Shown: positions 1 to 64,000, numbered from the stretch's first letter. The stretch: DNA of 64,000 nt from Clostridiaceae bacterium BL-3 (GCA_902809985.1 CADDXC010000001.1:620001-684000); one strand, 5' to 3'. The notes: generated by a model from the sequence alone, not told the origin. Numbers and translations are program-made.

Positions 1-1
1 T

Positions 2-1975
2 TTAAGTAGAGAATTTTTGGATACAAACGGTGTAAGAGCAAAAACAGATGTTAATATTAAATCTCCGGATATTAATAGTTATTTTGAAAGCAGGAAAAAC
101 GAGGCAAAAAGCGGGGACTGTATTTTAAGAGGCTGGTTTGAAACGCTGCAGAATTTAAATGTATGCAGTCAAAAGGGATTGATAGAGAGATTTGACAGCA
201 CTGTGGGAGCCTCAAGTATATTTATGCCTTATGGAGGTAAATATCAGGATACTCCTATAGAAGCTATGGCTGCCAAGCTTCCTGTATTAAAGGGCAGCAC
301 AAACACTGCTACTTTGATGAGTTTTGGGTATAATCCAGATATAGCAAAGTGGAGTCCATTTCACGGTGCAGTGTATGCAGTACTGGAATCGATAGCTAAA
401 ATTGTATGTTCAGGTGGACAGATGGATAACATAAAATTGACTTTTCAAGAGTACTTTGAAAAATTGGGAAAGGATCCTTTTAAATGGGGGAAGCCTCTTG
501 CAGCACTTCTTGGTGCCCTCTATGCACAGAGAGAGCTTGAAGTTGCAGCTATAGGTGGAAAGGACAGCATGTCTGGAAGTTTCAAAGATATGAATGTACC
601 ACCTACGTTGGTCTCCTTTGCAGTTACTACGGGAGAAGCTGATAAACTCATATCCCCTGAGTTTAAGGGATATGGCAGTTATGTAGTATTTATACCTGCA
701 CCTAGAGATGATTTTCAACTCCCTGATTTTGAGAAGATAAGAAAGAATTACAGTTTAATAGGTAAATTGATATCAGAAGGAAGAATATTATCAGCCAGTA
801 CTGTAAAAAGAGGCGGCATCTGTGAAGCTGTAAGTAAGATGAGTTTTGGAAACAGAATAGGATTGAAGTTTGCGGATAACTGGGAAAACATAGATCTGTT
901 TTCACCAGATTACGGCTCCATGATAGTGGAATTAGATAAAAATGAAATTTTAGAAGAGGAGTTAAAAGAGATTGACTATAAGGTTATTGGAATTACCCAA
1001 AGAGAACAGTGTATAGATATAGGTGAGATTAAAATATCCATTTCGGAAATGGAAGCTTCATGGGAAAAGAGTCTTGAAAATATTTTTCCAACCAAGGTTG
1101 CATTGGAAAATGAAGAAATAAAGTCAAATCTTTTTAGTAGAAAACATAAATTGTATCCAAAAATAAAAATAGCTTCTCCAAAAGTGACTATTCCTGTATT
1201 CCCGGGAACTAACTGTGAATATGATTCCACAAGAGCTTTTCAGAAAGCAGGGGCAGATGTAGACACTGTTATAATCAGAAATTTGACTGGTGCTCAAATA
1301 GAGGAATCTGTAAATGAAATTGTAAAAAGTATAAACTCTTCACAGATAATTATGATTCCAGGAGGATTCAGTGCTGGAGATGAACCAGATGGATCCGGAA
1401 AATTTATTGCTGCATTCTTTAGAAATTCAAAGATAAAGGAGGCTGTAATGGAGTTTTTAAATAAAAGGGATGGATTGATACTTGGAATATGCAACGGATT
1501 CCAGGCACTTATAAAATTAGGGCTGCTTCCATTTGGAGAGATAAGGGACATAGAGGAGAATTATCCTACTCTTACTTATAATAAAATAGGAAGACATGTG
1601 TCCAGAGTAGTAAACACCAAAGTGGTCTCAAATCTTTCTCCCTGGTTTAACAACGTGTCTGTAGGCGATATATATTCTATAGCAGTTTCTCATGGAGAGG
1701 GAAGATTTGTAGCAAGTTCTGCTGCCATTGAAGAAATGAAGAATAGAGGTCAAATTGCCAGCCAATATGTAGATTTTAATGGGAACCCATCCTATGATAT
1801 AAGATTTAACCCAAATGGTTCCTATTATGCAGTAGAAGGTATAACCAGTCCTGATGGAAGAATACTTGGCAAGATGGCCCATTCAGAAAGAATTGGAGAG
1901 AATATCATGAAAAATATTCCGGGAAATAAAGATCAGAAGCTGTTTGATGCAGGAATTAATTACTTTAAAATTTAG
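2..1975 (+). CDS. purL: Phosphoribosylformylglycinamidine synthase, C-terminal part (5' end outside window)
   Basis: The reading frame is open to the window edge, so this is the last ~657 residues of the large single-chain FGAM synthase (purine biosynthesis step 4: FGAR + glutamine + ATP to FGAM). The first part is the second AIRS-like synthase half, with the KDSMSGSF segment. The last ~260 residues are a class I glutamine amidotransferase: PVFPGTNCE, IPGGFSAGDEPDGSG, the nucleophile elbow GICNGFQALIKLG, and SHGEGRF as the histidine segment. A TTG at 17 could be mistaken for a start but lies inside the frame. In clostridia this long PurL usually stands apart from or ahead of the other pur genes; no other pur gene is in the window. 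Confidence 0.95.
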   Translation, partial: LSREFLDTNGVRAKTDVNIKSPDINSYFESRKNEAKSGDCILRGWFETLQNLNVCSQKGLIERFDSTVGASSIFMPYGGKYQDTPIEAMAAKLPVLKGSTNTATLMSFGYNPDIAKWSPFHGAVYAVLESIAKIVCSGGQMDNIKLTFQEYFEKLGKDPFKWGKPLAALLGALYAQRELEVAAIGGKDSMSGSFKDMNVPPTLVSFAVTTGEADKLISPEFKGYGSYVVFIPAPRDDFQLPDFEKIRKNYSLIGKLISEGRILSASTVKRGGICEAVSKMSFGNRIGLKFADNWENIDLFSPDYGSMIVELDKNEILEEELKEIDYKVIGITQREQCIDIGEIKISISEMEASWEKSLENIFPTKVALENEEIKSNLFSRKHKLYPKIKIASPKVTIPVFPGTNCEYDSTRAFQKAGADVDTVIIRNLTGAQIEESVNEIVKSINSSQIIMIPGGFSAGDEPDGSGKFIAAFFRNSKIKEAVMEFLNKRDGLILGICNGFQALIKLGLLPFGEIRDIEENYPTLTYNKIGRHVSRVVNTKVVSNLSPWFNNVSVGDIYSIAVSHGEGRFVASSAAIEEMKNRGQIASQYVDFNGNPSYDIRFNPNGSYYAVEGITSPDGRILGKMAHSERIGENIMKNIPGNKDQKLFDAGINYFKI

Positions 1976-2107
1976 AAATATACGCTATTTATTTAAAACC
2001 CCCTATTAAGTATGGTAAATAAATGGTATTTTTGTTATAATAACAGTAAAGTATTGGTATAAAAATTATGCTGTTACTTATTATTCATAATATATTGATT
2101 TATGTAT

Positions 2108-2136
2108 TTGACAAAGTATTGTATAATGTTTACTGT
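2108..2136 (+). promoter_or_regulatory. Candidate sigma-A promoter for the DegV gene
   Basis: TTGACA at 2108-2113 and TACTGT at 2131-2136 are 17 bp apart, about 40 bp before the DegV start. The better -10 match TATAAT at 2122-2127 is only 8 bp from the -35 and would need another -35. The assignment is therefore tentative. Confidence 0.45.
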
Positions 2137-2178
2137 AGTGATTGAAATTAATCCTATTTTACGTTGGGGGAGATGCTG

Positions 2179-3048
2179 ATGACTAAGCCTATAATTATGA
2201 CTGATGCAGGATGTGATTTACCGGGAAGCTTTATAGCAGAAAAAAATATTCCATTTTTAGGTTTAACGTGTCATTTTAAAGGTAAGGATTATGAAGATGA
2301 TTTTGGAAAATCCTTGAGTTACGCGGAATTTTACGGCGGCTTGAGAAATGGAGAAATGCCATATACATCTCAAATAAATGAATACAGGTTTGCTGAGAAA
2401 TTTAAAGAATTGCTAAAAGAAAAAAGACCGATTGTATATATTGGAATGTCCTCAGCTATAAGCGGCACCTTTAACAGTTCAAAACTGGCAAGAGAATCTA
2501 TAATCAGTGAGTTTAAGGATGCCGATATAACTTTAGTTGACAGTAAAGGTTCTTCCATAGGACTTGGACTTTTGGTATATGGTGCTTGTAGAATGGCAGA
2601 AGAAGGTAAAAGCAAGGATGAAATTGTAAAGTGGCTGGATGACAATAAACTGAAGATGAATTACTGGTTTATGGTAGAGGATTTAAAACACTTGAAGAAG
2701 GGTGGAAGGATATCATCATCCAAGGCAGTTATAGGAACTCTTCTAGATGTAAAGCCTATAATATATATCTGTAGTGATGGATCGCTTAAAAATGTAGCTA
2801 ATGTTAGAGGAAGAAGAAAGGGAATTAAATATCTAGTTGATAGATTTAGAGAAAGGGCAGTGAGCACTGAAGGCCAGGTTATAGGTATTTCTCATGGAGA
2901 TTGTCTGGAAGATGCAAATATGTTGAAAAAGGTAATGGAGAAGGAATTCCACAATAACAAATTTATTATAAATCCTTTGGGGCTCGGAATGGCTACTCAT
3001 TGTGGAGCCGGAATGCTTTCGCTTTGTTTTTTTGGAAATAGAAGATAA
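2179..3048 (+). CDS. DegV family fatty-acid-binding protein
   Basis: About 290 residues, the usual DegV length. Family marks: N-terminal IIMTDAGCDLP, the central IGMSSAISGTFNSS loop that carries the serine/threonine contacting the fatty-acid carboxylate, VDSKGSSIGLGLLVYGA, and LKKGGRISSSKA. Known DegV/FakB proteins bind a fatty acid for the FakA kinase; no fakA is nearby, so the specific role is unproven. Start chosen at the ATG at 2179 because GGGGGAG ends 6 bp before it; in-frame TTG 2164 and ATG 2173 sit on or too close to that site. Monocistronic, ended by a strong terminator. Confidence 0.88.
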   Translation: MTKPIIMTDAGCDLPGSFIAEKNIPFLGLTCHFKGKDYEDDFGKSLSYAEFYGGLRNGEMPYTSQINEYRFAEKFKELLKEKRPIVYIGMSSAISGTFNSSKLARESIISEFKDADITLVDSKGSSIGLGLLVYGACRMAEEGKSKDEIVKWLDDNKLKMNYWFMVEDLKHLKKGGRISSSKAVIGTLLDVKPIIYICSDGSLKNVANVRGRRKGIKYLVDRFRERAVSTEGQVIGISHGDCLEDANMLKKVMEKEFHNNKFIINPLGLGMATHCGAGMLSLCFFGNRR

Positions 3049-3082
3049 TAAAGGCTATCATTGATAATAATTTATTCTATAT

Positions 3083-3109
3083 AAAAAAACCACCGCAGGT
3101 GGTTTTTTT
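3083..3109. terminator. Bidirectional rho-independent terminator
   Basis: A perfect inverted repeat: seven A then CCACC, a GCA loop, GGTGG then seven T. It serves the DegV gene on the plus strand and the convergent membrane-protein gene on the minus strand, whose stop codon overlaps the T run. Confidence 0.93.
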
Positions 3110-3797
3110 ATGCGTATTTATGTTTATCATTCCACATCTTTTTCAATAAAAATGCCAGAGTAGTTACTGCAAATAGAAACAGCAGCCCAATTACTAGAGT
3201 TTTAACTGTACCTGTCAACATTCCGCCTATGTAGGAGTAAATGATAGTAGCAGGGAGTTGTCCTAATCCAGTTGCTATGAAAAACGGCCAAAATCCCATG
3301 GAAGTCAAACCTGCTGCATAACTGACTATGTCAAAAGATATAAAAGGTAATAATCTTGCAATTAGTATAGCATATTTACCATAATTTTTAAAAAATTCAT
3401 CCACTTTTTCTATGGCGGTTTTGGATGTGAGCTTTTCAACTGCATCCCTGCCTAGAAATCTAGCTATATAGAAGCAGAGAACTGCTCCTGCCATAGCACT
3501 TGACCAGGATAAAATGGCACCTTTTATCCATCCAAATATCCCTGCATTGGCGAAGGTTATTATAAATGCGGGTAGGGGGGCAATTATTGATTGAAGTACC
3601 ATTAAAAAAAATGATACTATTGGTGCTAAAATGCCGAAGCTTAGAACATAACTTCTGACTGAATCCACGTCTACATTTTTCAGTACACTGATGGATTTGT
3701 CAATCCCATGCCTTAAAGGGGGTATAAATAGATATAAACAGCATATTATTAAAATTAATAATATCTTTCCTTTAGTTCCCTTAAATAGTCCTTTTAT
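3108..3797 (-). CDS. TVP38/TMEM64 (SNARE-associated, DedA-like) membrane protein, apparent ATA start
   Basis: A multi-pass protein with the family core: a re-entrant segment around LQSIIAPLPAFIITFANAG, then GWIKGAILSW, FYIARFLGRDAVEKL, ARLLPFISFDIVSYAAGLT and a final TM helix ending in KKMWNDKHKYA. Proteins of this family are flippase/transport-like; the substrate here is unknown. The first conventional start is GTG at 3668, but it has no ribosome site and would remove the first TM helix. The frame stays open upstream and encodes KGTKGKILLILIICC and LYLFIPPLRHG, a normal first helix. GAAAGGAG lies 9 bp before an ATA at 3797, so I place the start there (230 codons). The codon is unusual; see findings. 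Confidence 0.82.
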   Translation of the reverse strand: MKGLFKGTKGKILLILIICCLYLFIPPLRHGIDKSISVLKNVDVDSVRSYVLSFGILAPIVSFFLMVLQSIIAPLPAFIITFANAGIFGWIKGAILSWSSAMAGAVLCFYIARFLGRDAVEKLTSKTAIEKVDEFFKNYGKYAILIARLLPFISFDIVSYAAGLTSMGFWPFFIATGLGQLPATIIYSYIGGMLTGTVKTLVIGLLFLFAVTTLAFLLKKMWNDKHKYA

Positions 3798-3967
3798 GAA
3801 AATACACTCCTTTCTCTAGAGGATGACTTGACACAATATAAATATAATACATATATATATTGCGTTCAACAAGAATAGAAAAACAAAATATTTCAACTGT
3901 ATAATATAAATACGTTTTATAAAAATAAATTTATTTATAAATTTTTGCTATAAGTTTTTTATTTGTA

Positions 3968-3996
3968 TTGCTATTTTACAAACTAACTGGTAAAAT
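3968..3996 (+). promoter_or_regulatory. Candidate sigma-A promoter of the histidine operon
   Basis: TTGCTA (3968-3973), 17 bp, TAAAAT (3991-3996), about 70 bp ahead of hisZ. The leader is too short for a T-box and none of the T-box consensus is present. The divergent intergenic region 3798-4066 is otherwise very AT-rich. Confidence 0.5.
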
Positions 3997-4066
3997 AAAA
4001 ACAATGATTAATTTATTACTGCACTGAATTAAAGCATTAGCATGATAAAATAAGGAAGTGAACTCT

Positions 4067-5257
4067 ATGACCAATTGGAAAAAATATATACCTGATGGAA
4101 CAAAGGATATTTTATTCGAAGAATGCAGCAAAAAAATAGATATAGAAAATATATTGAGGAAAACATATGTGTCCAGCGGATTTATGGAGGTAAAATCTCC
4201 AACTTTGGAATTCTATGATACTTTTAATGGGAACAATTCCATATTACCTCAAGAAAAAATATATAAATTGATTGATAGTCAAGGAAGAATCTTGGCATTG
4301 AGGGCTGATATGACCACACCCATTGCTAGAATTGCGGGGACAAAATTAAGGGAAGTAGCTCATCCCCTTAGGTTATGCTACAATTCAAATGTGTACAGGG
4401 CTAATGAAAGTTTAAAGGGTAAAAATAGCGAGATAACCCAGTCAGGAATTGAAATCATAGGAACAGATAATACTGCTGCAGATGCAGAGGTCATAATAAC
4501 TGGAATAGTTTGTCTGTTAAATTGCGGACTTAAGAATTTCAAGGTGGAAATTGGCCATGCTAAGCTGTTTAAAGCTTTGGTAGATCAGCTAAATATAGAT
4601 GATGTGGAGAGGGAAAAACTGAGAAAAAGTATAGACATGAAGAATTTTACAGCGTTAAATGAGGTATTACATACAAATGAGGATAAATTTAATGAGGACT
4701 CTTTTAATATTCTAAGTGAACTGCCAAGGCTTTTTGGTGGTATAGAGACAATTGAGAGGGCATATGAGCTTACCGATAATAAAAATGCTTTAGAATGCCT
4801 TGGGGATATTGGGAAAGTGTATGAGATTGTAAAAAGCATAGGGCTTCAGGAGTATCTGTCCGTAGATTTAGGCATGGTCCATCATATAGATTACTATACT
4901 GGAATAATATTCAGGGGTTATACTCATGGTTTTGGAGGGAATATATTGAGTGGGGGAAGGTATGATAATTTGGTAGGCCAATTTGGAGACGATGAGCCTG
5001 CTACAGGATTTGCCATAGACGTGGATGGAGTAATTGCTGCCCTTAAGTATAATGAAATATTCTATGGAAAAGTATATGAGAAAGTACTGGTACATTATGA
5101 TAAAAAAGATTTTAAAAAAGCTTATAAAAAGGCTCAGGAACTTAGGAGGAGCGGAATAATTGCAGAGATGAGTCTTTTTGACAATGAAAATAAAGCAGTG
5201 GAATATGCTGATAAAAATAATATGAAATTTATTAAAATAGGGGATGGAAAAATTTAA
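4067..5257 (+). CDS. hisZ: ATP phosphoribosyltransferase regulatory subunit HisZ
   Basis: A histidyl-tRNA-synthetase paralogue (~396 aa) that lacks the anticodon-binding role and forms the hetero-octamer with short HisG in the first histidine step. Class II synthetase marks: LRADMTTPIARIAG (motif 2 region), YNSNVYRANES, and HHIDYYTGIIFRGYTHG with the following GGRYDNLVGQFG. Start at ATG 4067: AAGGAAG is 8 bp upstream; the in-frame GTG at 4058 is inside that site. First gene of hisZGDBHACFIE, directly abutting hisG. Confidence 0.93.
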   Translation: MTNWKKYIPDGTKDILFEECSKKIDIENILRKTYVSSGFMEVKSPTLEFYDTFNGNNSILPQEKIYKLIDSQGRILALRADMTTPIARIAGTKLREVAHPLRLCYNSNVYRANESLKGKNSEITQSGIEIIGTDNTAADAEVIITGIVCLLNCGLKNFKVEIGHAKLFKALVDQLNIDDVEREKLRKSIDMKNFTALNEVLHTNEDKFNEDSFNILSELPRLFGGIETIERAYELTDNKNALECLGDIGKVYEIVKSIGLQEYLSVDLGMVHHIDYYTGIIFRGYTHGFGGNILSGGRYDNLVGQFGDDEPATGFAIDVDGVIAALKYNEIFYGKVYEKVLVHYDKKDFKKAYKKAQELRRSGIIAEMSLFDNENKAVEYADKNNMKFIKIGDGKI

Positions 5258-5917
5258 ATGGTGAATATCAAGAAAATAAGGATAGCTTTAACCAAGGGAA
5301 GAATTGAAAAGGAAGCAGTGAACATATTTCAAAAGGCACATATAGATTGCAGTGAAATCATGAATAAGGGAAGAAAGCTCATATTTCACAATTATAAGGA
5401 CAATATAGATTTTGTTCTAGTGAAGGCACCGGATGTGCTCACATATGTAGAGCATGGAGTAGTTGATATAGGGATAGTTGGAAAAGATACTCTGCTTGAA
5501 CAGAATAAAAATTTTTATGAAGTGCTGGATTTAGGGTTCGGGTGCTGTAAGTTTTCTCTGGCTGGACCCAGAAATTCCAATTTTTATTCCGGTTACAATA
5601 GGAAGAAAATTGCAACTAAGTATCCGAATGTGGCTAGAGATTATTTTAGAAAATTAGGACAAGATGTTGAAATCATAAAAATAGAGGGTTCTGTGGAATT
5701 GGCTCCTATATTGGGACTTGCAGATGCCATAGTTGACATAGTTGAAACAGGCAATACATTAAAAGAAAATGGGCTCGTTATTTATCAGGACATATGTAAC
5801 ATAAGTGCTAGAATGGTGGTTAATGTAGCTAGTATGAAGATGAAAAAAAGTGAGATACAGACAATAATAGATAAGGTTCAAATGCAAATTACTGCACGGG
5901 AAAAAGCTTTAAGTTAG
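5258..5917 (+). CDS. hisG: ATP phosphoribosyltransferase, short catalytic subunit
   Basis: 219 residues, the short HisG form that lacks the C-terminal regulatory domain and depends on HisZ, which sits immediately upstream. It condenses ATP and PRPP to N1-(5-phosphoribosyl)-ATP. Visible marks: [14 protein letters not shown] at the N-terminus, [19 protein letters not shown], and the PRPP-loop segment [16 protein letters not shown]. The ATG follows the hisZ stop codon with no gap, so translational coupling is likely. Confidence 0.95.
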
Positions 5918-5927
5918 GAGGAATATC

Positions 5928-7232
5928 ATGGAAGATGATATTATAAATACAATATTTGCAAATACAGAAGATGGCAGAATGTATCTAAGCAATTTCAGAA
6001 ATAAAGAGGAGAAAAATCAACAAAGTGCAATTGCAGCAGTCAATGATATATTGGAAGATGTGAGAAAAAATGGAGATGAAGCACTTGTAAAATATACAAA
6101 CAAATTTGACAGCAAAAAAGTAGGCAGAGACAATATTTTAGTAACAGATCGGGAAATAGAAAATGCCTATGAAATGACAGATAATGAATTTATAGAAGCG
6201 TTGAAAACAGCAGCTCAGAATATAATTTTTTTTCATGAAAAGCAAAAGAGGAATTCATGGATGGTTACTAAAGACAATGGGATAATGTTAGGTCAGCAAG
6301 TTAGACCCCTGGAGAAAGTGGGTATATATGTGCCTGGGGGTACAGCTGCTTATCCATCATCTGTACTCATGAATGCCCTTCCTGCTAAAGTGGCAGGGGT
6401 TAAAGATATAACTATGGTTACACCTCCTTTAGAAGATGGAACTATAAATCCTAAAATTTTGGTTGCTGCAGATTTAGCCGGGGTGGATAAAATTTACAAA
6501 GTGGGAGGAGCTCAGGCCGTAGGTGCATTGGCTTTCGGCACTGAAACAATTTGTAAAGTGGATAAGATAGTGGGACCGGGAAATATATATGTAGCCATGG
6601 CTAAAAAAAGTGTATATGGCTTTGTTGATATTGATATGATAGCAGGTCCGAGCGAGATACTGATAATTGCAGATGAAACGGCAAATCCCTCCTATCTGGC
6701 AGCAGATTTAATGTCCCAGGCAGAACATGATGTACTTGCATCGGCGGTACTGGCTGTAACTTCTGAGAAATTGGCTGCTGAGGTAAAAAGGGAACTTTTA
6801 AAACAAATTAAATATTTAAAAAGAAAAGACATCATAATACAGTCTTTGAAAAATCGAGGGGCAATATTTATAGTGGACAGCATAGAAAAGGGCGTGAATT
6901 TAGCTAATGGAATAGCACCTGAACATTTAGAACTATGTATAGAAGATCCATTCCCGGTATTGGGAAAAATAAAAAATGCAGGTTCGGTATTCATGGGAAA
7001 ATTTTCACCAGAGCCTCTGGGAGACTACATGGCAGGTCCAAATCATGTGCTTCCTACAAGCGGAACAGCTAGATTCTTTTCACCTCTTTCTGTAGATGAT
7101 TTTATAAAAAAATTCAGTTTCACCTATTACTCTCAGAAGTCGCTTTTAGAGGTAGGGGATAAAATTGTAAAGCTTGCAGAGGCAGAGGGACTTACAGCTC
7201 ATGCCAATTCTATAAATGTCAGGATGAAATGA
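5928..7232 (+). CDS. hisD: Histidinol dehydrogenase
   Basis: 434 residues, normal for the family. It oxidises L-histidinol twice with NAD to L-histidine, using a zinc ion. Signature segments: [62 protein letters not shown] (Gln/His zinc ligands) and [13 protein letters not shown]. The ribosome site TAGGAGGAAT lies just ahead of ATG 5928. It is 10 bp after hisG. Confidence 0.96.
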
Positions 7233-7251
7233 TGATGAGGAGTGTGTTTTT

Positions 7252-7836
7252 ATGAGAATAGGAGAGTTTTCTAGAAAGACCTATGAAACGGACATACAGG
7301 TAAAAATAGATCTAGATGGGAATGGAAGGTGTCAGATAGATACAGGTGTAGGCTTTTTTAATCATATGCTCTCTATGGTGGCAAAGCATGGAATGACAGA
7401 TCTGGATATATTGGCAAAGGGAGATCTGGATGTGGATTTTCATCATACGCTGGAAGATACGGGAATTGTTATGGGAAAATGTATAAAGGAAGCTCTGGGG
7501 AATAAAAGAAATATAAAAAGGTATGGTACATTTTTTGTACCCATGGATGAAAGCCTATCCATGGTATCTGTAGATTTAAGTGGAAGACCTTATTTGGTAT
7601 TTGATGCCGATTTCAATACTGAAAAAGTAGGTCAGATGGATACGGAGCTTGTAGAAGAATTCTTTAGAGCACTGGCCTTTAACGCAGAGATGACACTTCA
7701 TGTGAAAGTGTTCTATGGAAAAAACACCCATCATATGATAGAGGGAATATTTAAAGCCTTTGCACATGCTTTTAGGGAAGCGGCATCTATAGATGACAGC
7801 ATAAAAGGGATAATGTCTACAAAAGGCAGTCTGTGA
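7252..7836 (+). CDS. hisB: Imidazoleglycerol-phosphate dehydratase (monofunctional)
   Basis: 194 residues: only the dehydratase domain, without the histidinol-phosphatase domain of the E. coli HisB fusion. It dehydrates IGP to imidazoleacetol phosphate using two Mn ions. Metal-binding histidine clusters are visible as GVGFFNHMLSMVAKHG, FHHTLEDTGI, and THHMIEGIFKAFAHAFREA. Because the phosphatase is absent, a separate enzyme is required; see the PHP protein at 14471. Confidence 0.95.
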   Translation: MRIGEFSRKTYETDIQVKIDLDGNGRCQIDTGVGFFNHMLSMVAKHGMTDLDILAKGDLDVDFHHTLEDTGIVMGKCIKEALGNKRNIKRYGTFFVPMDESLSMVSVDLSGRPYLVFDADFNTEKVGQMDTELVEEFFRALAFNAEMTLHVKVFYGKNTHHMIEGIFKAFAHAFREAASIDDSIKGIMSTKGSL

Positions 7837-7892
7837 TTTCATTTAAATATAAGAGTTCAAAATTGTGAATTGTGTAAAGGTGGTGTTTAAAA

Positions 7893-8501
7893 TTGATCTG
7901 TATTGTAGATTATGGTATGGGAAATTTAAAAAGTGTTCAAAAAGCACTTAGATATATAGGAGCAGATAGTAAGATAACTTCAGAAGGAAGAGACATAGAG
8001 GACAGCAGTGGAGTCATACTTCCAGGAGTAGGTGCTTTTCCTGAAGCCATGAAAAATTTAAAAAAGAGGAATCTGGATAAAGTTTTAAAAAAACAGGCAA
8101 AAAGCGGAAAACCCTTTATAGGTATATGCCTTGGCATGCAGCTCCTATTTGATAGTGGAGAGGAAATAGAAGAATGTGATGGGCTTGGATTGATATCAGG
8201 TAAAATAGTGAAATTATATGGAGATATAAAAATACCTCATATGGGTTGGAATAATTTAATTACTGAAAAGCAGTGCAAAATTTTGAAAGGTGTTCCTGAA
8301 AACAGCTATGTGTATTTTGTACATTCTTATTACGGAAAATTGAAATCAAAGGAAAACTTGAGTGCTTATAGTATTTATGGCCAGGTAGATATACCAGCCG
8401 TGGTAAATAAAAACAATGTTTATGGGACTCAATTTCATCCGGAAAAAAGCGGTGATGTTGGCATCAGAATATTGAAAAACTTTATAAAGATGACAGTTTA
8501 A
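7893..8501 (+). CDS. hisH: Imidazole glycerol phosphate synthase, glutamine amidotransferase subunit
   Basis: 202 residues. It hydrolyses glutamine and channels ammonia to HisF. Segments: [26 protein letters not shown], the nucleophile [16 protein letters not shown], and [10 protein letters not shown] with the catalytic histidine/glutamate. The start is TTG 7893, about 8 bp after AAAGGTGG; no ATG fits. The 56-bp gap after hisB contains a short GTTCAAAATTGTGAATTGTG segment of the kind repeated in clostridial intergenic regions. Confidence 0.94.
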
Positions 8502-8527
8502 GTTAGAGATTTGAGGAGGCATTTTAT

Positions 8528-9241
8528 ATGTTGATACTTCCGGCAATAGATTTGAGGAATGGTAAATGTGTCAGATTATATCAGGGGAAATTTGAAAGAT
8601 CAGAAATAGTGGGAGAAGATCCGGTAAAAGTAGCGTTGAGTTTTAAAAAAGCCGGGTCAGAATATATCCACATGGTAGATTTGGATGGGGCTCTTGATGG
8701 AAAAATAAAAAATGCAGAAACTATATCAAAAGTGGTGAAAGCATCTCAAGTTCCAGTGGAGCTTGGGGGAGGAATAAGAAATCTAAATACTGTAGAAAAG
8801 CTTGTACAGCTAGGAATATCAAGAATAATACTAGGGACTGCTGCCCTGAATGATCCCGGCTTTGTGAAAGAGGCAGTAAAAAAATATGGAAAAAAGATAG
8901 CTGTAGGCATAGATGCAAAGGATGGGAAAGTTGCAATAAACGGCTGGATGAATATAAGCACTGTAAAGTATACAGATTTTGCAAAGCAGATGGAAGATAT
9001 AGGAGTTGAAACAATCATATTTACGGATATAAGTAAGGACGGAACACTGGGAGGGCCTAATTTGGAACAGCTTTCCAGGATTCAAGATGCCGTTAGCTGC
9101 AAAATAATAGCTTCTGGTGGAATTAAAAATATAGAGGATTTGCAGAGTATAAATAAGATGGGCATATATGGAGCTATTACAGGTAAAGCCATATATGCCG
9201 GGAATATAGATTTGAAAAAAGCTATAAAGCTGTGCAAATAA
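8528..9241 (+). CDS. hisA: ProFAR isomerase (phosphoribosylformimino-AICAR-P isomerase)
   Basis: 237 residues, a (beta/alpha)8 barrel performing the Amadori rearrangement of ProFAR to PRFAR. Marks: [17 protein letters not shown] with the catalytic aspartate, [17 protein letters not shown] (first phosphate site), [14 protein letters not shown] and [13 protein letters not shown] (second phosphate site). The ATG at 8528 follows GAGGAGGC. It lies between hisH and hisC. Confidence 0.94.
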
Positions 9242-9263
9242 AATTAGTAGAAGGTGATAAGTC

Positions 9264-10331
9264 ATGAGTAAATACTGGAGTAAAATTACAAGAAATGTAG
9301 AACCATATGTATGCGGTGAACAGCCTAAGGATAAAAAATATGTAAAATTAAATACCAATGAAAGTCCCTATGCGCCATCACCGAAGGTATTGAATGCCAT
9401 AAGAAATGCAGCGGATGGAGACATTAGATTGTATCCAGATCCCAGCTGTGATAAATTGAGAGAAACTATTTCAAGTTATTACGGCTTGAATAAATCCCAG
9501 GTTTTTGTTGGTAACGGATCTGACGAAGTTTTGGCCATGTCGTTTTTAACATTCTTTGACAAAGATGAAGCTATAGTATTCCCGGATATAAGCTATAGTT
9601 TTTATCCGGTGTATGCCAATTTATACGGCATAAAGTGCAGATTGGCGGCATTGAATGAAGATTTTTCGATTCCAGTGGAAGAATTTTTGAAACCAAATGG
9701 AGGAATAGTGATTCCAAATCCAAATGCTCCCACGGGAAAGTGCCTTGAAACTGAAAGAATCAAGGAGATTTTGAAAAACAATGGGGATAAAGTAGTTATA
9801 ATAGATGAAGCCTATGTGGATTTTGGAGGAAATTCCGTGATTGGTCTTATAAAGGATTATCCCAACCTGCTGGTAGTACGGACTTTATCCAAGTCCCGTT
9901 CGCTGGCTGGACTTCGGGTGGGATTTGCATTGGGTCAGGAAGAACTTATAGATGGACTCAATAGAATAAAAGATTCCTTTAATTCTTATACTGTAAACAG
10001 AGTTTCCAATGCAGCGGCAATAGCTGCCCTGGAGGATGAAGATTATTTTAAGAAATGTGTTGAGAAAATAATAAATACCAGAGAGTCAACGGTAAAAAAA
10101 CTGAGGAAGCTGGGATTTAAGGTCGTACCTTCAAAGTCCAATTTCATATTTATAACCCATCCGCTATATGCCGCCAGAGAACTTTTTATGAAATTAAGAG
10201 AAAAAGGTGTTCTTGTAAGATATTTTGACAAAGATAGAATAGATAATTATATGAGGGTAAGCATAGGTTCAGATGAAGATATGGATATTTTTATAGAAAA
10301 GATCAGAGAAATTATTGGGAAGGGAGTGTAG
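9264..10331 (+). CDS. hisC: Histidinol-phosphate aminotransferase
   Basis: 355 residues, PLP-dependent fold type I aminotransferase converting imidazoleacetol phosphate and glutamate to histidinol phosphate. Marks: LNTNESPYAPSPKVLNA, VGNGSDEVLAMSFLTF, NPNAPTGKCL, VVIIDEAYVDFGG, and VRTLSKSRSLAGLRVGFALG with the PLP lysine in SKSR. It is inserted between hisA and hisF rather than next to hisD, a gene order difference from Bacillus and E. coli. Confidence 0.94.
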   Translation: MSKYWSKITRNVEPYVCGEQPKDKKYVKLNTNESPYAPSPKVLNAIRNAADGDIRLYPDPSCDKLRETISSYYGLNKSQVFVGNGSDEVLAMSFLTFFDKDEAIVFPDISYSFYPVYANLYGIKCRLAALNEDFSIPVEEFLKPNGGIVIPNPNAPTGKCLETERIKEILKNNGDKVVIIDEAYVDFGGNSVIGLIKDYPNLLVVRTLSKSRSLAGLRVGFALGQEELIDGLNRIKDSFNSYTVNRVSNAAAIAALEDEDYFKKCVEKIINTRESTVKKLRKLGFKVVPSKSNFIFITHPLYAARELFMKLREKGVLVRYFDKDRIDNYMRVSIGSDEDMDIFIEKIREIIGKGV

Positions 10332-10334
10332 GAT

Positions 10335-11096
10335 TTGCTTACCAAAAGAATAGTACCCTGTCTGGATGTGAACATGGGCAAAGTTGTCAAGGGAATAAAT
10401 TTTGTAGATTTACAGGATGTAGGAGATCCTGTGGAAATAGCTGAACACTATAACAGACAGGGAGCAGATGAAATAGTGTTTTTGGATATTACGGCTACTT
10501 ATGAAAAAAGAAAGACCATAATAGATCTGGTGGAGAGGACAGCTGAAAAAGTATTTATTCCCCTTACAGTAGGAGGGGGAATATCCGGAATAGATGATTT
10601 TAAAAATATACTTAGGGCAGGAGCAGATAAAATTTCCATAAACTCTTCTGCCGTAAAAGATCCAAAATTGATATATGAAGCAGCAGATAAATTTGGTTCC
10701 CAATGTGTGGTGGTGGCAGTGGATGCAAAGAAGAGAGATAGTGGAGAGGGATGGGATGTATTTGTAGAAGGCGGCAGAAGAAATACTGGAATGGATGCTG
10801 TAGAATGGATTAGAAAGGCAGAGCATTTGGGAGCCGGGGAAATACTTTTGACAAGCATGGATGCAGATGGTACTAAGAAGGGATATGATATAGAACTTAC
10901 CAAAACTGTATGCAAAACTGTGAATATTCCTGTAATAGCCTCCGGGGGATGCGGATCTCTAAAGGATTTTTACGATGTCTTTAATGATACAGGTGCAGAT
11001 GCGGCTCTGGCGGCTTCACTGTTTCACTATGGAGAACTTACCGTAAGGGAGGTAAAACAGTATCTTAAGACAATGAACATTCCCGTTAGATTCTGA
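10335..11096 (+). CDS. hisF: Imidazole glycerol phosphate synthase, cyclase subunit
   Basis: 253 residues, barrel partner of HisH, converting PRFAR plus ammonia to IGP and AICAR. Marks: [16 protein letters not shown] with the catalytic aspartate, [34 protein letters not shown] (second catalytic aspartate) and [19 protein letters not shown] start at 10335, three bases after the hisC stop; the ribosome site is inside the end of hisC (GGGAAGGGAG). Confidence 0.95.
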
Positions 11097-11116
11097 AGTT
11101 AAAAGGGTGATAATAA

Positions 11117-11446
11117 ATGAATGCAGAGATTCTAAATAACATAGATTTTAAAAAAGCAGGAGGGCTTGTACCAGCGATTGTTCAGGATTTTGAAAATGGA
11201 GAAGTGCTTATGCTGGCGTATATGAATAGGGAGTCCTTAAATAAGACCGTTGAAACAGGCAAGACCTGGTTTTGGAGCAGATCCAGAAATAAGCTCTGGA
11301 ATAAGGGCGAAACTTCAGGACATTATCAGTATGTAAAAAGTGTAAAACTGGATTGTGATTATGACACTATATTAATAGAAGTTAAACAAATAGGAGCAGC
11401 TTGTCATACGGGAAAAAGAAGCTGTTTTTATAGAAAATTATATTGA
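11117..11446 (+). CDS. hisI: Phosphoribosyl-AMP cyclohydrolase
   Basis: 109 residues, the stand-alone cyclohydrolase. It opens the purine ring of PR-AMP to ProFAR. Marks: [35 protein letters not shown], and the metal-binding cysteines in [12 protein letters not shown] and [12 protein letters not shown]. HisI and HisE are separate genes here, whereas they are fused in E. coli and many bacilli. AAAAGGGTGAT precedes the ATG. Confidence 0.95.
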
Positions 11447-11467
11447 GAAAAAGGAGTGTGTATTTTA

Positions 11468-11803
11468 ATGGAATTGCAAAAAATATTAGAGGAATTATGC
11501 GGTGTTATAGAAGACAGAAAAGAAAATCCCATAGAGGGTTCCTATACGAGTTATCTATTTAGAGAGGGAATTGACAAGATACTTAAAAAAGTGGGGGAAG
11601 AAGCTTCTGAAGTGATAATTGCCAGCAAGAATAATGATAAGCAGGAAGAGGTCTATGAAATATGTGATCTCGTATATCATCTTTTAGTTTTGATGTCAAA
11701 TCAAAAGGTAGATCTTAAAGATATAACTGAAGAACTTGAAAAGAGAAGACAGAAAATATGTAATAAAAAACCTGAAAGAAAAATAATGGAAGGAATACAT
11801 TAG
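11468..11803 (+). CDS. hisE: Phosphoribosyl-ATP pyrophosphatase
   Basis: 111 residues, all-alpha NTP pyrophosphohydrolase of the MazG fold converting PR-ATP to PR-AMP. Marks: [20 protein letters not shown] and the acidic metal-binding pair [11 protein letters not shown] / [17 protein letters not shown] at 11468 is 11 bp from AAGGAG; the upstream in-frame GTG 11456 overlaps that site. Last gene of the operon, followed by a terminator. Confidence 0.93.
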
Positions 11804-11812
11804 TATTCTTCT

Positions 11813-11850
11813 GCCAGAGATTTTTATGCTCTGGCCTTTATTTATTATTA
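11813..11850 (+). terminator. Terminator of the histidine operon
   Basis: GCCAGAG (11813-11819) pairs with CTCTGGC (11829-11835), 9-nt loop, followed by a T-rich tract (CTTTATTTATTATTA). It lies 10 bp after hisE. Confidence 0.8.
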
Positions 11851-11894
11851 GAAAAGATATTTTACATTATTATAATTCAAAATTTAATTCCAAT

Positions 11895-12014
11895 ATGGTA
11901 AAGTATTTAAATATATTGAGTGGAACTTGCCTGCTTGATTATTATTCAAGAGATGAACTGTCAAAGAAGAATTTCAGATTTTATAAAACTATTGCTAAAA
12001 ACATGACATTGTGA
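11895..12014 (+). other. Possible gene remnant, 39 codons
   Basis: A short frame MVKYLNILSGTCLLDYY and on to NMTL lies in the 373-bp gap after the his terminator. The opening vaguely recalls the start of DUF1835-type proteins, but there is no good ribosome site and no continuation. The gap 11804-12176 otherwise holds the his terminator and copy A of an intergenic repeat. Treat as a guess. Confidence 0.15.
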
Positions 12015-12070
12015 TTACATAATTGTATAGGGTGATTTTTTATATTCCAGGCTTAGATGAACTTATTTAG

Positions 12071-12162
12071 AACATATTCAAATATCAAAATTCAAATATC
12101 AATTTTAATGAATTTTCAGTCGTATCTAAAATTATCAATTTGATATCTGTACTTTAGATTAA
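12071..12162 (+). repeat. Intergenic repeat, copy A
   Basis: ATATTCAAATATCAAAATTC, then AAATATCAATTTTAATGAATT, AATTATCAATTTGATATCTG and TACTTTAGATT. It aligns along its length with 12770-12872 (copy B). Both copies end just before a ribosome binding site. The ends carry inverted AAATATCAA / TTGATAT motifs, so the RNA or single strand could fold. Confidence 0.7.
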
Positions 12163-12176
12163 GGAGGGATGTTTAT

Positions 12177-12545
12177 ATGGAGGGAAATTATTTTATCACA
12201 ATTACAGGGCTGAATCATTATTATGATAAAAGACCCTTTGAAGTTGGCCGTATACTGAAGATTGTAAAAGAACCTGAAAATGAATATGACCAAGAGGCAA
12301 TACGTGTAGAACTTCCCTATATTGGCACGGTTGGTTATGTTGCCAACAGTCCCAGTACCGTTTTTAGGGGAACAATTAGCTCTGGAAGGTTGTATGACTC
12401 TATAGGAGATTATGCCTATGCACAGGTTTGTTTTATCACCCATTCCAGTGTGATTGCACTTGTTCTATCACCGGATGAAGTGGGAGAAAATTTAAAAGAA
12501 GAAGAAATACAGGAAATGGTCGAAAAACTGAAGAAAATGAAATAA
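12177..12545 (+). CDS. Stand-alone HIRAN domain protein
   Basis: 122 residues consisting almost wholly of a HIRAN domain, opening FITITGLNHYYDKRPFEVG, then VKEPENEYDQEAIRV and GTVGYVANSPSTVFRGTISS, which match the OB-like HIRAN fold that in HLTF/Rad5 binds 3' DNA ends. A charged helix (LKEEEIQEMVEKLKKMK) forms the tail. Single-domain bacterial HIRAN proteins are not functionally defined, so a DNA-end or nucleic-acid role is inference. AGGAGGGATG gives a clear ribosome site. It stands alone between two intergenic repeat copies. Confidence 0.82.
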   Translation: MEGNYFITITGLNHYYDKRPFEVGRILKIVKEPENEYDQEAIRVELPYIGTVGYVANSPSTVFRGTISSGRLYDSIGDYAYAQVCFITHSSVIALVLSPDEVGENLKEEEIQEMVEKLKKMK

Positions 12546-12769
12546 GGCGTAGAAAATATCTATTTCATCTCACACATGCTTGTCTCGTTTCTATTATTCT
12601 ATTATGTATATTTTAGGCAGTAACAAATTTATCTAGCTTAATAAGTTAAAGCTTTTATCTATAACTTTTTTTGAATTCCACTTTATGATGTAAAATTATA
12701 AGGATATTTAATAGGAACTGCGTTCAAATTTTTTGTATAATGGATTATAATATTAAGGTAATATTTAAA

Positions 12770-12872
12770 TATCAAAGTTCAGAACCCAAATATCAATTTT
12801 GGTGGATTCTAGGTCATACAGGAAATTATCATTATTTGATATTTGATATCTGCACTTTGTACTTTAAGATTG
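12770..12872 (+). repeat. Intergenic repeat, copy B
   Basis: ATATTTAAATATCAAAGTTC, AAATATCAATTTTGGTGGATT, AAATTATCATTATTTGATA, TTTGATATCTGCACTTTG, TACTTTAAGATT. Homologous to copy A with a 7-bp insertion near the left end and longer right end. The gap 12546-12887 holds this repeat, a weak AGCTTAA/TTAAAGCT hairpin near 12640-12660 and a TATAAT at 12736 without a convincing -35. Confidence 0.7.
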
Positions 12873-12887
12873 AAGGTGGGATATGAG

Positions 12888-13475
12888 ATGGATAAATCTG
12901 AACTTTTGTCTGAACTGGTGGAGGTATCTGCCAGGCCTATATTTCAAGCAAAAAATTACTGGCATAAAAGTGTGTACAGCACGTTGGAAGCCAGGAGGAA
13001 AGCTGCAAAAGAAAGTGAAAATTATGCATTGGCTTTGAAAGCTGACATTGTATCCATAAAAAGGCTTTGGGAAAAACAGCTGAAAGTTATAGAAAAATGG
13101 GCAAGGGATGAAAAAATACCTGATACAGATGAAATTGGCAGGACTATAGAAAATATTGAAAGAGAATCTAAAACGGAAATAATGGGGAATAAGATAATTT
13201 TTGAAAATGAAGATAAATTAAATAGGGATGAGCTTGATTTTATAGAAAGATACAGTTCCATAGAAGATTTAAATGAAAGAATTGCATCTATGGAAGAGGA
13301 TTATCTGTATTTCCGGATAAGAGATTATATAATTTTAAATTTATTTCAGTTTTTGGAGGAAAATAGAGAAATGGCACTTAGCATATTGAGTGGAAATGTC
13401 CCCCAAAATGTAGAGAAGATATCTGATTTAATCTGTAAACATGCGAATAGGTGCATGTATATTGATTTAGAATGA
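12888..13475 (+). CDS. Conserved-looking hypothetical protein, helical and charged
   Basis: 195 residues, MDKSELLSELVEVSARP to CKHANRCMYIDLE. I do not recognise the family. It is rich in Lys/Glu with several predicted amphipathic helices (KAAKESENYALALKADIV, RTIENIERESKTEI, DLNERIASMEEDYLYF), no signal peptide, no TM helix and no enzyme motif. The ATG at 12888 follows GAAGGTGGG; the upstream TTG frame extension to 12843 has no ribosome site and overlaps the repeat. It has no terminator before the next gene, 56 bp away. Confidence 0.75.
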   Translation: MDKSELLSELVEVSARPIFQAKNYWHKSVYSTLEARRKAAKESENYALALKADIVSIKRLWEKQLKVIEKWARDEKIPDTDEIGRTIENIERESKTEIMGNKIIFENEDKLNRDELDFIERYSSIEDLNERIASMEEDYLYFRIRDYIILNLFQFLEENREMALSILSGNVPQNVEKISDLICKHANRCMYIDLE

Positions 13476-13531
13476 GATTGATTTAATATGAATTTTCACT
13501 TTTAAGGGAATAAAAATTAGGGGGAGCATTA

Positions 13532-14449
13532 TTGGACGTTAAGGTAGTAAATGAAGTAATAATATTATCACTTATGATGATGGTGGGGGTGTTTGCGAGA
13601 AAAAAAGATATAATAACTAAAGAGACGGTGGGAAGTCTATCGGATTTTTTACTGAAGGTAACTCTGCCGGCTATGGTGCTGACTTCTTTTAATTATAGTT
13701 ATTCGGAAAAAATGGTAAAAAATGCAGAAGATATATTTATATATGCTGCAATCCTTCAGATAGGCCTTATACTTTTTAGCAAATTGTTGACCTTTAAAAA
13801 CAAGGATAATGCTAAAAAGGTCTTGAGATTTATAATTATATTTTCCAACAGCGGGTTCATGGGATATCCTGTTCTGGAAGGCATATTCGGGAAAATAGGT
13901 ATATTTTATGCAGCTATATTCAACATACCATACAATATTTTTATGTTTAGTGTGGGAATTATGATATATACTGAAAAAAGTGACTTAAAGACAACAAAAG
14001 AGGTGGTTTTAAATCCGGCAATAATTGCAACAGTAATTGGTTTTTTGATGTTTTTATTTTCTATAAAAATGCCATATACTTTATATACTGCGGCAAGTGC
14101 GGTGGGAGCTATGACTACTCCACTTTCGATGATCTTAGTTGGAGCTATGCTGGCGGAAGTAAAATTGAAGGATATATTTTCAGGAGTTTTAGTGTATTAT
14201 GGATGTTTTTTAAGGCTGATATTAGTACCTATTTTTACAGTTTTACTGTTGAAAATATTACATACAGATAATTTGATAATTCAGATATGTGCTATAATTG
14301 AAGCCATGCCTGCGGCAGTTGTAGCTTCTGTATTTGCACAGAAATACAGAGCAGATACAGAACTGGCAGCCAGAATTATATTCATGAGCACCATAATGTC
14401 GATGTTCACCATTCCAGCAGTGACATTGTTTCTAAAATATATAATTTAA
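13532..14449 (+). CDS. AEC (auxin efflux carrier) family permease
   Basis: 305 residues with about ten hydrophobic segments in two halves, the usual AEC length. Family marks: FLLKVTLPAMVLTSFNYS, FSNSGFMGYPVLEGIFG (conserved NxGFxGxP motif in TM4) and AMPAAVVASVFAQKY in the second half. Bacterial members export or exchange small organic acids such as malate; the substrate is unknown. TTG start at 13532 is backed by AGGGGGAG. The next gene (PHP phosphatase) starts 21 bp downstream, so they are probably cotranscribed. Confidence 0.85.
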   Translation: MDVKVVNEVIILSLMMMVGVFARKKDIITKETVGSLSDFLLKVTLPAMVLTSFNYSYSEKMVKNAEDIFIYAAILQIGLILFSKLLTFKNKDNAKKVLRFIIIFSNSGFMGYPVLEGIFGKIGIFYAAIFNIPYNIFMFSVGIMIYTEKSDLKTTKEVVLNPAIIATVIGFLMFLFSIKMPYTLYTAASAVGAMTTPLSMILVGAMLAEVKLKDIFSGVLVYYGCFLRLILVPIFTVLLLKILHTDNLIIQICAIIEAMPAAVVASVFAQKYRADTELAARIIFMSTIMSMFTIPAVTLFLKYII

Positions 14450-14470
14450 AAGTTTATAGGAGATGGTATA

Positions 14471-15244
14471 TTGTTTGATACACATGTACATACTACTTTT
14501 TCTACGGATTCAGACATGAAGATAGAATCTGCTGAGAAATATGCGGAGGAAAATTGTGTGTCCCTTATAATAACTGAGCATATGGATATCAATTTTCCTA
14601 AAAAGGGTTTGTTCTGCTTTGACGTAAATAGATACTTCCAGGAATATTTCAAGTGGAGAAAGGATGATTTGCTTCTGGGGATAGAGCTTGGAATGAAAGA
14701 GGACTGTGTAAAAGAGAGTAAAAAGCTTATAGAGGACAATTCGTTTGATTATGTAATAGGCTCCATACATCTAATTGACAATATGGATTTATATTATCCT
14801 GATTATTATAAAGGAAAGACCAAAAAGGAAGCTTATCTCAAGTATCTCCAGGTTATGTTCGATAATCTGAATTATTTTGACTTTATAGATAGTTTGGGAC
14901 ACATTGATTACATAGCCAGATATGCCAAATATGAGGACAGTGAGTTGTATTACAACAGCTTTTCGGATATAATAGATGAGATATTAAAAAGACTTATAGA
15001 AAAAGGAATATGTCTGGAGCTAAATACCAGAAGACTTGGCAATTACAGTTCAATAAAAAGTATGATTGATATATACAGAAGGTTTGAAGAACTGGGAGGA
15101 AAGTACATAACTGTAGGATCTGATGCCCATGATCCTTCTGCTATAGGAATAAATTTTAAAGATGCAGTGGAAATTGCTGAACTCTGCAATCTAAAAATTG
15201 TATATTTTAAAAATAGGTCGAAGGAATATGATAAAAACTTATAG
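14471..15244 (+). CDS. hisJ: PHP-type histidinol-phosphatase
   Basis: 257 residues of the PHP phosphoesterase superfamily, HisJ/HisK branch: FDTHVHTTFSTDSD, ITEHMDINFP, LLGIELGM, IGSIHLID, LGHIDYIARYAKY and VGSDAHDPSAIG supply the trinuclear metal ligands. This fits EC 3.1.3.15, the step missing from the monofunctional HisB in the operon at 4-12 kb. The assignment as HisJ rests on the family and on this gap; other PHP phosphatases exist. TTG start at 14471 follows AGGAGATGG. Confidence 0.85.
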   Translation: MFDTHVHTTFSTDSDMKIESAEKYAEENCVSLIITEHMDINFPKKGLFCFDVNRYFQEYFKWRKDDLLLGIELGMKEDCVKESKKLIEDNSFDYVIGSIHLIDNMDLYYPDYYKGKTKKEAYLKYLQVMFDNLNYFDFIDSLGHIDYIARYAKYEDSELYYNSFSDIIDEILKRLIEKGICLELNTRRLGNYSSIKSMIDIYRRFEELGGKYITVGSDAHDPSAIGINFKDAVEIAELCNLKIVYFKNRSKEYDKNL

Positions 15245-15255
15245 GAGGGTTAATT

Positions 15256-15762
15256 ATGGAATTTACACATAATATGGAGCAGACTATTGAGAGTATAGGA
15301 AAAGGAAGAGCTTTTCTAACAAGTAAGTACGATGATAGAATAAATACCATGACTATAGGATGGGGGAGTATTGGTATTATATGGAGGAAACCTGTTTTTA
15401 CTGTCCTTGTGAGAGAATCCAGGTATACAAGAGAATTCATAGAAAAAAGTGGAAATTTTACTGTAAGTGTATGTTTTGATGACAGCATGAAAAAAGCATT
15501 TTCAATATGCGGGACAAAATCAGGAAGAGATATAGACAAATTTAAAGAGTGCAATTTGAAAGCAGTTCCGGGTAAAAGCGTGAGCAGCCCTGTAATGGGT
15601 GGATGTAATATATATTATGAATGCAAGGTTGTATATAAAAGGGATATGGATAAAAAGTTTTTATCTGAAGATGTGGATTCAGATTGCTACGGCGGCAGTA
15701 ATACAGGGGATTATCATACAATTTATTATGGAGAAATAGTAAATTGTTATGAAGCACAATAA
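15256..15762 (+). CDS. Flavin reductase / FMN-binding split-barrel protein
   Basis: 168 residues of the flavin reductase-like family: INTMTIGWGSIGIIWRKP and the FTVLVRESRYTREF segment are the FMN-binding split-barrel signature; FTVSVCFD and FSICGTKSGRDIDKF follow. Such proteins bind FMN and often serve as NAD(P)H-dependent flavin or electron-transfer partners in clostridia. The physiological partner cannot be told. It starts 11 bp after the PHP gene and is closed by a long perfect hairpin. Confidence 0.82.
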   Translation: MEFTHNMEQTIESIGKGRAFLTSKYDDRINTMTIGWGSIGIIWRKPVFTVLVRESRYTREFIEKSGNFTVSVCFDDSMKKAFSICGTKSGRDIDKFKECNLKAVPGKSVSSPVMGGCNIYYECKVVYKRDMDKKFLSEDVDSDCYGGSNTGDYHTIYYGEIVNCYEAQ

Positions 15763-15780
15763 GCCTGAAAATAGTTTAAC

Positions 15781-15827
15781 AGTGCAGCCATAAGAAGTTT
15801 TCAACTGTAACTTCTTATGGCTGCACT
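15781..15827. terminator. Bidirectional terminator, 19-bp perfect stem
   Basis: AGTGCAGCCATAAGAAGTT (15781-15799) is an exact inverted repeat of 15809-15827 with a 9-nt loop. It sits between convergent genes; GAGTTTTCC follows on the plus strand. The T tract is modest, so the long stem may carry the stop signal. Confidence 0.82.
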
Positions 15828-15845
15828 GAGTTTTCCGTTGAATTT

Positions 15846-16127
15846 TTAAATCATCTTTGTATATTGATTTAAAGCACGTTTCAGGCTGTCGATTTGAGGT
15901 TCTCTGTCTTTACTGCGAAGTGCGTCAAGAACACAGTGATCGAGATGATCTTCTAATACAATTTGGCTGATTTTTTGTAAAGCTGCTTTTGCAGAATTGA
16001 GCTGAATGATAATTTCGTCACAGGGTTTGTCATTTTCCAGCATCTTGCATATGCCATTTAACTGCCCCTGAATTCTATTGATTCTCTGACATAGTTTCTT
16101 TATATCGTGATGTTGATAATCAGGCAT
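15846..16127 (-). CDS. csoR: CsoR/RcnR family metal-sensing repressor
   Basis: 93 residues, all-helical CsoR family: INRIQGQLNGICKMLEN is the DNA-contacting helix, and the metal ligands are the Cys in NDKPCDEI and the His/Cys in DHLDHCVLD, the Cys-His-Cys set of Cu(I) sensors. It is expected to release DNA on metal binding. The ATG at 16127 is 8 bp from AAAAGGAG; an in-frame GTG at 16136 overlaps that site. It follows the P1B ATPase gene on the same strand, so it likely represses its own operon. Confidence 0.9.
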   Translation of the reverse strand: MPDYQHHDIKKLCQRINRIQGQLNGICKMLENDKPCDEIIIQLNSAKAALQKISQIVLEDHLDHCVLDALRSKDREPQIDSLKRALNQYTKMI

Positions 16128-16196
16128 GAGATCCACTCCTTTTAAATTATACTATAAAAATTATAGCAAAAATGCAAATTTTAATTTTGAAGATAA

Positions 16197-18068
16197 TCAA
16201 CTGATCTCCTCTTTATATGTGAGCAGCAGGGCGGAGTTTACAACTACAAATACTGAACCGCAGTTATGAACAAGTGCTGCTGTCACAGGATTTAAAATGC
16301 CAAAGCCCGCGAGGATAATGGCGAAAAAGTTGATGCACATGGAGATGATGATGTTAAAAATAATGCGGCTCCTGGTTTTACGACAGAGCCTTATTAAAAA
16401 GGGAAGCTTGCTTATATCGTCGCTCATCAAAGCGATATCTGCGGCTTCAATGGCCACATCTGAGCCTATGGCACCCATGACAATACCTACAGAAGCTGTG
16501 GCTAAAGCTGGGGCGTCATTTACTCCATCTCCCAGCATGCCTACAGAATACCCCTCTTCTATTAATTTTTTTATTGTAGCGGATTTGTCTCCAGGAAGCT
16601 GGGAAGCAAATATGTCTGTCATGTTTATGGATTGTCCAATAGAATTGGCAACGGTTTGATTGTCTCCTGTTAGCATGATCATATGTGATATACCAGCTTT
16701 TTTTAAATCTGAAATTGTGCTTTTAGCCTCTTTTCGAAGAGTATCTGCAATGGTTATAATTCCTGCAATTTTTCCATCTAAAGCAACGGGTAAAACGGTC
16801 TTTCCATATTTTTGAGTCTGTTCAATAAACTCCAAGGCTCTTGGAGAACTATTTATAAGCTCTTGTCCAATAATTTTCATACCGATTGAGAGTTTGTGCC
16901 CACAAATTGTTGCAGAAATACCTTTCCCAGCCTCCATTGCAAAGGATTCAGGATCCTCTGGAGTAATGTTATGACTTTGGCTGTATGCAACAACGGCTTT
17001 TCCCAATGGATGTTCAGAAAATTTTTCTGTACTGGCAATCAGTTTTATAAAATCTGTCTTACTTATATTTTGGTCAAATATTACAATATCCTCTACTTGA
17101 AGTTTGCCATAAGTAAGTGTTCCTGTTTTATCCATAACTATGGTATCGAGTTTTGCGGCAGTTTCTACTGCAGAACCTGATTTAATAAGTATTCCCTTTT
17201 TTGTGGCATTTCCAATTGCAGCCATTATGGCAGTAGGAGTGGCAAGTATCAGTGAGCAGGGGCAAAAGACAACCAATGCTGTAACTGCTCTGTGAATATC
17301 CTTTGTAATAATCAAGATCAATATAGAGCAGCCTAGGGCAATTGGAACGAGAATACGGGCCCATTTATCTGCAATACGGACGATGGGTGCCTTGTTTTCT
17401 TCAGCTTGTTTTACTAGATGGATCATCTTTTTAAGGGAGGAGTCATCACCTACATTGATGGCTTTAATTTCTATAGCACCCTGTTGGTTTATGGTACCCT
17501 GATATACTTCATCTCCAGCTGTTTTGTCAACGGGAACGGATTCACCGGTCATGATTGATTGGTCAATTGAAGTGTTTCCACTGAGTATTCTGCCGTCAAC
17601 GGGAATAGACTCACCGGGACGAACTAAGAGAATATCACCCTTTTTAACTTCTGATACCAATATTTCTCTATCACCGTTTAAACTGTGCAGACATGCTTTT
17701 TGAGGTGTGAGTTTTATAAGTGACTGCAGGCTTTTATGAGATCTATCTGCTGTAACATCCTCTAACACTGTGCCCAGCTGCATGATGAAAGCGACTTCTC
17801 CGGCAGCAAAATATTGGCCTATTATAAGTGCAGCTATTAGTGCAATTGCCACTAGAAGATCAGCGGTAACATCAAATTCTGTAATCAGTCCTTTGGTGGC
17901 CCCAAAAACTATGGGAATTCCACTTATGATAATGGCGATCCAGGCTGCATCAAAGGGTAATTGCGGAATCAATTTAAAAAAACTTATAATTAAAACTATT
18001 CCTGATAGTATTGTTAGACATAATGTACGAAATTCTTCTTTCTCTCGAAACTTATCAATAACATACAT
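16197..18068 (-). CDS. Heavy-metal-translocating P1B-type ATPase
   Basis: 623 residues, without an N-terminal metal-binding HMA domain. P-type order is clear: TM segments, MTGESVPVDK actuator (~residue 172), the intramembrane FCPCSLILATP metal site (~268), the phosphorylated aspartate in MDKTGTLT (~314), SEHPLGKAV nucleotide-domain motif, and GDGVNDAPAL hinge. The last TM pair reads ALVHNCGSVFVVVNSALLL rather than the Asp-containing Zn/Cd form or the Met-Ser-Ser copper form, so the substrate is uncertain; the CsoR partner favours Cu(I) or a related soft metal. ATG 18068 follows AGGTGG. Confidence 0.9.
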   Translation of the reverse strand: MYVIDKFREKEEFRTLCLTILSGIVLIISFFKLIPQLPFDAAWIAIIISGIPIVFGATKGLITEFDVTADLLVAIALIAALIIGQYFAAGEVAFIMQLGTVLEDVTADRSHKSLQSLIKLTPQKACLHSLNGDREILVSEVKKGDILLVRPGESIPVDGRILSGNTSIDQSIMTGESVPVDKTAGDEVYQGTINQQGAIEIKAINVGDDSSLKKMIHLVKQAEENKAPIVRIADKWARILVPIALGCSILILIITKDIHRAVTALVVFCPCSLILATPTAIMAAIGNATKKGILIKSGSAVETAAKLDTIVMDKTGTLTYGKLQVEDIVIFDQNISKTDFIKLIASTEKFSEHPLGKAVVAYSQSHNITPEDPESFAMEAGKGISATICGHKLSIGMKIIGQELINSSPRALEFIEQTQKYGKTVLPVALDGKIAGIITIADTLRKEAKSTISDLKKAGISHMIMLTGDNQTVANSIGQSINMTDIFASQLPGDKSATIKKLIEEGYSVGMLGDGVNDAPALATASVGIVMGAIGSDVAIEAADIALMSDDISKLPFLIRLCRKTRSRIIFNIIISMCINFFAIILAGFGILNPVTAALVHNCGSVFVVVNSALLLTYKEEIS

Positions 18069-18173
18069 AATGAAGTTCCACCTTTCTTTTGATCAATTTA
18101 CGATTAATGAAGATTTTTTTTTGGCCGTACTGAGAGTCCACTGAATTTTATGTTGGAACTGTGATATTTAAAT

Positions 18174-18197
18174 ATGCCATATGCCCCTATGTGGTAT
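18174..18197. promoter_or_regulatory. Candidate CsoR operator upstream of the metal ATPase
   Basis: ATGCCATAT (18174-18182), GCCCCT centre, ATGTGGTAT (18189-18197): an imperfect inverted repeat, on the ATPase sense strand ATACCACATAGGGGCATA. It resembles known CsoR sites (ATACCC...GGGGGTAT type). It lies ~105 bp before the ATPase start within the 329-bp divergent gap 18069-18397, which also holds a CTACATGTAG palindrome (18250-18259). Confidence 0.55.
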
Positions 18198-18319
18198 ATG
18201 ATCATTTTAGAAAAAATTATCCTCTTTGTCAACTACAGTCAGCCATCAACTACATGTAGAAATTATTTGGATGAATTTAATCCGTCAGTTTAGTAGACAA
18301 AAATACTTGAAGTTTATAG

Positions 18320-18348
18320 TTGACAATTTTACTCTGATTTGATAATAT
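18320..18348 (+). promoter_or_regulatory. Sigma-A promoter of the Rrf2-family gene
   Basis: TTGACA (18320-18325), 17 bp, TAATAT (18343-18348), about 50 bp before the start codon. An autoregulatory Rrf2 site would be expected to overlap it but none could be defined. Confidence 0.75.
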
Positions 18349-18397
18349 AAAAAATATAATAGGTAAAGTATTTAAAAAGTAGATGGGAAGTGGTTAC

Positions 18398-18844
18398 TTG
18401 AAATTATCTACAAAAGGAAGATATGGTGTAAAAGCTATGGTGGATTTAGCTATTCACTATAGTGAGGAACCTTCATCTATAAAGAGTATATCAGAAAGAC
18501 AAAACATATCGGAATATTATTTAGAACAGTTATTTTCCAGTTTGAGAAAATCCAATTTGATCAAGAGTATAAGGGGAGCACAAGGTGGATATATTTTAAA
18601 TAGAGAACCTAAAGATATAACAATAGCTGATATAATGGGAGTATTGGAGGGTCCTGTAGAAATTTCAGATTGTATAGATGAAAATAGTGAAAGTTCTTGC
18701 AGCAGGATAGATTGTTGTGCTACCAGACTTTTATGGAGCAAAATTAAGGAGAGCATAGATCAGGTTATGAAATTTACTACTTTGCAGGATATGGTAGATG
18801 ATTATAATCAAATGATACAGCAGAAGAATAAAAGAAATAAATAG
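18398..18844 (+). CDS. Rrf2 family regulator, IscR-like with cysteine cluster
   Basis: 148 residues: KLSTKGRYGVKAMVDLA winged-helix start, YYLEQLFSSLRKSNLIKS recognition helix, IRGAQGGYIL wing, then SDCIDENSESSCSRIDCCA. The C-x8-C-x4-CC cluster corresponds to the 2Fe-2S ligand region of IscR. It is expected to control Fe-S assembly or cysteine metabolism; in many clostridia iscS/iscU follow, but here a PRC-barrel gene follows after a terminator. Start set to TTG 18398, giving the usual family N-terminus; ATG 18383 is also in frame but lies before the GGAAGTGG site. Confidence 0.87.
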   Translation: MKLSTKGRYGVKAMVDLAIHYSEEPSSIKSISERQNISEYYLEQLFSSLRKSNLIKSIRGAQGGYILNREPKDITIADIMGVLEGPVEISDCIDENSESSCSRIDCCATRLLWSKIKESIDQVMKFTTLQDMVDDYNQMIQQKNKRNK

Positions 18845-18854
18845 ATAATCTATT

Positions 18855-18893
18855 AAAATATAACTTCTAAAAGTTATATTTTTTTATTTTTTT
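18855..18893 (+). terminator. Rho-independent terminator after the Rrf2 gene
   Basis: AATATAACTT (18857-18866), CTAA loop, AAGTTATATT (18871-18880), then TTTTTATTTTTTT. Confidence 0.88.
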
Positions 18894-18934
18894 GGATAAA
18901 ATAAGAATATTATTTTTAAACTAAAGGTGATATT

Positions 18935-19429
18935 TTGTATAGAACTATGGATTTTATATTTAAAGATGTAATAGACCTTTCTGGAAAAATGCTGGGATTT
19001 ATAAGTGATATAATATTGGATTTTAACGGCAAAAAAATAGATGGATTTATAATAACTCCTAATAACATATTTAAAAAAACTTTGAATGTCAATATAGAAA
19101 ATGTGGTAAATTTTACTTCTGTAATAGTTGTAACTGCTGTGAGTAGAGGGAAATGCCTTCAATTTGAAGATATAAAGAATATGGATGTGGTGAATGAGAG
19201 AGGTGAGCTGATTGGAATGGTTGAAGATATTTTATTTGACAGAGAGAAATTTTCCATAAGGGCTCTCATATTGTCCACTGGATTTATAAATAATTTTATA
19301 AAAGGCAAAAAAGTGCTGCTTATAAATGATTTGATATTGGGGGACAAAAATTTGTTATACAGAGGTAAAAATCGAAATCTCGAATTTTTCAATTCAGCCC
19401 ATAAATTATTAAAAAAAGAGAAAAGCTAG
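18935..19429 (+). CDS. PRC-barrel domain protein (two repeats)
   Basis: 164 residues with two PRC-barrel-like units: KDVIDLSGKMLGFISDII with IDGFIITP, and EDIKNMDVVNERGELIG with VEDILFDREKFSIRALIL. PRC barrels in this setting (YlmC/YrrD type) are cytosolic adaptors of unknown partner. TTG start 18935 is supported by AAAGGTGAT about 4-8 bp upstream; MDF at residue 5 is a less well spaced alternative. It precedes the AI-2E permease by 39 bp. In many clostridia a PRC-barrel gene occupies this place ahead of alaS. Confidence 0.78.
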   Translation: MYRTMDFIFKDVIDLSGKMLGFISDIILDFNGKKIDGFIITPNNIFKKTLNVNIENVVNFTSVIVVTAVSRGKCLQFEDIKNMDVVNERGELIGMVEDILFDREKFSIRALILSTGFINNFIKGKKVLLINDLILGDKNLLYRGKNRNLEFFNSAHKLLKKEKS

Positions 19430-19468
19430 GTATTGTAAATTAAAGAAGAATTATGGAAGATGATGCGG

Positions 19469-20494
19469 ATGAATATTTATAAAAAAAGCAGTATTAGATA
19501 TATCACTGTGGCGGTTATAACAGCGGCATTGATTGTATTTATCATTATGAGTTCTCTATTGAGAGAGCTTATATGTTTAATCTTTATATCTTTTTTAATA
19601 GCATATACGCTGAGGCCGATATATAATTCCATGTTAAATAGGGGAATTAACGGAAGAGTGGGAGCTTTTTTTTTGATAAGCTTATTGATTCTGCTTATAG
19701 TAGGTGTCTTTGCAATTCTCATACCTTCTTTGTTTAGAGAAAGTTTGAATTTTAACTCTGCTGCAGAAAGAATTCAAAATATGGTAGATAATTTTTATGT
19801 GAAATTAAAACCGATTCGCGATAACAAAACTATTTATTCACTGATAAACAGTTTAAATAGTAAAATAGACAGTGGAATTGTAAATATATTCAATAAAATG
19901 TTTGATTTTATAATTTATATAGGACAAAATTTATTATCTGTAATAGTCATACCTATAATAGCTTATTATTTCTTAGCAGACGGGGAGTATATAAATGGAA
20001 AGATTCTGTCTATATTTCCAATGGACAGCAGAAATGTAATTGAAAAGATGTGCTGTCATGCAGATAAAATATTGGGTAGATATATAATGAGCCAGCTCAT
20101 TTTAAGCGGGCTTGTGGGTATAGCCACATTTTTTATTTTAGTGAGTTTAAAGGTGGATTTTCCCATTATATTGTCCATATTAAATGCATTTTTTAATATA
20201 ATTCCATATTTTGGGCCTATATTTGGAGCGCTGCCAGCTGTAGTTATAGCTCTTATAGAATCTCCCAGGGCAGCACTGTGGACTGCAGTATGGTTATATG
20301 TATTGCAGCAGATAGAAGGCAATATGCTGTCTCCAAAAGTTACAGGGGACAGTGTAAGTATGCATCCTCTAGTAATAATACTTCTTTTAATAGTCGGAGG
20401 AAAAGCAGCGGGATTTATCGGAATGGTACTGGCAGTGCCCATAGGGGTTATAGTTAAAATAATGTATGAAGATTTAAACTACTATTTATTTTGA
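19469..20494 (+). CDS. AI-2E family (PerM/YtvI-like) permease
   Basis: About 341 residues with roughly eight TM helices. Family marks: FLIAYTLRPIYNSMLNRG, IPIIAYYFLADGEYI, NAFFNIIPYFGPIFGALPA and VGGKAAGFIGMVLAVPIGV. Members range from AI-2 exporters to Na/H antiporter-like proteins; the substrate is not inferable. Of the in-frame ATGs at 19460, 19463 and 19469 I chose 19469, 9 bp after GGAAG. Clostridial genomes commonly keep this gene just before alaS. Confidence 0.83.
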   Translation: MNIYKKSSIRYITVAVITAALIVFIIMSSLLRELICLIFISFLIAYTLRPIYNSMLNRGINGRVGAFFLISLLILLIVGVFAILIPSLFRESLNFNSAAERIQNMVDNFYVKLKPIRDNKTIYSLINSLNSKIDSGIVNIFNKMFDFIIYIGQNLLSVIVIPIIAYYFLADGEYINGKILSIFPMDSRNVIEKMCCHADKILGRYIMSQLILSGLVGIATFFILVSLKVDFPIILSILNAFFNIIPYFGPIFGALPAVVIALIESPRAALWTAVWLYVLQQIEGNMLSPKVTGDSVSMHPLVIILLLIVGGKAAGFIGMVLAVPIGVIVKIMYEDLNYYLF

Positions 20495-20509
20495 TTTAAT
20501 CGATAAATA

Positions 20510-20538
20510 TTGACATAAGTGTGCATTTAACTTATAAT
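20510..20538 (+). promoter_or_regulatory. Consensus sigma-A promoter of the alaS T-box leader
   Basis: TTGACA (20510-20515), 17 bp, TATAAT (20533-20538): both hexamers perfect. Transcription should begin near 20545. Confidence 0.92.
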
Positions 20539-20544
20539 TTGTAT

Positions 20545-20768
20545 CATAATCGAATGATGAAGTGATGAATAGAAGGAGTAGGTATTTTCTTATATTAAAG
20601 AGAGGAAGTGGAAGGTGAAAACTTCCTGTAGGATATATTGAAGCTGTCTAGGAACTTGTATTATGTTGTTTAAGAGATATAGATTGTATTTTGAATATCT
20701 ATATAATTAGGGTGGTACCGCGAAGAGAATCTTTCGTCCCTTAGGGGAATGAGGGATTCTTATTATTT
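20545..20768 (+). promoter_or_regulatory. T-box leader (tRNA-Ala-sensing) of alaS
   Basis: The T-box AGGGTGGTACCGCG is at 20709-20722, followed by an intrinsic terminator (AGAATC 20726-20731 with GATTCT 20755-20760, inner CCCTTAGGG) and TATTATTTT. TCGTCCCT at 20734-20741 can pair with the T-box to form the antiterminator. Stem I spans about 20555-20665, with GGAAGTGGAAGGTGAAAACTTCC as its apical part. GCT at 20643-20645 (GAAGCTG) is a plausible alanine specifier. Uncharged tRNA-Ala should promote readthrough into alaS. Confidence 0.93.
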
Positions 20769-20815
20769 TAAACGTGGATTAAATATGATATTGAAGTTGA
20801 AAGGGAGAGATATAT

Positions 20816-23455
20816 ATGGAAAAATTAGGGTTGAATCAAATTAGGGAATTGTACTTGAAATTTTTCGAAGGAAAAGGACATTTGAGAATGCACAGTTTTT
20901 CATTAGTTCCTAAAAATGATAAGAGTTTACTTTTGATTAACGCTGGTATGGCGCCGCTTAAACCATATTTTACAGGGCTTAAAATACCGCCTCGGAAAAG
21001 AGTTACTACCTGTCAAAAGTGTATAAGAACGGGGGATATTGAGAATGTAGGTAAGACTTCACGCCACGGCACTTTTTTTGAAATGCTGGGAAATTTTTCT
21101 TTTGGGGACTATTTTAAAAAAGAGATAATTCCATGGGCCTGGGAATTTACTACTGAAGTTTTGAAGCTGCCAAAGGATAGATTATATGTTACAATATACT
21201 TAGATGATGATGAGGCCTATGATATATGGGTAAAGGATACCGATATAGATAGTTCAAGAATTTTTAGACTTGGCAAGGAAGATAATTTTTGGGAACACGG
21301 TGTAGGTCCCTGCGGACCCTGTTCTGAAATTCACTATGATAGAGGAGAGGGAAAGATAGATACAGTAGAAGAATTTGTGAAAGCAGGGGATAATGATCGG
21401 GTACTGGAATTTTGGAATTTAGTGTTTACTCAATTTGACAGGGATGAACAGGGGAATTATAATAGACTTCCAAAGCCTAATATAGATACGGGTATGGGGC
21501 TTGAAAGAATGGCAGTTATAATGCAGGATAAAGAAAGTATATTTGAGGTAGATACTATAAAAGCTATATTAAAAGAAGTAAGTGATATGTCCTGTAATTC
21601 CTATGGTAAAGATAAAAATAGTGATATATCTATCAGAGTGATAACAGATCACATAAGAAGCATTGTATTTATGGTGAGCGATGGAATACTTCCTTCTAAT
21701 GAAGGGCGCGGATATGTACTCAGAAGACTTTTGAGAAGGGCAGCAAAACATGGCAGATCTCTTGGAATTAAAGGTTCTTTTCTATATAAACTTTCTAAAT
21801 CTGTGATAGATAATTCTTATGAAGGCTATCCCGAATTGAGAGAAAGGGAGGATTATATAAGAAAGATAATAAAGATTGAAGAGGAAAGGTTTGCCGTGAC
21901 AATAGATGGTGGGATTCAGATTTTAAATGAATTTATATCCCAATTGAAAGAGAATGACAGCTCAGTATTAGATGGGGATAAGGTATTTAAATTATATGAT
22001 ACTTATGGTTTCCCTGTAGAGCTTACTGAAGAGATATTGGAAGAAAACAACATGACTGCAGATTTGGAAGGCTTTAATGAAAACATGGAAAATCAACGAA
22101 ACATGGCAAGAGCCGCCAGGATGGAAACAAATTATATGGGTGCAGAAGATACCATATTGAATAAAATTCCCATGGAGGTTAATACTGTATTTGAAGGTTA
22201 TGATAAACTGAAGTCAAAATCTAAAGTCAAAATCATGATGAAGGATGAAGAGTTTGTATCTCATTTAAGCGAAGGAGAAGAGGGAGTTATAGTAGTTGAA
22301 AATACACCTTTTTATGCTGAAATGGGTGGACAGGTAGGAGATAGTGGAATCATATACAATGATGATTTTAAAGGTGAAGTGTTAGACTGTAAAAATAATG
22401 TGGCAGGTAAAATACTCCATTTTATAAGGGTGAATTCAGGCGGCTTGAGTTTGGATGACGATGTTGTTTTGAGTGTGAATGAGAATAGAAGAAATAGCAT
22501 AAGAAAAAACCACACTGCAACTCATATATTAGATGAAACCCTGAAGAGGGTTTTGGGAGAACAGGTACACCAATCTGGTTCCTATGTGGATGAACACAGA
22601 TTGAGGTTTGATTTCAATTATTTTGAGCCTCTGAGCAGTGATACATTGAGGAAAATTGAAGATATGGTCAATAAGAATATAATGGCAGTTCATCAGGTGA
22701 AAACTGCTGAGATGCCTTTGGAAGAAGCTAAAAAAAGCGGGGCAATAGCACTTTTTGACAGTAAATATAAGGATAAAGTAAGGGTAGTTTCTGTGGGAAA
22801 TTTCAGCAGTGAACTCTGTGGTGGAACTCATGTAAATAATTCTGGTGAAATAGGATTGTTTAAGATAATATCTGAAACTGGAATAGCTGCCGGCATTAGG
22901 AGAATAGAGGCTGTTACCGGCGAAAGTGCAATAAAATATCTGAACTTGAGAGATGATATGTTAAAGGAAATATCGGGTAAATTGAAATGTTCTGAGAAGG
23001 AAATAATTCATAAATTGGATCTGCAATTCAATGAACTGAAGGCAGCTGAGAGGGAAATTCAGCAATTGAAGTCAAAATTGGCAGGTAATGCGGAAACTGA
23101 TATTCTGGATGGAATGAAAATAATTGGAAAAACGAAGCTTTTTACAGGGGTGTTAAAAGAAGTTGATGCCAGTGCACTTAGGGAACTGGGAGATAAGTTT
23201 AGAAATAAGTATGACAACTGTTTAGTGGTATTGGGAAGTAGTGTAAAGGGAAAAGTTCAACTCATAGCTATGGCAACTGAAGAGGCAGTGAAAAGTGGTA
23301 TTCACTGTGGAAAGATAATAAAGGAGGTTGCGGCTGTCACTGGAGGAAGTGGAGGAGGAAGACCGGATATGGCACAAGCCGGAGGAAAATTACCTGAAAA
23401 ATTAGAAGAAGCTATAGGAAAATGCAGTATAATTATGGAAAAAAAAGTTAGATAG
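20816..23455 (+). CDS. alaS: Alanyl-tRNA synthetase
   Basis: 879 residues, full-length bacterial AlaRS. The class II catalytic core starts at [40 protein letters not shown] and [12 protein letters not shown] (motif 3) follow. The editing domain carries [16 protein letters not shown] and [17 protein letters not shown], the zinc-binding HxxxH and CxxxH pairs. The C-terminal C-Ala domain ends [15 protein letters not shown]. The T-box leader directly upstream controls it. It is followed within 61 bp by ireB in the conserved Firmicute order alaS-ireB-ruvX. Confidence 0.97.
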
Positions 23456-23516
23456 TATACATTTTATGAAATATGTTTTATAATAGATCTATTAGAATGT
23501 TAGCGGGGTGATATAT

Positions 23517-23768
23517 ATGGGCAAGGACAATACTATTCAGTTTGACATTTCTGAGAGTAAGAAAGCACTGACAAAAGAGATATTAACTGAAGTTTATGAT
23601 TCGCTAATTAAAAAGGGATACAATCCGGTAAATCAGCTGGTAGGATATTTGATTTCAGGGGATCCAACTTATATAACAAATTATAATGGAGCAAGGTCAT
23701 TGGTGAGGAAACTTGAGAGAGATGAGATACTTGAGGAAGTTTTGAAAGTCTATTTAGATATAAAATAA
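23517..23768 (+). CDS. ireB: IreB family regulatory phosphoprotein (UPF0297)
   Basis: 83 residues, [19 protein letters not shown] then [20 protein letters not shown] and [18 protein letters not shown], the whole length of the UPF0297/IreB family. In Enterococcus IreB is phosphorylated by the kinase IreK and tunes cephalosporin resistance; the role in clostridia is not established. The start is ATG 23517 after GCGGGGTGAT; GTG 23508 overlaps that site. Conserved neighbours alaS and ruvX support it. Confidence 0.92.
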
Positions 23769-23792
23769 AAATGTCCTTTTAGGGCATTTTTA
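23767..23792 (+). terminator. Hairpin after ireB
   Basis: AAAATGTCCT (23767-23776) pairs with AGGGCATTTT (23781-23790) with one G-U pair. The T stretch is part of the stem, then ATTTT. It may attenuate rather than end transcription into ruvX. Confidence 0.6.
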
Positions 23793-23829
23793 TTTTAAAT
23801 GTGAGCATAATATTGAGGAGAGTGAAAAT

Positions 23830-24243
23830 TTGAGAATACTGGGACTGGATATAGGGGATAGAACTATAGGTGTTGCACTCAGTGATCCATTGGGATTTAC
23901 AGCACAGGGAGTTACTACTATAAAGAGAAGGGGAATGGAAAAGGATATTGATGAGCTGAGATCTGTTTGTGAAAAATATGGTGTAGAATTAATTGTCTCC
24001 GGACTTCCTAAAAATATGAATGGAACACTTGGTCCCCAGAGTGAGAAAGTGATGGATTTTTGCAAAAGAATAGAGAAGCTTATAAAATTACCCGTAAAAA
24101 TGTGGGATGAAAGATTAACTACCGTGGCAGCAAATAGAGCCATGTTAGAGGGAGATCTCTCCAGGGCAAAGAGAAAAAAGATAGTAGATAAAATGGCTGC
24201 TGTATATATTTTGCAGGGGTATTTGGACAGTATTTCGAAATGA
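23830..24243 (+). CDS. ruvX: Holliday junction resolvase-like / pre-16S rRNA nuclease YqgF (RuvX)
   Basis: 137 residues with the RNase H-like fold: [20 protein letters not shown] carries the first acidic catalytic residue, [18 protein letters not shown] the glycine loop, and [17 protein letters not shown] plus [16 protein letters not shown] the other acids. Family members process 16S rRNA 5' ends and/or junction DNA. TTG start at 23830 has GAGGAGAGTG upstream. Confidence 0.93.
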
Positions 24244-24289
24244 TTTATTTTGATAAAGCTAATTCTTTGAATAAAGGGGAAAAAATTGA

Positions 24290-24538
24290 ATGGGAGAAAA
24301 TATCAGAAACTTAATACTGGAGGATGAAGATGGCAAAAAAGTTCAATTTGAAGTGATTACCAAATTGGATATAGAAGATAGAGAGTATGTAATTGTAATG
24401 CCTGAAGAGTGTAGAGAATCAGAGGAAGCCATAGTGCTTAAGATAATAGAAGATGAAAATGGCGAGGAAATTTTTGCAACGTTGGAAGATGAAGATGAAT
24501 TTAACCAGGTTTCAGAAGTATATGAAACTTTGTTTTAA
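24290..24538 (+). CDS. DUF1292 family small acidic protein (YrzB-like)
   Basis: 82 residues, highly acidic: LILEDEDGKKVQFEVITKLD, REYVIVMPEE, KIIEDENGEEIFATLEDEDE. This is the DUF1292 family that follows ireB and ruvX in many Firmicutes. Function is unknown. AAAGGGGAAAAAATTGA precedes the ATG. Confidence 0.9.
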   Translation: MGENIRNLILEDEDGKKVQFEVITKLDIEDREYVIVMPEECRESEEAIVLKIIEDENGEEIFATLEDEDEFNQVSEVYETLF

Positions 24539-24555
24539 TGTTAATTGATTTTCAA

Positions 24556-24584
24556 TTGACAATATTTTTCTGTTATATTAGACT
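24556..24584 (+). promoter_or_regulatory. Candidate sigma-A promoter of the Fur-family gene
   Basis: TTGACA (24556-24561) and TAGACT (24579-24584) with a 17-bp spacer, ending 57 bp before the ATG. Confidence 0.5.
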
Positions 24585-24641
24585 TAAAATAGAAAAGTTT
24601 TTGTGGGTGTTTTAAAATTTAAGTTGAAATGGGGTATAGTT

Positions 24642-25106
24642 ATGTCAAAGCTTTCCTCTTCAGAAATAGAGAGATTAAAAAATAGCCTGAAGGAAAAAGG
24701 GTATAAGCTTACACCTCAAAGGAGGGCTATAGTTGATATTATAATAAGAAATGAAGGACAGCATCTTACAACGGAAGAAATATATGATCAAGTTAGAAGT
24801 GAGTGTCCTGAAATTGGTTTAGCTACAGTTTATAGAACTGTACAACTTTTAGATGAGATAGGAGTTATATGTAAATTGGACTTGGATGATGGATGCAATA
24901 GATATGAAATAATACACAAGGAAGAAAATCACCAGCATCATCATTTGATATGTAATAAATGTTCAAAAATAATTGAGGTGACGGATGATCTTTTGGAACC
25001 CCTTGAGAGGGAAATAGAAAAGAAATATGATTTTAAAATTTTAAATCACAGTTTAAAATTTTATGGAATATGCAGTGACTGTAAAAAGTCCGGCAAATAC
25101 AAGTAA
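24642..25106 (+). CDS. Fur family metal/peroxide-responsive repressor
   Basis: 154 residues. The winged helix includes KLTPQRRAIVDII and PEIGLATVYRTVQLLDEIG. The dimerisation domain contains NHQHHHLICNKCSKIIEV and CSDCKKSGK; the two CxxC pairs form the structural zinc site. Which of Fur, PerR or Zur it is cannot be settled from sequence alone. ATG 24642 gives the usual family length; an in-frame GTG at 24603 would add 13 residues and begin before any good ribosome site. Confidence 0.9.
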   Translation: MSKLSSSEIERLKNSLKEKGYKLTPQRRAIVDIIIRNEGQHLTTEEIYDQVRSECPEIGLATVYRTVQLLDEIGVICKLDLDDGCNRYEIIHKEENHQHHHLICNKCSKIIEVTDDLLEPLEREIEKKYDFKILNHSLKFYGICSDCKKSGKYK

Positions 25107-25277
25107 AATTGCAATTTGTAATTTTTATATTTTATGAAAGAGTTATTTGACATAGGATGCGGATAGGGTACGTTTTTAATTTGATATTCATATTGTTTTA
25201 ACATAACTTGTTCATAAGATATTTATTACCAAGTTGTAAAAATATTAAAATAAATTAAATAAGGAGGGAAGATTTTA

Positions 25278-26945
25278 TTGCGAAAAGAAAGAGATAAGGT
25301 AAAAATTATTCCATTAGGCGGACTAAGTGAAATAGGAAAAAATATTACAGTAATAGAATACAAAGATGAGATAATAGTGATTGACTGCGGGATGGAGTTT
25401 CCAAGTGAAGAGATGTTAGGAATAGATATAGTCATACCCGATACAACTTATCTTAAAAAGAACATAGATAAGGTAAAAGGCATATTTTTAACTCATGGAC
25501 ATGAAGACCACATAGGGGCACTGCCGTATGTATTGAAAGAGATCAATGTACCTGTATATGGGAGCAAATTGACGTTGGGGATTGTTGATTCAAAATTAAA
25601 GGAACACGGTTTAAGTGGATCAGTGGATTTAAAGTGCATAAAAGCAGGTGACGTAATTAAGTTAAATAGAATGTCCGTGGAATTTATAAGAACCAGTCAC
25701 AGTATAGCCGATTCCATGGCTATTGCAGTATATACCCCGGTGGGTATAATACTTCATACTGGTGATTTCAAGGTGGATTATACACCTATTGATGGCAGCG
25801 TAATTGATCTGGCTAGATTTGCAGAACTTGGGAAAAGGGGAGTAACTGTTATGCTGGCAGACAGCACTAACGTGGAAAGACCTGGATATACTATGTCGGA
25901 GAGGACGGTAGGACAGACCTTTCAAAAATTTTTTGCTGTGGCAAAAAGTAGAATAATAGTTGCCACTTTTGCATCTAATATTCACAGGATACAACAGGTA
26001 ATTACTGCTGCTGAAAAATATGACAGGAAAGTGGCTGTTTCAGGTAGAAGTATGGAAAATATAATGGAAGTAGCTATGAATTTGGGATATATAAATATTA
26101 GGAAAAATACTCTTATAAATGTAGACAATATAAATAAATATCCCGGAAACAAGATAGTTATAATAACTACTGGAAGTCAGGGTGAACCTATGTCAGCACT
26201 TTCTAGAATGGCAGCTTCTGAGCATAAAAAAATAAGTATTATTCCAGGGGACACAATAATAATTTCAGCAAATCCCATACCTGGAAATGAAAAATTGGTG
26301 TCAAGGGTGATAAATCAATTGTTTAAAAAGGGAGCAGAGGTAATATATGAAGCTCTGGCGGATGTTCATGTATCAGGGCATGCCTGCCAAGAAGAATTGA
26401 AACTTATGCATACTCTTGTAAAACCCAAATTTTTTATACCTGTACATGGAGAATACAGACACCTAAAACAGCATGCAGATTTAGCGATGAATCTTGGACT
26501 TAACCCCAATAACATAATCATAGCAGACAATGGGGATGTTATAGAAGTTTCCAGAGATTCCATAAGAAAAAATGGAACAGTGGTATCGGGACAGGTATTT
26601 GTAGATGGCTTGGGAGTTGGAGATGTGGGGAATATAGTCTTAAGGGATAGAAGACATCTTTCTCAGGACGGAATACTTACAGTGGTTATTACTATTGAAA
26701 AAGAAACGGGTACCGTCATTGCAGGACCTGATATAATATCCAGAGGTTTTGTGTATGTTCGGGAATCAGAAGATCTAATGGAAGAGGCAAGGGAACTTGT
26801 TCGTGGTGCTTTAAAGGATTGCGAGGAAAAACATATTACAGAATGGTCAAGCATAAAATCCAATGTAAAAGAAGTACTTAGATCATTTCTCTACGAGAAG
26901 ACGAAGAGAAAACCCATGATATTGCCAATAATCATGGAAATATAA
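25278..26945 (+). CDS. rnj: Ribonuclease J
   Basis: 555 residues of the beta-CASP metallo-lactamase family. Marks: IPLGGLSEIGKNITVIEY, FLTHGHEDHIGALPYVL (metal site), LHTGDFKVDYTP, MLADSTNVERPGYTMSE, VATFASNIHRIQQV, TGSQGEPMSALSRMA and FIPVHGEYRHLKQHADLA. RNase J has 5'-3' exonuclease and endonuclease activity in mRNA decay and rRNA maturation. TTG start at 25278 lies 7 bp from AAGGAGGGAAG. The gap before it (25107-25277) shows no clear signal. Confidence 0.95.
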   Translation: MRKERDKVKIIPLGGLSEIGKNITVIEYKDEIIVIDCGMEFPSEEMLGIDIVIPDTTYLKKNIDKVKGIFLTHGHEDHIGALPYVLKEINVPVYGSKLTLGIVDSKLKEHGLSGSVDLKCIKAGDVIKLNRMSVEFIRTSHSIADSMAIAVYTPVGIILHTGDFKVDYTPIDGSVIDLARFAELGKRGVTVMLADSTNVERPGYTMSERTVGQTFQKFFAVAKSRIIVATFASNIHRIQQVITAAEKYDRKVAVSGRSMENIMEVAMNLGYINIRKNTLINVDNINKYPGNKIVIITTGSQGEPMSALSRMAASEHKKISIIPGDTIIISANPIPGNEKLVSRVINQLFKKGAEVIYEALADVHVSGHACQEELKLMHTLVKPKFFIPVHGEYRHLKQHADLAMNLGLNPNNIIIADNGDVIEVSRDSIRKNGTVVSGQVFVDGLGVGDVGNIVLRDRRHLSQDGILTVVITIEKETGTVIAGPDIISRGFVYVRESEDLMEEARELVRGALKDCEEKHITEWSSIKSNVKEVLRSFLYEKTKRKPMILPIIMEI

Positions 26946-26977
26946 TATTGTATTAAAAATTAGGAGAGTATTTGATA

Positions 26978-27346
26978 ATGAATATATATGATAGAACAAG
27001 AGAATTTGCAGAAGAGCTTAAAACATGTGATGAAGTAGTTGATCTTCAAAGATTGAGTCAAAGAATAAAAAACAATGAAGATTATACAAGAATATTGAGT
27101 GATTTTAGAAAAATACAAGTGGAGGCCTATTCGCAGCAAGTTCAAAATGGAAAGATCTCAGAAGAGATTATGGAAAAGTTTAAAAATATGGGCTCTGTGA
27201 TTTCTGCTAATCCTCCTGTAAATGAATATATACAGGCAGAACAAAAATTCAGTGTAATGTGGCAGGACATATTAAAGATATTAAATGATGCCATAGGGGT
27301 AGATTTTTCTTTTGGAAAAGATAAAAATAAAGTTAATGTGCACTGA
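26978..27346 (+). CDS. YlbF family protein
   Basis: 122 residues, helical, YlbF/YmcA fold: MNIYDRTREFAEELKTCDE, YTRILSDFRKIQVEAYS, ANPPVNEYIQAEQKFSVMW. In Bacillus, YlbF with YmcA and YaaT forms the Y-complex that steers RNase Y cleavage; the location beside RNase J fits RNA metabolism. ATG 26978 is chosen over TTG 26972, which is too close to TAGGAGAG. Confidence 0.83.
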   Translation: MNIYDRTREFAEELKTCDEVVDLQRLSQRIKNNEDYTRILSDFRKIQVEAYSQQVQNGKISEEIMEKFKNMGSVISANPPVNEYIQAEQKFSVMWQDILKILNDAIGVDFSFGKDKNKVNVH

Positions 27347-27416
27347 AAACCGTTAACTTAAGCATTATAAAGTTGACTTTTTAATACTATGATATTAGAA
27401 TAAATATGGCAGCTCT

Positions 27417-27449
27417 AAATTGGATACAAAAAAGGTATCCAATTTTTTT
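27417..27449 (+). terminator. Rho-independent terminator after ylbF
   Basis: AAATTGGATAC (27417-27427), AAAAAAG loop, GTATCCAATTT (27435-27445), then TTTT. Confidence 0.9.
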
Positions 27450-27458
27450 GAGTGCTTA

Positions 27459-27495
27459 TCCAATTCACAATGAATTTTGATATTTGAATATATTC
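27459..27495 (-). repeat. Partial third copy of the intergenic repeat
   Basis: Read on the minus strand, ATATTCAAATATCAAAATTCA matches the left end of the repeat copies at 12.07 and 12.77 kb, followed by TTGTGAATT. It lies between the ylbF terminator and typA. Confidence 0.45.
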
Positions 27496-27526
27496 CATAG
27501 GTTAAAAATAAATTGGAGGAGTAATA

Positions 27527-29350
27527 ATGAATTTATTTACAAGAAATGATATAAGAAATGTGGCAATAATTGCACATGTAGATCATGGCAAAACTACATT
27601 AGTAGACGCATTATTAAAACAGAGCAATATATTTAGGGCAAATGAAAAAGTGGAAGAGAGGGTTATGGATTCAAATGCTATTGAAAGAGAGAGAGGAATT
27701 ACCATACTTTCAAAAAATACTTCCGTAACTCATAAGGGGATTAAGATCAATATTGTAGATACACCAGGCCATGCAGATTTTGGCGGTGAGGTAGAACGTG
27801 TACTTGAGATGGTAGATAGTGTTCTATTGGTGGTAGATGCTGCTGAAGGCCCAATGCCGCAGACAAAATTTGTTTTAAAAAAGGCATTGGAATTAAAACT
27901 AAAACCAATAGTTGTAATAAACAAAATAGATAAACCAGATGCAAGACCATCTGAGGTTTTAGACGAAGTATTTGATCTGTTTATAGAGTTGGGGGCCAGT
28001 GACGAACAACTGGATTTCAGTGTGGTCTATTGTTCGGCAAAGGCGGGATTTGCTAAAAAGGAGATGGAGGATAAATCCACTAACATGGAACCTCTTTTCG
28101 ATACTATAATAAAAAATGTTCCAGCACCTCAGGGATATCTGGATATGCCCCTTCAACTTCTAGTAACGACTATAGATCACAATGAATATGTAGGAAGAAT
28201 AGGTGTTGGAAAGATAACGAGGGGTAGCATAAAGAAAAATGAACAAGTTGCTCTCATAAGAAAGGGAAATAAAATAGAAAATGTGAAGGTGTCAAATCTA
28301 TATGTATATGATGGATTAAAAAAGGAAGAAGTAGAAGAGGCCAAACTGGGAGATATAGTTGCAGTTTCAGGAATTCCCGACATAAATATAGGTGAGACTA
28401 TAGCTGATGCTTTAAATCCGGAAGCACTTCCTTTTGTAGATATAGATGAACCTACGCTGACTATGAATTTCATGGTAAATGATTCTCCATTTGCTGGTAG
28501 AGAAGGAGATTTTGTGACATCAAGGCATTTAAGAGACAGACTTATGAGAGAATTGGAGACTAATGTAGCCCTTAGGGTGGAAGAAACTGATTCACCAGAC
28601 TGTTTTAAGGTAAGTGGAAGAGGAGAACTTCACCTCTCAGTTTTGATAGAAACCATGAGAAGGGAGGGTTATGAATTTCAAGTTTCCAAACCAACAGTGA
28701 TATTTAAAGAAAAAGATGGAAAAAGATTAGAACCTATTGAATACCTCACTATAGACGTACCTGAAGAATTTATGGGAGTGGTTATGGAAAAACTGGGTCC
28801 GAGAAAAGCTGAAATGGTAAATATGACTTCAGCTGTAAATGGATATACCAGATTGGAATTTAGGATACCCGCCAGAGGATTGATTGGGTTTAGGAGTGAA
28901 TTTATGACTGATACTAAGGGCAACGGTATAATGAACCATGTATTGGACGGATATGAAGAGTACAAGGGTGAGATACCCGGCAGGACAAGAGGCTCCCTGG
29001 TAGTATTTGAACCTGGAGTATCTATAACTTATGGACTTTTTAATGCTCAAGAGAGAGGAACACTATTTATAGGACCTGGAGTAGAAGTATATGAGGGTAT
29101 GATAGCTGGTGAGTGTTCAAGACCGGAGGATATAGAGGTAAATGTATGCAAGAAAAAGCATCTGTCAAATACCAGATCCTCAGGAGCTGATGAAGCGCTG
29201 AAATTAGTGCCCGTGACGGAAATGACTCTGGAAAAGTCGCTGGAATTTATAGCACCGGATGAATTGGTAGAAATTACTCCCAAGAGTATAAGAATGAGAA
29301 AGAAAATATTGAATACGGATCTCAGGAAAAAGGCCATGAGAAGAAAATAG
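27527..29350 (+). CDS. typA: Ribosome-associated GTPase TypA/BipA
   Basis: 607 residues, translational GTPase related to EF-G. G motifs: [18 protein letters not shown] (G1), [10 protein letters not shown] (G2), [14 protein letters not shown] (G3), [12 protein letters not shown] (G4), CSAKAGFA (G5). The family C-terminal domain includes [15 protein letters not shown] and [15 protein letters not shown]. It binds the ribosome under stress and aids 50S assembly. The ribosome site TTGGAGGAG is 6-9 bp before ATG 27527. Confidence 0.96.
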
Positions 29351-29365
29351 GAAGGATTGTTTACA

Positions 29366-30391
29366 GTGAAAAGACACTTAAAAAAAAGTATTTTTTTACT
29401 TTGTAGTGTGGCTTTAGTTTTATTAATTGCCGGTGTCTTGTATTATTTCATTCAAAATACAAGATACCCATTTAAAACAAACGGAAAAAAGATAAATTTT
29501 CAGATAAAACAAGGGGAAAGGTTAGAGCAGGTTATAGATAATCTGAGCAGCAGTAAATTAGTAAAAAATCCACTTTTGATAAAATGGTATACAAAAAGGC
29601 ATTTTGAAAATGGCCTGTTAAAACCTGGAAAGTATTCCTTTTCTAAAGGTATAAGCTTGAGTAATTTTGTACTCTATGTGGAAAGGGGAATTAGGGATGA
29701 TAGACCTGTAAAAGTTATAATACCTGAAGGATATGATATAGAGCAGATAGGAAATTTACTGGAGAAAAAGGGGATAATAAGCAGCTCGAATTTTATAAAA
29801 AGCTGCAGGGAGTATAAACTGCCTGATTTTGTGAAGAAAGATTCAAAAAGAAGGTATGCCCTGGAAGGGTATTTATTTCCGGATACCTATGATTTTCTCA
29901 AAGGAAGCAGCGGAGATTATATAATTGAAGTGATGCTAAATAGATTTTCTGATGTCCTGGATAAAGTACAGGAGGATACAGGAAAACATTTAAACATTCA
30001 AGAAATGGATAAAATCATAACCATGGCTTCTATAGTTGAAAGAGAAGTGAAAAAACCCGAGGAGAGGGGAAAGGCAGCTTCTGTATTTTACAATAGATTA
30101 AAAAGGAATATGAAGCTTCAGTCCTGTGCTACAGTATTGTATGCACTGAATGTGCACAAGGATAAGGTGTATTATAAAGATTTACAAGTAGACTCCCCGT
30201 ATAACACTTATAAAGTAAATGGACTTCCTGAGGGGCCTATATCCAATCCAGGAAAGGGCTGTATAATAGCGGCTATAAATCCTGAAAAAACAAATTATCT
30301 TTATTTTGTTTCTGAAAATAATGGAACTCATTTTTTTACAGATAGTAATGAAAAGTTTTTGGAGGTCAAAAAAACTACTCAGGGTGAATGA
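29366..30391 (+). CDS. mltG: Endolytic murein transglycosylase MltG
   Basis: 341 residues: one N-terminal TM helix (SIFLLCSVALVLLIAGVLYY), a LysM-like region, then the YceG domain with IIPEGYDIEQIGNLLEKKG, YALEGYLFPDTYDF and the catalytic IVEREVKKPEERGKAASVFY (Glu in the ERE segment), ending KTNYLYFVSENNGTHFF. It cleaves nascent glycan strands at the membrane. GTG 29366 is chosen, 9 bp after GGAAGGA; TTG 29357 directly abuts the site. It starts 15 bp after typA. Confidence 0.92.
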   Translation: MKRHLKKSIFLLCSVALVLLIAGVLYYFIQNTRYPFKTNGKKINFQIKQGERLEQVIDNLSSSKLVKNPLLIKWYTKRHFENGLLKPGKYSFSKGISLSNFVLYVERGIRDDRPVKVIIPEGYDIEQIGNLLEKKGIISSSNFIKSCREYKLPDFVKKDSKRRYALEGYLFPDTYDFLKGSSGDYIIEVMLNRFSDVLDKVQEDTGKHLNIQEMDKIITMASIVEREVKKPEERGKAASVFYNRLKRNMKLQSCATVLYALNVHKDKVYYKDLQVDSPYNTYKVNGLPEGPISNPGKGCIIAAINPEKTNYLYFVSENNGTHFFTDSNEKFLEVKKTTQGE

Positions 30392-30411
30392 CCGACCTTT
30401 TGGAGGAAGAT

Positions 30412-31059
30412 ATGAGTGAAGTTGAACATGAATATATAAAAGAATATATAACGTCCTTAATAGGAAGTCATAGTGGAATATTAAAGGAAATAGAGGAGTA
30501 TGCATCTGAAAATTCCATACCGATAGTGCATAGAGAGATGGCAAGATTTTTAGAGCTTATGATAAATATGAAAAGACCATCTAGGGTTCTTGAACTTGGA
30601 ACTGCTGTTGGATATTCTGCCATTTTAATGAGTCTCAGTTCCCATAAAAAAAATCATATAACCACTATTGAAAGGGACAAAAATATGGTTGAAATTGCTA
30701 GAAAAAATATAAAAAGATATAATTTTGAACAATATATAGATGTTATTGAGGGAGATTGTATGGAAATACTTAAGAATATTAGAGAAAAATTTGATCTTAT
30801 ATTCATTGATGCCGGAAAGGCACATTACAATCATTTTTTACCCTACTGTTTAAAACTTTTAGACGAAGAAGGCGTAATAGTGGCAGATAATGTATTGTTC
30901 AGGGGAATGGTGGCTTCTGATGAATTAGTAAAGAGAAGAAAAATAACCATAGTCAAGAGAATGAGAGAATACTTAAAAATTGTATCTGATGACAATAAAT
31001 TTATAACTTCAATTATACCTATGGGAGATGGTATTGCTGTTACTATGAGGAGGAATTGA
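30412..31059 (+). CDS. trmR: O-methyltransferase, likely tRNA 5-hydroxyuridine methyltransferase TrmR
   Basis: 215 residues, class I SAM methyltransferase of the O-methyltransferase 3 family: RVLELGTAVGYSAILM (SAM loop), TTIERDKNMVEIARKNI, FDLIFIDAGKAHYNHFL, VIVADNVLFRGMV. The order mltG-trmR-trhP matches the Bacillus yrrL-yrrM-yrrN/O block, in which YrrM (TrmR) methylates ho5U34 to mo5U34 in tRNA. This synteny is the main reason for the name. ATG 30412 follows TGGAGGAAGAT; the ORF could begin at 30388 but has no site there. Confidence 0.88.
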   Translation: MSEVEHEYIKEYITSLIGSHSGILKEIEEYASENSIPIVHREMARFLELMINMKRPSRVLELGTAVGYSAILMSLSSHKKNHITTIERDKNMVEIARKNIKRYNFEQYIDVIEGDCMEILKNIREKFDLIFIDAGKAHYNHFLPYCLKLLDEEGVIVADNVLFRGMVASDELVKRRKITIVKRMREYLKIVSDDNKFITSIIPMGDGIAVTMRRN

Positions 31060-31060
31060 G

Positions 31061-32284
31061 ATGAATAAAAAGCCGGAGTTATTGGCACCTGCGGGCAATT
31101 TGGAAAAGCTGAAAACTGCCGTGGATTTTGGAGCGGATGCAGTCTATTTAGGAGGAAATAAGCTTAATCTTAGAGCATTTGCAGACAATTTTACGGATGA
31201 AGAACTTATAGAAGGTATGAAATATGTTCATGAAAGGGAAAAGAAGGCATTTATAACTGTCAATGTATTTCCACATAATGCTGATCTAGAGGGATTGGAA
31301 GGTTACCTAAAGAAATTGTATAAATTGGATGTAGACGGGATAATTGTGTCAGATCCAGGGATAATAATGGCTGCCAGGAAAATCGTGCCGAATCTGGAGC
31401 TGCATCTAAGTACTCAGAGTAATAATGTGAATTGGATGTCTGCTATATTTTGGTATAGACAGGGTATAAAGAGAATAGTTCTTGCCAGGGAACTTTCGCT
31501 TGAAGAAATAAAAGAGATAAGGCAGCATTTACCAGAAGATTGTGAAATAGAGGCTTTTGTTCATGGAGCCATGTGTATGGCCTATTCGGGAAGATGCATG
31601 CTTTCAAATTATATGACAGGAAGAGATTCCAATAGGGGGCAGTGTGCCCAGCCTTGCAGATATAAATACTATCTTATGGAAGAGAAGAGGCCGGGAGAAT
31701 ACTTTCCTGTATTTGAAGATAACAGGGGGAACTATATTTTAAATTCGAAAGATCTCTGTATGATAGAACATATTCCAGAATTAGTAGAAGCGGGCATAAA
31801 TTCATTTAAGATAGAGGGAAGAATGAAAAGTGCATATTATGTAGCTACTGTAGTTAAAGCCTATAGAAGGGCTATGGATTCCTATTTTGAAAACCCTGAT
31901 ACATATGTATTTGAGGAGAAATGGCTGAAGGATTTGATGAAAGCCAGTCATAGAAAATATTTTACAGGATTCTATTTTGAAGATAAAGACAGCCAAATTT
32001 TCGAAAATTCATCTTATATAAGAAATTATGATATAGTTGGCTTAGTTAAAGATTATGATAAGCACGATAATACCGTGGTTATAGAACAGAGGAATAAAGT
32101 ATACAGTGGAGATATGGTGGAAGTATTAAGGCCTATAGGAGACAGTTTTAAAGTATATCTAAAAGATATGAGAGATGAAAATGGGGAGAAAATAGAATCA
32201 GCTCCTGTTGCCCAGATGATATTTACTGCAGTAGTGGATAGAATATTGGAAAAGGGAGATATGCTTATAAAAGCTAAACTATAA
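31061..32284 (+). CDS. trhP: U32 family protein, probable tRNA U34 hydroxylase TrhP
   Basis: 407 residues of the U32 'peptidase' family: KPELLAPAGNLEKLKTAVDF, GADAVYLGGNKLNLRA, VHGAMCMAYSGRCMLSNYMT and QCAQPCRYKYYLMEE. The Cys residues of the last two segments fit an Fe-S cluster. Such proteins are prephenate-dependent tRNA uridine-34 hydroxylases producing ho5U, the substrate of TrmR, whose gene ends one base upstream. Bacillus has two such paralogues in tandem (YrrN, YrrO); only one is present here. Confidence 0.88.
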   Translation: MNKKPELLAPAGNLEKLKTAVDFGADAVYLGGNKLNLRAFADNFTDEELIEGMKYVHEREKKAFITVNVFPHNADLEGLEGYLKKLYKLDVDGIIVSDPGIIMAARKIVPNLELHLSTQSNNVNWMSAIFWYRQGIKRIVLARELSLEEIKEIRQHLPEDCEIEAFVHGAMCMAYSGRCMLSNYMTGRDSNRGQCAQPCRYKYYLMEEKRPGEYFPVFEDNRGNYILNSKDLCMIEHIPELVEAGINSFKIEGRMKSAYYVATVVKAYRRAMDSYFENPDTYVFEEKWLKDLMKASHRKYFTGFYFEDKDSQIFENSSYIRNYDIVGLVKDYDKHDNTVVIEQRNKVYSGDMVEVLRPIGDSFKVYLKDMRDENGEKIESAPVAQMIFTAVVDRILEKGDMLIKAKL

Positions 32285-32365
32285 GTTACAACCTGGTAAA
32301 ATTATATCCAGGTGAATAAAATACCTTATTTTGGATAGAAATTAGTCTAGATGAGGTGTTTTTTT

Positions 32366-34030
32366 ATGTTAAAGATAAACAGGCATATAATACAAAAAAG
32401 ACAATATATTTTATTTTTCATAATTATTTTAGCGTTTTCCCTGCTGTATTTTAAAATAATAAAACTTCAGTATTTTGGAAGTAGTAAATTGAGTGTAATG
32501 GCAGATTCACAATATTCCTATAAAGAGGATTTAACCGATGTAAATTATATGTTATATGATTGCCATGGGAAACAATTTATGAGTTATGATAAAAAATATT
32601 ATGTGGTTATATCGCCAGAAGTATTTTTGAAAGATAATGAAAATGTGGATTCAGAGAAGATGCTCACTTTAATTTATACTCTTAGAAATTATGACAGTGA
32701 TTACGATATATCTAAAGCTGGAGTATTGAATAAAAGTGAGAAATTATATTATGAGGTGGATGTAAACACCTACAATAAGTTAAAGAATATAACTGGAATA
32801 AATGGAGTCTATACGTATGTTTATTCTCCTTTAAATAAAGCTGGTATATGGAGTATAGGAAATTTACTTCTAAATCCTAAGAGAACTGAGAATAACCAAA
32901 TTAAAAATAAAAATTCCTTAGAAATGCAGATATATGAGAAGACAAAAGACAATAATAAACCTGAGGTCGTATTTGAAAGGGATGTAGATGGAAAGATAAT
33001 AAATAAAAAAGTGGATTATCCTGAAAACAATGTAAATGTGAGATTGACTGTAGATAAAAGTATACAGGACAAAATAAAAGAAATATTAAATGAGGGAAAA
33101 AATAAAGAATTTAGTCAGATAGGTGTGGTTTTGATGGAGGCGGATACGGGAAAAATAAAGGCACTTGTACAGAAAGATGACAGTAAACCAAATGTAAATA
33201 TAGGTGCTGCCACTAATCATGGATTTTTTCCCGGCTCCATATTTAAAGTTATAGTAGAAGAGGCAGGACTTGATAAAAATATCATAAATGTAAATGACAA
33301 ATTTACCTGCAAAGGACTGTATGAGGTAGAAGATGAGGCAAATCATGGCACACTGACTCCAGGAGAAGCACTGACTGTATCCTGCAATGATGTGTTTGCC
33401 CAGATAGGGGAAAAGGTGGGATTTAATAATTTTTATGACAATGCAAAAAGTCAGGGATTATTTCAAACAGTTTTAAATTTAGATGGTGAGAAATCAGGAC
33501 TGTTTGAGGTAAAAAATCCAAGTTATGCCGACGGAAGCTTATCCCTTGCATCTATAGGGCAAAATATTAGGATAACTCCGATAGAAGCTATCAGCATACC
33601 AAATACGGTGGTAAATGGTGGAGTATATGTAAAGCCGTATATATTAGATGCCTATGTGGATGATAAAAATAGTAATATAGAAAAATTGAATACCACAAGT
33701 AGTTCCGTTATAAAAAAATCAACAGCTGAGGAAATGAAAGAACAGATGATAAATGTAGTGAAAAATGGTACAGGAAAATCTGCACATGTAGATGACATGG
33801 AAGTTGGAGGAAAAACGGGAAGCACCCAGCGAATAGAGCTGACCGGTAAAAATAAGACAGCAGAGGAACATTCAGATGGATGGTTTGTAGGATTTTTTAA
33901 GTATAATGGCAAGTACTATTCTATGGTTGTTTTTGTGAAGGATATAGATAAAAATAATGAAAGCGGTGGGAATACTGCTGCCCCAATATTTAGGGATATA
34001 GTTTCAAACATACAACAATATCTAAATTAA
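32366..34030 (+). CDS. Class B penicillin-binding protein (transpeptidase)
   Basis: 554 residues: short cytosolic start, one TM helix (YILFFIIILAFSLLYFKII), a non-catalytic region, then the transpeptidase with the serine motif PGSIFKV, the second motif SCND and the third motif GGKTGSTQR. No PASTA domain. It cross-links peptidoglycan outside the membrane; position ahead of sigK and similarity in size to clostridial PBPs of sporulation or elongation leave its exact role open. ATG 32366 chosen because GATGAGGTG precedes it by 7 T; ATG 32351 is within that site. Confidence 0.9.
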   Translation: MLKINRHIIQKRQYILFFIIILAFSLLYFKIIKLQYFGSSKLSVMADSQYSYKEDLTDVNYMLYDCHGKQFMSYDKKYYVVISPEVFLKDNENVDSEKMLTLIYTLRNYDSDYDISKAGVLNKSEKLYYEVDVNTYNKLKNITGINGVYTYVYSPLNKAGIWSIGNLLLNPKRTENNQIKNKNSLEMQIYEKTKDNNKPEVVFERDVDGKIINKKVDYPENNVNVRLTVDKSIQDKIKEILNEGKNKEFSQIGVVLMEADTGKIKALVQKDDSKPNVNIGAATNHGFFPGSIFKVIVEEAGLDKNIINVNDKFTCKGLYEVEDEANHGTLTPGEALTVSCNDVFAQIGEKVGFNNFYDNAKSQGLFQTVLNLDGEKSGLFEVKNPSYADGSLSLASIGQNIRITPIEAISIPNTVVNGGVYVKPYILDAYVDDKNSNIEKLNTTSSSVIKKSTAEEMKEQMINVVKNGTGKSAHVDDMEVGGKTGSTQRIELTGKNKTAEEHSDGWFVGFFKYNGKYYSMVVFVKDIDKNNESGGNTAAPIFRDIVSNIQQYLN

Positions 34031-34104
34031 ATTTTATTTATATATGCACTTTTTGAAAAAGCTGCTCATAGTATATTAATAAGCACTATTAGGAGGAGCA
34101 GCTG

Positions 34105-34806
34105 GTGTTTATAACAAATTACTTATTAGATATTATTGGGAATGTAGTATTTATGACGGCTTATGTTACAAATAATAATTCATTTCCACAACCTCTAAGT
34201 GATGATGAAGAAGCATATTATTTAAGAAAGTTAAAAGAAGGGGATCTACTTGCTAAAAGCATTTTAGTGGAGAGAAATTTGAGGTTGGTAGCACATATTG
34301 TAAAGAAGTATTCTTATCCAGGAAAAGAAGTAGATGACTTAATCTCTATTGGAACTGTAGGATTGATCAAGGCGATAGATTCTTTTGATGCATCCAAGGG
34401 GACTAGGTTAGCAACATATGCGGCAAAATGTATAGAAAACGAAATATTGATGCTTATAAGAAATAATAAGAAAATTAGAAATGAAGTGTATTTACAAGAT
34501 CCAATAGGTGTGGATAAAGAGGGAAATGAAATATCTTTGATGGATGTGCTTAGCAGTGATGAAAATTCTATAATTGAAATTGTAGAACAGAAAATACAGG
34601 TGAAAAAATTATATTCTAAGATAAATACATGTTTGTCTCAAAGAGAAAAGAGTGTTGTAGAAATGAGATATGGGCTTTTAGAGGGGAAGCCCAGAACTCA
34701 AAGAGAAATAGCAAAAATACTTGGCATATCCAGATCTTATGTATCTAGAATCGAAAAAAAAGCGTTAAAAAAATTATACAAGGAATTAAATTATTGGACA
34801 AAATGA
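34105..34806 (+). CDS. sigK: Sporulation sigma factor SigK precursor
   Basis: 233 residues in one uninterrupted frame, so no skin element. A ~20-residue hydrophobic pro-region (MFITNYLLDIIGNVVFMTAY) precedes FPQPLSDDEEAYYLRKL. Region 2 is visible as ILVERNLRLVAHIVKKY and DDLISIGTVGLIKAIDSFD, region 4 as TQREIAKILGISRSYVSRIE. Late mother-cell sigma of Bacillus; used also early in some clostridia. GTG start follows AGGAGGAGCAGCTG. The upstream 74 bp may carry a sporulation promoter (CATAGTAT near 34070) but this is weak. Confidence 0.93.
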   Translation: MFITNYLLDIIGNVVFMTAYVTNNNSFPQPLSDDEEAYYLRKLKEGDLLAKSILVERNLRLVAHIVKKYSYPGKEVDDLISIGTVGLIKAIDSFDASKGTRLATYAAKCIENEILMLIRNNKKIRNEVYLQDPIGVDKEGNEISLMDVLSSDENSIIEIVEQKIQVKKLYSKINTCLSQREKSVVEMRYGLLEGKPRTQREIAKILGISRSYVSRIEKKALKKLYKELNYWTK

Positions 34807-34833
34807 TTTTTATATTGAACTTGTAAATTTTTA

Positions 34834-34917
34834 ATAAATTCCATGGTATATGTTATCGTTGTATTTTGAACTATAAGAAATTTAATAAATATGTAATAGT
34901 ATGCACATGGAATTTAT
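34834..34917. repeat. 12-bp inverted repeat with 60-bp spacer between sigK and pilT
   Basis: ATAAATTCCATG (34834-34845) is an exact inverted copy of CATGGAATTTAT (34906-34917). The 360-bp gap 34807-35166 holds only this, AT-rich sequence, a GGGGAGGATTT at 35035 without a gene behind it, and the pilT ribosome site. Function unknown. Confidence 0.6.
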
Positions 34918-35166
34918 GGTATTTTTAGATTATTTTAATTTTAAATGTATGATTCAGCCTGTAAATTCAGTAAATAATTTTTATTAAAATAAAAATATAT
35001 ATAAAAGTTAAATAATAGATGACGAATATAGATAGGGGAGGATTTGCATAAAATATTTATTCTCGTTTTAAATTGATAATAATTTTTTAATTAATTTAAA
35101 TGGTAAACATTATTTAAAAAAGTAGTAACGTTCTCGGGATAAATGCTTTAGAAAGGGGAACTTAAA

Positions 35167-36222
35167 ATGGTAGTCCTAAAAGAACTATTAAAACAAACTA
35201 TTGAAAAAAATGCATCGGATTTGCATCTGACAGTTGGGGCACCTCCTGTAGTAAGGGTGAATGGCGAACTTAAGAAATTGGGAAAGGAAAAACTACAGCC
35301 GGCGGACACTGAAAGGTTTTCCAAGGAAATATTAGGTGAAGACTATGAGAGATACAATAAGACTGGTGAGATTGATATATCTTTTTCCATATCGGGTCTT
35401 GGAAGATTTAGAGTAAATCTGTTTAAGCAGAGAGGTAGTTGTGCCATTGCAATAAGAGTCATAGGTTTAAAAATACCTACTTTGAATGAACTTAAATTTC
35501 CACCTGAGGTAAAAAAACTTTTAGATTGCAAAAAGGGGTTAATTTTAGTGACGGGATCTACAGGGTCCGGGAAAAGCACTACATTGGCAGCTATGATAAA
35601 TGAGATCAATTCCAATAGAGCTGCACATATAATCACTCTTGAAGATCCAATAGAATATTTACATAAGCATAACAAGTCCATAATAAGTCAAAGAGAAATA
35701 GGTAAAGATTCCCTAAGTTATGCCAATGCATTAAAATCAGTGCTTAGGGAAGATCCAGATGTGATTTTAGTGGGGGAGATGAGAGATCTTGAGACCATAT
35801 CTACTACTCTCGCTGCAGCTGAAACTGGACATTTAGTATTTTCAACTTTACATACCATAGGCACTGCTAAGACTATAGACAGAATTGTGGATGTATTTCC
35901 ACCTTATCAGCAGCAGCAGGTAAAGATACAGCTGGCAGCTGTACTGAAGGGTATAATATGCCAACAGCTTATACCTAAGCTGGATGGTAAAGATAGAATA
36001 GCGGCAATTGAAATCATGATTGCTACCACAGCTATTAGAAACATGATAAGAGAAGGAAAAACTAATCAGATAGAATCTTCAATGCAGACGGGAGTAAAAT
36101 ATGGAATGAGAACTATGGATATGTCACTTGCAGAACTCTACAGAAAAGGATATATATCCTATGATTCTGCTATGGGTTATGCTATTGACAATAATATGCT
36201 TGCCAGAATAATTTCTTTATAG
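35167..36222 (+). CDS. pilT: Type IV pilus retraction ATPase PilT
   Basis: 351 residues. N-terminal PAS-like domain (NASDLHLTVGAPPVVRVNGE), then the secretion ATPase core: Walker A GSTGSGKSTTLAAMI, Asp box ITLEDPIEYLHKH, Walker B DPDVILVGEMRDLETI, His box GHLVFSTLHT. The C-terminal segment MRTMDMSLAELYRKGYI is typical of PilT. It powers pilus retraction; no other pilus gene is within the window. ATG follows AAAGGGGAAC. A strong terminator follows, so it is a single-gene unit. Confidence 0.94.
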   Translation: MVVLKELLKQTIEKNASDLHLTVGAPPVVRVNGELKKLGKEKLQPADTERFSKEILGEDYERYNKTGEIDISFSISGLGRFRVNLFKQRGSCAIAIRVIGLKIPTLNELKFPPEVKKLLDCKKGLILVTGSTGSGKSTTLAAMINEINSNRAAHIITLEDPIEYLHKHNKSIISQREIGKDSLSYANALKSVLREDPDVILVGEMRDLETISTTLAAAETGHLVFSTLHTIGTAKTIDRIVDVFPPYQQQQVKIQLAAVLKGIICQQLIPKLDGKDRIAAIEIMIATTAIRNMIREGKTNQIESSMQTGVKYGMRTMDMSLAELYRKGYISYDSAMGYAIDNNMLARIISL

Positions 36223-36231
36223 AAGGATATG

Positions 36232-36266
36232 AAAAGGGATAGAGTGAAAATTCTATCTCTTTTACT
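36232..36266 (+). terminator. Terminator after pilT
   Basis: AAAAGGGATAGA (36232-36243) pairs with TCTATCTCTTTT (36252-36263) with one G-U, loop GTGAAAAT. Confidence 0.8.
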
Positions 36267-36351
36267 GTATATTATTTTAGAGTTTATTGTAAATTACTAT
36301 AGTAATTAAATTTTAGTTGTGCTAAAATAACCTTAAATTAGGGGGATTAAG

Positions 36352-37626
36352 ATGAGCATTTTTAAAGAAATAATTAATTATGCCTCTCGCATTTTAACTT
36401 ACACAGTCTATATAGTATCTATATACTATTTGTGCATATCGTTTTTTGGCTTGCTGAGGAAAAGAGATACTGAACAGATAAAACCAAAAAGGAGTTTTGC
36501 ACTGATTATAGCAGCCCACAATGAAGAAATTGTAATTGGTGATATTATAGAAAGCTTAAAGGAGTTGGATTACCCTAAAAAATTGTATGATATTTTTGTG
36601 ATTGCGGATAATTGTACGGATAAAACTGCATTGAAAGCTAGAAAAAAAGGTGCCTTTGTGTATGAGAGAAGTAGTATAGGAAAACGCGGCAAGGGTTATG
36701 CACTTGAATGGATGTTTAATAAGATATTTAATATGGAAAAAAAATATGATGATATAGCTATATTTGATGCAGATAATATTGTACACAAAAACTTCTTGAA
36801 AGAAATGAACAAACAGCTCTGTAAGGGATATAAAGTTGTTCAAGGCTATTTAGACAGTAAAAATCCTGGCGATACGTGGATTACAGGAAGCTATTCTATA
36901 GCGTTTTGGACTAATAATAGGATGTTTCAATTAGCCAGAAGTAATTTGGGATTATCAGCCCAATTAGGCGGGACGGGTTTTGTGGTAGATACTGATATTT
37001 TGAAGAAATTGGGCTGGGGAGCTACATGCCTGACGGAGGATTTAGAATTTACCTGCAAATTGATATTACATGGATATAAAGTGGGATGGGCTCATGATGC
37101 TATAGTGTATGATGAAAAACCTCTTACACTTTGGCAGTCATGGAATCAAAGGAAAAGATGGATGCAGGGATTTACGGATGTATCAAGTAGATATTTTTTT
37201 AAGCTTGTAAAAAAAGCAATAAGAAACTGCAACTTTTTGTTGATGGACTGTGCTCTTTACAGTATTCAACCTATAATAGCTGTACTCATAGGATTTTCAG
37301 CTATAAGTGGTGGAATTCAACAGATTATGAAAGCACTTGATTTGATATCTGGTTTTAATACAGTTGTATATTCTATTAATTTTAATTTGTTGACCGTAGC
37401 GATGATATTACTTTCGGTGTTACAATTTATTTACACTCCTTTTATATTGATTTTGGAGAAAAAATTAAATTTTAAAACATTTGTATACTACATATTTTAT
37501 CCGGTATATGCAATTACCTGGTTCCCAATTTCACTGTTAGGTATAATAGGCAAGAATAATAAGGAATGGAATCACACTGTCCATAGTCGGAGTGTAAAGA
37601 TAAAAGATTTAGAAAAAGCTAATTAA
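36352..37626 (+). CDS. Family 2 glycosyltransferase, membrane-bound
   Basis: 424 residues: an N-terminal TM helix, a GT2 catalytic domain and three or four C-terminal TM helices. Catalytic marks: LIIAAHNEEIVIGDIIESL, DADNIVHKNFL, TEDLEFTCKL and the QRKRWMQG segment (QxxRW), as in processive polysaccharide synthases and ceramide-type glycosyltransferases. Acceptor and product are unknown. AGGGGGATTAAG precedes the ATG. Single gene with its own terminator. Confidence 0.88.
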   Translation: MSIFKEIINYASRILTYTVYIVSIYYLCISFFGLLRKRDTEQIKPKRSFALIIAAHNEEIVIGDIIESLKELDYPKKLYDIFVIADNCTDKTALKARKKGAFVYERSSIGKRGKGYALEWMFNKIFNMEKKYDDIAIFDADNIVHKNFLKEMNKQLCKGYKVVQGYLDSKNPGDTWITGSYSIAFWTNNRMFQLARSNLGLSAQLGGTGFVVDTDILKKLGWGATCLTEDLEFTCKLILHGYKVGWAHDAIVYDEKPLTLWQSWNQRKRWMQGFTDVSSRYFFKLVKKAIRNCNFLLMDCALYSIQPIIAVLIGFSAISGGIQQIMKALDLISGFNTVVYSINFNLLTVAMILLSVLQFIYTPFILILEKKLNFKTFVYYIFYPVYAITWFPISLLGIIGKNNKEWNHTVHSRSVKIKDLEKAN

Positions 37627-37644
37627 ACAGGGAAAAATTTTGAT

Positions 37645-37680
37645 AAGGAAAGGATTGTAAGTCTTTTCCTTTTATTTTAT
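37645..37680 (+). terminator. Terminator after the GT2 gene
   Basis: AAGGAAAGGA (37645-37654) pairs with TCTTTTCCTT (37662-37671), one G-U, followed by TTATTTTAT. Confidence 0.75.
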
Positions 37681-37821
37681 GTTATAGAAAGAATAGATAA
37701 ATATTCTTTAATTGCATTTGAGATTTTATTTAAATGTGATAAAATATAAGAGGAAAATTAGACTTTTTGTTGAATATATATTTTTAATGGTTCTCTTTAT
37801 GCAAAGGAGGGAAATATTTTA

Positions 37822-39096
37822 ATGAACGAATATATAGTGGGCATAGATATAGGCTCTTACAATATCTGTGCTGCTGCTGGAAAAATAGATAAACATTCCG
37901 AAGTACAGATAATGGGTATAACTTCCTCAAATTGTAGTGGTGTAAAAAGAGGGATAGTTGTAGATATAGATAATACATCGGAATCCATAAAGAAATGTAT
38001 AAGCTCACTGGAAAGAATGGTGGATACAAAAGTAACTGGGGCTTATATATCCTTGTCAGGGGGGATAAGTGAGCTTGTTTGGAATAAAGGAGTAGTTGCA
38101 GTATCCTCGGAAGATCGTGAAATAAAGAGAAATGATGTGAAAAGAGTGTTAAAAGCATCTAAAATAATTAATATTCCCAACGATAAAGAAATAATAGGGG
38201 TAATACCTCAACAATATATAATTGATGGTTATGATAAAATAAAAGATCCTATAGGCATGTGTGGATTAAGATTAGAAGTGGATTCGCAAATAATACTTGC
38301 CCAGTCAACTGTAGTAAATAATATTTTTAAAAGTGTGAACAAAGCTGGAATAAAGGTACTTGGAGTAGTATTTGAGCCTATAGCTATATCCAGTGTGGTT
38401 TTGAAAGAAGAGGAGATTCAGAGGGGTATAGCTCTTGTAGATACGGGTTCAGATTCTATAAATATTTATATTTATAAAGGAGGAAATTTAAGAAGTATAA
38501 GTACTTTACCTTTAGGTGGAAGTATTATAACCAATGATATTGCAGTTTGCTTGAAAATCCCTGTTTCAGAAGCAGAAAAACTTAAAATAAAATATGGAAG
38601 TGTAGCAGCAGATTCTCTTAGGGATAATTTTAAAATAGAGGTAAATGCCAATTATAATAACAAAGTAAAAGTGGACTGTAATGTTTTAAATCAAGTTATA
38701 GAAGCTAGGGTTGAGGAGTTGTTTTCATTAATAAATAAAGAAATAAGTACGTCTGAATATTACAATGAACTTTCTGGAATAGTTATAGTAGGTGGCGGTA
38801 TGGCGCTGATAAATGGCATAGAGGAATTTGGCAGAAATATTCTGGGAAAGCTTGTAAGAATTGGGATACCTAGATACATAGGGGCAGCAAGTCCACTGTA
38901 TGCTACGGCGGTTGGAATAGTAAAAGACGTTTCAAATTCTATGAAGTTGAAAAATACCATAGATGTGGATTCATCTAAAAATGATAATTTACCCGATTAT
39001 AAAAAGATAATTGAAGATGAAGAAGAAACGGAAAATGGAAATAGAACCAATGGGTTTATATCTAAGATAAAGGATTTTTTTACAGATTTTTTTTAA
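37822..39096 (+). CDS. ftsA: Cell division protein FtsA
   Basis: 424 residues, actin-like ATPase: [17 protein letters not shown] (phosphate 1), [19 protein letters not shown] (phosphate 2), [19 protein letters not shown] (adenosine motif). The C-terminus [15 protein letters not shown] is the amphipathic membrane-targeting helix that tethers FtsZ. The ribosome site AAAGGAGGG is ~10 bp ahead of ATG 37822. ftsZ starts 19 bp after. Confidence 0.94.
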
Positions 39097-39115
39097 AAAA
39101 GGAGGCAGAGGTATT

Positions 39116-40219
39116 GTGTTAGATTTTGATGTTGATGTTCAGCAGTTTGCTCAAATCAAAGTAATAGGATGCGGCGGAGGAGGAAACAATGCTGTAAATA
39201 GAATGATAAAAGAAGGGTTAAAAAATGTTGAATTTATTGCTATAAATACAGATAAACAGGCGTTGATGCTTTCACAAGCATCACAGAAAATACAAATAGG
39301 TGATAAACTCACTAAGGGACTTGGAGCAGGAGCTAATCCAGAGATAGGGCAAAAGGCTGCGGAAGAAAATAAAGATGAAATATCCCAGGCTATAAAAGGA
39401 GCAGATATGGTATTTATTACAGCTGGCATGGGTGGAGGAACTGGCACTGGAGCGGCGCCTATAATTGCAGAATTAGCTAAATCTATGGGAATACTTACGG
39501 TAGGGGTAGTCACTAAGCCTTTTCCCTTTGAAGGCAGAAAGAGAATGCTCCATGCAGAGATGGGAATAAAAAACCTAAAGGAGAAAGTGGATACACTGGT
39601 TACTATCCCAAATGAAAGACTTCTTTCCATAGTAGATAAAAAAACCACTTTGATGGAATCTTTTAAATTTGCAGATGACGTTTTAAGACAAGGTGTACAG
39701 GGTATATCCGATTTGATCACTATACCTGGACTTGTAAATTTGGATTTTGCAGATGTTAGGACAATTATGATAGATAAAGGTCTTGCCCATATGGGTGTAG
39801 GAAAGGGAAATGGTGATAGCAGAGCTCAAGATGCTGCAAAACAGGCCATATCGAGTCCTCTCCTTGAAACTTCAATAGTGGGGGCTACAGGAGTACTTCT
39901 AAATATAACCGGTGGCCAGGATCTTGGGCTACTGGAGATAAACGAGGCTGCTGAAATAGTTCAAGAGGCTGCAGATCCTGATGCAAACATAATTTTTGGG
40001 GCTGTTATAGATGAAGAAATAAAGGATGAAATAAGAATTACTGTAATAGCAACAGGATTTGAATCAGATAAGAGCGGCGAAGTTAAAGATAAAAATTCTT
40101 TAAAAGCTGATACAGGTGTAAGGGACAGTAAGAATGAAGCTGCTGCTTCTGTAGAGTATGAAAAGTTCAATGAAGATAATTTGGAGATACCTGCTTTTTT
40201 AAGAAGGCAGAAAAGATGA
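39116..40219 (+). CDS. ftsZ: Cell division GTPase FtsZ
   Basis: 367 residues, tubulin-like. [17 protein letters not shown] binds [21 protein letters not shown] is the tubulin signature, [11 protein letters not shown] the T7-type loop region. A variable linker (~330-350) leads to the conserved C-terminal peptide [12 protein letters not shown] that binds FtsA. GTG start at 39116, after AAAAAAGGAGGC. Ended by a strong palindromic terminator. Confidence 0.97.
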
Positions 40220-40220
40220 G

Positions 40221-40262
40221 AAAATCACAGCTGGCAATTAATTGCCAGCTGTGATTTTTTTA
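40221..40262. terminator. Terminator after ftsZ, 18-bp perfect palindrome
   Basis: AAATCACAGCTGGCAATT (40222-40239) is directly followed by its exact reverse complement (40240-40257) and a run of T. The stem is longer than needed. Confidence 0.92.
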
Positions 40263-40352
40263 GATGAAAATTAAGATTAAAAAACATTGGAGGAATAAAA
40301 GAAAAATTTATGACATATTATAGAAGATAAAAATATTGGAAATGATTAAGAA

Positions 40353-40385
40353 ATGACAAAATTTTGAAATACATAGGTATATAAT
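40353..40385 (+). promoter_or_regulatory. Candidate Spo0A-activated promoter of spoIIGA
   Basis: ATGACA (40353-40358) as -35 and TATAAT (40380-40385) as -10 with a 21-bp spacer. TGACAAA (40354-40360) overlaps the -35 and matches the Spo0A box TGNCGAA at six of seven positions; a second TGACATA is at 40311. The layout recalls the Bacillus spoIIG promoter, whose hexamers are also about 22 bp apart and bridged by Spo0A. Confidence 0.5.
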
Positions 40386-40427
40386 AAAAGTAAATAAAAG
40401 GAAGCAAAGGTGGAGGTGATTGTCTAT

Positions 40428-41225
40428 TTGATCGTATACATAGACTTGCTAATTTTAATAAATTTAATAGTAGATTTTTTCCTGTTGTATATTACGGGTA
40501 GGACTCTCAAATTAAAGATAAAATTTAAATTTATGTTTTTAGCAGCATCTATAGGCAGCATCTATACAATTACACTAATATATCCTAATTTGGAGTTTTT
40601 CTCCGCCTTTTATTTTAAAATTATAGTTTCAATTGCATTGATTTATATTTCCTTTGGAAATAAGGGGTTTATTACCAATTTAAAAATAGTGTCAGTATTT
40701 ATTCTCTATTCAATGCTGTTGGCAGGGTTATGTATATTTATTCAATATAACAAATATTCCTATGTAGATGGTCCTGTTATAATTAATTTTTCATATCAAT
40801 GGCTTTTTACTTCGCTTATGATATTATATATGGTTATTGACAGATTATTAGTCTATGTCAAAGATAGGAATAGATTGTCTACATTGATTTACAGTGTGGA
40901 TATTGTATTTAAAAATAAATGTAAAACTGTCAGGGCTTTTCTTGACACTGGAAATGAGCTTAGAGAGCCCGTAACTAATTTACCGGTGATAATAGTTGAA
41001 AGTTCTGTATTTAAGAACATAAACTTAGAAGAGGATTCTAAATTTTATATACCTTACAGGGTCATAAATGGTGAAATTGGAAAACTCCAAGGATTTAAAG
41101 CAGATGCGGTGAGAATAAATTTGGGAGGGGAAATTAAATACAGAGAAGCTGTAATTGCTATTTGTCAGCAAAAATTAAGTGAACTTGGTGATTATCATGC
41201 TCTTTTATCCAGGGGAGTAATATAA
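40428..41225 (+). CDS. spoIIGA: Sigma-E processing peptidase SpoIIGA
   Basis: 265 residues: five N-terminal TM helices starting IVYIDLLILINLIVDFFLLY, then an aspartic protease domain with RAFLDTGNELREPVTNLPV (Asp in DTG). It removes the pro-sequence of SigE in the mother cell in response to SpoIIR. Start at TTG 40428, 7 bp after GGAGGTGAT; the in-frame GTGs 40410 and 40416 overlap that site. sigE follows after 53 bp. Confidence 0.92.
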   Translation: MIVYIDLLILINLIVDFFLLYITGRTLKLKIKFKFMFLAASIGSIYTITLIYPNLEFFSAFYFKIIVSIALIYISFGNKGFITNLKIVSVFILYSMLLAGLCIFIQYNKYSYVDGPVIINFSYQWLFTSLMILYMVIDRLLVYVKDRNRLSTLIYSVDIVFKNKCKTVRAFLDTGNELREPVTNLPVIIVESSVFKNINLEEDSKFYIPYRVINGEIGKLQGFKADAVRINLGGEIKYREAVIAICQQKLSELGDYHALLSRGVI

Positions 41226-41278
41226 AGTGATCACGCTTGTATAAATAGTTAAAAAACAATTGATAGTGGAGGATAATT

Positions 41279-41986
41279 ATGCTTAAGTTAAAAATGTTAT
41301 TGAACAGAATACTTATAAAATTCAAATTTATAATAAAAGATATATATTATATAGGTGGCAATGATGTATTACCTCCGCCTCTGAGTAAGAAAGAAGAAGA
41401 GGAATTGGTTTCAAAGTTGGTATCTGGAAATGAAAAGGTAAAGTCCACCCTTATAGAAAGAAATTTGAGACTGGTAGTCTACATAGCTAGGAAATTTGAA
41501 AATACAGGGGTTAATGTGGAGGATTTAGTGTCTGTTGGAGCCATAGGACTTATAAAAGCAGTAAATACCTTTAATCCTGAAAAAAAAATAAAATTAGCTA
41601 CTTATGCTTCACGGTGTATAGAAAATGAAATACTCATGTACTTGAGAAGAAATAGTAAGGTAAAAGCAGAGATTTCTTTTTATGAACCCTTAAATGTAGA
41701 TTGGGATGGAAATGAACTGCTGCTCTCTGATATTTTAGGGACTGACAATGATGTGGTCTATAATTTTATAGAAGATGAAGTGGATAAACAGCTTTTAGTT
41801 ATTGCCATGAAAAAATTAAGTGATCGGGAGAAAGAAATAGTAAATTTAAGATTTGGATTAAATGGTAAAAAAGAAAGAACTCAAAGAGAAGTGGCGGATT
41901 TGCTTGGAATATCCCAGTCCTATATTTCTAGGCTTGAAAAGAGAATTATAAAGAGATTGAAAAAAGAAATAAATAAAATGTTATAG
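41279..41986 (+). CDS. sigE: Sporulation sigma factor SigE precursor
   Basis: 235 residues. The N-terminal ~27 residues ([20 protein letters not shown]) form the membrane-associated pro-sequence. Region 2: [39 protein letters not shown]. Region 4: [17 protein letters not shown] and [20 protein letters not shown]. Early mother-cell sigma, processed by SpoIIGA next door. GGAGGATAATT precedes the ATG. Confidence 0.96.
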
Positions 41987-42059
41987 GGTTGTCTTTAGTA
42001 TAAAATTGAGCCTCTTAGTAAATACTTAAAATGCTATATATTCTAAAGGGGCTGATTAC

Positions 42060-42833
42060 ATGATGATTAATAAAGTTGAAATTTGCGGCGTGAATACATC
42101 AAAATTGCCGGTTCTAAAGGGAAAGGAAATGAAAGAACTTTTGATAAAAATGCAGCAGGGGGACGATAAGGCTAGAGAAAAATTTATAAAAGGCAATTTG
42201 AGATTGGTGTTAAGTGTAATACAGAGATTTAACAATAGGGGAGAAAACGTGGATGATTTATTTCAGGTAGGATGTATAGGACTTATGAAGGCTATTGATA
42301 ACTTTGATTTAAGTCAAAATGTTAAATTCTCAACCTATGCAGTTCCTATGATTATAGGTGAGATACGAAGATACTTGAGGGATAACAATTCCATAAGGGT
42401 GAGCAGATCACTTAGGGATATTGCATACAGGGCACTTCAGGTTAGAGATAGGTTGATAAGAGAGAACAACAAGGAGCCAACTATATCCCAAATAGCTAAA
42501 GAATTGCAAATACCTAGAGAAGAAGTGGTATTTGCACTGGATGCAATTCAAGATCCAGTTTCACTGTTTGAACCCATATACCATGATGGTGGGGATGCCA
42601 TTTATGTAATGGATCAAATAAGTGATACAAAAAATGTAGATGAAAATTGGCTTGAAAACATAGCTATAAAAGAAGCTATGAAAAAGCTTAATGACAGGGA
42701 AAAATTGATTCTCAATTTAAGATTTTTTGATGGAAGAACTCAAATGGAGGTGGCAGATGAAATAGGAATATCCCAGGCTCAAGTATCTAGATTGGAAAAA
42801 ACTGCATTGAGACACATGAGAAATTATATATGA
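42060..42833 (+). CDS. sigG: Sporulation sigma factor SigG
   Basis: 257 residues. Opens MMINKVEICGVNTSKLPVL, the conserved SigG N-terminus; region 2 NLRLVLSVIQRFNNRGENVD and LFQVGCIGLMKAIDNFD; region 4 LILNLRFFDGRTQMEVADEI and GISQAQVSRLEKTALRHM. Late forespore sigma. AAAGGGGCTGATTAC precedes ATG 42060 (ATG 42063 is the alternative). The upstream 73 bp should hold a SigF promoter; GTATA at 41998 is a possible -35 but no convincing -10 was found. Confidence 0.96.
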   Translation: MMINKVEICGVNTSKLPVLKGKEMKELLIKMQQGDDKAREKFIKGNLRLVLSVIQRFNNRGENVDDLFQVGCIGLMKAIDNFDLSQNVKFSTYAVPMIIGEIRRYLRDNNSIRVSRSLRDIAYRALQVRDRLIRENNKEPTISQIAKELQIPREEVVFALDAIQDPVSLFEPIYHDGGDAIYVMDQISDTKNVDENWLENIAIKEAMKKLNDREKLILNLRFFDGRTQMEVADEIGISQAQVSRLEKTALRHMRNYI

Positions 42834-42883
42834 GATTTAAAATGCAATGGTTTTGCAAAAAATGGATGGAGGGGTGTACATAT

Positions 42884-43153
42884 ATGGATATGGAAGGAGA
42901 TCTATTTTCCTTAGTTAATTTGAAAGATATGGAAATTATAGATGCAAATACTGGTACAAAACTGGGTTTTATAAAGGATTTGAAAATAAACTGTGATGAG
43001 CACAGGATAATGTCAATTATTTTACCTTCTCAGACTTCTAAGATGTCGTTGTTCAGCAAAAATGAAGATATAGAAGTTCCATGGAAAGATATAAAAAAAA
43101 TAGGGGTGGATGTGATTTTAATAGATGGGGGAAAATTGTCAGATAAGGTTTAA
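42884..43153 (+). CDS. YlmC/YmxH family sporulation PRC-barrel protein
   Basis: 89 residues, single PRC-barrel: LFSLVNLKDMEIIDANTGTK, LGFIKDLKINCDEHRIMSII, NEDIEVPWKDIKKIGVDVIL. YlmC/YmxH proteins follow sigG in many spore formers; molecular role unknown. ATG 42884 has GGAGGGGTG 8 bp upstream; the longer frame from 42830 overlaps the sigG stop and has no site. Confidence 0.85.
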   Translation: MDMEGDLFSLVNLKDMEIIDANTGTKLGFIKDLKINCDEHRIMSIILPSQTSKMSLFSKNEDIEVPWKDIKKIGVDVILIDGGKLSDKV

Positions 43154-43277
43154 AAATTCTTCATTATTTAGGTAAAATATCATCGTGATATAATAATTAA
43201 AAAGAAATTGTAGAATATTTAGAAAAAAAGTGTATAATTATTGTTATAGTATAGTTATATAAAGGACGTGAATTAAA

Positions 43278-43739
43278 TTGAAATGCCCTTATTGTGGATA
43301 TGGGGAAAGTAAAGTAGTGGACTCTAGATCTACAGATGATGATATGGCCATAAGAAGAAGAAGAGAATGTTCAAATTGTGGTAAAAGATATACCACCTAT
43401 GAAAAGATTGAAAATGTGCCTCTATTAGTCATAAAGAAGGATATGAGCAGGGAGTATTTTGACAGAAATAAAATATTGAATGGGCTTATAAAAGCATGTC
43501 AAAAACGACCTGTTTCAAGGAAACAAATTGAAGGTATAGCAGACGAAGTGGAGAAAGGGATAAATAATAAAATGCTTACAGAGATAAGCTCTTCTGAAAT
43601 AGGGGAAATGATAATGGAGAGTTTAAAGAAAGTTGATGAAGTATCCTACGTGAGATTTGCATCTGTATATAGACAATTTAAAGATATAAATACTTTTATG
43701 GAGGAGATAAAAAATCTTATTTCTCATAAAGAAGATTAG
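43278..43739 (+). CDS. nrdR: Ribonucleotide reductase repressor NrdR
   Basis: 153 residues. Zinc ribbon [18 protein letters not shown] ... [15 protein letters not shown] (two CxxC), then an ATP-cone: [56 protein letters not shown]. It binds NrdR boxes ahead of nrd genes as an ATP/dATP-sensing repressor. TTG start after AAAGGACGTG. Its terminator is at 43801. Confidence 0.96.
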
Positions 43740-43800
43740 AAATATGGGAATATAGGTAATTTACGTAGATTGTATAAAATAAATTATGATTTATTTTATG

Positions 43801-43836
43801 TAACTGAAAATTTTAGTTTTTAGTTATATTTTTTAT
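43801..43836 (+). terminator. Terminator after nrdR
   Basis: TAACTGAAAA (43801-43810), TTTTAG loop, TTTTTAGTTA (43817-43826), then TATTTTTTAT. Confidence 0.72.
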
Positions 43837-43911
43837 ATTCGTAAATGGAAATTAGAGAGTTTTGATCGGTTGAGTTGATTTCATTTTATATTAAAAGGGG
43901 GCACTGGGTGG

Positions 43912-45639
43912 ATGAAAATAAATGTCTCTAGAATAATGAATACTAGTATTTTATTGATAAAATTAGAAGGTAAATTAAAAAACTTAAGTCAAAATAAAGA
44001 AACATATGATTATGTGATTGTAAACGATAATAGAGATGAAGTAAAAAAGATATTTTGTTATCTAGGTGAAAAGCATAGGGTACCATTTGACACTATTGGT
44101 TATTTATATTATAAAGATTTAATAGAGGTAAATCAGAATGTTAAAGATGTAATTATTGTTAAAGATGATAAATATAATGTGGTCGGGATTATTACCAATC
44201 GTGAATTGCTAAATTTTATAGAAAATAAATATAAAATACTTTTAGAAGACTATACCCGTGTAAAAACGGATTTGAATGCTTTTATGACTTGCTCGGATGA
44301 TCTGGTTTGTATTACTGACGGATCCGGTATTAAGGTCAGAATAAGCTCTTCTTGTGAGAAAATCTATGGTGTAAAACCTAAAGAACTTATTGGAAAGAAT
44401 GTAAGGGAATTAGAGAAAAAACGTATATATTTGCCATCTGCTACAAGAATGGCTATAGAGGAGAAAAAGCCTATAACCTTAACACAAAGAACGAAATCAG
44501 GAAAAAAGCTTCTTGTAGTAGCTACACCTGTTTTTGATAAAGATAATAATGTTAAACGTGTTGTCAGCATATCAAAGGACATAACGAATGAAGAGATGCT
44601 AAAAAGTGATCTGTATAAGACTAAAGATCTTTTACAGAGGTATGAGCAGGAACTGGCAGCTTTGAGAATTGAACAGACTCAAGATCACAACATTATATAT
44701 AGAAGCAAGGAAATGGAAAAAGTTATAGAAGTGATAAAAAAAGTCGCAGTAGTGGATTCCACCCTTATTATATATGGAGAAACCGGAGTTGGCAAGGAAG
44801 TAATATGCAAATATGTTCATAATATCAGTAACAGAAATGGGAGACCTTTTGTTAAATTAAATTGCGGGGCGATTCCAGAGAACTTACTGGAAACTGAGTT
44901 ATTTGGGTATGAAAAGGGTGCTTTTACTGGGGCACGTTCTGAAGGAAAGCCGGGGCTTTTTGAGATTGCCGACAAGGGAACTCTGTTTCTCGATGAAATT
45001 GGTGAAATACCTTTTATCCTACAAGTAAAGCTTCTGAGAGTGCTGCAGGAGAAGGAATTTATCAGAGTGGGTGGTATTAAACCTAGAAAAGTTGATGTGA
45101 GAATAATAGCGGCTACCAATAGAGATCTAAAAAAATTGGTTGAAGACGGGAAGTTCAGGCAGGATTTATATTACAGGCTAAATGTAATTCCAATAACGAT
45201 ACCTCCTTTGAGAGATAGAGTAGAAGACATATCCGTACTTGCATATCATTTTTTGGATGTATATAATAAAAAATATGGCTATTCAAAACAGCTTACAAAT
45301 GAGGTTATAGAAGTTTTTATGAAATATAGATGGCCGGGAAATGTGAGAGAGCTGGAAAATGTAATTGAGCGTACTGTAATAATTTCAGAAGATAACCAGA
45401 TTAGATGCAGTGATCTGCCTGGGGAACTGACGACTACGAATGAAGATAGTAACCTATCAGATGAAATACATATTTCGAAACTTATGCCTCTTAGGAAAGC
45501 TTCTGCATTAGTGGAGTACCAGCTTATAAAAAGGGCTATTGATGAGAACGGAAGCACCTATAAAGCAGCTAAAGTGTTGGATGTAGATCAGTCTACGATT
45601 GTAAGAAAAATAAAAAAATATGAGTCCGCAGCAAAATGA
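43912..45639 (+). CDS. Sigma-54-dependent activator (PAS, AAA+, Fis/TyrR-type HTH)
   Basis: 575 residues. An N-terminal part ending in a CBS-like stretch (DVIIVKDDKYNVVGIITNRE, ~80-105); a PAS domain (~118-225, ending VSISKDITNEEMLKSD); the AAA+ enhancer-binding core with Walker A GETGVGKEV, the sigma-54 contact loop GAFTGA, Walker B GTLFLDEIGE, and RWPGNVRELENVIERTV; and a C-terminal helix-turn-helix (STYKAAKVLDVDQSTIVRKIKKY) of TyrR/RocR type. There is no response-regulator receiver, so it probably senses a small ligand through the N-terminus. It is separated by a terminator from a -24/-12 promoter and is its obvious activator. Confidence 0.93.
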   Translation: MKINVSRIMNTSILLIKLEGKLKNLSQNKETYDYVIVNDNRDEVKKIFCYLGEKHRVPFDTIGYLYYKDLIEVNQNVKDVIIVKDDKYNVVGIITNRELLNFIENKYKILLEDYTRVKTDLNAFMTCSDDLVCITDGSGIKVRISSSCEKIYGVKPKELIGKNVRELEKKRIYLPSATRMAIEEKKPITLTQRTKSGKKLLVVATPVFDKDNNVKRVVSISKDITNEEMLKSDLYKTKDLLQRYEQELAALRIEQTQDHNIIYRSKEMEKVIEVIKKVAVVDSTLIIYGETGVGKEVICKYVHNISNRNGRPFVKLNCGAIPENLLETELFGYEKGAFTGARSEGKPGLFEIADKGTLFLDEIGEIPFILQVKLLRVLQEKEFIRVGGIKPRKVDVRIIAATNRDLKKLVEDGKFRQDLYYRLNVIPITIPPLRDRVEDISVLAYHFLDVYNKKYGYSKQLTNEVIEVFMKYRWPGNVRELENVIERTVIISEDNQIRCSDLPGELTTTNEDSNLSDEIHISKLMPLRKASALVEYQLIKRAIDENGSTYKAAKVLDVDQSTIVRKIKKYESAAK

Positions 45640-45665
45640 ATTTTTAATGTAGCCATGCATTGCTT

Positions 45666-45681
45666 AATGTAAATTTACATT
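45666..45681. promoter_or_regulatory. Candidate enhancer site: 16-bp palindrome
   Basis: AATGTAAATTTACATT is a perfect palindrome ~80 bp upstream of the -24/-12 promoter, a usual distance for an activator site. The neighbouring activator is the likely ligand. Confidence 0.6.
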
Positions 45682-45712
45682 GATTAATATAATATTTGAA
45701 ATTTAAAATTAT

Positions 45713-45743
45713 GACCTAAAGGCATTTATAGGTCTTTTTTTTA
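45713..45743 (+). terminator. Terminator of the activator gene
   Basis: GACCTA (45713-45718) pairs with TAGGTC (45729-45734), then eight T. It insulates the regulator from the operon. Confidence 0.75.
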
Positions 45744-45745
45744 TT

Positions 45746-45761
45746 TGGCATAAATTTTGCG
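45746..45761 (+). promoter_or_regulatory. Sigma-54 (-24/-12) promoter of the carbohydrate operon
   Basis: TGGCAT (45746-45751) and TTGC (45757-45760): the invariant GG and GC are 10 bp apart as in the consensus TGGCAC-N5-TTGCW. Start of transcription expected near 45772, 32 bp before the first gene. Confidence 0.88.
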
Positions 45762-45803
45762 TAAGCTTAAGGATGTAAAAATATCTTATGGGAGCGATGG
45801 TAT

Positions 45804-47027
45804 ATGAACCAAAATATTTATAAGAGCAGTGCTATGGAACGATTGAATTTGACGAGCCAAGATATGGAGCTTTGGTGGGATTCAAATCCTCTTATCTATG
45901 AAACATGGTGTGAGAAATTTTTAAAATCCACTCCGGATAATTTAAGGGATATTGTGAAATCACAATTAAAGAAGCTGTGGGATAGTAATACGGATTCTGA
46001 AAAATGGGTATTCAAAGGCGTTACCACAAATCCTCCCCTTACAAAGGCGGTATTTGATCTATTAGGTGATAAATGGGCTCCGATTATTAGGAACATCATA
46101 CACTATAATCCTAAACTTAATATGGATGAAACTACCTGGAAAGTTTATATGGAAGCTTGCAAAAGAGGTGCCGCACGTTATTTGAATTTATATGAGCAAT
46201 CTTCACATAAATATGGTTTTGTGTCAGCTCAAGTAAATCCTCAAGATTATATTAATCCGTTTAAAATGGTCAAGGAGGGACTTGGATTAAAACAATTGCA
46301 GGCTAACATTATGGTAAAAGTTCCAGCAACTGAGGAGGGCGTCTTGACAATATTTATATTGACACTTCTTGGCATTCCTACAAATGCAACTTTGTCCTTT
46401 ACGCTGCCGCAAATTATGGCAGTTGCAAAGGCAGTTAAATCAGGCAGGGAATTGGGCGAAAAATTTGGAACTGACTATTCAAATTGGCGTTCAGTAATAA
46501 CATTGATGATAGGGAGATTTGAGGATGCACATACTTTTGAGGATGAGGCTTCAGAAAGAGGGGTTAAACTTACTGAAAAAATGAAGAGGTGGGCTGGTAT
46601 TGCAATAGCTAAAAAGGCCTGCAGAATTTTAACTGAGAATAAGTATCCAAGTAAATTGTTGATTTGCTCTATGAGAGTAGGTCCTGAGATTGACGGAGTT
46701 AAACAGATATGGCATATAGAAAAATTAGCTGGTGAAAACATGATATTTACAATGAACCCAAATTTGATACAGAATTTAATGCTTCTGTATATTGATAGAC
46801 CGTTGAAAAGCGGTGTAGAGGAGCAGGTACCAGAAGAGATTATAGAGGAACTGCTGAAAATACCTTATTTTAGCAGAGGATACGGTGAAGAAACAATTGC
46901 TCCAGATGAATTTAAAAATATAGAGCCTACTTTTACAACTTATAAGCAATTTTCAAGTGCAGTAGATGATCTGGAATCTTTTGTTTCTATAATAAAAAAT
47001 TCAAGTAAAGGTGCTTCTGTTATATAG
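45804..47027 (+). CDS. Long transaldolase-family protein
   Basis: 407 residues, well above the ~215 or ~320 of housekeeping transaldolases. Family marks: VFKGVTTNPPLTKAVFDLLG, ANIMVKVPATEEGV (Schiff-base lysine in MVKVP), NATLSFTLPQ, and ICSMRVGPEIDGVK. It is preceded by an extra N-terminal region (~60 residues) and a C-terminal extension. Expected to transfer a dihydroxyacetone unit or act as an aldolase on a sugar phosphate. First gene after the -24/-12 promoter, GGGAGCGATGG ribosome site. Confidence 0.87.
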   Translation: MNQNIYKSSAMERLNLTSQDMELWWDSNPLIYETWCEKFLKSTPDNLRDIVKSQLKKLWDSNTDSEKWVFKGVTTNPPLTKAVFDLLGDKWAPIIRNIIHYNPKLNMDETTWKVYMEACKRGAARYLNLYEQSSHKYGFVSAQVNPQDYINPFKMVKEGLGLKQLQANIMVKVPATEEGVLTIFILTLLGIPTNATLSFTLPQIMAVAKAVKSGRELGEKFGTDYSNWRSVITLMIGRFEDAHTFEDEASERGVKLTEKMKRWAGIAIAKKACRILTENKYPSKLLICSMRVGPEIDGVKQIWHIEKLAGENMIFTMNPNLIQNLMLLYIDRPLKSGVEEQVPEEIIEELLKIPYFSRGYGEETIAPDEFKNIEPTFTTYKQFSSAVDDLESFVSIIKNSSKGASVI

Positions 47028-47051
47028 GAAAGTTTGGAGGGTGTATTTAAA

Positions 47052-47885
47052 TTGGTGGATATTAATAGAGATGAAATTAGGAAAACAGCAGAACAAATCA
47101 GAAAGGATTGTATTTGTATGAGCACTAGAGCAAATTTTGGACATCTAGCGCCAGCGCTTTCTAGTGCGGATATTATAGCGACTTTATACAAAGGTATTAT
47201 GAACTACAGACCTGATAATCCTCAGTGGCCTGATAGAGATAGTTTTATTTTAAGCAAAGGGCATGGCTGTTTAGCATTATATTCAATATTATCTCAGGTA
47301 GGATATTATAAACGTGATCTATTAAGAGATTTTGCCAGCAAATGCGATACCATGTTGCCTGGGCATCCTGAGATAAAATTACCGGGGGTTGAAGCCAATA
47401 TGGGATCATTAGGTCATGGCATTCCATTGGCCATCGGTATGGCATTGGCGGCAAAAATGGATGATAGAAAGTGCAGGGTATTTGTTTTAACAGGTGATGG
47501 AGAGCTTGAAGAGGGAACTAACTGGGAAGCTGCAATGATTGCTGCAAAACATAAACTGGATAATTTGGTTGTTATAGTGGACAGAAATAGTTTGCAACTG
47601 GGGGATTTTACTGAAAATATAAGTCAACTAGAGCCATTAGAGGATAAGTGGAGAGCTTTTGGATGGTCTACTAAAAATGTAAATGGCCACAATATAGGGG
47701 AATTACTGACTTCATTAAATAGTGCACCTTATGAGACTGGAAGACCTACTGCTGTAATAGCTCATACAATTAAGGGAAAAGGACTGGAAATTGCAGAGAA
47801 TAAAATAGAATGGCATCACAAAGTTCTGACAAGAGAACAATATGAGAGCCTAAAAGATAATTTGGGATTGGAGGCACTTGAATGA
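47052..47885 (+). CDS. Transketolase, N-terminal subunit
   Basis: 277 residues, the TPP pyrophosphate-binding half: LSKGHGCLALYSILS, LPGHPEIKLPGVEANMGSLG, HGIPLAIGMALAAKM and the TPP motif GDGELEEGTNWEAAM with NLVVIVDRN. The second half is the next gene, overlapping by ATGA. TTG start at 47052 is 8 bp from GGAGGGTG; TTG 47034 precedes that site. Moves two-carbon units between sugar phosphates. Confidence 0.93.
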   Translation: MVDINRDEIRKTAEQIRKDCICMSTRANFGHLAPALSSADIIATLYKGIMNYRPDNPQWPDRDSFILSKGHGCLALYSILSQVGYYKRDLLRDFASKCDTMLPGHPEIKLPGVEANMGSLGHGIPLAIGMALAAKMDDRKCRVFVLTGDGELEEGTNWEAAMIAAKHKLDNLVVIVDRNSLQLGDFTENISQLEPLEDKWRAFGWSTKNVNGHNIGELLTSLNSAPYETGRPTAVIAHTIKGKGLEIAENKIEWHHKVLTREQYESLKDNLGLEALE

Positions 47886-48829
47886 TGACTGAAAATAAAA
47901 AATCCACAAGAGATGCTTTTATAGATGGACTCCTGAGTGTAGGAGAAGGTAATAAAAAAATAGTAACTGTAGCTGCAGATTCACAATCTCGATATGGAAG
48001 CTTCGTAAATTTGTACAGGGAAAGAAGCTTTAATGTGGGTATAGCTGAACAGTCAATGATAGGTATAGCTGCTGGGCTGGCATTGGCTGGTAAAATTCCT
48101 GTAGTTACTTCCTATGCAAACTTTCTAACCTTTAGAGCTTGTGAGCAAATTAGAGTGGATATTGCTGGACAAAATTTGAATGTCAAAATTGTTGGCACGG
48201 ATACAGGTTTTTCTTCAGAATGGCTTGGCTATACACATATGGCATTGGAGGATGTGGCTTCCATAAGATCAATTCCAAATGTTGTGATAATAGATCCTGC
48301 GGACTATAATGAGGCATTTGCCGCAACAAGGGCAGCGTTTGAATACAAGGGGCCGGTGTATTTACGTTTAAGGGGCAGAAAGAAAGAGAACTTAGTCTAT
48401 GATAGAATTCAGGACTTTCAAATTGGGAGAGGAAATGTATTGCGAAAAGGTAAAGATGCAGTTGTAATCTCATCCGGCGGTGCAGTATACGATTCCTTAA
48501 AAGCCGTGGATTTATTGCGGCAAAATGGTATTAATGCTGCATTGATTGATATGGCGTCTATAAGGCCATTGGATGATGAACTCATTCTGAATTTTGTATC
48601 AAAAATAAAGACAGTTGTTACAGTGGAAGATCACAATATTGTAGGTGGACTGGGAAGTGCTGTTGCAGAGCTGCTCTCAGAAAACACCAGAGATACAACA
48701 CTTTTAAGGCTTGGTGTAAAAGACAGCTTTGGAACTGCTGGAACCGATGAAATGCTTAAAAAGAAATTTATGTTAGATACAGATGGAATTGCATCTGGTA
48801 TCAGGTCGTTTATTGAAAATCATAGATAA
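47882..48829 (+). CDS. Transketolase, C-terminal subunit
   Basis: 315 residues, the pyrimidine-binding and C-terminal domains: FNVGIAEQSMIGIAAGLALA (catalytic glutamate in AEQ), GFSSEWLGYTHMALEDVAS, RLRGRKKENLVYD, ALIDMASIRPLDDELI and VEDHNIVGGLGSAVAELL. Starts within the stop of the N-subunit gene (ATGA), so translation is likely coupled. Confidence 0.93.
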   Translation: MMTENKKSTRDAFIDGLLSVGEGNKKIVTVAADSQSRYGSFVNLYRERSFNVGIAEQSMIGIAAGLALAGKIPVVTSYANFLTFRACEQIRVDIAGQNLNVKIVGTDTGFSSEWLGYTHMALEDVASIRSIPNVVIIDPADYNEAFAATRAAFEYKGPVYLRLRGRKKENLVYDRIQDFQIGRGNVLRKGKDAVVISSGGAVYDSLKAVDLLRQNGINAALIDMASIRPLDDELILNFVSKIKTVVTVEDHNIVGGLGSAVAELLSENTRDTTLLRLGVKDSFGTAGTDEMLKKKFMLDTDGIASGIRSFIENHR

Positions 48830-48860
48830 TTTATTTATATGAAAAGGGGTGTTTGATATC

Positions 48861-49316
48861 ATGAAAATTATAATCGGAGCAGATAATCTTGGATATGATC
48901 TAAAAGAAATTGTAAAGACACATATTGAGTCAAAAGGTATAGAAGTAGTTGATGTAGGAGTATATGATAAAAAGCCGGTAGACTATCCTGATGTGGCGCT
49001 GGCCGTTGCTAAGAGAATAGCAAATAATGAATTTGAAAGGGGAATTTTGATATGTGGTACAGGTATAGGAATGGCTATTGCAGCAAATAAGGTGCCTGGA
49101 GTGAGGGCAGCCCAGTGCCATGATATTTATTCAGCAGAAAGGTCCAGGAAGAGCAATAATGCACAGATAATGACCATGGGTGCTGTGGTGATTGGGCCGG
49201 AGTTGGCTAAAAAACTAGTTGATGTCTGGCTTGAATCTGAATTTCAGGGTGGGCGCTCCATACCCAAAGTTAAAAAGATAAACGACATAGATAGTAGATG
49301 CCGTAAATCTGTCTAG
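48861..49316 (+). CDS. RpiB/LacAB family sugar-phosphate isomerase with altered active site
   Basis: 151 residues. MKIIIGADNLGYDLKEIVK, VDVGVYDKKPVDYPDVALAV, GILICGTGIGMAIAANKVPG (catalytic Cys in CGTG), YSAERSRKSNNAQIMTMGA and FQGGRSIPKV. Compared with E. coli RpiB, the ring-opening histidine in the SRQHND segment is Ser (SRKSNN) and the DH phosphate contact is DN. This points to a non-ribose, perhaps open-chain tetrose phosphate substrate. ATG 48861 is chosen, 9 bp after AAAAGGGGTG. Confidence 0.88.
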   Translation: MKIIIGADNLGYDLKEIVKTHIESKGIEVVDVGVYDKKPVDYPDVALAVAKRIANNEFERGILICGTGIGMAIAANKVPGVRAAQCHDIYSAERSRKSNNAQIMTMGAVVIGPELAKKLVDVWLESEFQGGRSIPKVKKINDIDSRCRKSV

Positions 49317-49361
49317 AGGTTATGTTAAAATCAATTATTTAGTAAAAAGGAAGGTTGGAAT

Positions 49362-50309
49362 ATGTCAAGATATGATTGCGATTTACATTGTCATACAGTT
49401 AGATCTGATGGAAATGACACTCCCAGGGAACTGATAGATAATGCAGCTAAAATTGGTATGAAAGTTATTGCAATAACCGATCATGATATACAGCCTCCAT
49501 CTGTAGTTAAAGTGGGAAATGAGGAAATACCAATTAAAAAATATGCATTTGATAAGGGCATTGAATTGGTTTTGGGATATGAATTTTCCTGTGATACTTA
49601 TGTGGATGATGTGCATATTTTAGGCTATAAGCTTGATTGGAGTAATAAATTGGTAGAAGATGAGGTTAGAAGGGAAAGAGAGAGCAAGGTGGATGCTTAT
49701 AGAAAATTATGTGATGTGTTAACTGAAAATGGAATTCATGTGGATTATGAAAATTCCATATTGCGGTATACGGATGAAGAGGATAATGTAAGATACAGAA
49801 AACCGGAGGATGTGCAGAGAAAACATATATTTGAGTTCATTGCTAAAACGGGATATGCACCTAGCTGGAAAGATGCAAAAATAATGGTACGTGATAATCC
49901 CAAATTAAATGTGAGAAGAAAAAAAATAAATCCTTTTGACGCAATTGATCTTATTAAAAATTGCGGGGGGACGGTTGTATTAGCCCATCCATTTTTAATT
50001 GATGATGTAGTTAAATATCCTGATGGGAAAACTCTTACAAGAGAGAATTACATAAATCAATTGATAGAACATGGGCTTGACGGAATTGAAGCTTGTTATA
50101 CCTATTCCAAAACCAGCTATAAGGGCAGCTTTAGTAATAAGGAAATAGAAAACTATATAAAAGAACATTATGGAGACAGGGTAAAATTTTTTACAGGTGG
50201 TTCGGATTATCATGATGACGGGAAGAAAAATGTAAAAAACCCAAGGTGTATAGGAGAAGCTGGTATTACCTATGAAGAATTCAATACTATAAGAGATTAT
50301 TTTATTTAA
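49362..50309 (+). CDS. PHP-domain phosphoesterase
   Basis: 315 residues. PHP metal ligands: CDLHCHTVRSDGNDTP, IAITDHDI, LVLGYEFSC, HILGYKLDW, VLAHPFLIDD, FTGGSDYHDDGKK. It resembles the TrpH/nucleoside bisphosphatase branch more than HisJ. Within this operon it might dephosphorylate a pathway intermediate, but the substrate is unknown. ATG follows AAAAAGGAAGGTTGG. Confidence 0.85.
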   Translation: MSRYDCDLHCHTVRSDGNDTPRELIDNAAKIGMKVIAITDHDIQPPSVVKVGNEEIPIKKYAFDKGIELVLGYEFSCDTYVDDVHILGYKLDWSNKLVEDEVRRERESKVDAYRKLCDVLTENGIHVDYENSILRYTDEEDNVRYRKPEDVQRKHIFEFIAKTGYAPSWKDAKIMVRDNPKLNVRRKKINPFDAIDLIKNCGGTVVLAHPFLIDDVVKYPDGKTLTRENYINQLIEHGLDGIEACYTYSKTSYKGSFSNKEIENYIKEHYGDRVKFFTGGSDYHDDGKKNVKNPRCIGEAGITYEEFNTIRDYFI

Positions 50310-50338
50310 AACGTTGATTACGGAAAGGATTGATGAAA

Positions 50339-50725
50339 TTGCCATTAGTTAGTAGTAAAGCGTTGTTAATTCATGCACTTAAAAATCACTACGCAGTTGG
50401 TGCATTTAATGCAAATAATATGGAAGTGGCACAAGCTATTGTTATGGCAGCCGAGGCAGAAAAGGCACCGGTTATAATTCAGATGAGTCAAGGAGCAATA
50501 AAATATGCTGGTATGAACGGTATTTTTTCAATTGTTGGATCATTGGCAAAAAGATCAAGCGTACCAGTTGTCTGCCACTTGGATCATGGAGTTGATTATG
50601 ATGTTGTGGTGGGTGCATTGAGGACGGGCTTTACGTCGCTCATGTTTGATGGATCGCCTCTGTCCTTACAGGGCTGTATTTTACCAAATGTGCCAGCGGA
50701 GGACCTGAATTTAAGAAATGCGTGA
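50339..50725 (+). pseudogene. Class II fructose-bisphosphate aldolase-type, N-terminal fragment
   Basis: Only the first ~108 of about 280 residues remain: PLVSSKALLIHALKNHYAVG, AFNANNMEVAQAIVMAAEAE, VVCHLDHGVDYDVVVGALRTG, FTSLMFDGSPLS. The zinc histidine of LDHG is present but the later metal and catalytic segments are lost. Near 50666-50671 it joins another gene's sequence out of frame and stops at 50725. TTG 50339, 9 bp after GGAAAGGA, gives the usual M-PLV start. A non-functional remnant unless the fragment has another role. Confidence 0.85.
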
Positions 50726-51105
50726 TATTGGATGTGACAGATGAGTCCCATGGAAATACAAATGGAGTGGGAATGGCTGATGTCACGACTAGAAAGCTAT
50801 TTGATAAAATAGATTTTATCTCGATGTATACAAATTGTTTTACAAGTACTGAAATAGAACCTGCTAAGATACCTATGGTTGCCAGGAATACGGAAGATGC
50901 TGTGAGGATAGCAGTCAAATTGTGCAATGGTATAAAAAGTAAGCAGCATAAGATAGTCTGGATTAAAAACACCATGGAGCTGGGGAAAATATTGGTAAGC
51001 GAACCTCTGCTGCCCGAAGTTGAAAAAAATCCCAAGCTTGAAATTTTAACTGGCACTAAAGAGATTGAATTTAAAAAGGGCGAACCTGTAGATATATGGA
51101 GATAA
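50666..51105 (+). pseudogene. LarA-like (lactate racemase domain family) protein, C-terminal fragment
   Basis: Reading in the second frame from the junction: TGLYFTKCASGGPEFKKC, VILDVTDESHGNTNGVG, DVTTRKLFDKIDFISMYTNC, TSTEIEPAKIPMVARNTEDA and IVWIKNTMELGKILVSEPLL. This is the conserved tail of ~430-residue LarA-related, nickel-pincer isomerase-like proteins as I recall them; about the first 280 residues are missing. An in-frame GTG at 50722 opens a 127-residue frame, but no ribosome site precedes it. Confidence 0.65.
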
Positions 51106-51259
51106 GAGTATGTTAGTGCTTAAAAGTAGATATGATGTCCACAAAATGATTTAATTTATACACCAGCAACCGGTGATTATAAATTACAATATACCAGATA
51201 TCAAATAATTAAGATTTGTGGTTGAAATATCTACTGGCATATAAAAGGGGAAATGTATT

Positions 51260-52227
51260 ATGGAAAATATAGAAGTGAAAAATATACCTAAAAGCAGATG
51301 GTTTCGAATTATTCCTCCCTGTATACTTGTTTATATAATTGCGTATATGGATAGGCAAAATATATCTTTTGCGATTGCCGGGGGAATGAACAGGACTTTG
51401 GGTATAGGTTCAACTGTAGCTGGAATAGCTGCCGGTATATTTTATGTGGGGTACGTTATACTTCAAATACCAGGAGGAAATTATGCAGAACACAAAAGCG
51501 CTAAGAAATTTATATTGAAATCCATAATGGCGTGGGGTTTGATTTCAATAATAACTGGCTTTGTAAATCAAACATGGGAACTGTTGGCATTGCGTTTTGC
51601 ATTAGGAGTGGCAGAGGGAGGAGTCATGCCGGCTATTCTGGTTTTGATAACTCACTGGTTTCCAAATGAAGAAAGAGGAATGGCAAATGGATTCTTTGCG
51701 TTCAATTTTGCAATAGCAAGCGTTATTACTGCTCCTCTTTCAGGATGGATAATTTCTTTTTCTAATTGGCGATGGGTTTTTATTATTGAAGGCATAATAG
51801 CATTTATGCTGATATTCATCTGGTATCCGATTTATCGGATAAAACTCAGAAGAGAAAATTATTTGCAATAATTCCAATGATATTTTTTGCATTGTCACTT
51901 ACGTTTTCAGTTAAATTTAAAGCTAATATATGGACCTCCTATGTCTTCTTGGCGTTGGCGGGCGTGTTCATTCATGATTATTACAGCAGTTTCTGGTCTT
52001 TACCACCTATGTTATTTGAATCTGATGTCAGCGGAGATGCACGTGGATTTATAAATGGAATAGGCTGTTTAGGCGGATTTATAGGGCCTTATTTGGTAGG
52101 GCTCGTTATGACATATACAAATAGTTCAGATATTGGAATGTATATATTAGCCATCGTTTTATTGATAGGATGTTTTTTCAATGCAGTTATAAAGCTCCCT
52201 ACTATTATAAAAGAAAATAGAAATTAG
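51260..52227 (+). pseudogene. MFS transporter (ACS/sugar-acid type) with internal deletion and frameshift
   Basis: The N-terminal half (ILVYIIAYMDRQNISFAIAG, GYVILQIPGGNYAEHKS, FALGVAEGGVMPAILVL, WRWVFIIEGIIAFML) runs to IWYPI at 51830, then shifts frame and stops at 51871. The other frame continues as DLSDKTQKRKLFAIIPM and GGFIGPYLVGLVMTYTNSS to 52227. Against the intact paralogue downstream, about 100 residues (TM6-TM8 loop region) are missing. The short TATCCGAT/TTATCGGAT junction suggests a microhomology deletion. Confidence 0.85.
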
Positions 52228-52326
52228 CAGCTCAAATATAGTTGGAGACTAAAAATAATAAATAATATTTATAAAAATTGGATAGGTATAACTAAGATTT
52301 GTAAAATTAAGGAGGGAAAGGAAGAT

Positions 52327-53616
52327 ATGCAATCTGAAAAGACTAGATCAGGTAAATTAAAGATTCGTGGATTACGTTGGTGGATGTTTGTATTCTTCTT
52401 AATTATAGGCATATTTAATTACATGGATAGAATTTCATTGTCCATTCCAATGTCATTGATAGGCAAGCAATTGCATATAGGAACAATGTTTACGGGAATA
52501 GTGCTGAGTGCTTTTTTCTGGAGTTATACACTTATGCAGTTGCCGGGAGGATGGTTGGTAGATAAATTTAAACCCAGAAGAATTGTGACCTGTGCATTGA
52601 TAGGCTGGGGTTTGGCTGAGAGTCTAACGGGTCTTGCAAACAGCTTTATGTCTTTGATAATTATAAGGTTATTTCTTGGAGTATTTGAGGGCCCTGTTCA
52701 AGTTGGTTGTAATACATCTCTTGTTAGCTGGCTTCTTCCATATGAGCGCGGAAGGGGAAGTACATTGGTAGACAGTGGAGGCCAGCTTGGTGCTGCACTG
52801 GGCGGAATAGTAGTCACAGGTCTCATAATGTGGCTGGGTACTTGGAGGATAGCATTTGCAATATTAGGTGTGCTAACTATATTAATTGGCATTGTCGCAT
52901 ATTTGTTTATGAGAGACAATCCTTCAGAACATCCAATGATAACTGAAGAGGAAGTTGAATATCTCAGCAAAAATGAAACTGGGGAAGAAGATAATAAAAT
53001 TACAGGAGGAAATATTCTTCTGTATTTTAAACATGCTAGTCCATGGATGTTATTGCTGGGATTTGCTTCTTATGATGCTGTTGTATATGGACTGTTGACT
53101 TGGATTCCTTATTATATACAAAAAGTTAGGCATATTTCTTTCGGAATGACAGGGGTATGGACAATGCTTATTTTTGGATGCGGGTTTATAGGTGAAATTA
53201 TTGCAGGGCAATTGTCAGATCGATGGAGGAGACATCCAGGTGCTTCTACGAATGTTGTCATGAAGACAATGCTTGGATTTGCGGGTATTGCAGTAGCAAT
53301 TTCTGTATTGATGGTTAATTTTGTCCAAAATGCAACTGCTGCTGTTTTATTGATAAGTATCGCCAATTTCTTTTTGCGTTGGGGTGGATTGTATTGGAGT
53401 GTACCACAAATGTTAGTGGATAAGCAACATGTAGGAAGACTGTCAGGAGCAATGAATTTCGCAGGAAATGTAACGGGAATTATAATTCCAATTTTGATAG
53501 GTTGGATTGCTGCATTCAGTGGAGGATTTACAGCTACCTTTGTTATTTTCTGTGTGGCAGGATTGCTTATGACAATAAGTTCGATATCTATAAACTATTC
53601 TCATAAATTAAGTTAA
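52327..53616 (+). CDS. MFS transporter, ACS family
   Basis: 429 residues, 12 TM helices, intact. Marks: FLIIGIFNYMDRISLSIPM, SYTLMQLPGGWLVDKFKPR, FLGVFEGPVQVGCNTSLVSW, ERGRGSTLVDSGGQLGAALG, AGQLSDRWRRHPGA. The anion:cation symporter group imports organic anions, often sugar acids such as galactonate or hexuronates. It probably takes up the operon's substrate and may still work although its paralogue is broken. AAGGAGGGAAAGGAAG precedes ATG 52327. Terminator follows. Confidence 0.92.
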   Translation: MQSEKTRSGKLKIRGLRWWMFVFFLIIGIFNYMDRISLSIPMSLIGKQLHIGTMFTGIVLSAFFWSYTLMQLPGGWLVDKFKPRRIVTCALIGWGLAESLTGLANSFMSLIIIRLFLGVFEGPVQVGCNTSLVSWLLPYERGRGSTLVDSGGQLGAALGGIVVTGLIMWLGTWRIAFAILGVLTILIGIVAYLFMRDNPSEHPMITEEEVEYLSKNETGEEDNKITGGNILLYFKHASPWMLLLGFASYDAVVYGLLTWIPYYIQKVRHISFGMTGVWTMLIFGCGFIGEIIAGQLSDRWRRHPGASTNVVMKTMLGFAGIAVAISVLMVNFVQNATAAVLLISIANFFLRWGGLYWSVPQMLVDKQHVGRLSGAMNFAGNVTGIIIPILIGWIAAFSGGFTATFVIFCVAGLLMTISSISINYSHKLS

Positions 53617-53646
53617 GGATCACTTGATTTGATGTTATATAATATA

Positions 53647-53688
53647 AAAAGGATTGCTCTAAAATTTATTTTAGGACAATCCTTTTTA
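53647..53688 (+). terminator. Terminator of the sigma-54 operon
   Basis: AAAAGGATTG (53647-53656) pairs with CAATCCTTTT (53677-53686), inner TCTAAAAT/ATTTTAGG pairs, then a short T run. Confidence 0.88.
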
Positions 53689-53847
53689 TATTTAATGAGA
53701 ATTGTTATATTATAATTGATAAATAATAGTTAATGGTGTGGGAATCAATCAAAACTTTCAATTGGTAAACCCAATTATAAATATAGTATAATAATTGATT
53801 CGTGATATAATGATTTTGGATGCCTTAAGGAGGGGATGATAGTCAAT

Positions 53848-54582
53848 ATGGAAAAACTTATAATCGATCCATATGAATTTATAACTGTGGATCTTAAAGG
53901 GGCAAAAGCAGTATTTTCAACGGCTAGGAGTAATTTAAATTTTAATAAAGCAGAGGATGAAGGAAAAAAAAACATTGAAAATTTAAAGAAATGGTTTAAA
54001 TTAGAAAATGTGGGATTTTTAAACCAGGTACATGGATGTGAAATTGTCATATATAATCCCGACGATAAAGTGAAAGATGGAGATGGCATAATTACCAATA
54101 GATCCTGTACAGCTGTAGGAGTTTTTAATGCGGATTGCGTTCCTGTTATTATATATGATAGAGAGAAAAAGGTAATAGCTGCAGTTCACAGCGGATGGAA
54201 GGGGACACTGGCCTGCGTTGTTTCTAAAGCTATTGAAAAACTTGAAAAAGAATACAGCAGTAAACCTGAAAATTTACAGGTGTGTGTGGGACCACATATT
54301 CACAGCTGCTGCTATGAGGTGGGAGAAGAATTTAAGAATAAATTTAAAGATGATTCTTTCTACAGGAATAAAGACCACATATTCAATGGAAGAAATTTAG
54401 ATTTAAAAAAGTGTATATTATATCAATTGTTAGAAAAAGGAGTAAACAGGCAAAATATAAACTATTTGGATATTTGTACAGCATGTAATAGGGAGTTTAA
54501 ATTATATTCTTATAGAAAAGATAGAGGTACTGGAAGAATGTTTTCATTTGTTTATTTGGATACACTCGCTGAAGAAGGTTAA
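53848..54582 (+). CDS. pgeF: Peptidoglycan editing factor PgeF (YfiH, polyphenol-oxidase-like)
   Basis: 244 residues of the multicopper-oxidase-like DUF152 family: VGFLNQVHGCEIVIYN, FNADCVPVIIYDREKKV, AAVHSGWKGTLACVVSKAIE and CVGPHIHSCCYEVGEEF supply the His/Cys/His zinc ligands. PgeF removes misincorporated L-Ser-containing muropeptide precursors; older names are laccase or polyphenol oxidase. ATG 53848 is somewhat far (12 bp) from AAGGAGGGG; ATG 53836 abuts the site, so 53848 is preferred. Confidence 0.9.
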   Translation: MEKLIIDPYEFITVDLKGAKAVFSTARSNLNFNKAEDEGKKNIENLKKWFKLENVGFLNQVHGCEIVIYNPDDKVKDGDGIITNRSCTAVGVFNADCVPVIIYDREKKVIAAVHSGWKGTLACVVSKAIEKLEKEYSSKPENLQVCVGPHIHSCCYEVGEEFKNKFKDDSFYRNKDHIFNGRNLDLKKCILYQLLEKGVNRQNINYLDICTACNREFKLYSYRKDRGTGRMFSFVYLDTLAEEG

Positions 54583-54656
54583 AATTATGTATTTCTGATT
54601 TTCTTAATTATTAGGTTATAGCTGTTAATTTTAGGTCTATAAGGAGGATAAATATT

Positions 54657-55352
54657 ATGTTACAGAAAAAAATATTGATAGTAGATGATGAAGAACATAT
54701 TTGTGAACTTATTGGATTCAATCTTAGAAAAAATGGATACAGAACTATTGTAGCAGCTGATGGTTTAAATGGACTTAAGATAGCAAGAGAAGAAAAACCT
54801 GATCTCATCTTACTAGATGTTATGCTGCCAGAGTTAGATGGTTATGAGGTCTGTAAAGAGATAAGAAAAGACAGTGAAATTTCTTCTACCCCTGTAATAA
54901 TGATAACAGCTAAAGGAGAAGAATTTGACAGAGTATTAGGACTTGAACTTGGGGCAGATGATTATATAACAAAACCTTTTTCCATAAGGGAAATGGTAGC
55001 TAGAGTAAAAGCTGTACTGAGACGTTTAGAAGAGAGAAGCATAAGCAAAACTTATAGTTTTGGAGATATAAGTGTGGATTTTGACAAACATGAGGTAATT
55101 AAAGGTGAACATAAAGTTGAATTGACATTGAAGGAATTTGAACTTTTAAAGATACTCATAGAAAACAGAGGGAGAGTCATGACTAGAGATTTTCTATTGG
55201 ATAAAGTGTGGGGTTATGAATATGCTGGAGAAACCAGAACTATAGATGTGCATATAAGACATTTGAGGCAAAAGATAGAAGATGGAAATAAAGCTCCCAA
55301 ATATATAGAAACCATCAGAGGAATTGGCTATAGATTCAATTCGGAGGGGTAG
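54657..55352 (+). CDS. phoP: Phosphate-response regulator PhoP (OmpR/PhoB family)
   Basis: 231 residues. Receiver domain: KILIVDDEEHICELIGFNL, PDLILLDVMLPELDGYEVC (phosphoacceptor Asp), VIMITAKGEEFDRVLGLELG, ADDYITKPFSIREM. Winged helix: LTLKEFELLKILIENRGRV, TRTIDVHIRHLRQKIE. Paired with the next gene and followed by pst genes, which supports the phosphate role. AAGGAGGATAAATATT precedes ATG 54657. Confidence 0.92.
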   Translation: MLQKKILIVDDEEHICELIGFNLRKNGYRTIVAADGLNGLKIAREEKPDLILLDVMLPELDGYEVCKEIRKDSEISSTPVIMITAKGEEFDRVLGLELGADDYITKPFSIREMVARVKAVLRRLEERSISKTYSFGDISVDFDKHEVIKGEHKVELTLKEFELLKILIENRGRVMTRDFLLDKVWGYEYAGETRTIDVHIRHLRQKIEDGNKAPKYIETIRGIGYRFNSEG

Positions 55353-55363
55353 CTGGTGATAAA

Positions 55364-57085
55364 ATGAAGAGAAAATTGATGCTTTCCATGTTGGTAACAC
55401 TTATATTTAGCATGCTTATAACTACTTTATTATTTATAATCATCGAAAATCGTGAATATATTGAAAATATGAAACAGACTTTAAAATTGAATAACCAGAT
55501 TATAATAAATGTGATACAAAATAAGCTCCCAGAAGATATAAGCAGTTTTTCTACAAAGAATTTTAAAAATGCTATTATAAGGGAAACATTTATAGATAAA
55601 AAAGGAAAAGTGCTCAGCGATTCTGTAGCTTCAAAGGAAAGCATGGGTAATCACAATTCCAGAAAAGAAGTACAGGAGGCCAGAAAAAATGGGACCGGCT
55701 ACGACGTAAGGCTAAGTGATACTACAGGTAAAAAGACGCTGTATTTTGCCACTGCATTTGGTGACGGCTATATAATGCGGAGTGCTCTTACCATGCAGAC
55801 AATTAAGGGACTTGAGGGAAATTATTTTAAATATTACGTACTCATAATGTTTTTTTCTGTATTGGTGTCCATGATGTTTTCCGAAAAACTTTCAAAGTCT
55901 ATAGTCAGTCCTATTGAAAAACTTCAACGTACTACTTCCAGCATAGCAGGTGGAAATTTTGACAACAGGGTCAAAATTAATTCCGATGATGAAATAGGCC
56001 AGCTTGCTATTACTTTTAACAATATGGCAGATAAGCTTCAGATTACATTGGAGGATTTGGTGGATAAACGCAATAAACTAGAGGCCATATTAAAGAGTAT
56101 GGATAATGGCGTAATAGCTGTAGACATGGATTACAAGATAATAATGATAAATCCATATGCAGAGAGGATATTTGGAGTTCATAAGAACATAATAGGAAAA
56201 GATCTTCTGGATGGAATAAGGGATTTTGAACTGGAAGACATATTTAAAGATGAAGAGGATGATTACAGGGAAATAAAAATACTCTGGCCAAGGGAAAGAA
56301 TACTGAGAATAAAAAGAGCTTTTATCATTAACGGCAGGGAAAAAATAGGGAAAGTAGCTGTAGTTCAGGATATAACAGATATAAAGAAATTGGAGAATAT
56401 GAGATCCCAATTTGTGGCCAATGTTTCTCACGAATTAAAGACGCCTCTTACATCTATAAAAGGTTTTGCAGAGACATTAAAATATGTGGAAGACGAGGAA
56501 GATAAGAACAAGTTTTTAAATATAATAAATGATGAGGCAAATAGATTGACAAGACTGATAAATGATATTTTGACATTGTCGCATATAGAAAACAGTAAAA
56601 TGGATAAATCTGAAATAATAGAAACAAACAACATAATAGAAGATATATGTTGCATGGTGGAGGCTTCAGCTGATAAAAAACATATAGTTATAAAAAAACA
56701 ACTCTGTAAGCCACCGGGTATATGGGGTGATCCAGATAGATTTAAGCAGATGATCATAAATTTGGTGGACAATGCAATAAAATATACCGATAATGGCGGA
56801 AGGGTTAGCATTAATACAGACGTTAGAGACAACAATTATTTAATTTCTGTAGAGGACAACGGAGTTGGAATTTCAAAAGTACATCAGAAAAAATTATTTG
56901 AAAGGTTTTATAGGGTGGATAAAGCCAGATCCAGAAGCGCAGGGGGAACGGGACTTGGGCTTGCCATAGTAAAACATATAGTTTTAGCATTTAATGGAAC
57001 TATAGAACTTAAAAGTGAAATTGGTGAAGGCAGTAAGTTTACAGTTAAAATTCCCATAGATTTAAATAAAAACCTAAGTACATGA
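55364..57085 (+). CDS. phoR: Phosphate sensor histidine kinase PhoR
   Basis: 573 residues: TM1 (LMLSMLVTLIFSMLITTLLF), an extracytoplasmic domain (~30-155), TM2 (YYVLIMFFSVLVSMMFS), HAMP (SIVSPIEKLQRTTSSIAGG), PAS (DNGVIAVDMDYKIIMINPYA), HisKA (FVANVSHELKTPLTSIKGFA) with the autophosphorylated His, and HATPase (LVDNAIKYTDNGG, SVEDNGVGISKVHQ, GTGLGLAIVKHI). Layout matches Gram-positive PhoR. It starts 11 bp after phoP. Terminator at 57091. Confidence 0.94.
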   Translation: MKRKLMLSMLVTLIFSMLITTLLFIIIENREYIENMKQTLKLNNQIIINVIQNKLPEDISSFSTKNFKNAIIRETFIDKKGKVLSDSVASKESMGNHNSRKEVQEARKNGTGYDVRLSDTTGKKTLYFATAFGDGYIMRSALTMQTIKGLEGNYFKYYVLIMFFSVLVSMMFSEKLSKSIVSPIEKLQRTTSSIAGGNFDNRVKINSDDEIGQLAITFNNMADKLQITLEDLVDKRNKLEAILKSMDNGVIAVDMDYKIIMINPYAERIFGVHKNIIGKDLLDGIRDFELEDIFKDEEDDYREIKILWPRERILRIKRAFIINGREKIGKVAVVQDITDIKKLENMRSQFVANVSHELKTPLTSIKGFAETLKYVEDEEDKNKFLNIINDEANRLTRLINDILTLSHIENSKMDKSEIIETNNIIEDICCMVEASADKKHIVIKKQLCKPPGIWGDPDRFKQMIINLVDNAIKYTDNGGRVSINTDVRDNNYLISVEDNGVGISKVHQKKLFERFYRVDKARSRSAGGTGLGLAIVKHIVLAFNGTIELKSEIGEGSKFTVKIPIDLNKNLST

Positions 57086-57090
57086 TTGAG

Positions 57091-57125
57091 AATAGACAGT
57101 TGAATTGGAACTGTCTATTTTTTAG
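57091..57125 (+). terminator. Terminator after phoR
   Basis: AATAGACAGTT (57091-57101), GAATTGG loop, AACTGTCTATT (57109-57119), then T run. Confidence 0.9.
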
Positions 57126-57130
57126 TATAA

Positions 57131-57171
57131 ATGTTAATTTTAATTAACATTCGTATAATAATATATTAACC
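57131..57171 (+). promoter_or_regulatory. Candidate PhoP-binding region ahead of pstS
   Basis: An inverted repeat ATGTTAATT/AATTAACAT (57131-57139 and 57142-57150) overlaps an 11-bp-phased series of TTAACA-like hexamers: GTTAAT 57133, TTAACA 57144, ATAATA 57155, TTAACC 57166. The 6+5 bp spacing is that of Gram-positive Pho boxes. Confidence 0.5.
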
Positions 57172-57250
57172 TTGATGGGATATTATAAACAATGTAGTAA
57201 TTAATTTTGTAAATATTACATATAAGTATTTTAAGGAGGTCTATGGAATT

Positions 57251-58150
57251 ATGAAAAAAAAAGGTTTAAAAGGCCTTATGCTGATCATGTCTGTTGTTTT
57301 GGCAATAGGGGTTCTGGCAGGTTGTGGTGGAAATAGTGGCAGTAGCAGTACAGAAAATAGTACAAACGATACTAAAAAAGAGGAGATATCGGGTTCAATA
57401 ACACTTGCAGGATCCACAGCTCTTCAGCCATTGGCAGAACAAATTGGAAAGACATTCGCAGAAAAAAATCCTAAAGCAACAGTTAACGTTCAAGGCGGAG
57501 GAAGCGGTACGGGATTGAATTTGGCTCTTCAGGGAACTGCAGATATAGGAAATTCTGATGTGACAGCAGAGTCAAAATTAGATGCAGCTAAGGCAAAAGA
57601 ACTTGTTGACCATAAAGTCTGTGCTATAGGTTTTGCAGTAGTGGTCAACCCTAGTGTCAAGGTTGACAATTTGACTAAAGAGCAGATACAGAAGATATTT
57701 ACCGGAGAGATCACCAATTGGAAAGATGTAGGCGGAGATGATATGAAGATAAATGTAATAAACAGAACTAAGTCATCCGGAACAAGGGCTACATTTAAAG
57801 ACACAGTAATGGGCGGTAAAGATGAAAAGGAAGGTCTTGGTACAACCCAGGATTCAAATGGAAATGTTGAAAATGCCATTAAGACAACACAGGGTTCTAT
57901 AAGTTATCTTGCACTTTCATATTTAACTGATGCAGTTAAGTCAAATGTGAAGGCCTTAAAAATAGAAGGAGTGGAAGCTACTTCAGAGAACATAATTGCG
58001 AAGAAATATCCATTCTGGTCATATGAACACATGTATACAAAGGGAGAAGCAAAAGGTGTTGCAAAAGCGTTTATAGATTACGTACTCAGTGATGAAAATA
58101 CAGATACAGTAAAGAAACTTGGATATATACCAATGAGTGAGTTGAAATAA
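57251..58150 (+). CDS. pstS: Phosphate ABC transporter, substrate-binding lipoprotein PstS
   Basis: 299 residues. Lipoprotein signal with lipobox LAGC (residues ~22-25), a Ser/Thr-rich linker, then ITLAGSTALQPLAEQIG, VNVQGGGSGTGLNLALQGTA, DIGNSDVTAES, NVINRTKSSGTRATFKDTV and GSISYLALSY: the phosphate-contacting loops of PstS. AAGGAGGT lies upstream of the ATG. Confidence 0.95.
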   Translation: MKKKGLKGLMLIMSVVLAIGVLAGCGGNSGSSSTENSTNDTKKEEISGSITLAGSTALQPLAEQIGKTFAEKNPKATVNVQGGGSGTGLNLALQGTADIGNSDVTAESKLDAAKAKELVDHKVCAIGFAVVVNPSVKVDNLTKEQIQKIFTGEITNWKDVGGDDMKINVINRTKSSGTRATFKDTVMGGKDEKEGLGTTQDSNGNVENAIKTTQGSISYLALSYLTDAVKSNVKALKIEGVEATSENIIAKKYPFWSYEHMYTKGEAKGVAKAFIDYVLSDENTDTVKKLGYIPMSELK

Positions 58151-58165
58151 AAGTCATTTTTAAAT

Positions 58166-58203
58166 ATTTTGCTGGCTGGCTGTGAGTGGCTGGCCAGCAA
58201 AAT
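58166..58203 (+). other. Intercistronic stem-loop between pstS and pstC
   Basis: ATTTTGCTGGC (58166-58176) pairs with GCCAGCAAAAT (58193-58203), 16-nt loop, no T run after it. A hairpin here could protect the pstS message or reduce read-through, giving more binding protein than permease. Confidence 0.7.
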
Positions 58204-58223
58204 TAATGTTGGGGTTGGTGAGT

Positions 58224-59117
58224 ATGAAAAAAAAATCATTTAGGAATAAACTCAAAGACGAATATATGGGAAGGGGATTTGCGACACTTTGTGGTGTTAT
58301 GATTATAATTCTCACCCTTAGTATAATAATTTTTATAGCCTCAAAGGGTATGAATACATTTGTAAAGAGAGGATATCCTCTAATGCAATTTTTATTTACA
58401 TCAAGTTGGGTTCCTGATACTAGCACGCCTAAGCTTGGTGCTGCTATATTTTTTGTAGGTTCTACATTGGTTTCCATAGGAGCTGTCATATTGAGTGCAC
58501 CTGTAAGTGTAGCGTTGGCTGTATTTATGAATTATATATCTCCTAAAATAGGCTCCAGGATATTACAACCTTCTCTGGAATTATTCGTAGGTATACCTTC
58601 TGTTGTATATGGCTGGGTTGGATTCAGCGTATTGATTCCCTTTTTAAAAACACATTTTGGCGGTATAGGATTTAGTGTGATTGCGGGAATATTAGTACTT
58701 AGCGTTATGATATTGCCTACTATAGCGAGCATTTCAGCAGATGCCGTAAAAACCATTCCGAAAGGATATATGGAAGCTTCCTATGGGCTTGGGGCGACCA
58801 GATGGCAGACTATATCCAAAGTAATAATCCCGTCAGCTAAAAATGGAATACTTACTGGAATAGTACTTGGACTTGCAAGAGCTTTTGGTGAAGCACTGGC
58901 AGTACAGATGGTAATAGGAAATACAATAAAATTTCCTGAGAACATTTTGAGTCCTACGTCTACACTTACCAGTATTTTGACCATGGATATGGGGAACACT
59001 GTAAATGGGACTGCATGGAATGATGCACTCTGGTCATTGGCGCTATTTCTTTTAATAATTTCTTTTATATTTATTTTGATAATAAGAGCAATAGGAAAGG
59101 GAAGTGAAATTAAATGA
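58224..59117 (+). CDS. pstC: Phosphate ABC transporter permease PstC
   Basis: 297 residues, six TM helices. Permease marks: LELFVGIPSVVYGWVGFSVL, MILPTIASISADAVKTIPKG and the EAA loop ASYGLGATRWQTISKVIIPS. ATG 58224 gives MKKKSFRNKLKDE; the longer frame from 58182 runs through the hairpin and is not translated. It overlaps pstA by ATGA. Confidence 0.94.
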   Translation: MKKKSFRNKLKDEYMGRGFATLCGVMIIILTLSIIIFIASKGMNTFVKRGYPLMQFLFTSSWVPDTSTPKLGAAIFFVGSTLVSIGAVILSAPVSVALAVFMNYISPKIGSRILQPSLELFVGIPSVVYGWVGFSVLIPFLKTHFGGIGFSVIAGILVLSVMILPTIASISADAVKTIPKGYMEASYGLGATRWQTISKVIIPSAKNGILTGIVLGLARAFGEALAVQMVIGNTIKFPENILSPTSTLTSILTMDMGNTVNGTAWNDALWSLALFLLIISFIFILIIRAIGKGSEIK

Positions 59118-60004
59118 TAGATGCCAAGACAAAAGATAAAATTTGGACTGGAGTTCTTTATGGAGTAACGGTTTTTATAGTAACCCTTTTGGTTGCTTTA
59201 ATAGGTTATATATTATTTAAGGGTATAGGTTTTTTTAAACCGTCTTTTTTGTTTGGAGACGCTAAATTCGGAGAGGCAGGAGGAGGTATAGGTCCCCAAC
59301 TTTTTAATTCATTTTATATGCTTGTGGTTTCATTGATTATAAGCGTGCCCTTTGGAGTAGGAGCTGGCATATATCTAGCTGAATATGCCAAAAGAGGTGT
59401 GTTTTTAAATACCATAAGGTTATGTATAGAAACAATGGCTTCTCTTCCATCTATTGTGGTTGGGTTATTCGGGCTTCTCATATTTGTAAATGCCACTCAG
59501 TGGGGATTTACGCTCCTATCAGGAGCTCTTGCTATATCGGTGTTGAATCTGCCAGCTTTAACCAGGGTAAGCGAAAATGCTATAACTGCAGCATCGGCTC
59601 CGGTAAAGGAAGCAAGTCTTGGACTTGGCGCAACTAGGTGGCAGACTATATCAAAGATTGTTCTTCCATCAGCTATACCTCAAATTTTGACGGGTGTAAT
59701 ACTCGCGGCAGGAAGGATATTTGGTGAAGCAGCAGCACTGTTGTATACTGCTGGAATGACTGCACCTAAATTGAATTTCTCATTTTTTAGTTTGACAAAC
59801 AGCGGTTCGGCATTTAGCGTAATGAGACCGGCGGAGAGTTTAGCAGTTTATATATGGAAACTCAATTCAGAGGGTATGGTGCCCGATGCGTCGCAGATAG
59901 CTAATAAGGCATCTGCAGTCTTAGTCATTATGGTATTGTTATTTAACTTTTTAGCGAGAATAATAGGTAAAAAAATATATGAATCCTATACAGGTAAGAA
60001 ATAG
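59114..60004 (+). CDS. pstA: Phosphate ABC transporter permease PstA
   Basis: 296 residues, six TM helices: FNSFYMLVVSLIISVPFGVG, MASLPSIVVGLFGLLIFV and the EAA loop EASLGLGATRWQTISKIVLP followed by GRIFGEAAALLYTAG. It pairs with PstC. Start ATG overlaps the pstC stop codon. Confidence 0.94.
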   Translation: MIDAKTKDKIWTGVLYGVTVFIVTLLVALIGYILFKGIGFFKPSFLFGDAKFGEAGGGIGPQLFNSFYMLVVSLIISVPFGVGAGIYLAEYAKRGVFLNTIRLCIETMASLPSIVVGLFGLLIFVNATQWGFTLLSGALAISVLNLPALTRVSENAITAASAPVKEASLGLGATRWQTISKIVLPSAIPQILTGVILAAGRIFGEAAALLYTAGMTAPKLNFSFFSLTNSGSAFSVMRPAESLAVYIWKLNSEGMVPDASQIANKASAVLVIMVLLFNFLARIIGKKIYESYTGKK

Positions 60005-60016
60005 GGAGGGGAACTA

Positions 60017-60766
60017 ATGTATATAATGCAAACTGAGGATCTTGATTTGTACTATGGGGCGGTTCAAGCTCTTAAAAAAGTAAATTTAAATGTAGAAAAA
60101 AATTCAGTTACGGCACTGATAGGACCTTCTGGATGTGGAAAATCGACATTTTTGAGGACTTTAAACAGAATGAACGACTTAATAGATTCAGTTAAAATTC
60201 AAGGCAAAGTTTTATTTGAAAACAAAGATGTATATAGCGAATATGACGTAATAGATTTGAGAAAGAGAATTGGAATGGTATTTCAGGCGCCAAATCCTTT
60301 TCCAATGTCCATATACAATAATGTGGCCTATGGACCTAGAATACATGGAATAAAGGATAAGAATAAATTAAATGAAATCGTGGAAAAGAGTTTAAAAGGT
60401 GCAGCTATATGGGATGAAGTAAAGGATAGGTTAAATAAAAATGCATTGGGACTTTCAGGAGGTCAGCAGCAAAGACTCTGTATAGCCAGGACTCTTGCAG
60501 TAGAACCAGATGTGCTTTTAATGGATGAGCCCACATCTGCACTTGATCCAATATCCACTCTTAAAATAGAAGAACTTATGGACATTTTAAAGAAAAAATA
60601 TACTATAATAATAGTAACCCATAATATGCAGCAGGCTGGAAGAATATCCGATTATACAGCTTTTTTCTTAAATGGCGAAGTTGTGGAAAATGATAAGACC
60701 GAAAATATTTTTTATAAACCTAAGGATAAGAGGACAGAGGATTACATTACGGGAAGATTTGGATAA
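60017..60766 (+). CDS. pstB: Phosphate ABC transporter ATP-binding protein PstB
   Basis: 249 residues. Walker [11 protein letters not shown] loop [20 protein letters not shown] (typical PstB), signature [16 protein letters not shown], Walker [15 protein letters not shown] loop [30 protein letters not shown] precedes the ATG; 12 bp after pstA. Confidence 0.97.
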
Positions 60767-60824
60767 AATTATGGGTTTATGCAAAATGATAAAATAATCA
60801 ATAATTTAAGAGAGGTGACGGATT

Positions 60825-61481
60825 ATGACAAGAAAAGCATTTGACAATGCATTAAAAGAAATTCACAATGATGTGCTTAGAATGGGCAGTATAGTTGAAA
60901 AGCAAATTCATCAATGCATAGAATCACTGGTAAATCAAGATGAAGAGTTGGCAGAGCAGACTATAAAAAATGATGATCTAGTAGATGAGCTTCAGAGGGA
61001 AATAGAGGATAAATGTATAAAGGTCACTGCGAAGGAACAGCCTCTTGCTATAGATCTGAGAACAGTATTTACAAATTCTAAACTTATCATGGACCTTGAA
61101 AGAATAGCGGATCATGCGGTGGATATAGCGAAAATAACCTTAAGACTCAAAAATGAGAAATATGTAAAGAGGCTTATAGATATACCTGAGATGTCGAGTA
61201 TAGTTAATGGCATGATAAAGACATCCCTGGATTCCTATGTGCAGAGGGATCTTGAAAAGGCCTATGAAGCTTGTAAAATGGATGATAAAATAGATGCGTT
61301 ATTTAAAAAGGTGTTTACTGACATGATTAAGATTGCGGAAAAGGATGAAAGCAAGGTAAATCAGATGATCCAATTGGTACTTGTATGCAAGTATCTGGAA
61401 AGGATAGCGGATCGTGCTACAAATATATGTGAGGGAACAATATATCTAGTTACAGGAGAACAGAAAGATTTAAATGAATAG
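60825..61481 (+). CDS. phoU: Phosphate transport regulator PhoU
   Basis: 218 residues, two copies of the three-helix PhoU unit: DLRTVFTNSKLIMDLERIAD with HAVDIAKIT, and VLVCKYLERIADRATNICEG, each with the metal-binding ExxxD pattern. It links PstB to PhoR signalling and keeps the regulon off when phosphate is sufficient. AGAGAGGTGACGG precedes the ATG. Last gene of the pst operon. Confidence 0.94.
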   Translation: MTRKAFDNALKEIHNDVLRMGSIVEKQIHQCIESLVNQDEELAEQTIKNDDLVDELQREIEDKCIKVTAKEQPLAIDLRTVFTNSKLIMDLERIADHAVDIAKITLRLKNEKYVKRLIDIPEMSSIVNGMIKTSLDSYVQRDLEKAYEACKMDDKIDALFKKVFTDMIKIAEKDESKVNQMIQLVLVCKYLERIADRATNICEGTIYLVTGEQKDLNE

Positions 61482-61502
61482 AATAAGTATATAGAATTTC
61501 TT

Positions 61503-61540
61503 AAGTTTTAAGTATTTCGATGCTTAAAACTTTTTTTGTT
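61503..61540 (+). terminator. Terminator of the pst-phoU operon
   Basis: AAGTTTTAAG (61503-61512), 10-nt loop, CTTAAAACTT (61523-61532), then a T run. Confidence 0.88.
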
Positions 61541-61611
61541 TAATTTTTAGTAATTTTATGGTATACTTTATTAGGTCGAAATGAACATTCTCAATGATCA
61601 GGAGGTATGTG

Positions 61612-62235
61612 ATGTTTACTTTTACTCCCAAGGAAGACAAGTTTTATATGTTTTTTACACAGACAGCTGATATTGCTTACAAGGCTTCGAAATTACTGTG
61701 GGATTTTATGTATGATCTGAAAAATTCAGAAGAAAATTTAAAAAAGATAAAGGAAGTAGAACATGAGGGAGACAGAAAACAGCATGAAATACTGGAACAG
61801 TTAAATAAGACATTTATTACTCCCTTTGACAGAGAGGATATATATGTAATTGCAAAGGATATGGATGATATTATTGATTTAATAGAATCTACTGCCAGCA
61901 GGTTTGTCATGTTAAATGTAAATGAATGTACTAAAGAGGCCTTTCAATTAAGCAGTATGATAGTGGAATCCTGCAAGCAGATAATAGTTTTGATGGAAGA
62001 GTTGAAAAATATGAAAACGAGTAAAAAACTTTCACGTGTTATAATAGATGTAAATAGGATAGAGGAACAGGGAGATGTACTTTCGAGAAAAGCTATTGGG
62101 GATATATTTAGATCAAGTATGAAAGTTATAGATGTTATGAAGTGGAGGGAAATATATCAATATCTTGAAAATACGCTGGATGCCTGTGAGGATTTAGCAA
62201 ATGTTGTCGAAGGAGTAGTAATGAAAAATGCCTAG
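61612..62235 (+). CDS. DUF47 family Pit accessory protein
   Basis: 207 residues, PhoU-like helical protein: FTPKEDKFYMFFTQTADIAY, EVEHEGDRKQHEILEQL, TPFDREDIYVIAKDMDDIID, IEEQGDVLSRKA and YLENTLDACEDLANVVEGVV. DUF47 proteins are encoded with, and thought to control, Pit-type phosphate permeases; the permease gene follows with an overlap of 8 bp. ATG 61612 after AGGAGGTATGT. Confidence 0.92.
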   Translation: MFTFTPKEDKFYMFFTQTADIAYKASKLLWDFMYDLKNSEENLKKIKEVEHEGDRKQHEILEQLNKTFITPFDREDIYVIAKDMDDIIDLIESTASRFVMLNVNECTKEAFQLSSMIVESCKQIIVLMEELKNMKTSKKLSRVIIDVNRIEEQGDVLSRKAIGDIFRSSMKVIDVMKWREIYQYLENTLDACEDLANVVEGVVMKNA

Positions 62236-63223
62236 CGCTTTGACTTTAACTGTAATAATAGTTGTGATTGCAATAATATTTGATGTTATAAACGGTTTTC
62301 ACGATAGTGCCAATGCTATAGCTTGTGTTGTGTCTACCAGGGTAATGACTATGAGAGAAGCGGTTATAATGTCAGCTTCTCTAAATTTTGTCGGCGCTTT
62401 TATGAGTGTGAAGGTTGCCCAAACAATAGGCAATGGTATAGTGGATCCAAACGATGTTACGCAAAGTGTAATTATAGCTGCACTGATGGGAGCTATAATC
62501 TGGAATCTGATAACCTGGTATTTCGGCATACCAAGTAGTTCTTCTCATGCCCTTATAGGCGGACTAGTAGGATCTGCCATTGTCTATAAGAGCTCATTTC
62601 TAATAATCAATTGGCCGGGACTTTTTTGGAAAGTTATTGTCTGGCTAGTATTGTCACCAATAATAGGATTTATAGCAGGATTTGTATTTATGAATGTGAT
62701 GAATATGATACTGAAAAATACAAGACCGCGTACGGTTACGAGGATTTTTTCAAAGGCTCAAATATTTTCAGCTATGTTAATAGCTTTAAATCATGGTGGA
62801 AATGATGCTCAAAAGACTATGGGAATAATAACTATGACATTGGTGAGTGCTGGATTTCTTGATAAATTTTCAGTACCTCTATGGGTTAAGGTATGCTGTG
62901 CATTATCCATGGCACTGGGTACTGCTTTAGGAGGAAAAAAGATAATAAAAACGATGGGATCCAAAATGGCCAGAATGACGCCGGTAAATGGATTTTCAGC
63001 AGAAATGGGAGCTTCGGCGGTAATATTTACGGCTACTATGTTTGATGCACCTGTCAGTACAACTCATATAATAACCACATCCATAATGGGAGTTAGTTCT
63101 GCTAAGAGATTTTCTGCAGTGAGGTGGGCTGTAGTCAAAGACATAGTCACAACGTGGATATTTACTATACCTAGTTGTGCTGCAATTTCAGGAATTCTTA
63201 TATTTTTATTGAGTTTATTTTAA
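62228..63223 (+). CDS. pit: Pit-family inorganic phosphate permease
   Basis: 331 residues, ~10 TM helices with the twofold PD repeat: FDVINGFHDSANAIACVVSTR and GIPSSSSHALIGGLVGSAI in the first half, ALNHGGNDAQKTMGIITMTL and DAPVSTTHIITTSIMGVSS in the second. Low-affinity, metal-phosphate symport driven by the ion gradient. Its start lies within the end of the DUF47 gene. Confidence 0.95.
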   Translation: MPSALTLTVIIVVIAIIFDVINGFHDSANAIACVVSTRVMTMREAVIMSASLNFVGAFMSVKVAQTIGNGIVDPNDVTQSVIIAALMGAIIWNLITWYFGIPSSSSHALIGGLVGSAIVYKSSFLIINWPGLFWKVIVWLVLSPIIGFIAGFVFMNVMNMILKNTRPRTVTRIFSKAQIFSAMLIALNHGGNDAQKTMGIITMTLVSAGFLDKFSVPLWVKVCCALSMALGTALGGKKIIKTMGSKMARMTPVNGFSAEMGASAVIFTATMFDAPVSTTHIITTSIMGVSSAKRFSAVRWAVVKDIVTTWIFTIPSCAAISGILIFLLSLF

Positions 63224-63266
63224 TGGGTTGTAGTAAATATTTAATTTAAATAGGAGTCTAATACAT

Positions 63267-64000
63267 ATGAAAAATAAAATTAAGACAGTGAAACCTGGAA
63301 GTATTGCAGAAGAGATGGGAATAGAAAAGGGTGACTGTCTTTTATCAATTAATGGTGTTGAAATCAAAGATATAATAGATTATAAATTTTTAATAAGTGA
63401 TGAATATGTAAAAATAGAAATAGAAAAAGAAAATAGAGAGATGTGGGAACTTGAAATAGAGAAGGAATACGATGAGGAACTGGGGGTGGAGTTTGAGGAG
63501 ACAATTTTGGATAGACCTAAAAACTGTCATAATAAATGTATTTTTTGCTTTATAGATCAGCTCCCTTCAGGAATGAGAGATACTCTTTATTTTAAGGATG
63601 ATGATTCAAGACTGGCTTTTTTTCAGGGAAATTTTGTCACTCTTACTAACATGACTGAAGGGGATATAGATAGAATAATTAAGTATAGAATCAGTCCTAT
63701 AAATGTATCTGTTCATACTACTAATCCTGAACTTAGAATGAAGATGCTCAACAACAGATTTGCAGGAAATATATATGAACGCCTGAAGAAACTGACTGAA
63801 AATGAAATAAAGATAAATTGTCAGATAGTACTATGCCCTGGTATAAACGATGGAATAGAGTTTCGAAAAACTGTAGAGGACTTATATAAATTGTATCCGG
63901 AAATTGAAAATGTGGCAGTAGTGCCAGTGGGAATTACGAAATACAGACATGGACTTTTTAAGCTTAAGCAGTATGATAGAATTTCTGCTGGAGAACAATT
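63267..64000 (+). CDS. DUF512 radical SAM protein, N-terminal part (cut by window end)
   Basis: The frame opens at ATG 63267 after TAGGAG and runs off the window (244 codons visible). An N-terminal PDZ-like segment (KTVKPGSIAEEMGIEKGDCL, LSINGVEIKDIIDYKF) is followed by the Fe-S motif NCHNKCIFCFIDQLP (CxxxCxxC) and the barrel-like FQGNFVTLTNMTEGDI, INVSVHTTNPELRMKML. DUF512 proteins lie next to the GTPase gene der in clostridia. Function unknown. Confidence 0.9.
   Translation, partial: MKNKIKTVKPGSIAEEMGIEKGDCLLSINGVEIKDIIDYKFLISDEYVKIEIEKENREMWELEIEKEYDEELGVEFEETILDRPKNCHNKCIFCFIDQLPSGMRDTLYFKDDDSRLAFFQGNFVTLTNMTEGDIDRIIKYRISPINVSVHTTNPELRMKMLNNRFAGNIYERLKKLTENEIKINCQIVLCPGINDGIEFRKTVEDLYKLYPEIENVAVVPVGITKYRHGLFKLKQYDRISAGEQ

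Follow-up and report, generated by a model that had tools for sequence, protein, structure and literature searches.

What substrate is served by a clostridial operon that combines a long transaldolase-like protein (TAL) with a split transketolase (TK), a sugar isomerase, a phosphoesterase and transporters? The question is raised by positions 43912–53616 of a 64-kb stretch of DNA (the window, meaning this whole stretch), in which all genes described below lie on the plus strand. An earlier note had read them as a sigma-54-controlled operon in which an imported sugar acid or short sugar is converted to an open-chain sugar phosphate and drained by transketolase and transaldolase. The elements it named, an activator with GAFTGA, a palindrome, a -24/-12 promoter and the gene series, are all present on the basis of the sequence and of Pfam and NCBIfam profiles. 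The answer proposed here, on which our judgement is evenly balanced, is that the operon represents a decayed member of a conserved, sigma-54-activated type that breaks down a sugar acid (aldonate, ketoaldonate or uronate), the keto-acid being drained unphosphorylated.

The first gene (43912–45639) encodes a sigma-54-dependent activator with PAS, AAA+ and Fis-type HTH domains (Pfam Sigma54_activat, 242.8 bits; PAS_9; HTH_50) and GAFTGA in its translation; the nearest NCBIfam model is PrdR (449 bits, under the cut-off of 795). It is followed by a perfect 16-bp palindrome, AATGTAAATTTACATT (inverted repeat, 45666–45681), a possible activator site, and by the -24/-12 promoter TTGGCATAAATTTTGCGT (45745–45762, plus strand, GG-N10-GC) with 0 mismatches to the consensus. 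No other match with at most one mismatch occurs in the 64 kb of the window (0.36 expected); since 26 of 100 shuffled sequences also give at least one such match, the site by itself would be weak evidence. The same site lies 5′ of the TAL gene in Thermosediminibacter litoriperuensis, an activator homologue stands immediately 5′ of the TAL gene in eight other loci, and a strict site occurs in 9/9 loci with an upstream sigma-54 activator (window counted in) and in 0/2 loci without one. Sigma-54 control, as claimed earlier, is supported by these patterns and by the pairing of a GG-N10-GC promoter with a linked GAFTGA-bearing AAA+ activator. By eye, the palindrome is not common to relatives, and a TGCA-N4-TGCA repeat is found shortly 3′ of the activator stop in six of the nine activator-linked loci, being absent from the window and the other two. 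The putative terminator 5′ of the promoter (GACCT...AGGTC followed by T8) is visible by eye and unlisted by a consensus scan.

The TAL gene (45804–47027, 407 aa) encodes a protein 63% identical to that of locus L021, which matches PF00923 (TAL_FSA, 101 bits, cut-off 27) and retains the Schiff-base lysine, the K172 column being Lys in 37/37 aligned rows. The aligned key residues are D26, Q143, K172, N194, T233, and R238, assignments taken from the alignment only, because the AlphaFold model is unusable (pLDDT 43.6). The catalytic Glu of true transaldolases is Gln in 35/35 long-family rows and Glu in both small SF-type rows; Gln at this position is associated with aldolase activity in the FSA/TalB literature. 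The best score against NCBIfam transaldolase equivalog or subfamily models is 76.1 bits, under the cut-off of 367. The RpiB-like isomerase (48861–49316; PRK05571, 191.5 bits, cut-off 135) is the second RpiB of the genome, 48% identical to the paralogue at C1:2810171. The canonical DH is kept in seven of nine operon RpiB rows (DN in the window, DE in L187). In a tree of nine rows the window and T. litoriperuensis proteins group with ordinary RpiB, apart from the isomerases of sulfoquinovose-type clusters, which have a clade of their own (100/99); against these cluster isomerases, which stood in for a reference SqwI, the operon protein is not of SqwI type. The genome holds further TK and RpiB genes besides the operon copies. 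The PHP-family phosphoesterase (49362–50309; Pfam PHP) has residues H9, H11, D16, H41, E74, H85, H209, D282, and H284 invariant in an alignment of three rows, and among 391 genomes 11 loci match it over 355 bits, the next best scoring 121.

The distal genes are damaged. Only the N-terminal 108–111 residues of the class II aldolase remain (50330–50664; 70% identical to residues 1–111 of the L021 protein, which has 309), and the reading frame stays open until a stop codon at 50725. What follows (50668–51105) is the 3′ end of a gene for a LarA-type nickel-pincer epimerase, matching positions 291–391 of 392 of NF052515, "nickel pincer isomerase group 22" (123.7 bits, under the whole-protein cut-off of 400). 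The aldolase and LarA fragments recognized earlier are thus both present, and it can be added that they meet out of frame at about 50665 (junction 50665–50668, from the ends of the two homologies). Of the two ACS-type MFS transporters reported, the second (52327–53616) is whole (TIGR00893, 235 bits, residues 27–420, cut-off 395), whereas the first is broken into an N-terminal piece (51260–51871; TIGR00893, 158 bits, same cut-off; 58.7% to residues 4–197 of the 424-residue MFS at L078, from another operon of the same genome) and a C-terminal piece (51877–52227; 46% to residues 311–423), about 113 middle residues being missing. The window copy has decayed: the greater part of both the aldolase and LarA is gone, one MFS is without its middle, and kinase, DapA and dehydrogenase genes have presumably been lost as well. 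Given these losses the copy probably provides no working pathway and is probably non-functional.

The LarA piece (50668–51099, 432 bp) is 99.5% DNA-identical to an intact LarA of the same genome (L078, 11409–11840). As a recent near-identical copy from another operon, it may represent a gene that did not belong here earlier. Two relatives do carry LarA at the corresponding place. LarC, a gene for the nickel-pincer cofactor, scores over cut-off at two places in the genome, which on this gene indicates cofactor synthesis. The near-identity, together with an assembly in 7 contigs, would also suit an assembly error at the aldolase/LarA junction, the real locus being intact. This we consider very improbable: two bases differ between the LarA copies, the similarity stops at the stop codon, the own-genome stretches compared showed no further copy of the aldolase side, and the first MFS, at a distance of about 1 kb, is truncated too.

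A search of 100 other genomes around T. litoriperuensis found the same long TAL-like gene in nine, six of the nine holding all of the split TK, RpiB-like, PHP and class II aldolase genes; all six core genes occur in 8/11 loci (the window included, with its truncated aldolase). Since other genomes repeat the gene order and the promoter at similar spacing, the arrangement is more than chance. The lack of kinase and dehydrogenase reported earlier is true of the window copy, but G441 (L182; aldolase-TK2-FGGY-DapA-2HADH-LarA-DctP-DctQ-DctM-SDR) and G440 (L180; aldolase-TK2-FGGY-DapA-2HADH-LarA-FGGY-UxaA-like) carry an FGGY kinase, a DapA-type protein and a 2-hydroxyacid dehydrogenase at the junction position. 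The kinase that, according to the earlier note, an intact operon may hold is thus found between aldolase and LarA, and because these genes sit there in two relatives, the "missing" ones probably went with a deletion. Their absence is probably a local loss, which cautions against inferring a pathway from the window copy alone. The LarA proteins of G441 and G440 exceed the group-22 cut-off (521 and 523 bits), and G134 has the set without TAL (TRAP-LarA-RpiB-TKN-TKC-aldolase-PHP-GntR-DapA-2HADH-FGGY). Some relatives have TRAP importers, a galactarate-dehydratase-like protein, a 2-hydroxyacid dehydrogenase and a DapA-type protein. Of the earlier supposition of an imported sugar acid or short sugar, the sugar-acid theme is upheld by LarA group 22 in G440/G441, the ACS-type MFS and the TRAP and acid genes of relatives. 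In G447 and G448, which have DeoC-like, SDR and HAD-type genes, LarA was not found in the stretches read; judged from this content, the core does not serve a single acid only.

The nature of the drained compound is best approached through the TK, whose N-terminal half (47052–47885; TPP domain; Pfam Transketolase_N, 164.8 bits) is followed by a C-terminal half recognized by Pfam (47882–48829). In an alignment of 25 rows the head-group columns of the window protein read R-Q-F-D-R, i.e., His to Asp. This replacement occurs in 10/11 first TKs of the operon, the eleventh having Asn; the exact RAFDR is found in six of the 11, although its S/A/Q column, which adjoins a gap of two residues, is aligned less securely than the His/Asp column. 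The second TKs of the same operons have the canonical RSFHR (4/4), as do both other aligned split TKs of the window genome. The available part of PMC11659671 assigns RSFHR to phosphate TKs and RAFDR to sulfofructose TKs. TKs of sulfoquinovose-type clusters have RAFDR in three of four cases (two of the three being 97% identical) and RSFSR in one; in the TKs of further aldolase-PHP operons the His is replaced by G, S or N. In a tree of 13 rows that includes just two first TKs of the operon, the window TK groups with that of L021 (100/100), apart from the sulfoquinovose-type TKs at a fork that is not firm (84/93); if the fork is right and the operon TKs are truly apart, the common Asp is convergent. 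The His-to-Asp change suggests a ketose that carries some other acidic group in place of phosphate. Draining by transketolase and transaldolase agrees with the TK and TAL-like enzymes of the operon; the supposed conversion to an open-chain sugar phosphate is not favoured by the residues, His being lost from the phosphate-orienting set.

A literature search gave no described pathway with exactly this gene set, as the earlier note had stated, yet the sulfo-TK and bifurcated sulfo-TK-TAL pathway of Clostridium sp. MSTE9 and Faecalicatena for sulfoquinovose, a plant sulfosugar, is a close functional analogue in what is accessible of PMC11659671, sharing a split TK with His-to-Asp, an isomerase of a C4 intermediate and a TAL, and draining an anionic ketose kinase-free as proposed for the operon. 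The second Faecalicatena transaldolase described there (F2; D23, Q111, K140, N162, T201), whose role that part of the source leaves open, has the same Gln and the same Q-K-N-T spacing as the window protein (Q143, K172, N194, T233) and seems to belong to the Gln-type family. This family is found in sulfoquinovose-type and in inositol clusters, with unphosphorylated anionic ketoses as expected substrates. Five myo-inositol (iol) clusters (L080, L081, L082, L086, L091) contain it with the same D, Q, K, N, T, and R, the expected substrate being an unphosphorylated 5-ketohexonate (2-deoxy-5-keto-gluconate); they differ in that TK, RpiB and sigma-54 activator were not recognized in the stretches read. 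IolE, IolD, and IolG are over cut-off in L082, and IolC in none of six genomes tested, five of them with an iol + TAL cluster; IolC-like sugar kinases under cut-off (up to 228 of 300 bits) occur in inositol genomes. A Gln-type transaldolase in inositol breakdown was not found described in the literature search.

In an intact copy, where the PAS/AAA+ activator and -24/-12 promoter precede the genes, an ACS MFS or TRAP system would import the acid, LarA would correct its C2 configuration and an oxidoreductase would produce a ketose with a free far-end carboxylate. From its residues and context, the operon's own TK may take a two-carbon unit off the unphosphorylated keto-acid and pass it to glyceraldehyde 3-phosphate; the products would be xylulose 5-phosphate and an acid shortened by two carbons. 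The RpiB-like isomerase could convert a four-carbon aldose acid to the ketose for a second TK round, leaving glyoxylate; the Gln-type TAL-like enzyme might instead remove a three-carbon unit, to an acceptor or as free dihydroxyacetone. The second, canonical TK, the class II aldolase and the PHP phosphoesterase would lead phosphorylated products to triose phosphates, and the 2-hydroxyacid dehydrogenase and DapA-type protein would handle short oxo-acids. This scheme does not account for the step of the FGGY kinase.

More tentatively, and at less than even confidence, the operon may be the carboxylate counterpart of sulfoglycolysis, in which unphosphorylated ketohexonates and shorter keto-acids are split by the His-to-Asp TK, the RpiB-type isomerase and the Gln-type TAL into glyoxylate or tartronate semialdehyde and sugar phosphates; the same Gln-type enzyme would let inositol degraders bypass the kinase IolC and the aldolase IolJ, one family thus serving carboxylated and sulfonated ketoses. 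If so, the principle that an acidic end group replaces phosphate, with TK/TAL working kinase-free, would extend to carboxylated sugars, and the Gln-type transaldolase family and LarA group 22 would gain roles, both directly testable.

Kinase-free draining has to be set against the FGGY kinases, present in 6/11 loci (L021 through L099, L179–L183) and also where G134, G108, and G229 carry the set, with xylulokinase and gluconokinase as best models, all under cut-off; no FGGY match occurs in about 20 kb read of each of L186 and L187, where TAL and TK are present. Where the kinase occurs, some step probably involves a phosphorylated substrate. It might phosphorylate a sugar acid or pentulose, TK, TAL-like protein, RpiB and aldolase being extra pentose-phosphate copies that drain a sugar phosphate. 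The canonical second TK in four operons and an RpiB over the cut-off of ribose-5-phosphate isomerase models would fit, and as the pentose phosphate pathway of clostridia can operate with no transaldolase, according to the part of PMC7029132 at hand, aldolase and PHP would find a place. This explanation is nevertheless judged somewhat unlikely, as the phosphate-orienting His is gone from the first TK in 11/11 loci, with a canonical TK beside it in four, the TAL family is of the Gln type known from clusters for unphosphorylated anionic ketoses, and the genome already has TK and RpiB elsewhere.

A sulfonated substrate would account for the RAFDR motif, reported for sulfofructose TK and shared by six of the 11 TKs of the operon, and for the TK, isomerase and TAL set itself (PMC11659671, in part). 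It appears quite improbable, since sulfoquinovosidase, sulfoquinovose isomerase and sulfoacetaldehyde reductase are absent among the family-scanned window proteins and none was recognized by eye in the relatives read; these carry LarA, DapA-type protein, 2-hydroxyacid dehydrogenase, FGGY, class II aldolase and PHP instead. In L085, by comparison, a PRK10426 glycosidase passes its cut-off and an SftI-type isomerase scores 372 bits (cut-off 700). The operon RpiB, moreover, is outside the sulfo-isomerase clade, and LarA acts on 2-hydroxycarboxylates, as far as the consulted parts of PMC7583248 and PMC11770544 go. In a further alternative, TK, TAL, RpiB and dihydroxyacetone kinase would together assimilate a short polyol, as in a Listeria operon. 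Such joint assimilation of a polyol, glycerol or dihydroxyacetone would be in line with DhaL (240.6 bits, cut-off 138) and DhaK (384 bits, just under 406) in G442, and with a pair of small membrane proteins in T. litoriperuensis, G442, and G447, which we take to be Lin0368/Lin0369-type putative glycerol transporters, one having no match in an NCBIfam search. LarA, the galactarate-dehydratase-like protein, the 2-hydroxyacid dehydrogenase and the TRAP/ACS importers of other copies make this improbable as well.

The preferred reading, of a sugar-acid operon, bears on LarA group 22, which relates the G440/G441 operon and the G134 set to the LarA superfamily and D-gluconate 2-epimerase (GntE), the window differing in holding the 3′ end only; in the accessible portions of the literature no reported activity of this group was found. 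Tetronates are broken down by kinase/dehydrogenase pathways with a DUF1537 kinase and PdxA2. Both DUF1537 and PdxA are absent among the operon's proteins scanned with Pfam and NCBIfam. In G429 (L110), the neighbours of LarA group 22 are a protein of the D-threonate-kinase type (190.9 bits, cut-off 450) and a PdxA protein (343.8 bits against 290), and from this setting the group seems to serve acid sugars.

The operon at 43912..53616 opens with a PAS/AAA+ activator gene (43912-45639), downstream of which lies a -24/-12 site at 45745-45762 with no mismatches. After this promoter come genes for a transaldolase-like protein (TAL), the two halves of a transketolase (TK), an RpiB-like isomerase and a PHP phosphoesterase. 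In the damaged part that follows, a class II aldolase gene is cut off after its first third and a LarA-type gene is reduced to its final third, and the 3' end is formed by two TIGR00893-type MFS genes. All genes listed in an earlier note were found. The terminator that it had placed before the promoter is visible by eye as a hairpin with a T run but is absent from the consensus terminator scan, and its 16-bp palindrome is real but not common to the relatives. Judged by eye from their translations, the flanking genes resemble ones for housekeeping and sporulation; they include two sigma factors and an NrdR-like protein.

A scan of genome contigs yielded one relative, Thermosediminibacter litoriperuensis DSM 16647 (locus L021), with a TAL 63% identical, a whole aldolase gene and the order activator-TAL-TKN-TKC-RpiB-PHP-aldolase. 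Among 59 relatives of the window's genome no other long TAL was found, the sole full-length match being the window itself, and among 101 genomes around T. litoriperuensis it occurs in 10, that species included (E 1e-60). The loci of these 10 genomes and the window make up the 11 loci compared. All six core genes are present in eight of them, counting the window with its truncated aldolase and L187, where the order differs; the three that fall short are L181, which has several damaged genes and no RpiB match, L185, where no aldolase is seen before the contig end, and L186, where neither RpiB nor aldolase is matched. The activator lies directly upstream of the TAL gene in 9/11 loci, and the strict pattern TGGCA[CT]N5TTGC precedes the TAL gene in all nine, which supports the proposed sigma-54 promoter; no such strict site stands before the TAL gene in L186 and L187, the two loci that lack the activator. 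A TGCA-N4-TGCA repeat follows shortly after the activator in six of the nine activator-linked loci (by eye). In T. litoriperuensis another -24/-12-like site, with one mismatch (L021:19742-19759), stands ahead of a cupin-ALDH unit that may be a second member of this regulon. L186 (genome G508) combines the long TAL with TK and PHP without an activator, and carries ~7-8 kb downstream a dehydratase gene and a malate-racemase-like LarA of another group (333 bits, below the cut-off of 500).

The gene-neighbourhood search proposed in the earlier note thus found a conserved operon, with the aldolase whole in a relative and an FGGY kinase in 6 of the 11 loci (L021 with L099, and L179-L183), a count in which L184 and L185 end too early to show the gene; L186 and L187 have no FGGY match in the ~20 kb read. 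In the relative G441 the aldolase gene is followed by a second TK pair, an FGGY kinase, a DapA-type protein, a 2-hydroxyacid dehydrogenase, LarA of group 22 (NF052515), a TRAP transporter and an SDR, and in G440 by a second TK pair, FGGY, DapA-type, dehydrogenase, LarA group 22, another FGGY and a last protein, a homologue of which matches the galactarate dehydratase model below its cut-off. The FGGY and DapA-type proteins score below every specific cut-off. The arrangement TRAP-LarA-RpiB-TKN-TKC-aldolase-PHP-GntR-DapA-dehydrogenase-FGGY in G134 is the same set without the TAL gene; G442 carries DhaK/DhaL, and G447 and G448 have DeoC-like, SDR and HAD-type genes, with no LarA in the stretch read.

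In the window copy the aldolase and LarA pieces join out of frame at ~50665, and the first MFS gene is split in two pieces with ~113 residues gone. Another operon of the source genome holds an intact LarA gene that matches the LarA piece at 99.5% identity over 432 bp, the similarity beginning at the junction and ending at the stop codon; the LarA copy of G007, a species of the same genus, is 89.8% identical. The simplest account is that a LarA gene would once have belonged to the locus itself, and that recent recombination with the copy in that other operon would have caused the loss of sequence here or gone along with it. The junction sits where G440 and G441 hold the second TK pair, FGGY, DapA-type and dehydrogenase genes (~6.7 kb in both, from coordinates), and we therefore infer that the kinase and dehydrogenase were lost there. 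The statement that no kinase and no dehydrogenase belong to the operon accordingly holds for the window copy but not for G440 and G441, which carry both.

According to the passages of PMC11659671 drawn on here, the phosphate is oriented in ordinary TKs by an R-S-F-H-R set, which is R-A-F-D-R in sulfofructose TKs. These columns were read in all 25 TK C-halves collected; the His/Asp column is free of gaps, and the S/A/Q column borders on one. In the first TK of the operon (TK1) the His is replaced by Asp in 10 of 11 cases and by Asn in the eleventh: the motif is exactly RAFDR in six, RQFDR in the window, L184 and L185, REFDR in L186 and REFNR in L187, whose TK, the sole C-half of that locus, is counted as TK1 (its script label TK2 is an effect of the identity threshold). 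The second TK of the same operons has RSFHR in 4/4, and so have two other aligned split TKs of the source genome, three more distant matches lying outside the alignment. The reading of the operon as a plain duplicate of housekeeping pentose-phosphate genes was rejected on the changed TK residues and on the 39-48% identity to the genome's other copies. In the TKs of further aldolase-PHP operons (G134, G429, G142) the His column holds G, S or N.

The TKs of sulfoquinovose-type clusters show RAFDR in three of four, two of the three being 97% identical; the fourth, from G229, is assigned to this class by gene context only and has RSFSR. In the TK tree the operon TKs stand apart from the sulfo-type TKs with a support of 84/93, which is not firm; if this split is correct, the shared Asp would likely represent convergence. 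Several forks of the TK and TAL trees are not firm, and long branches meet in the TAL tree. That the operon is itself a sulfoquinovose cluster was rejected, since no SQ genes were found among the family-scanned window proteins or, by eye, in the relatives read; its RpiB also falls outside the sulfo-clade. It seems to be an acid-sugar operon that works like the sulfo-TK/TAL pathway, from whose clusters these two points set it apart.

The TAL-like protein carries Gln at the position of the Glu of true transaldolases in all 35 long-family rows (27 initial ones, 15 of them from 23 class-sample matches, plus the remaining eight) and not in two small SF-type rows. All six residues of the window TAL are common to 25/35 of these rows; the eight added ones all have Gln, and seven of them differ from the window in at least one of the other five positions. 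The same Gln is reported in PMC11659671 for a second transaldolase, an enzyme whose role the passages cited leave open. An AlphaFold prediction for TAL on a two-row alignment (A1) gave a pLDDT of 43.6.

The family occurs in 17 of 391 genomes of the class sample, at 23 places (E 1e-20). Five of the loci read are inositol clusters (L080, L081, L082, L086 and L091, in G118, G145, G091, G134 and G229) with a gene for a Gln-type transaldolase of 358-359 aa; L082, the one scanned, has IolE, IolD, IolG and CoA-acylating methylmalonate-semialdehyde dehydrogenase over the cut-off. IolC exceeds its cut-off in none of six genomes tested, all five inositol-cluster genomes included (best 228 of 300 bits), as compared with 3/14 control genomes; kinases below this cut-off exist in the inositol-cluster genomes. 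The Gln-type TAL of these clusters may cleave unphosphorylated 2-deoxy-5-keto-gluconate, replacing IolC and IolJ. L085, L090 and L092 resemble sulfoquinovose clusters (L085 and L090 family-scanned), as perhaps does L094, and the remaining loci read are without clear context. Inositol breakdown passes through an unphosphorylated C6 ketose with an acidic end. The same is true of sulfoquinovose breakdown, as described in PMC11659671. The occurrence of the family in both types of cluster, taken with the TK residues, carries most of the case for the mechanism proposed below. A plasmid search with TAL returned 16 records, Shinella and Clavibacter relatives among them; the nearest, from Shinella (L074 CP132317, L075; 37.5% identical), sits in an acetoin-dehydrogenase-like operon, flanked by its E1 and E2 genes, in a neighbourhood that also codes for a phosphoglycolate phosphatase and a triose-phosphate isomerase.

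The substrates of LarA enzymes are 2-hydroxycarboxylates (PMC7583248, PMC11770544, in the parts cited). The source genome has three other group-22 LarA genes over the cut-off, one of them in the operon L078 (G000:C1:317000-336900) with a DapA-type protein, a YjhG/YagF D-xylonate-type dehydratase (1144 bits, cut-off 808), a galactarate-dehydratase-like (UxaA-like) protein below cut-off, IclR and an ACS MFS transporter that shares 58.7% identity with the first of the two pieces of the split MFS in the window. This content supports an acid substrate for the LarA/MFS part of the window operon and is no proof for the TK/TAL part. A PDB sequence search with the L078 LarA gave no match at 0.001, so the substrate residues of LarA1 could not be located in it. 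In the class sample, LarA group 22 over cut-off is found in 10 of the 17 TAL genomes versus 24/391 overall (Fisher p 1.5e-9), a figure that ignores kinship and joins different loci and was set aside as evidence for one pathway. The TRAP binding proteins from G441 and G134 matched PDB sequences broadly (80 and 75 of them, 4p47 and 4pbq scoring best); some of the nearest entries presumably hold erythronate or gulonate, a point given no weight as evidence. The enzymes of L078 are 99-100% identical to those of L114 in G007, but MFS, LarA and IclR only 83-94%, which suggests patchy recent exchange between the two species. At L110 (G429) LarA group 22 adjoins a D-threonate-kinase-type (DUF1537) protein and a PdxA protein, and may epimerise tetronates there.

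From the gene content, promoter, residues, conservation and damage observed, a mechanism whose chances we judge to be evenly balanced can be proposed for the intact operon. A sugar acid would be imported, LarA would set C2, and oxidation would give a keto-acid sugar, from which the dedicated TK would remove C2 units, the RpiB-like enzyme resetting the C4 acid between rounds until glyoxylate remains; alternatively, the Gln-type TAL-like enzyme would remove a C3 unit. The canonical TK, aldolase and PHP would bring carbon back to triose phosphates, the dehydrogenase and DapA-type protein would handle small oxo-acids, and DhaK/DhaL in G442 would take up free dihydroxyacetone. This scheme accounts neither for the FGGY kinase nor for the DeoC-like, SDR and HAD-type genes of G447 and G448. 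The earlier remark that no described pathway has exactly this set agrees with the literature searched (sulfo-type TK/TAL, TK/TAL with sugar acids, LarA with TK, 5-ketogluconate with TK/TAL, and transaldolase in inositol breakdown), where no description of it was found.

The PHP family usually acts as a phosphatase. In the 391 genomes of the class, the PHP alignment identified 11 loci above 355 bits in 10 genomes, the window among them, all else scoring 121 bits or less; in the other 10 loci the PHP gene adjoins or is fused with a class II aldolase gene, and the two are also adjacent in T. litoriperuensis and the window. Counter-cases are L187, where the genes lie apart, and L186, with no aldolase match. 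A plasmid search with PHP returned 24 records, all below 60% identity (23.7-28.7% among the 12 matches listed). In G142, G344 and G312 (L144, L145, L146) aldolase and PHP form one protein of ~600 residues. At L143, L145, L146 and L148 the pair is accompanied by a HAD phosphatase, an FGGY kinase and DeoC-family genes, as many as four in tandem, and in some by a glycerol-1-phosphate-dehydrogenase-like gene, in what looks like an undescribed cluster (family scan mainly of L143 members).
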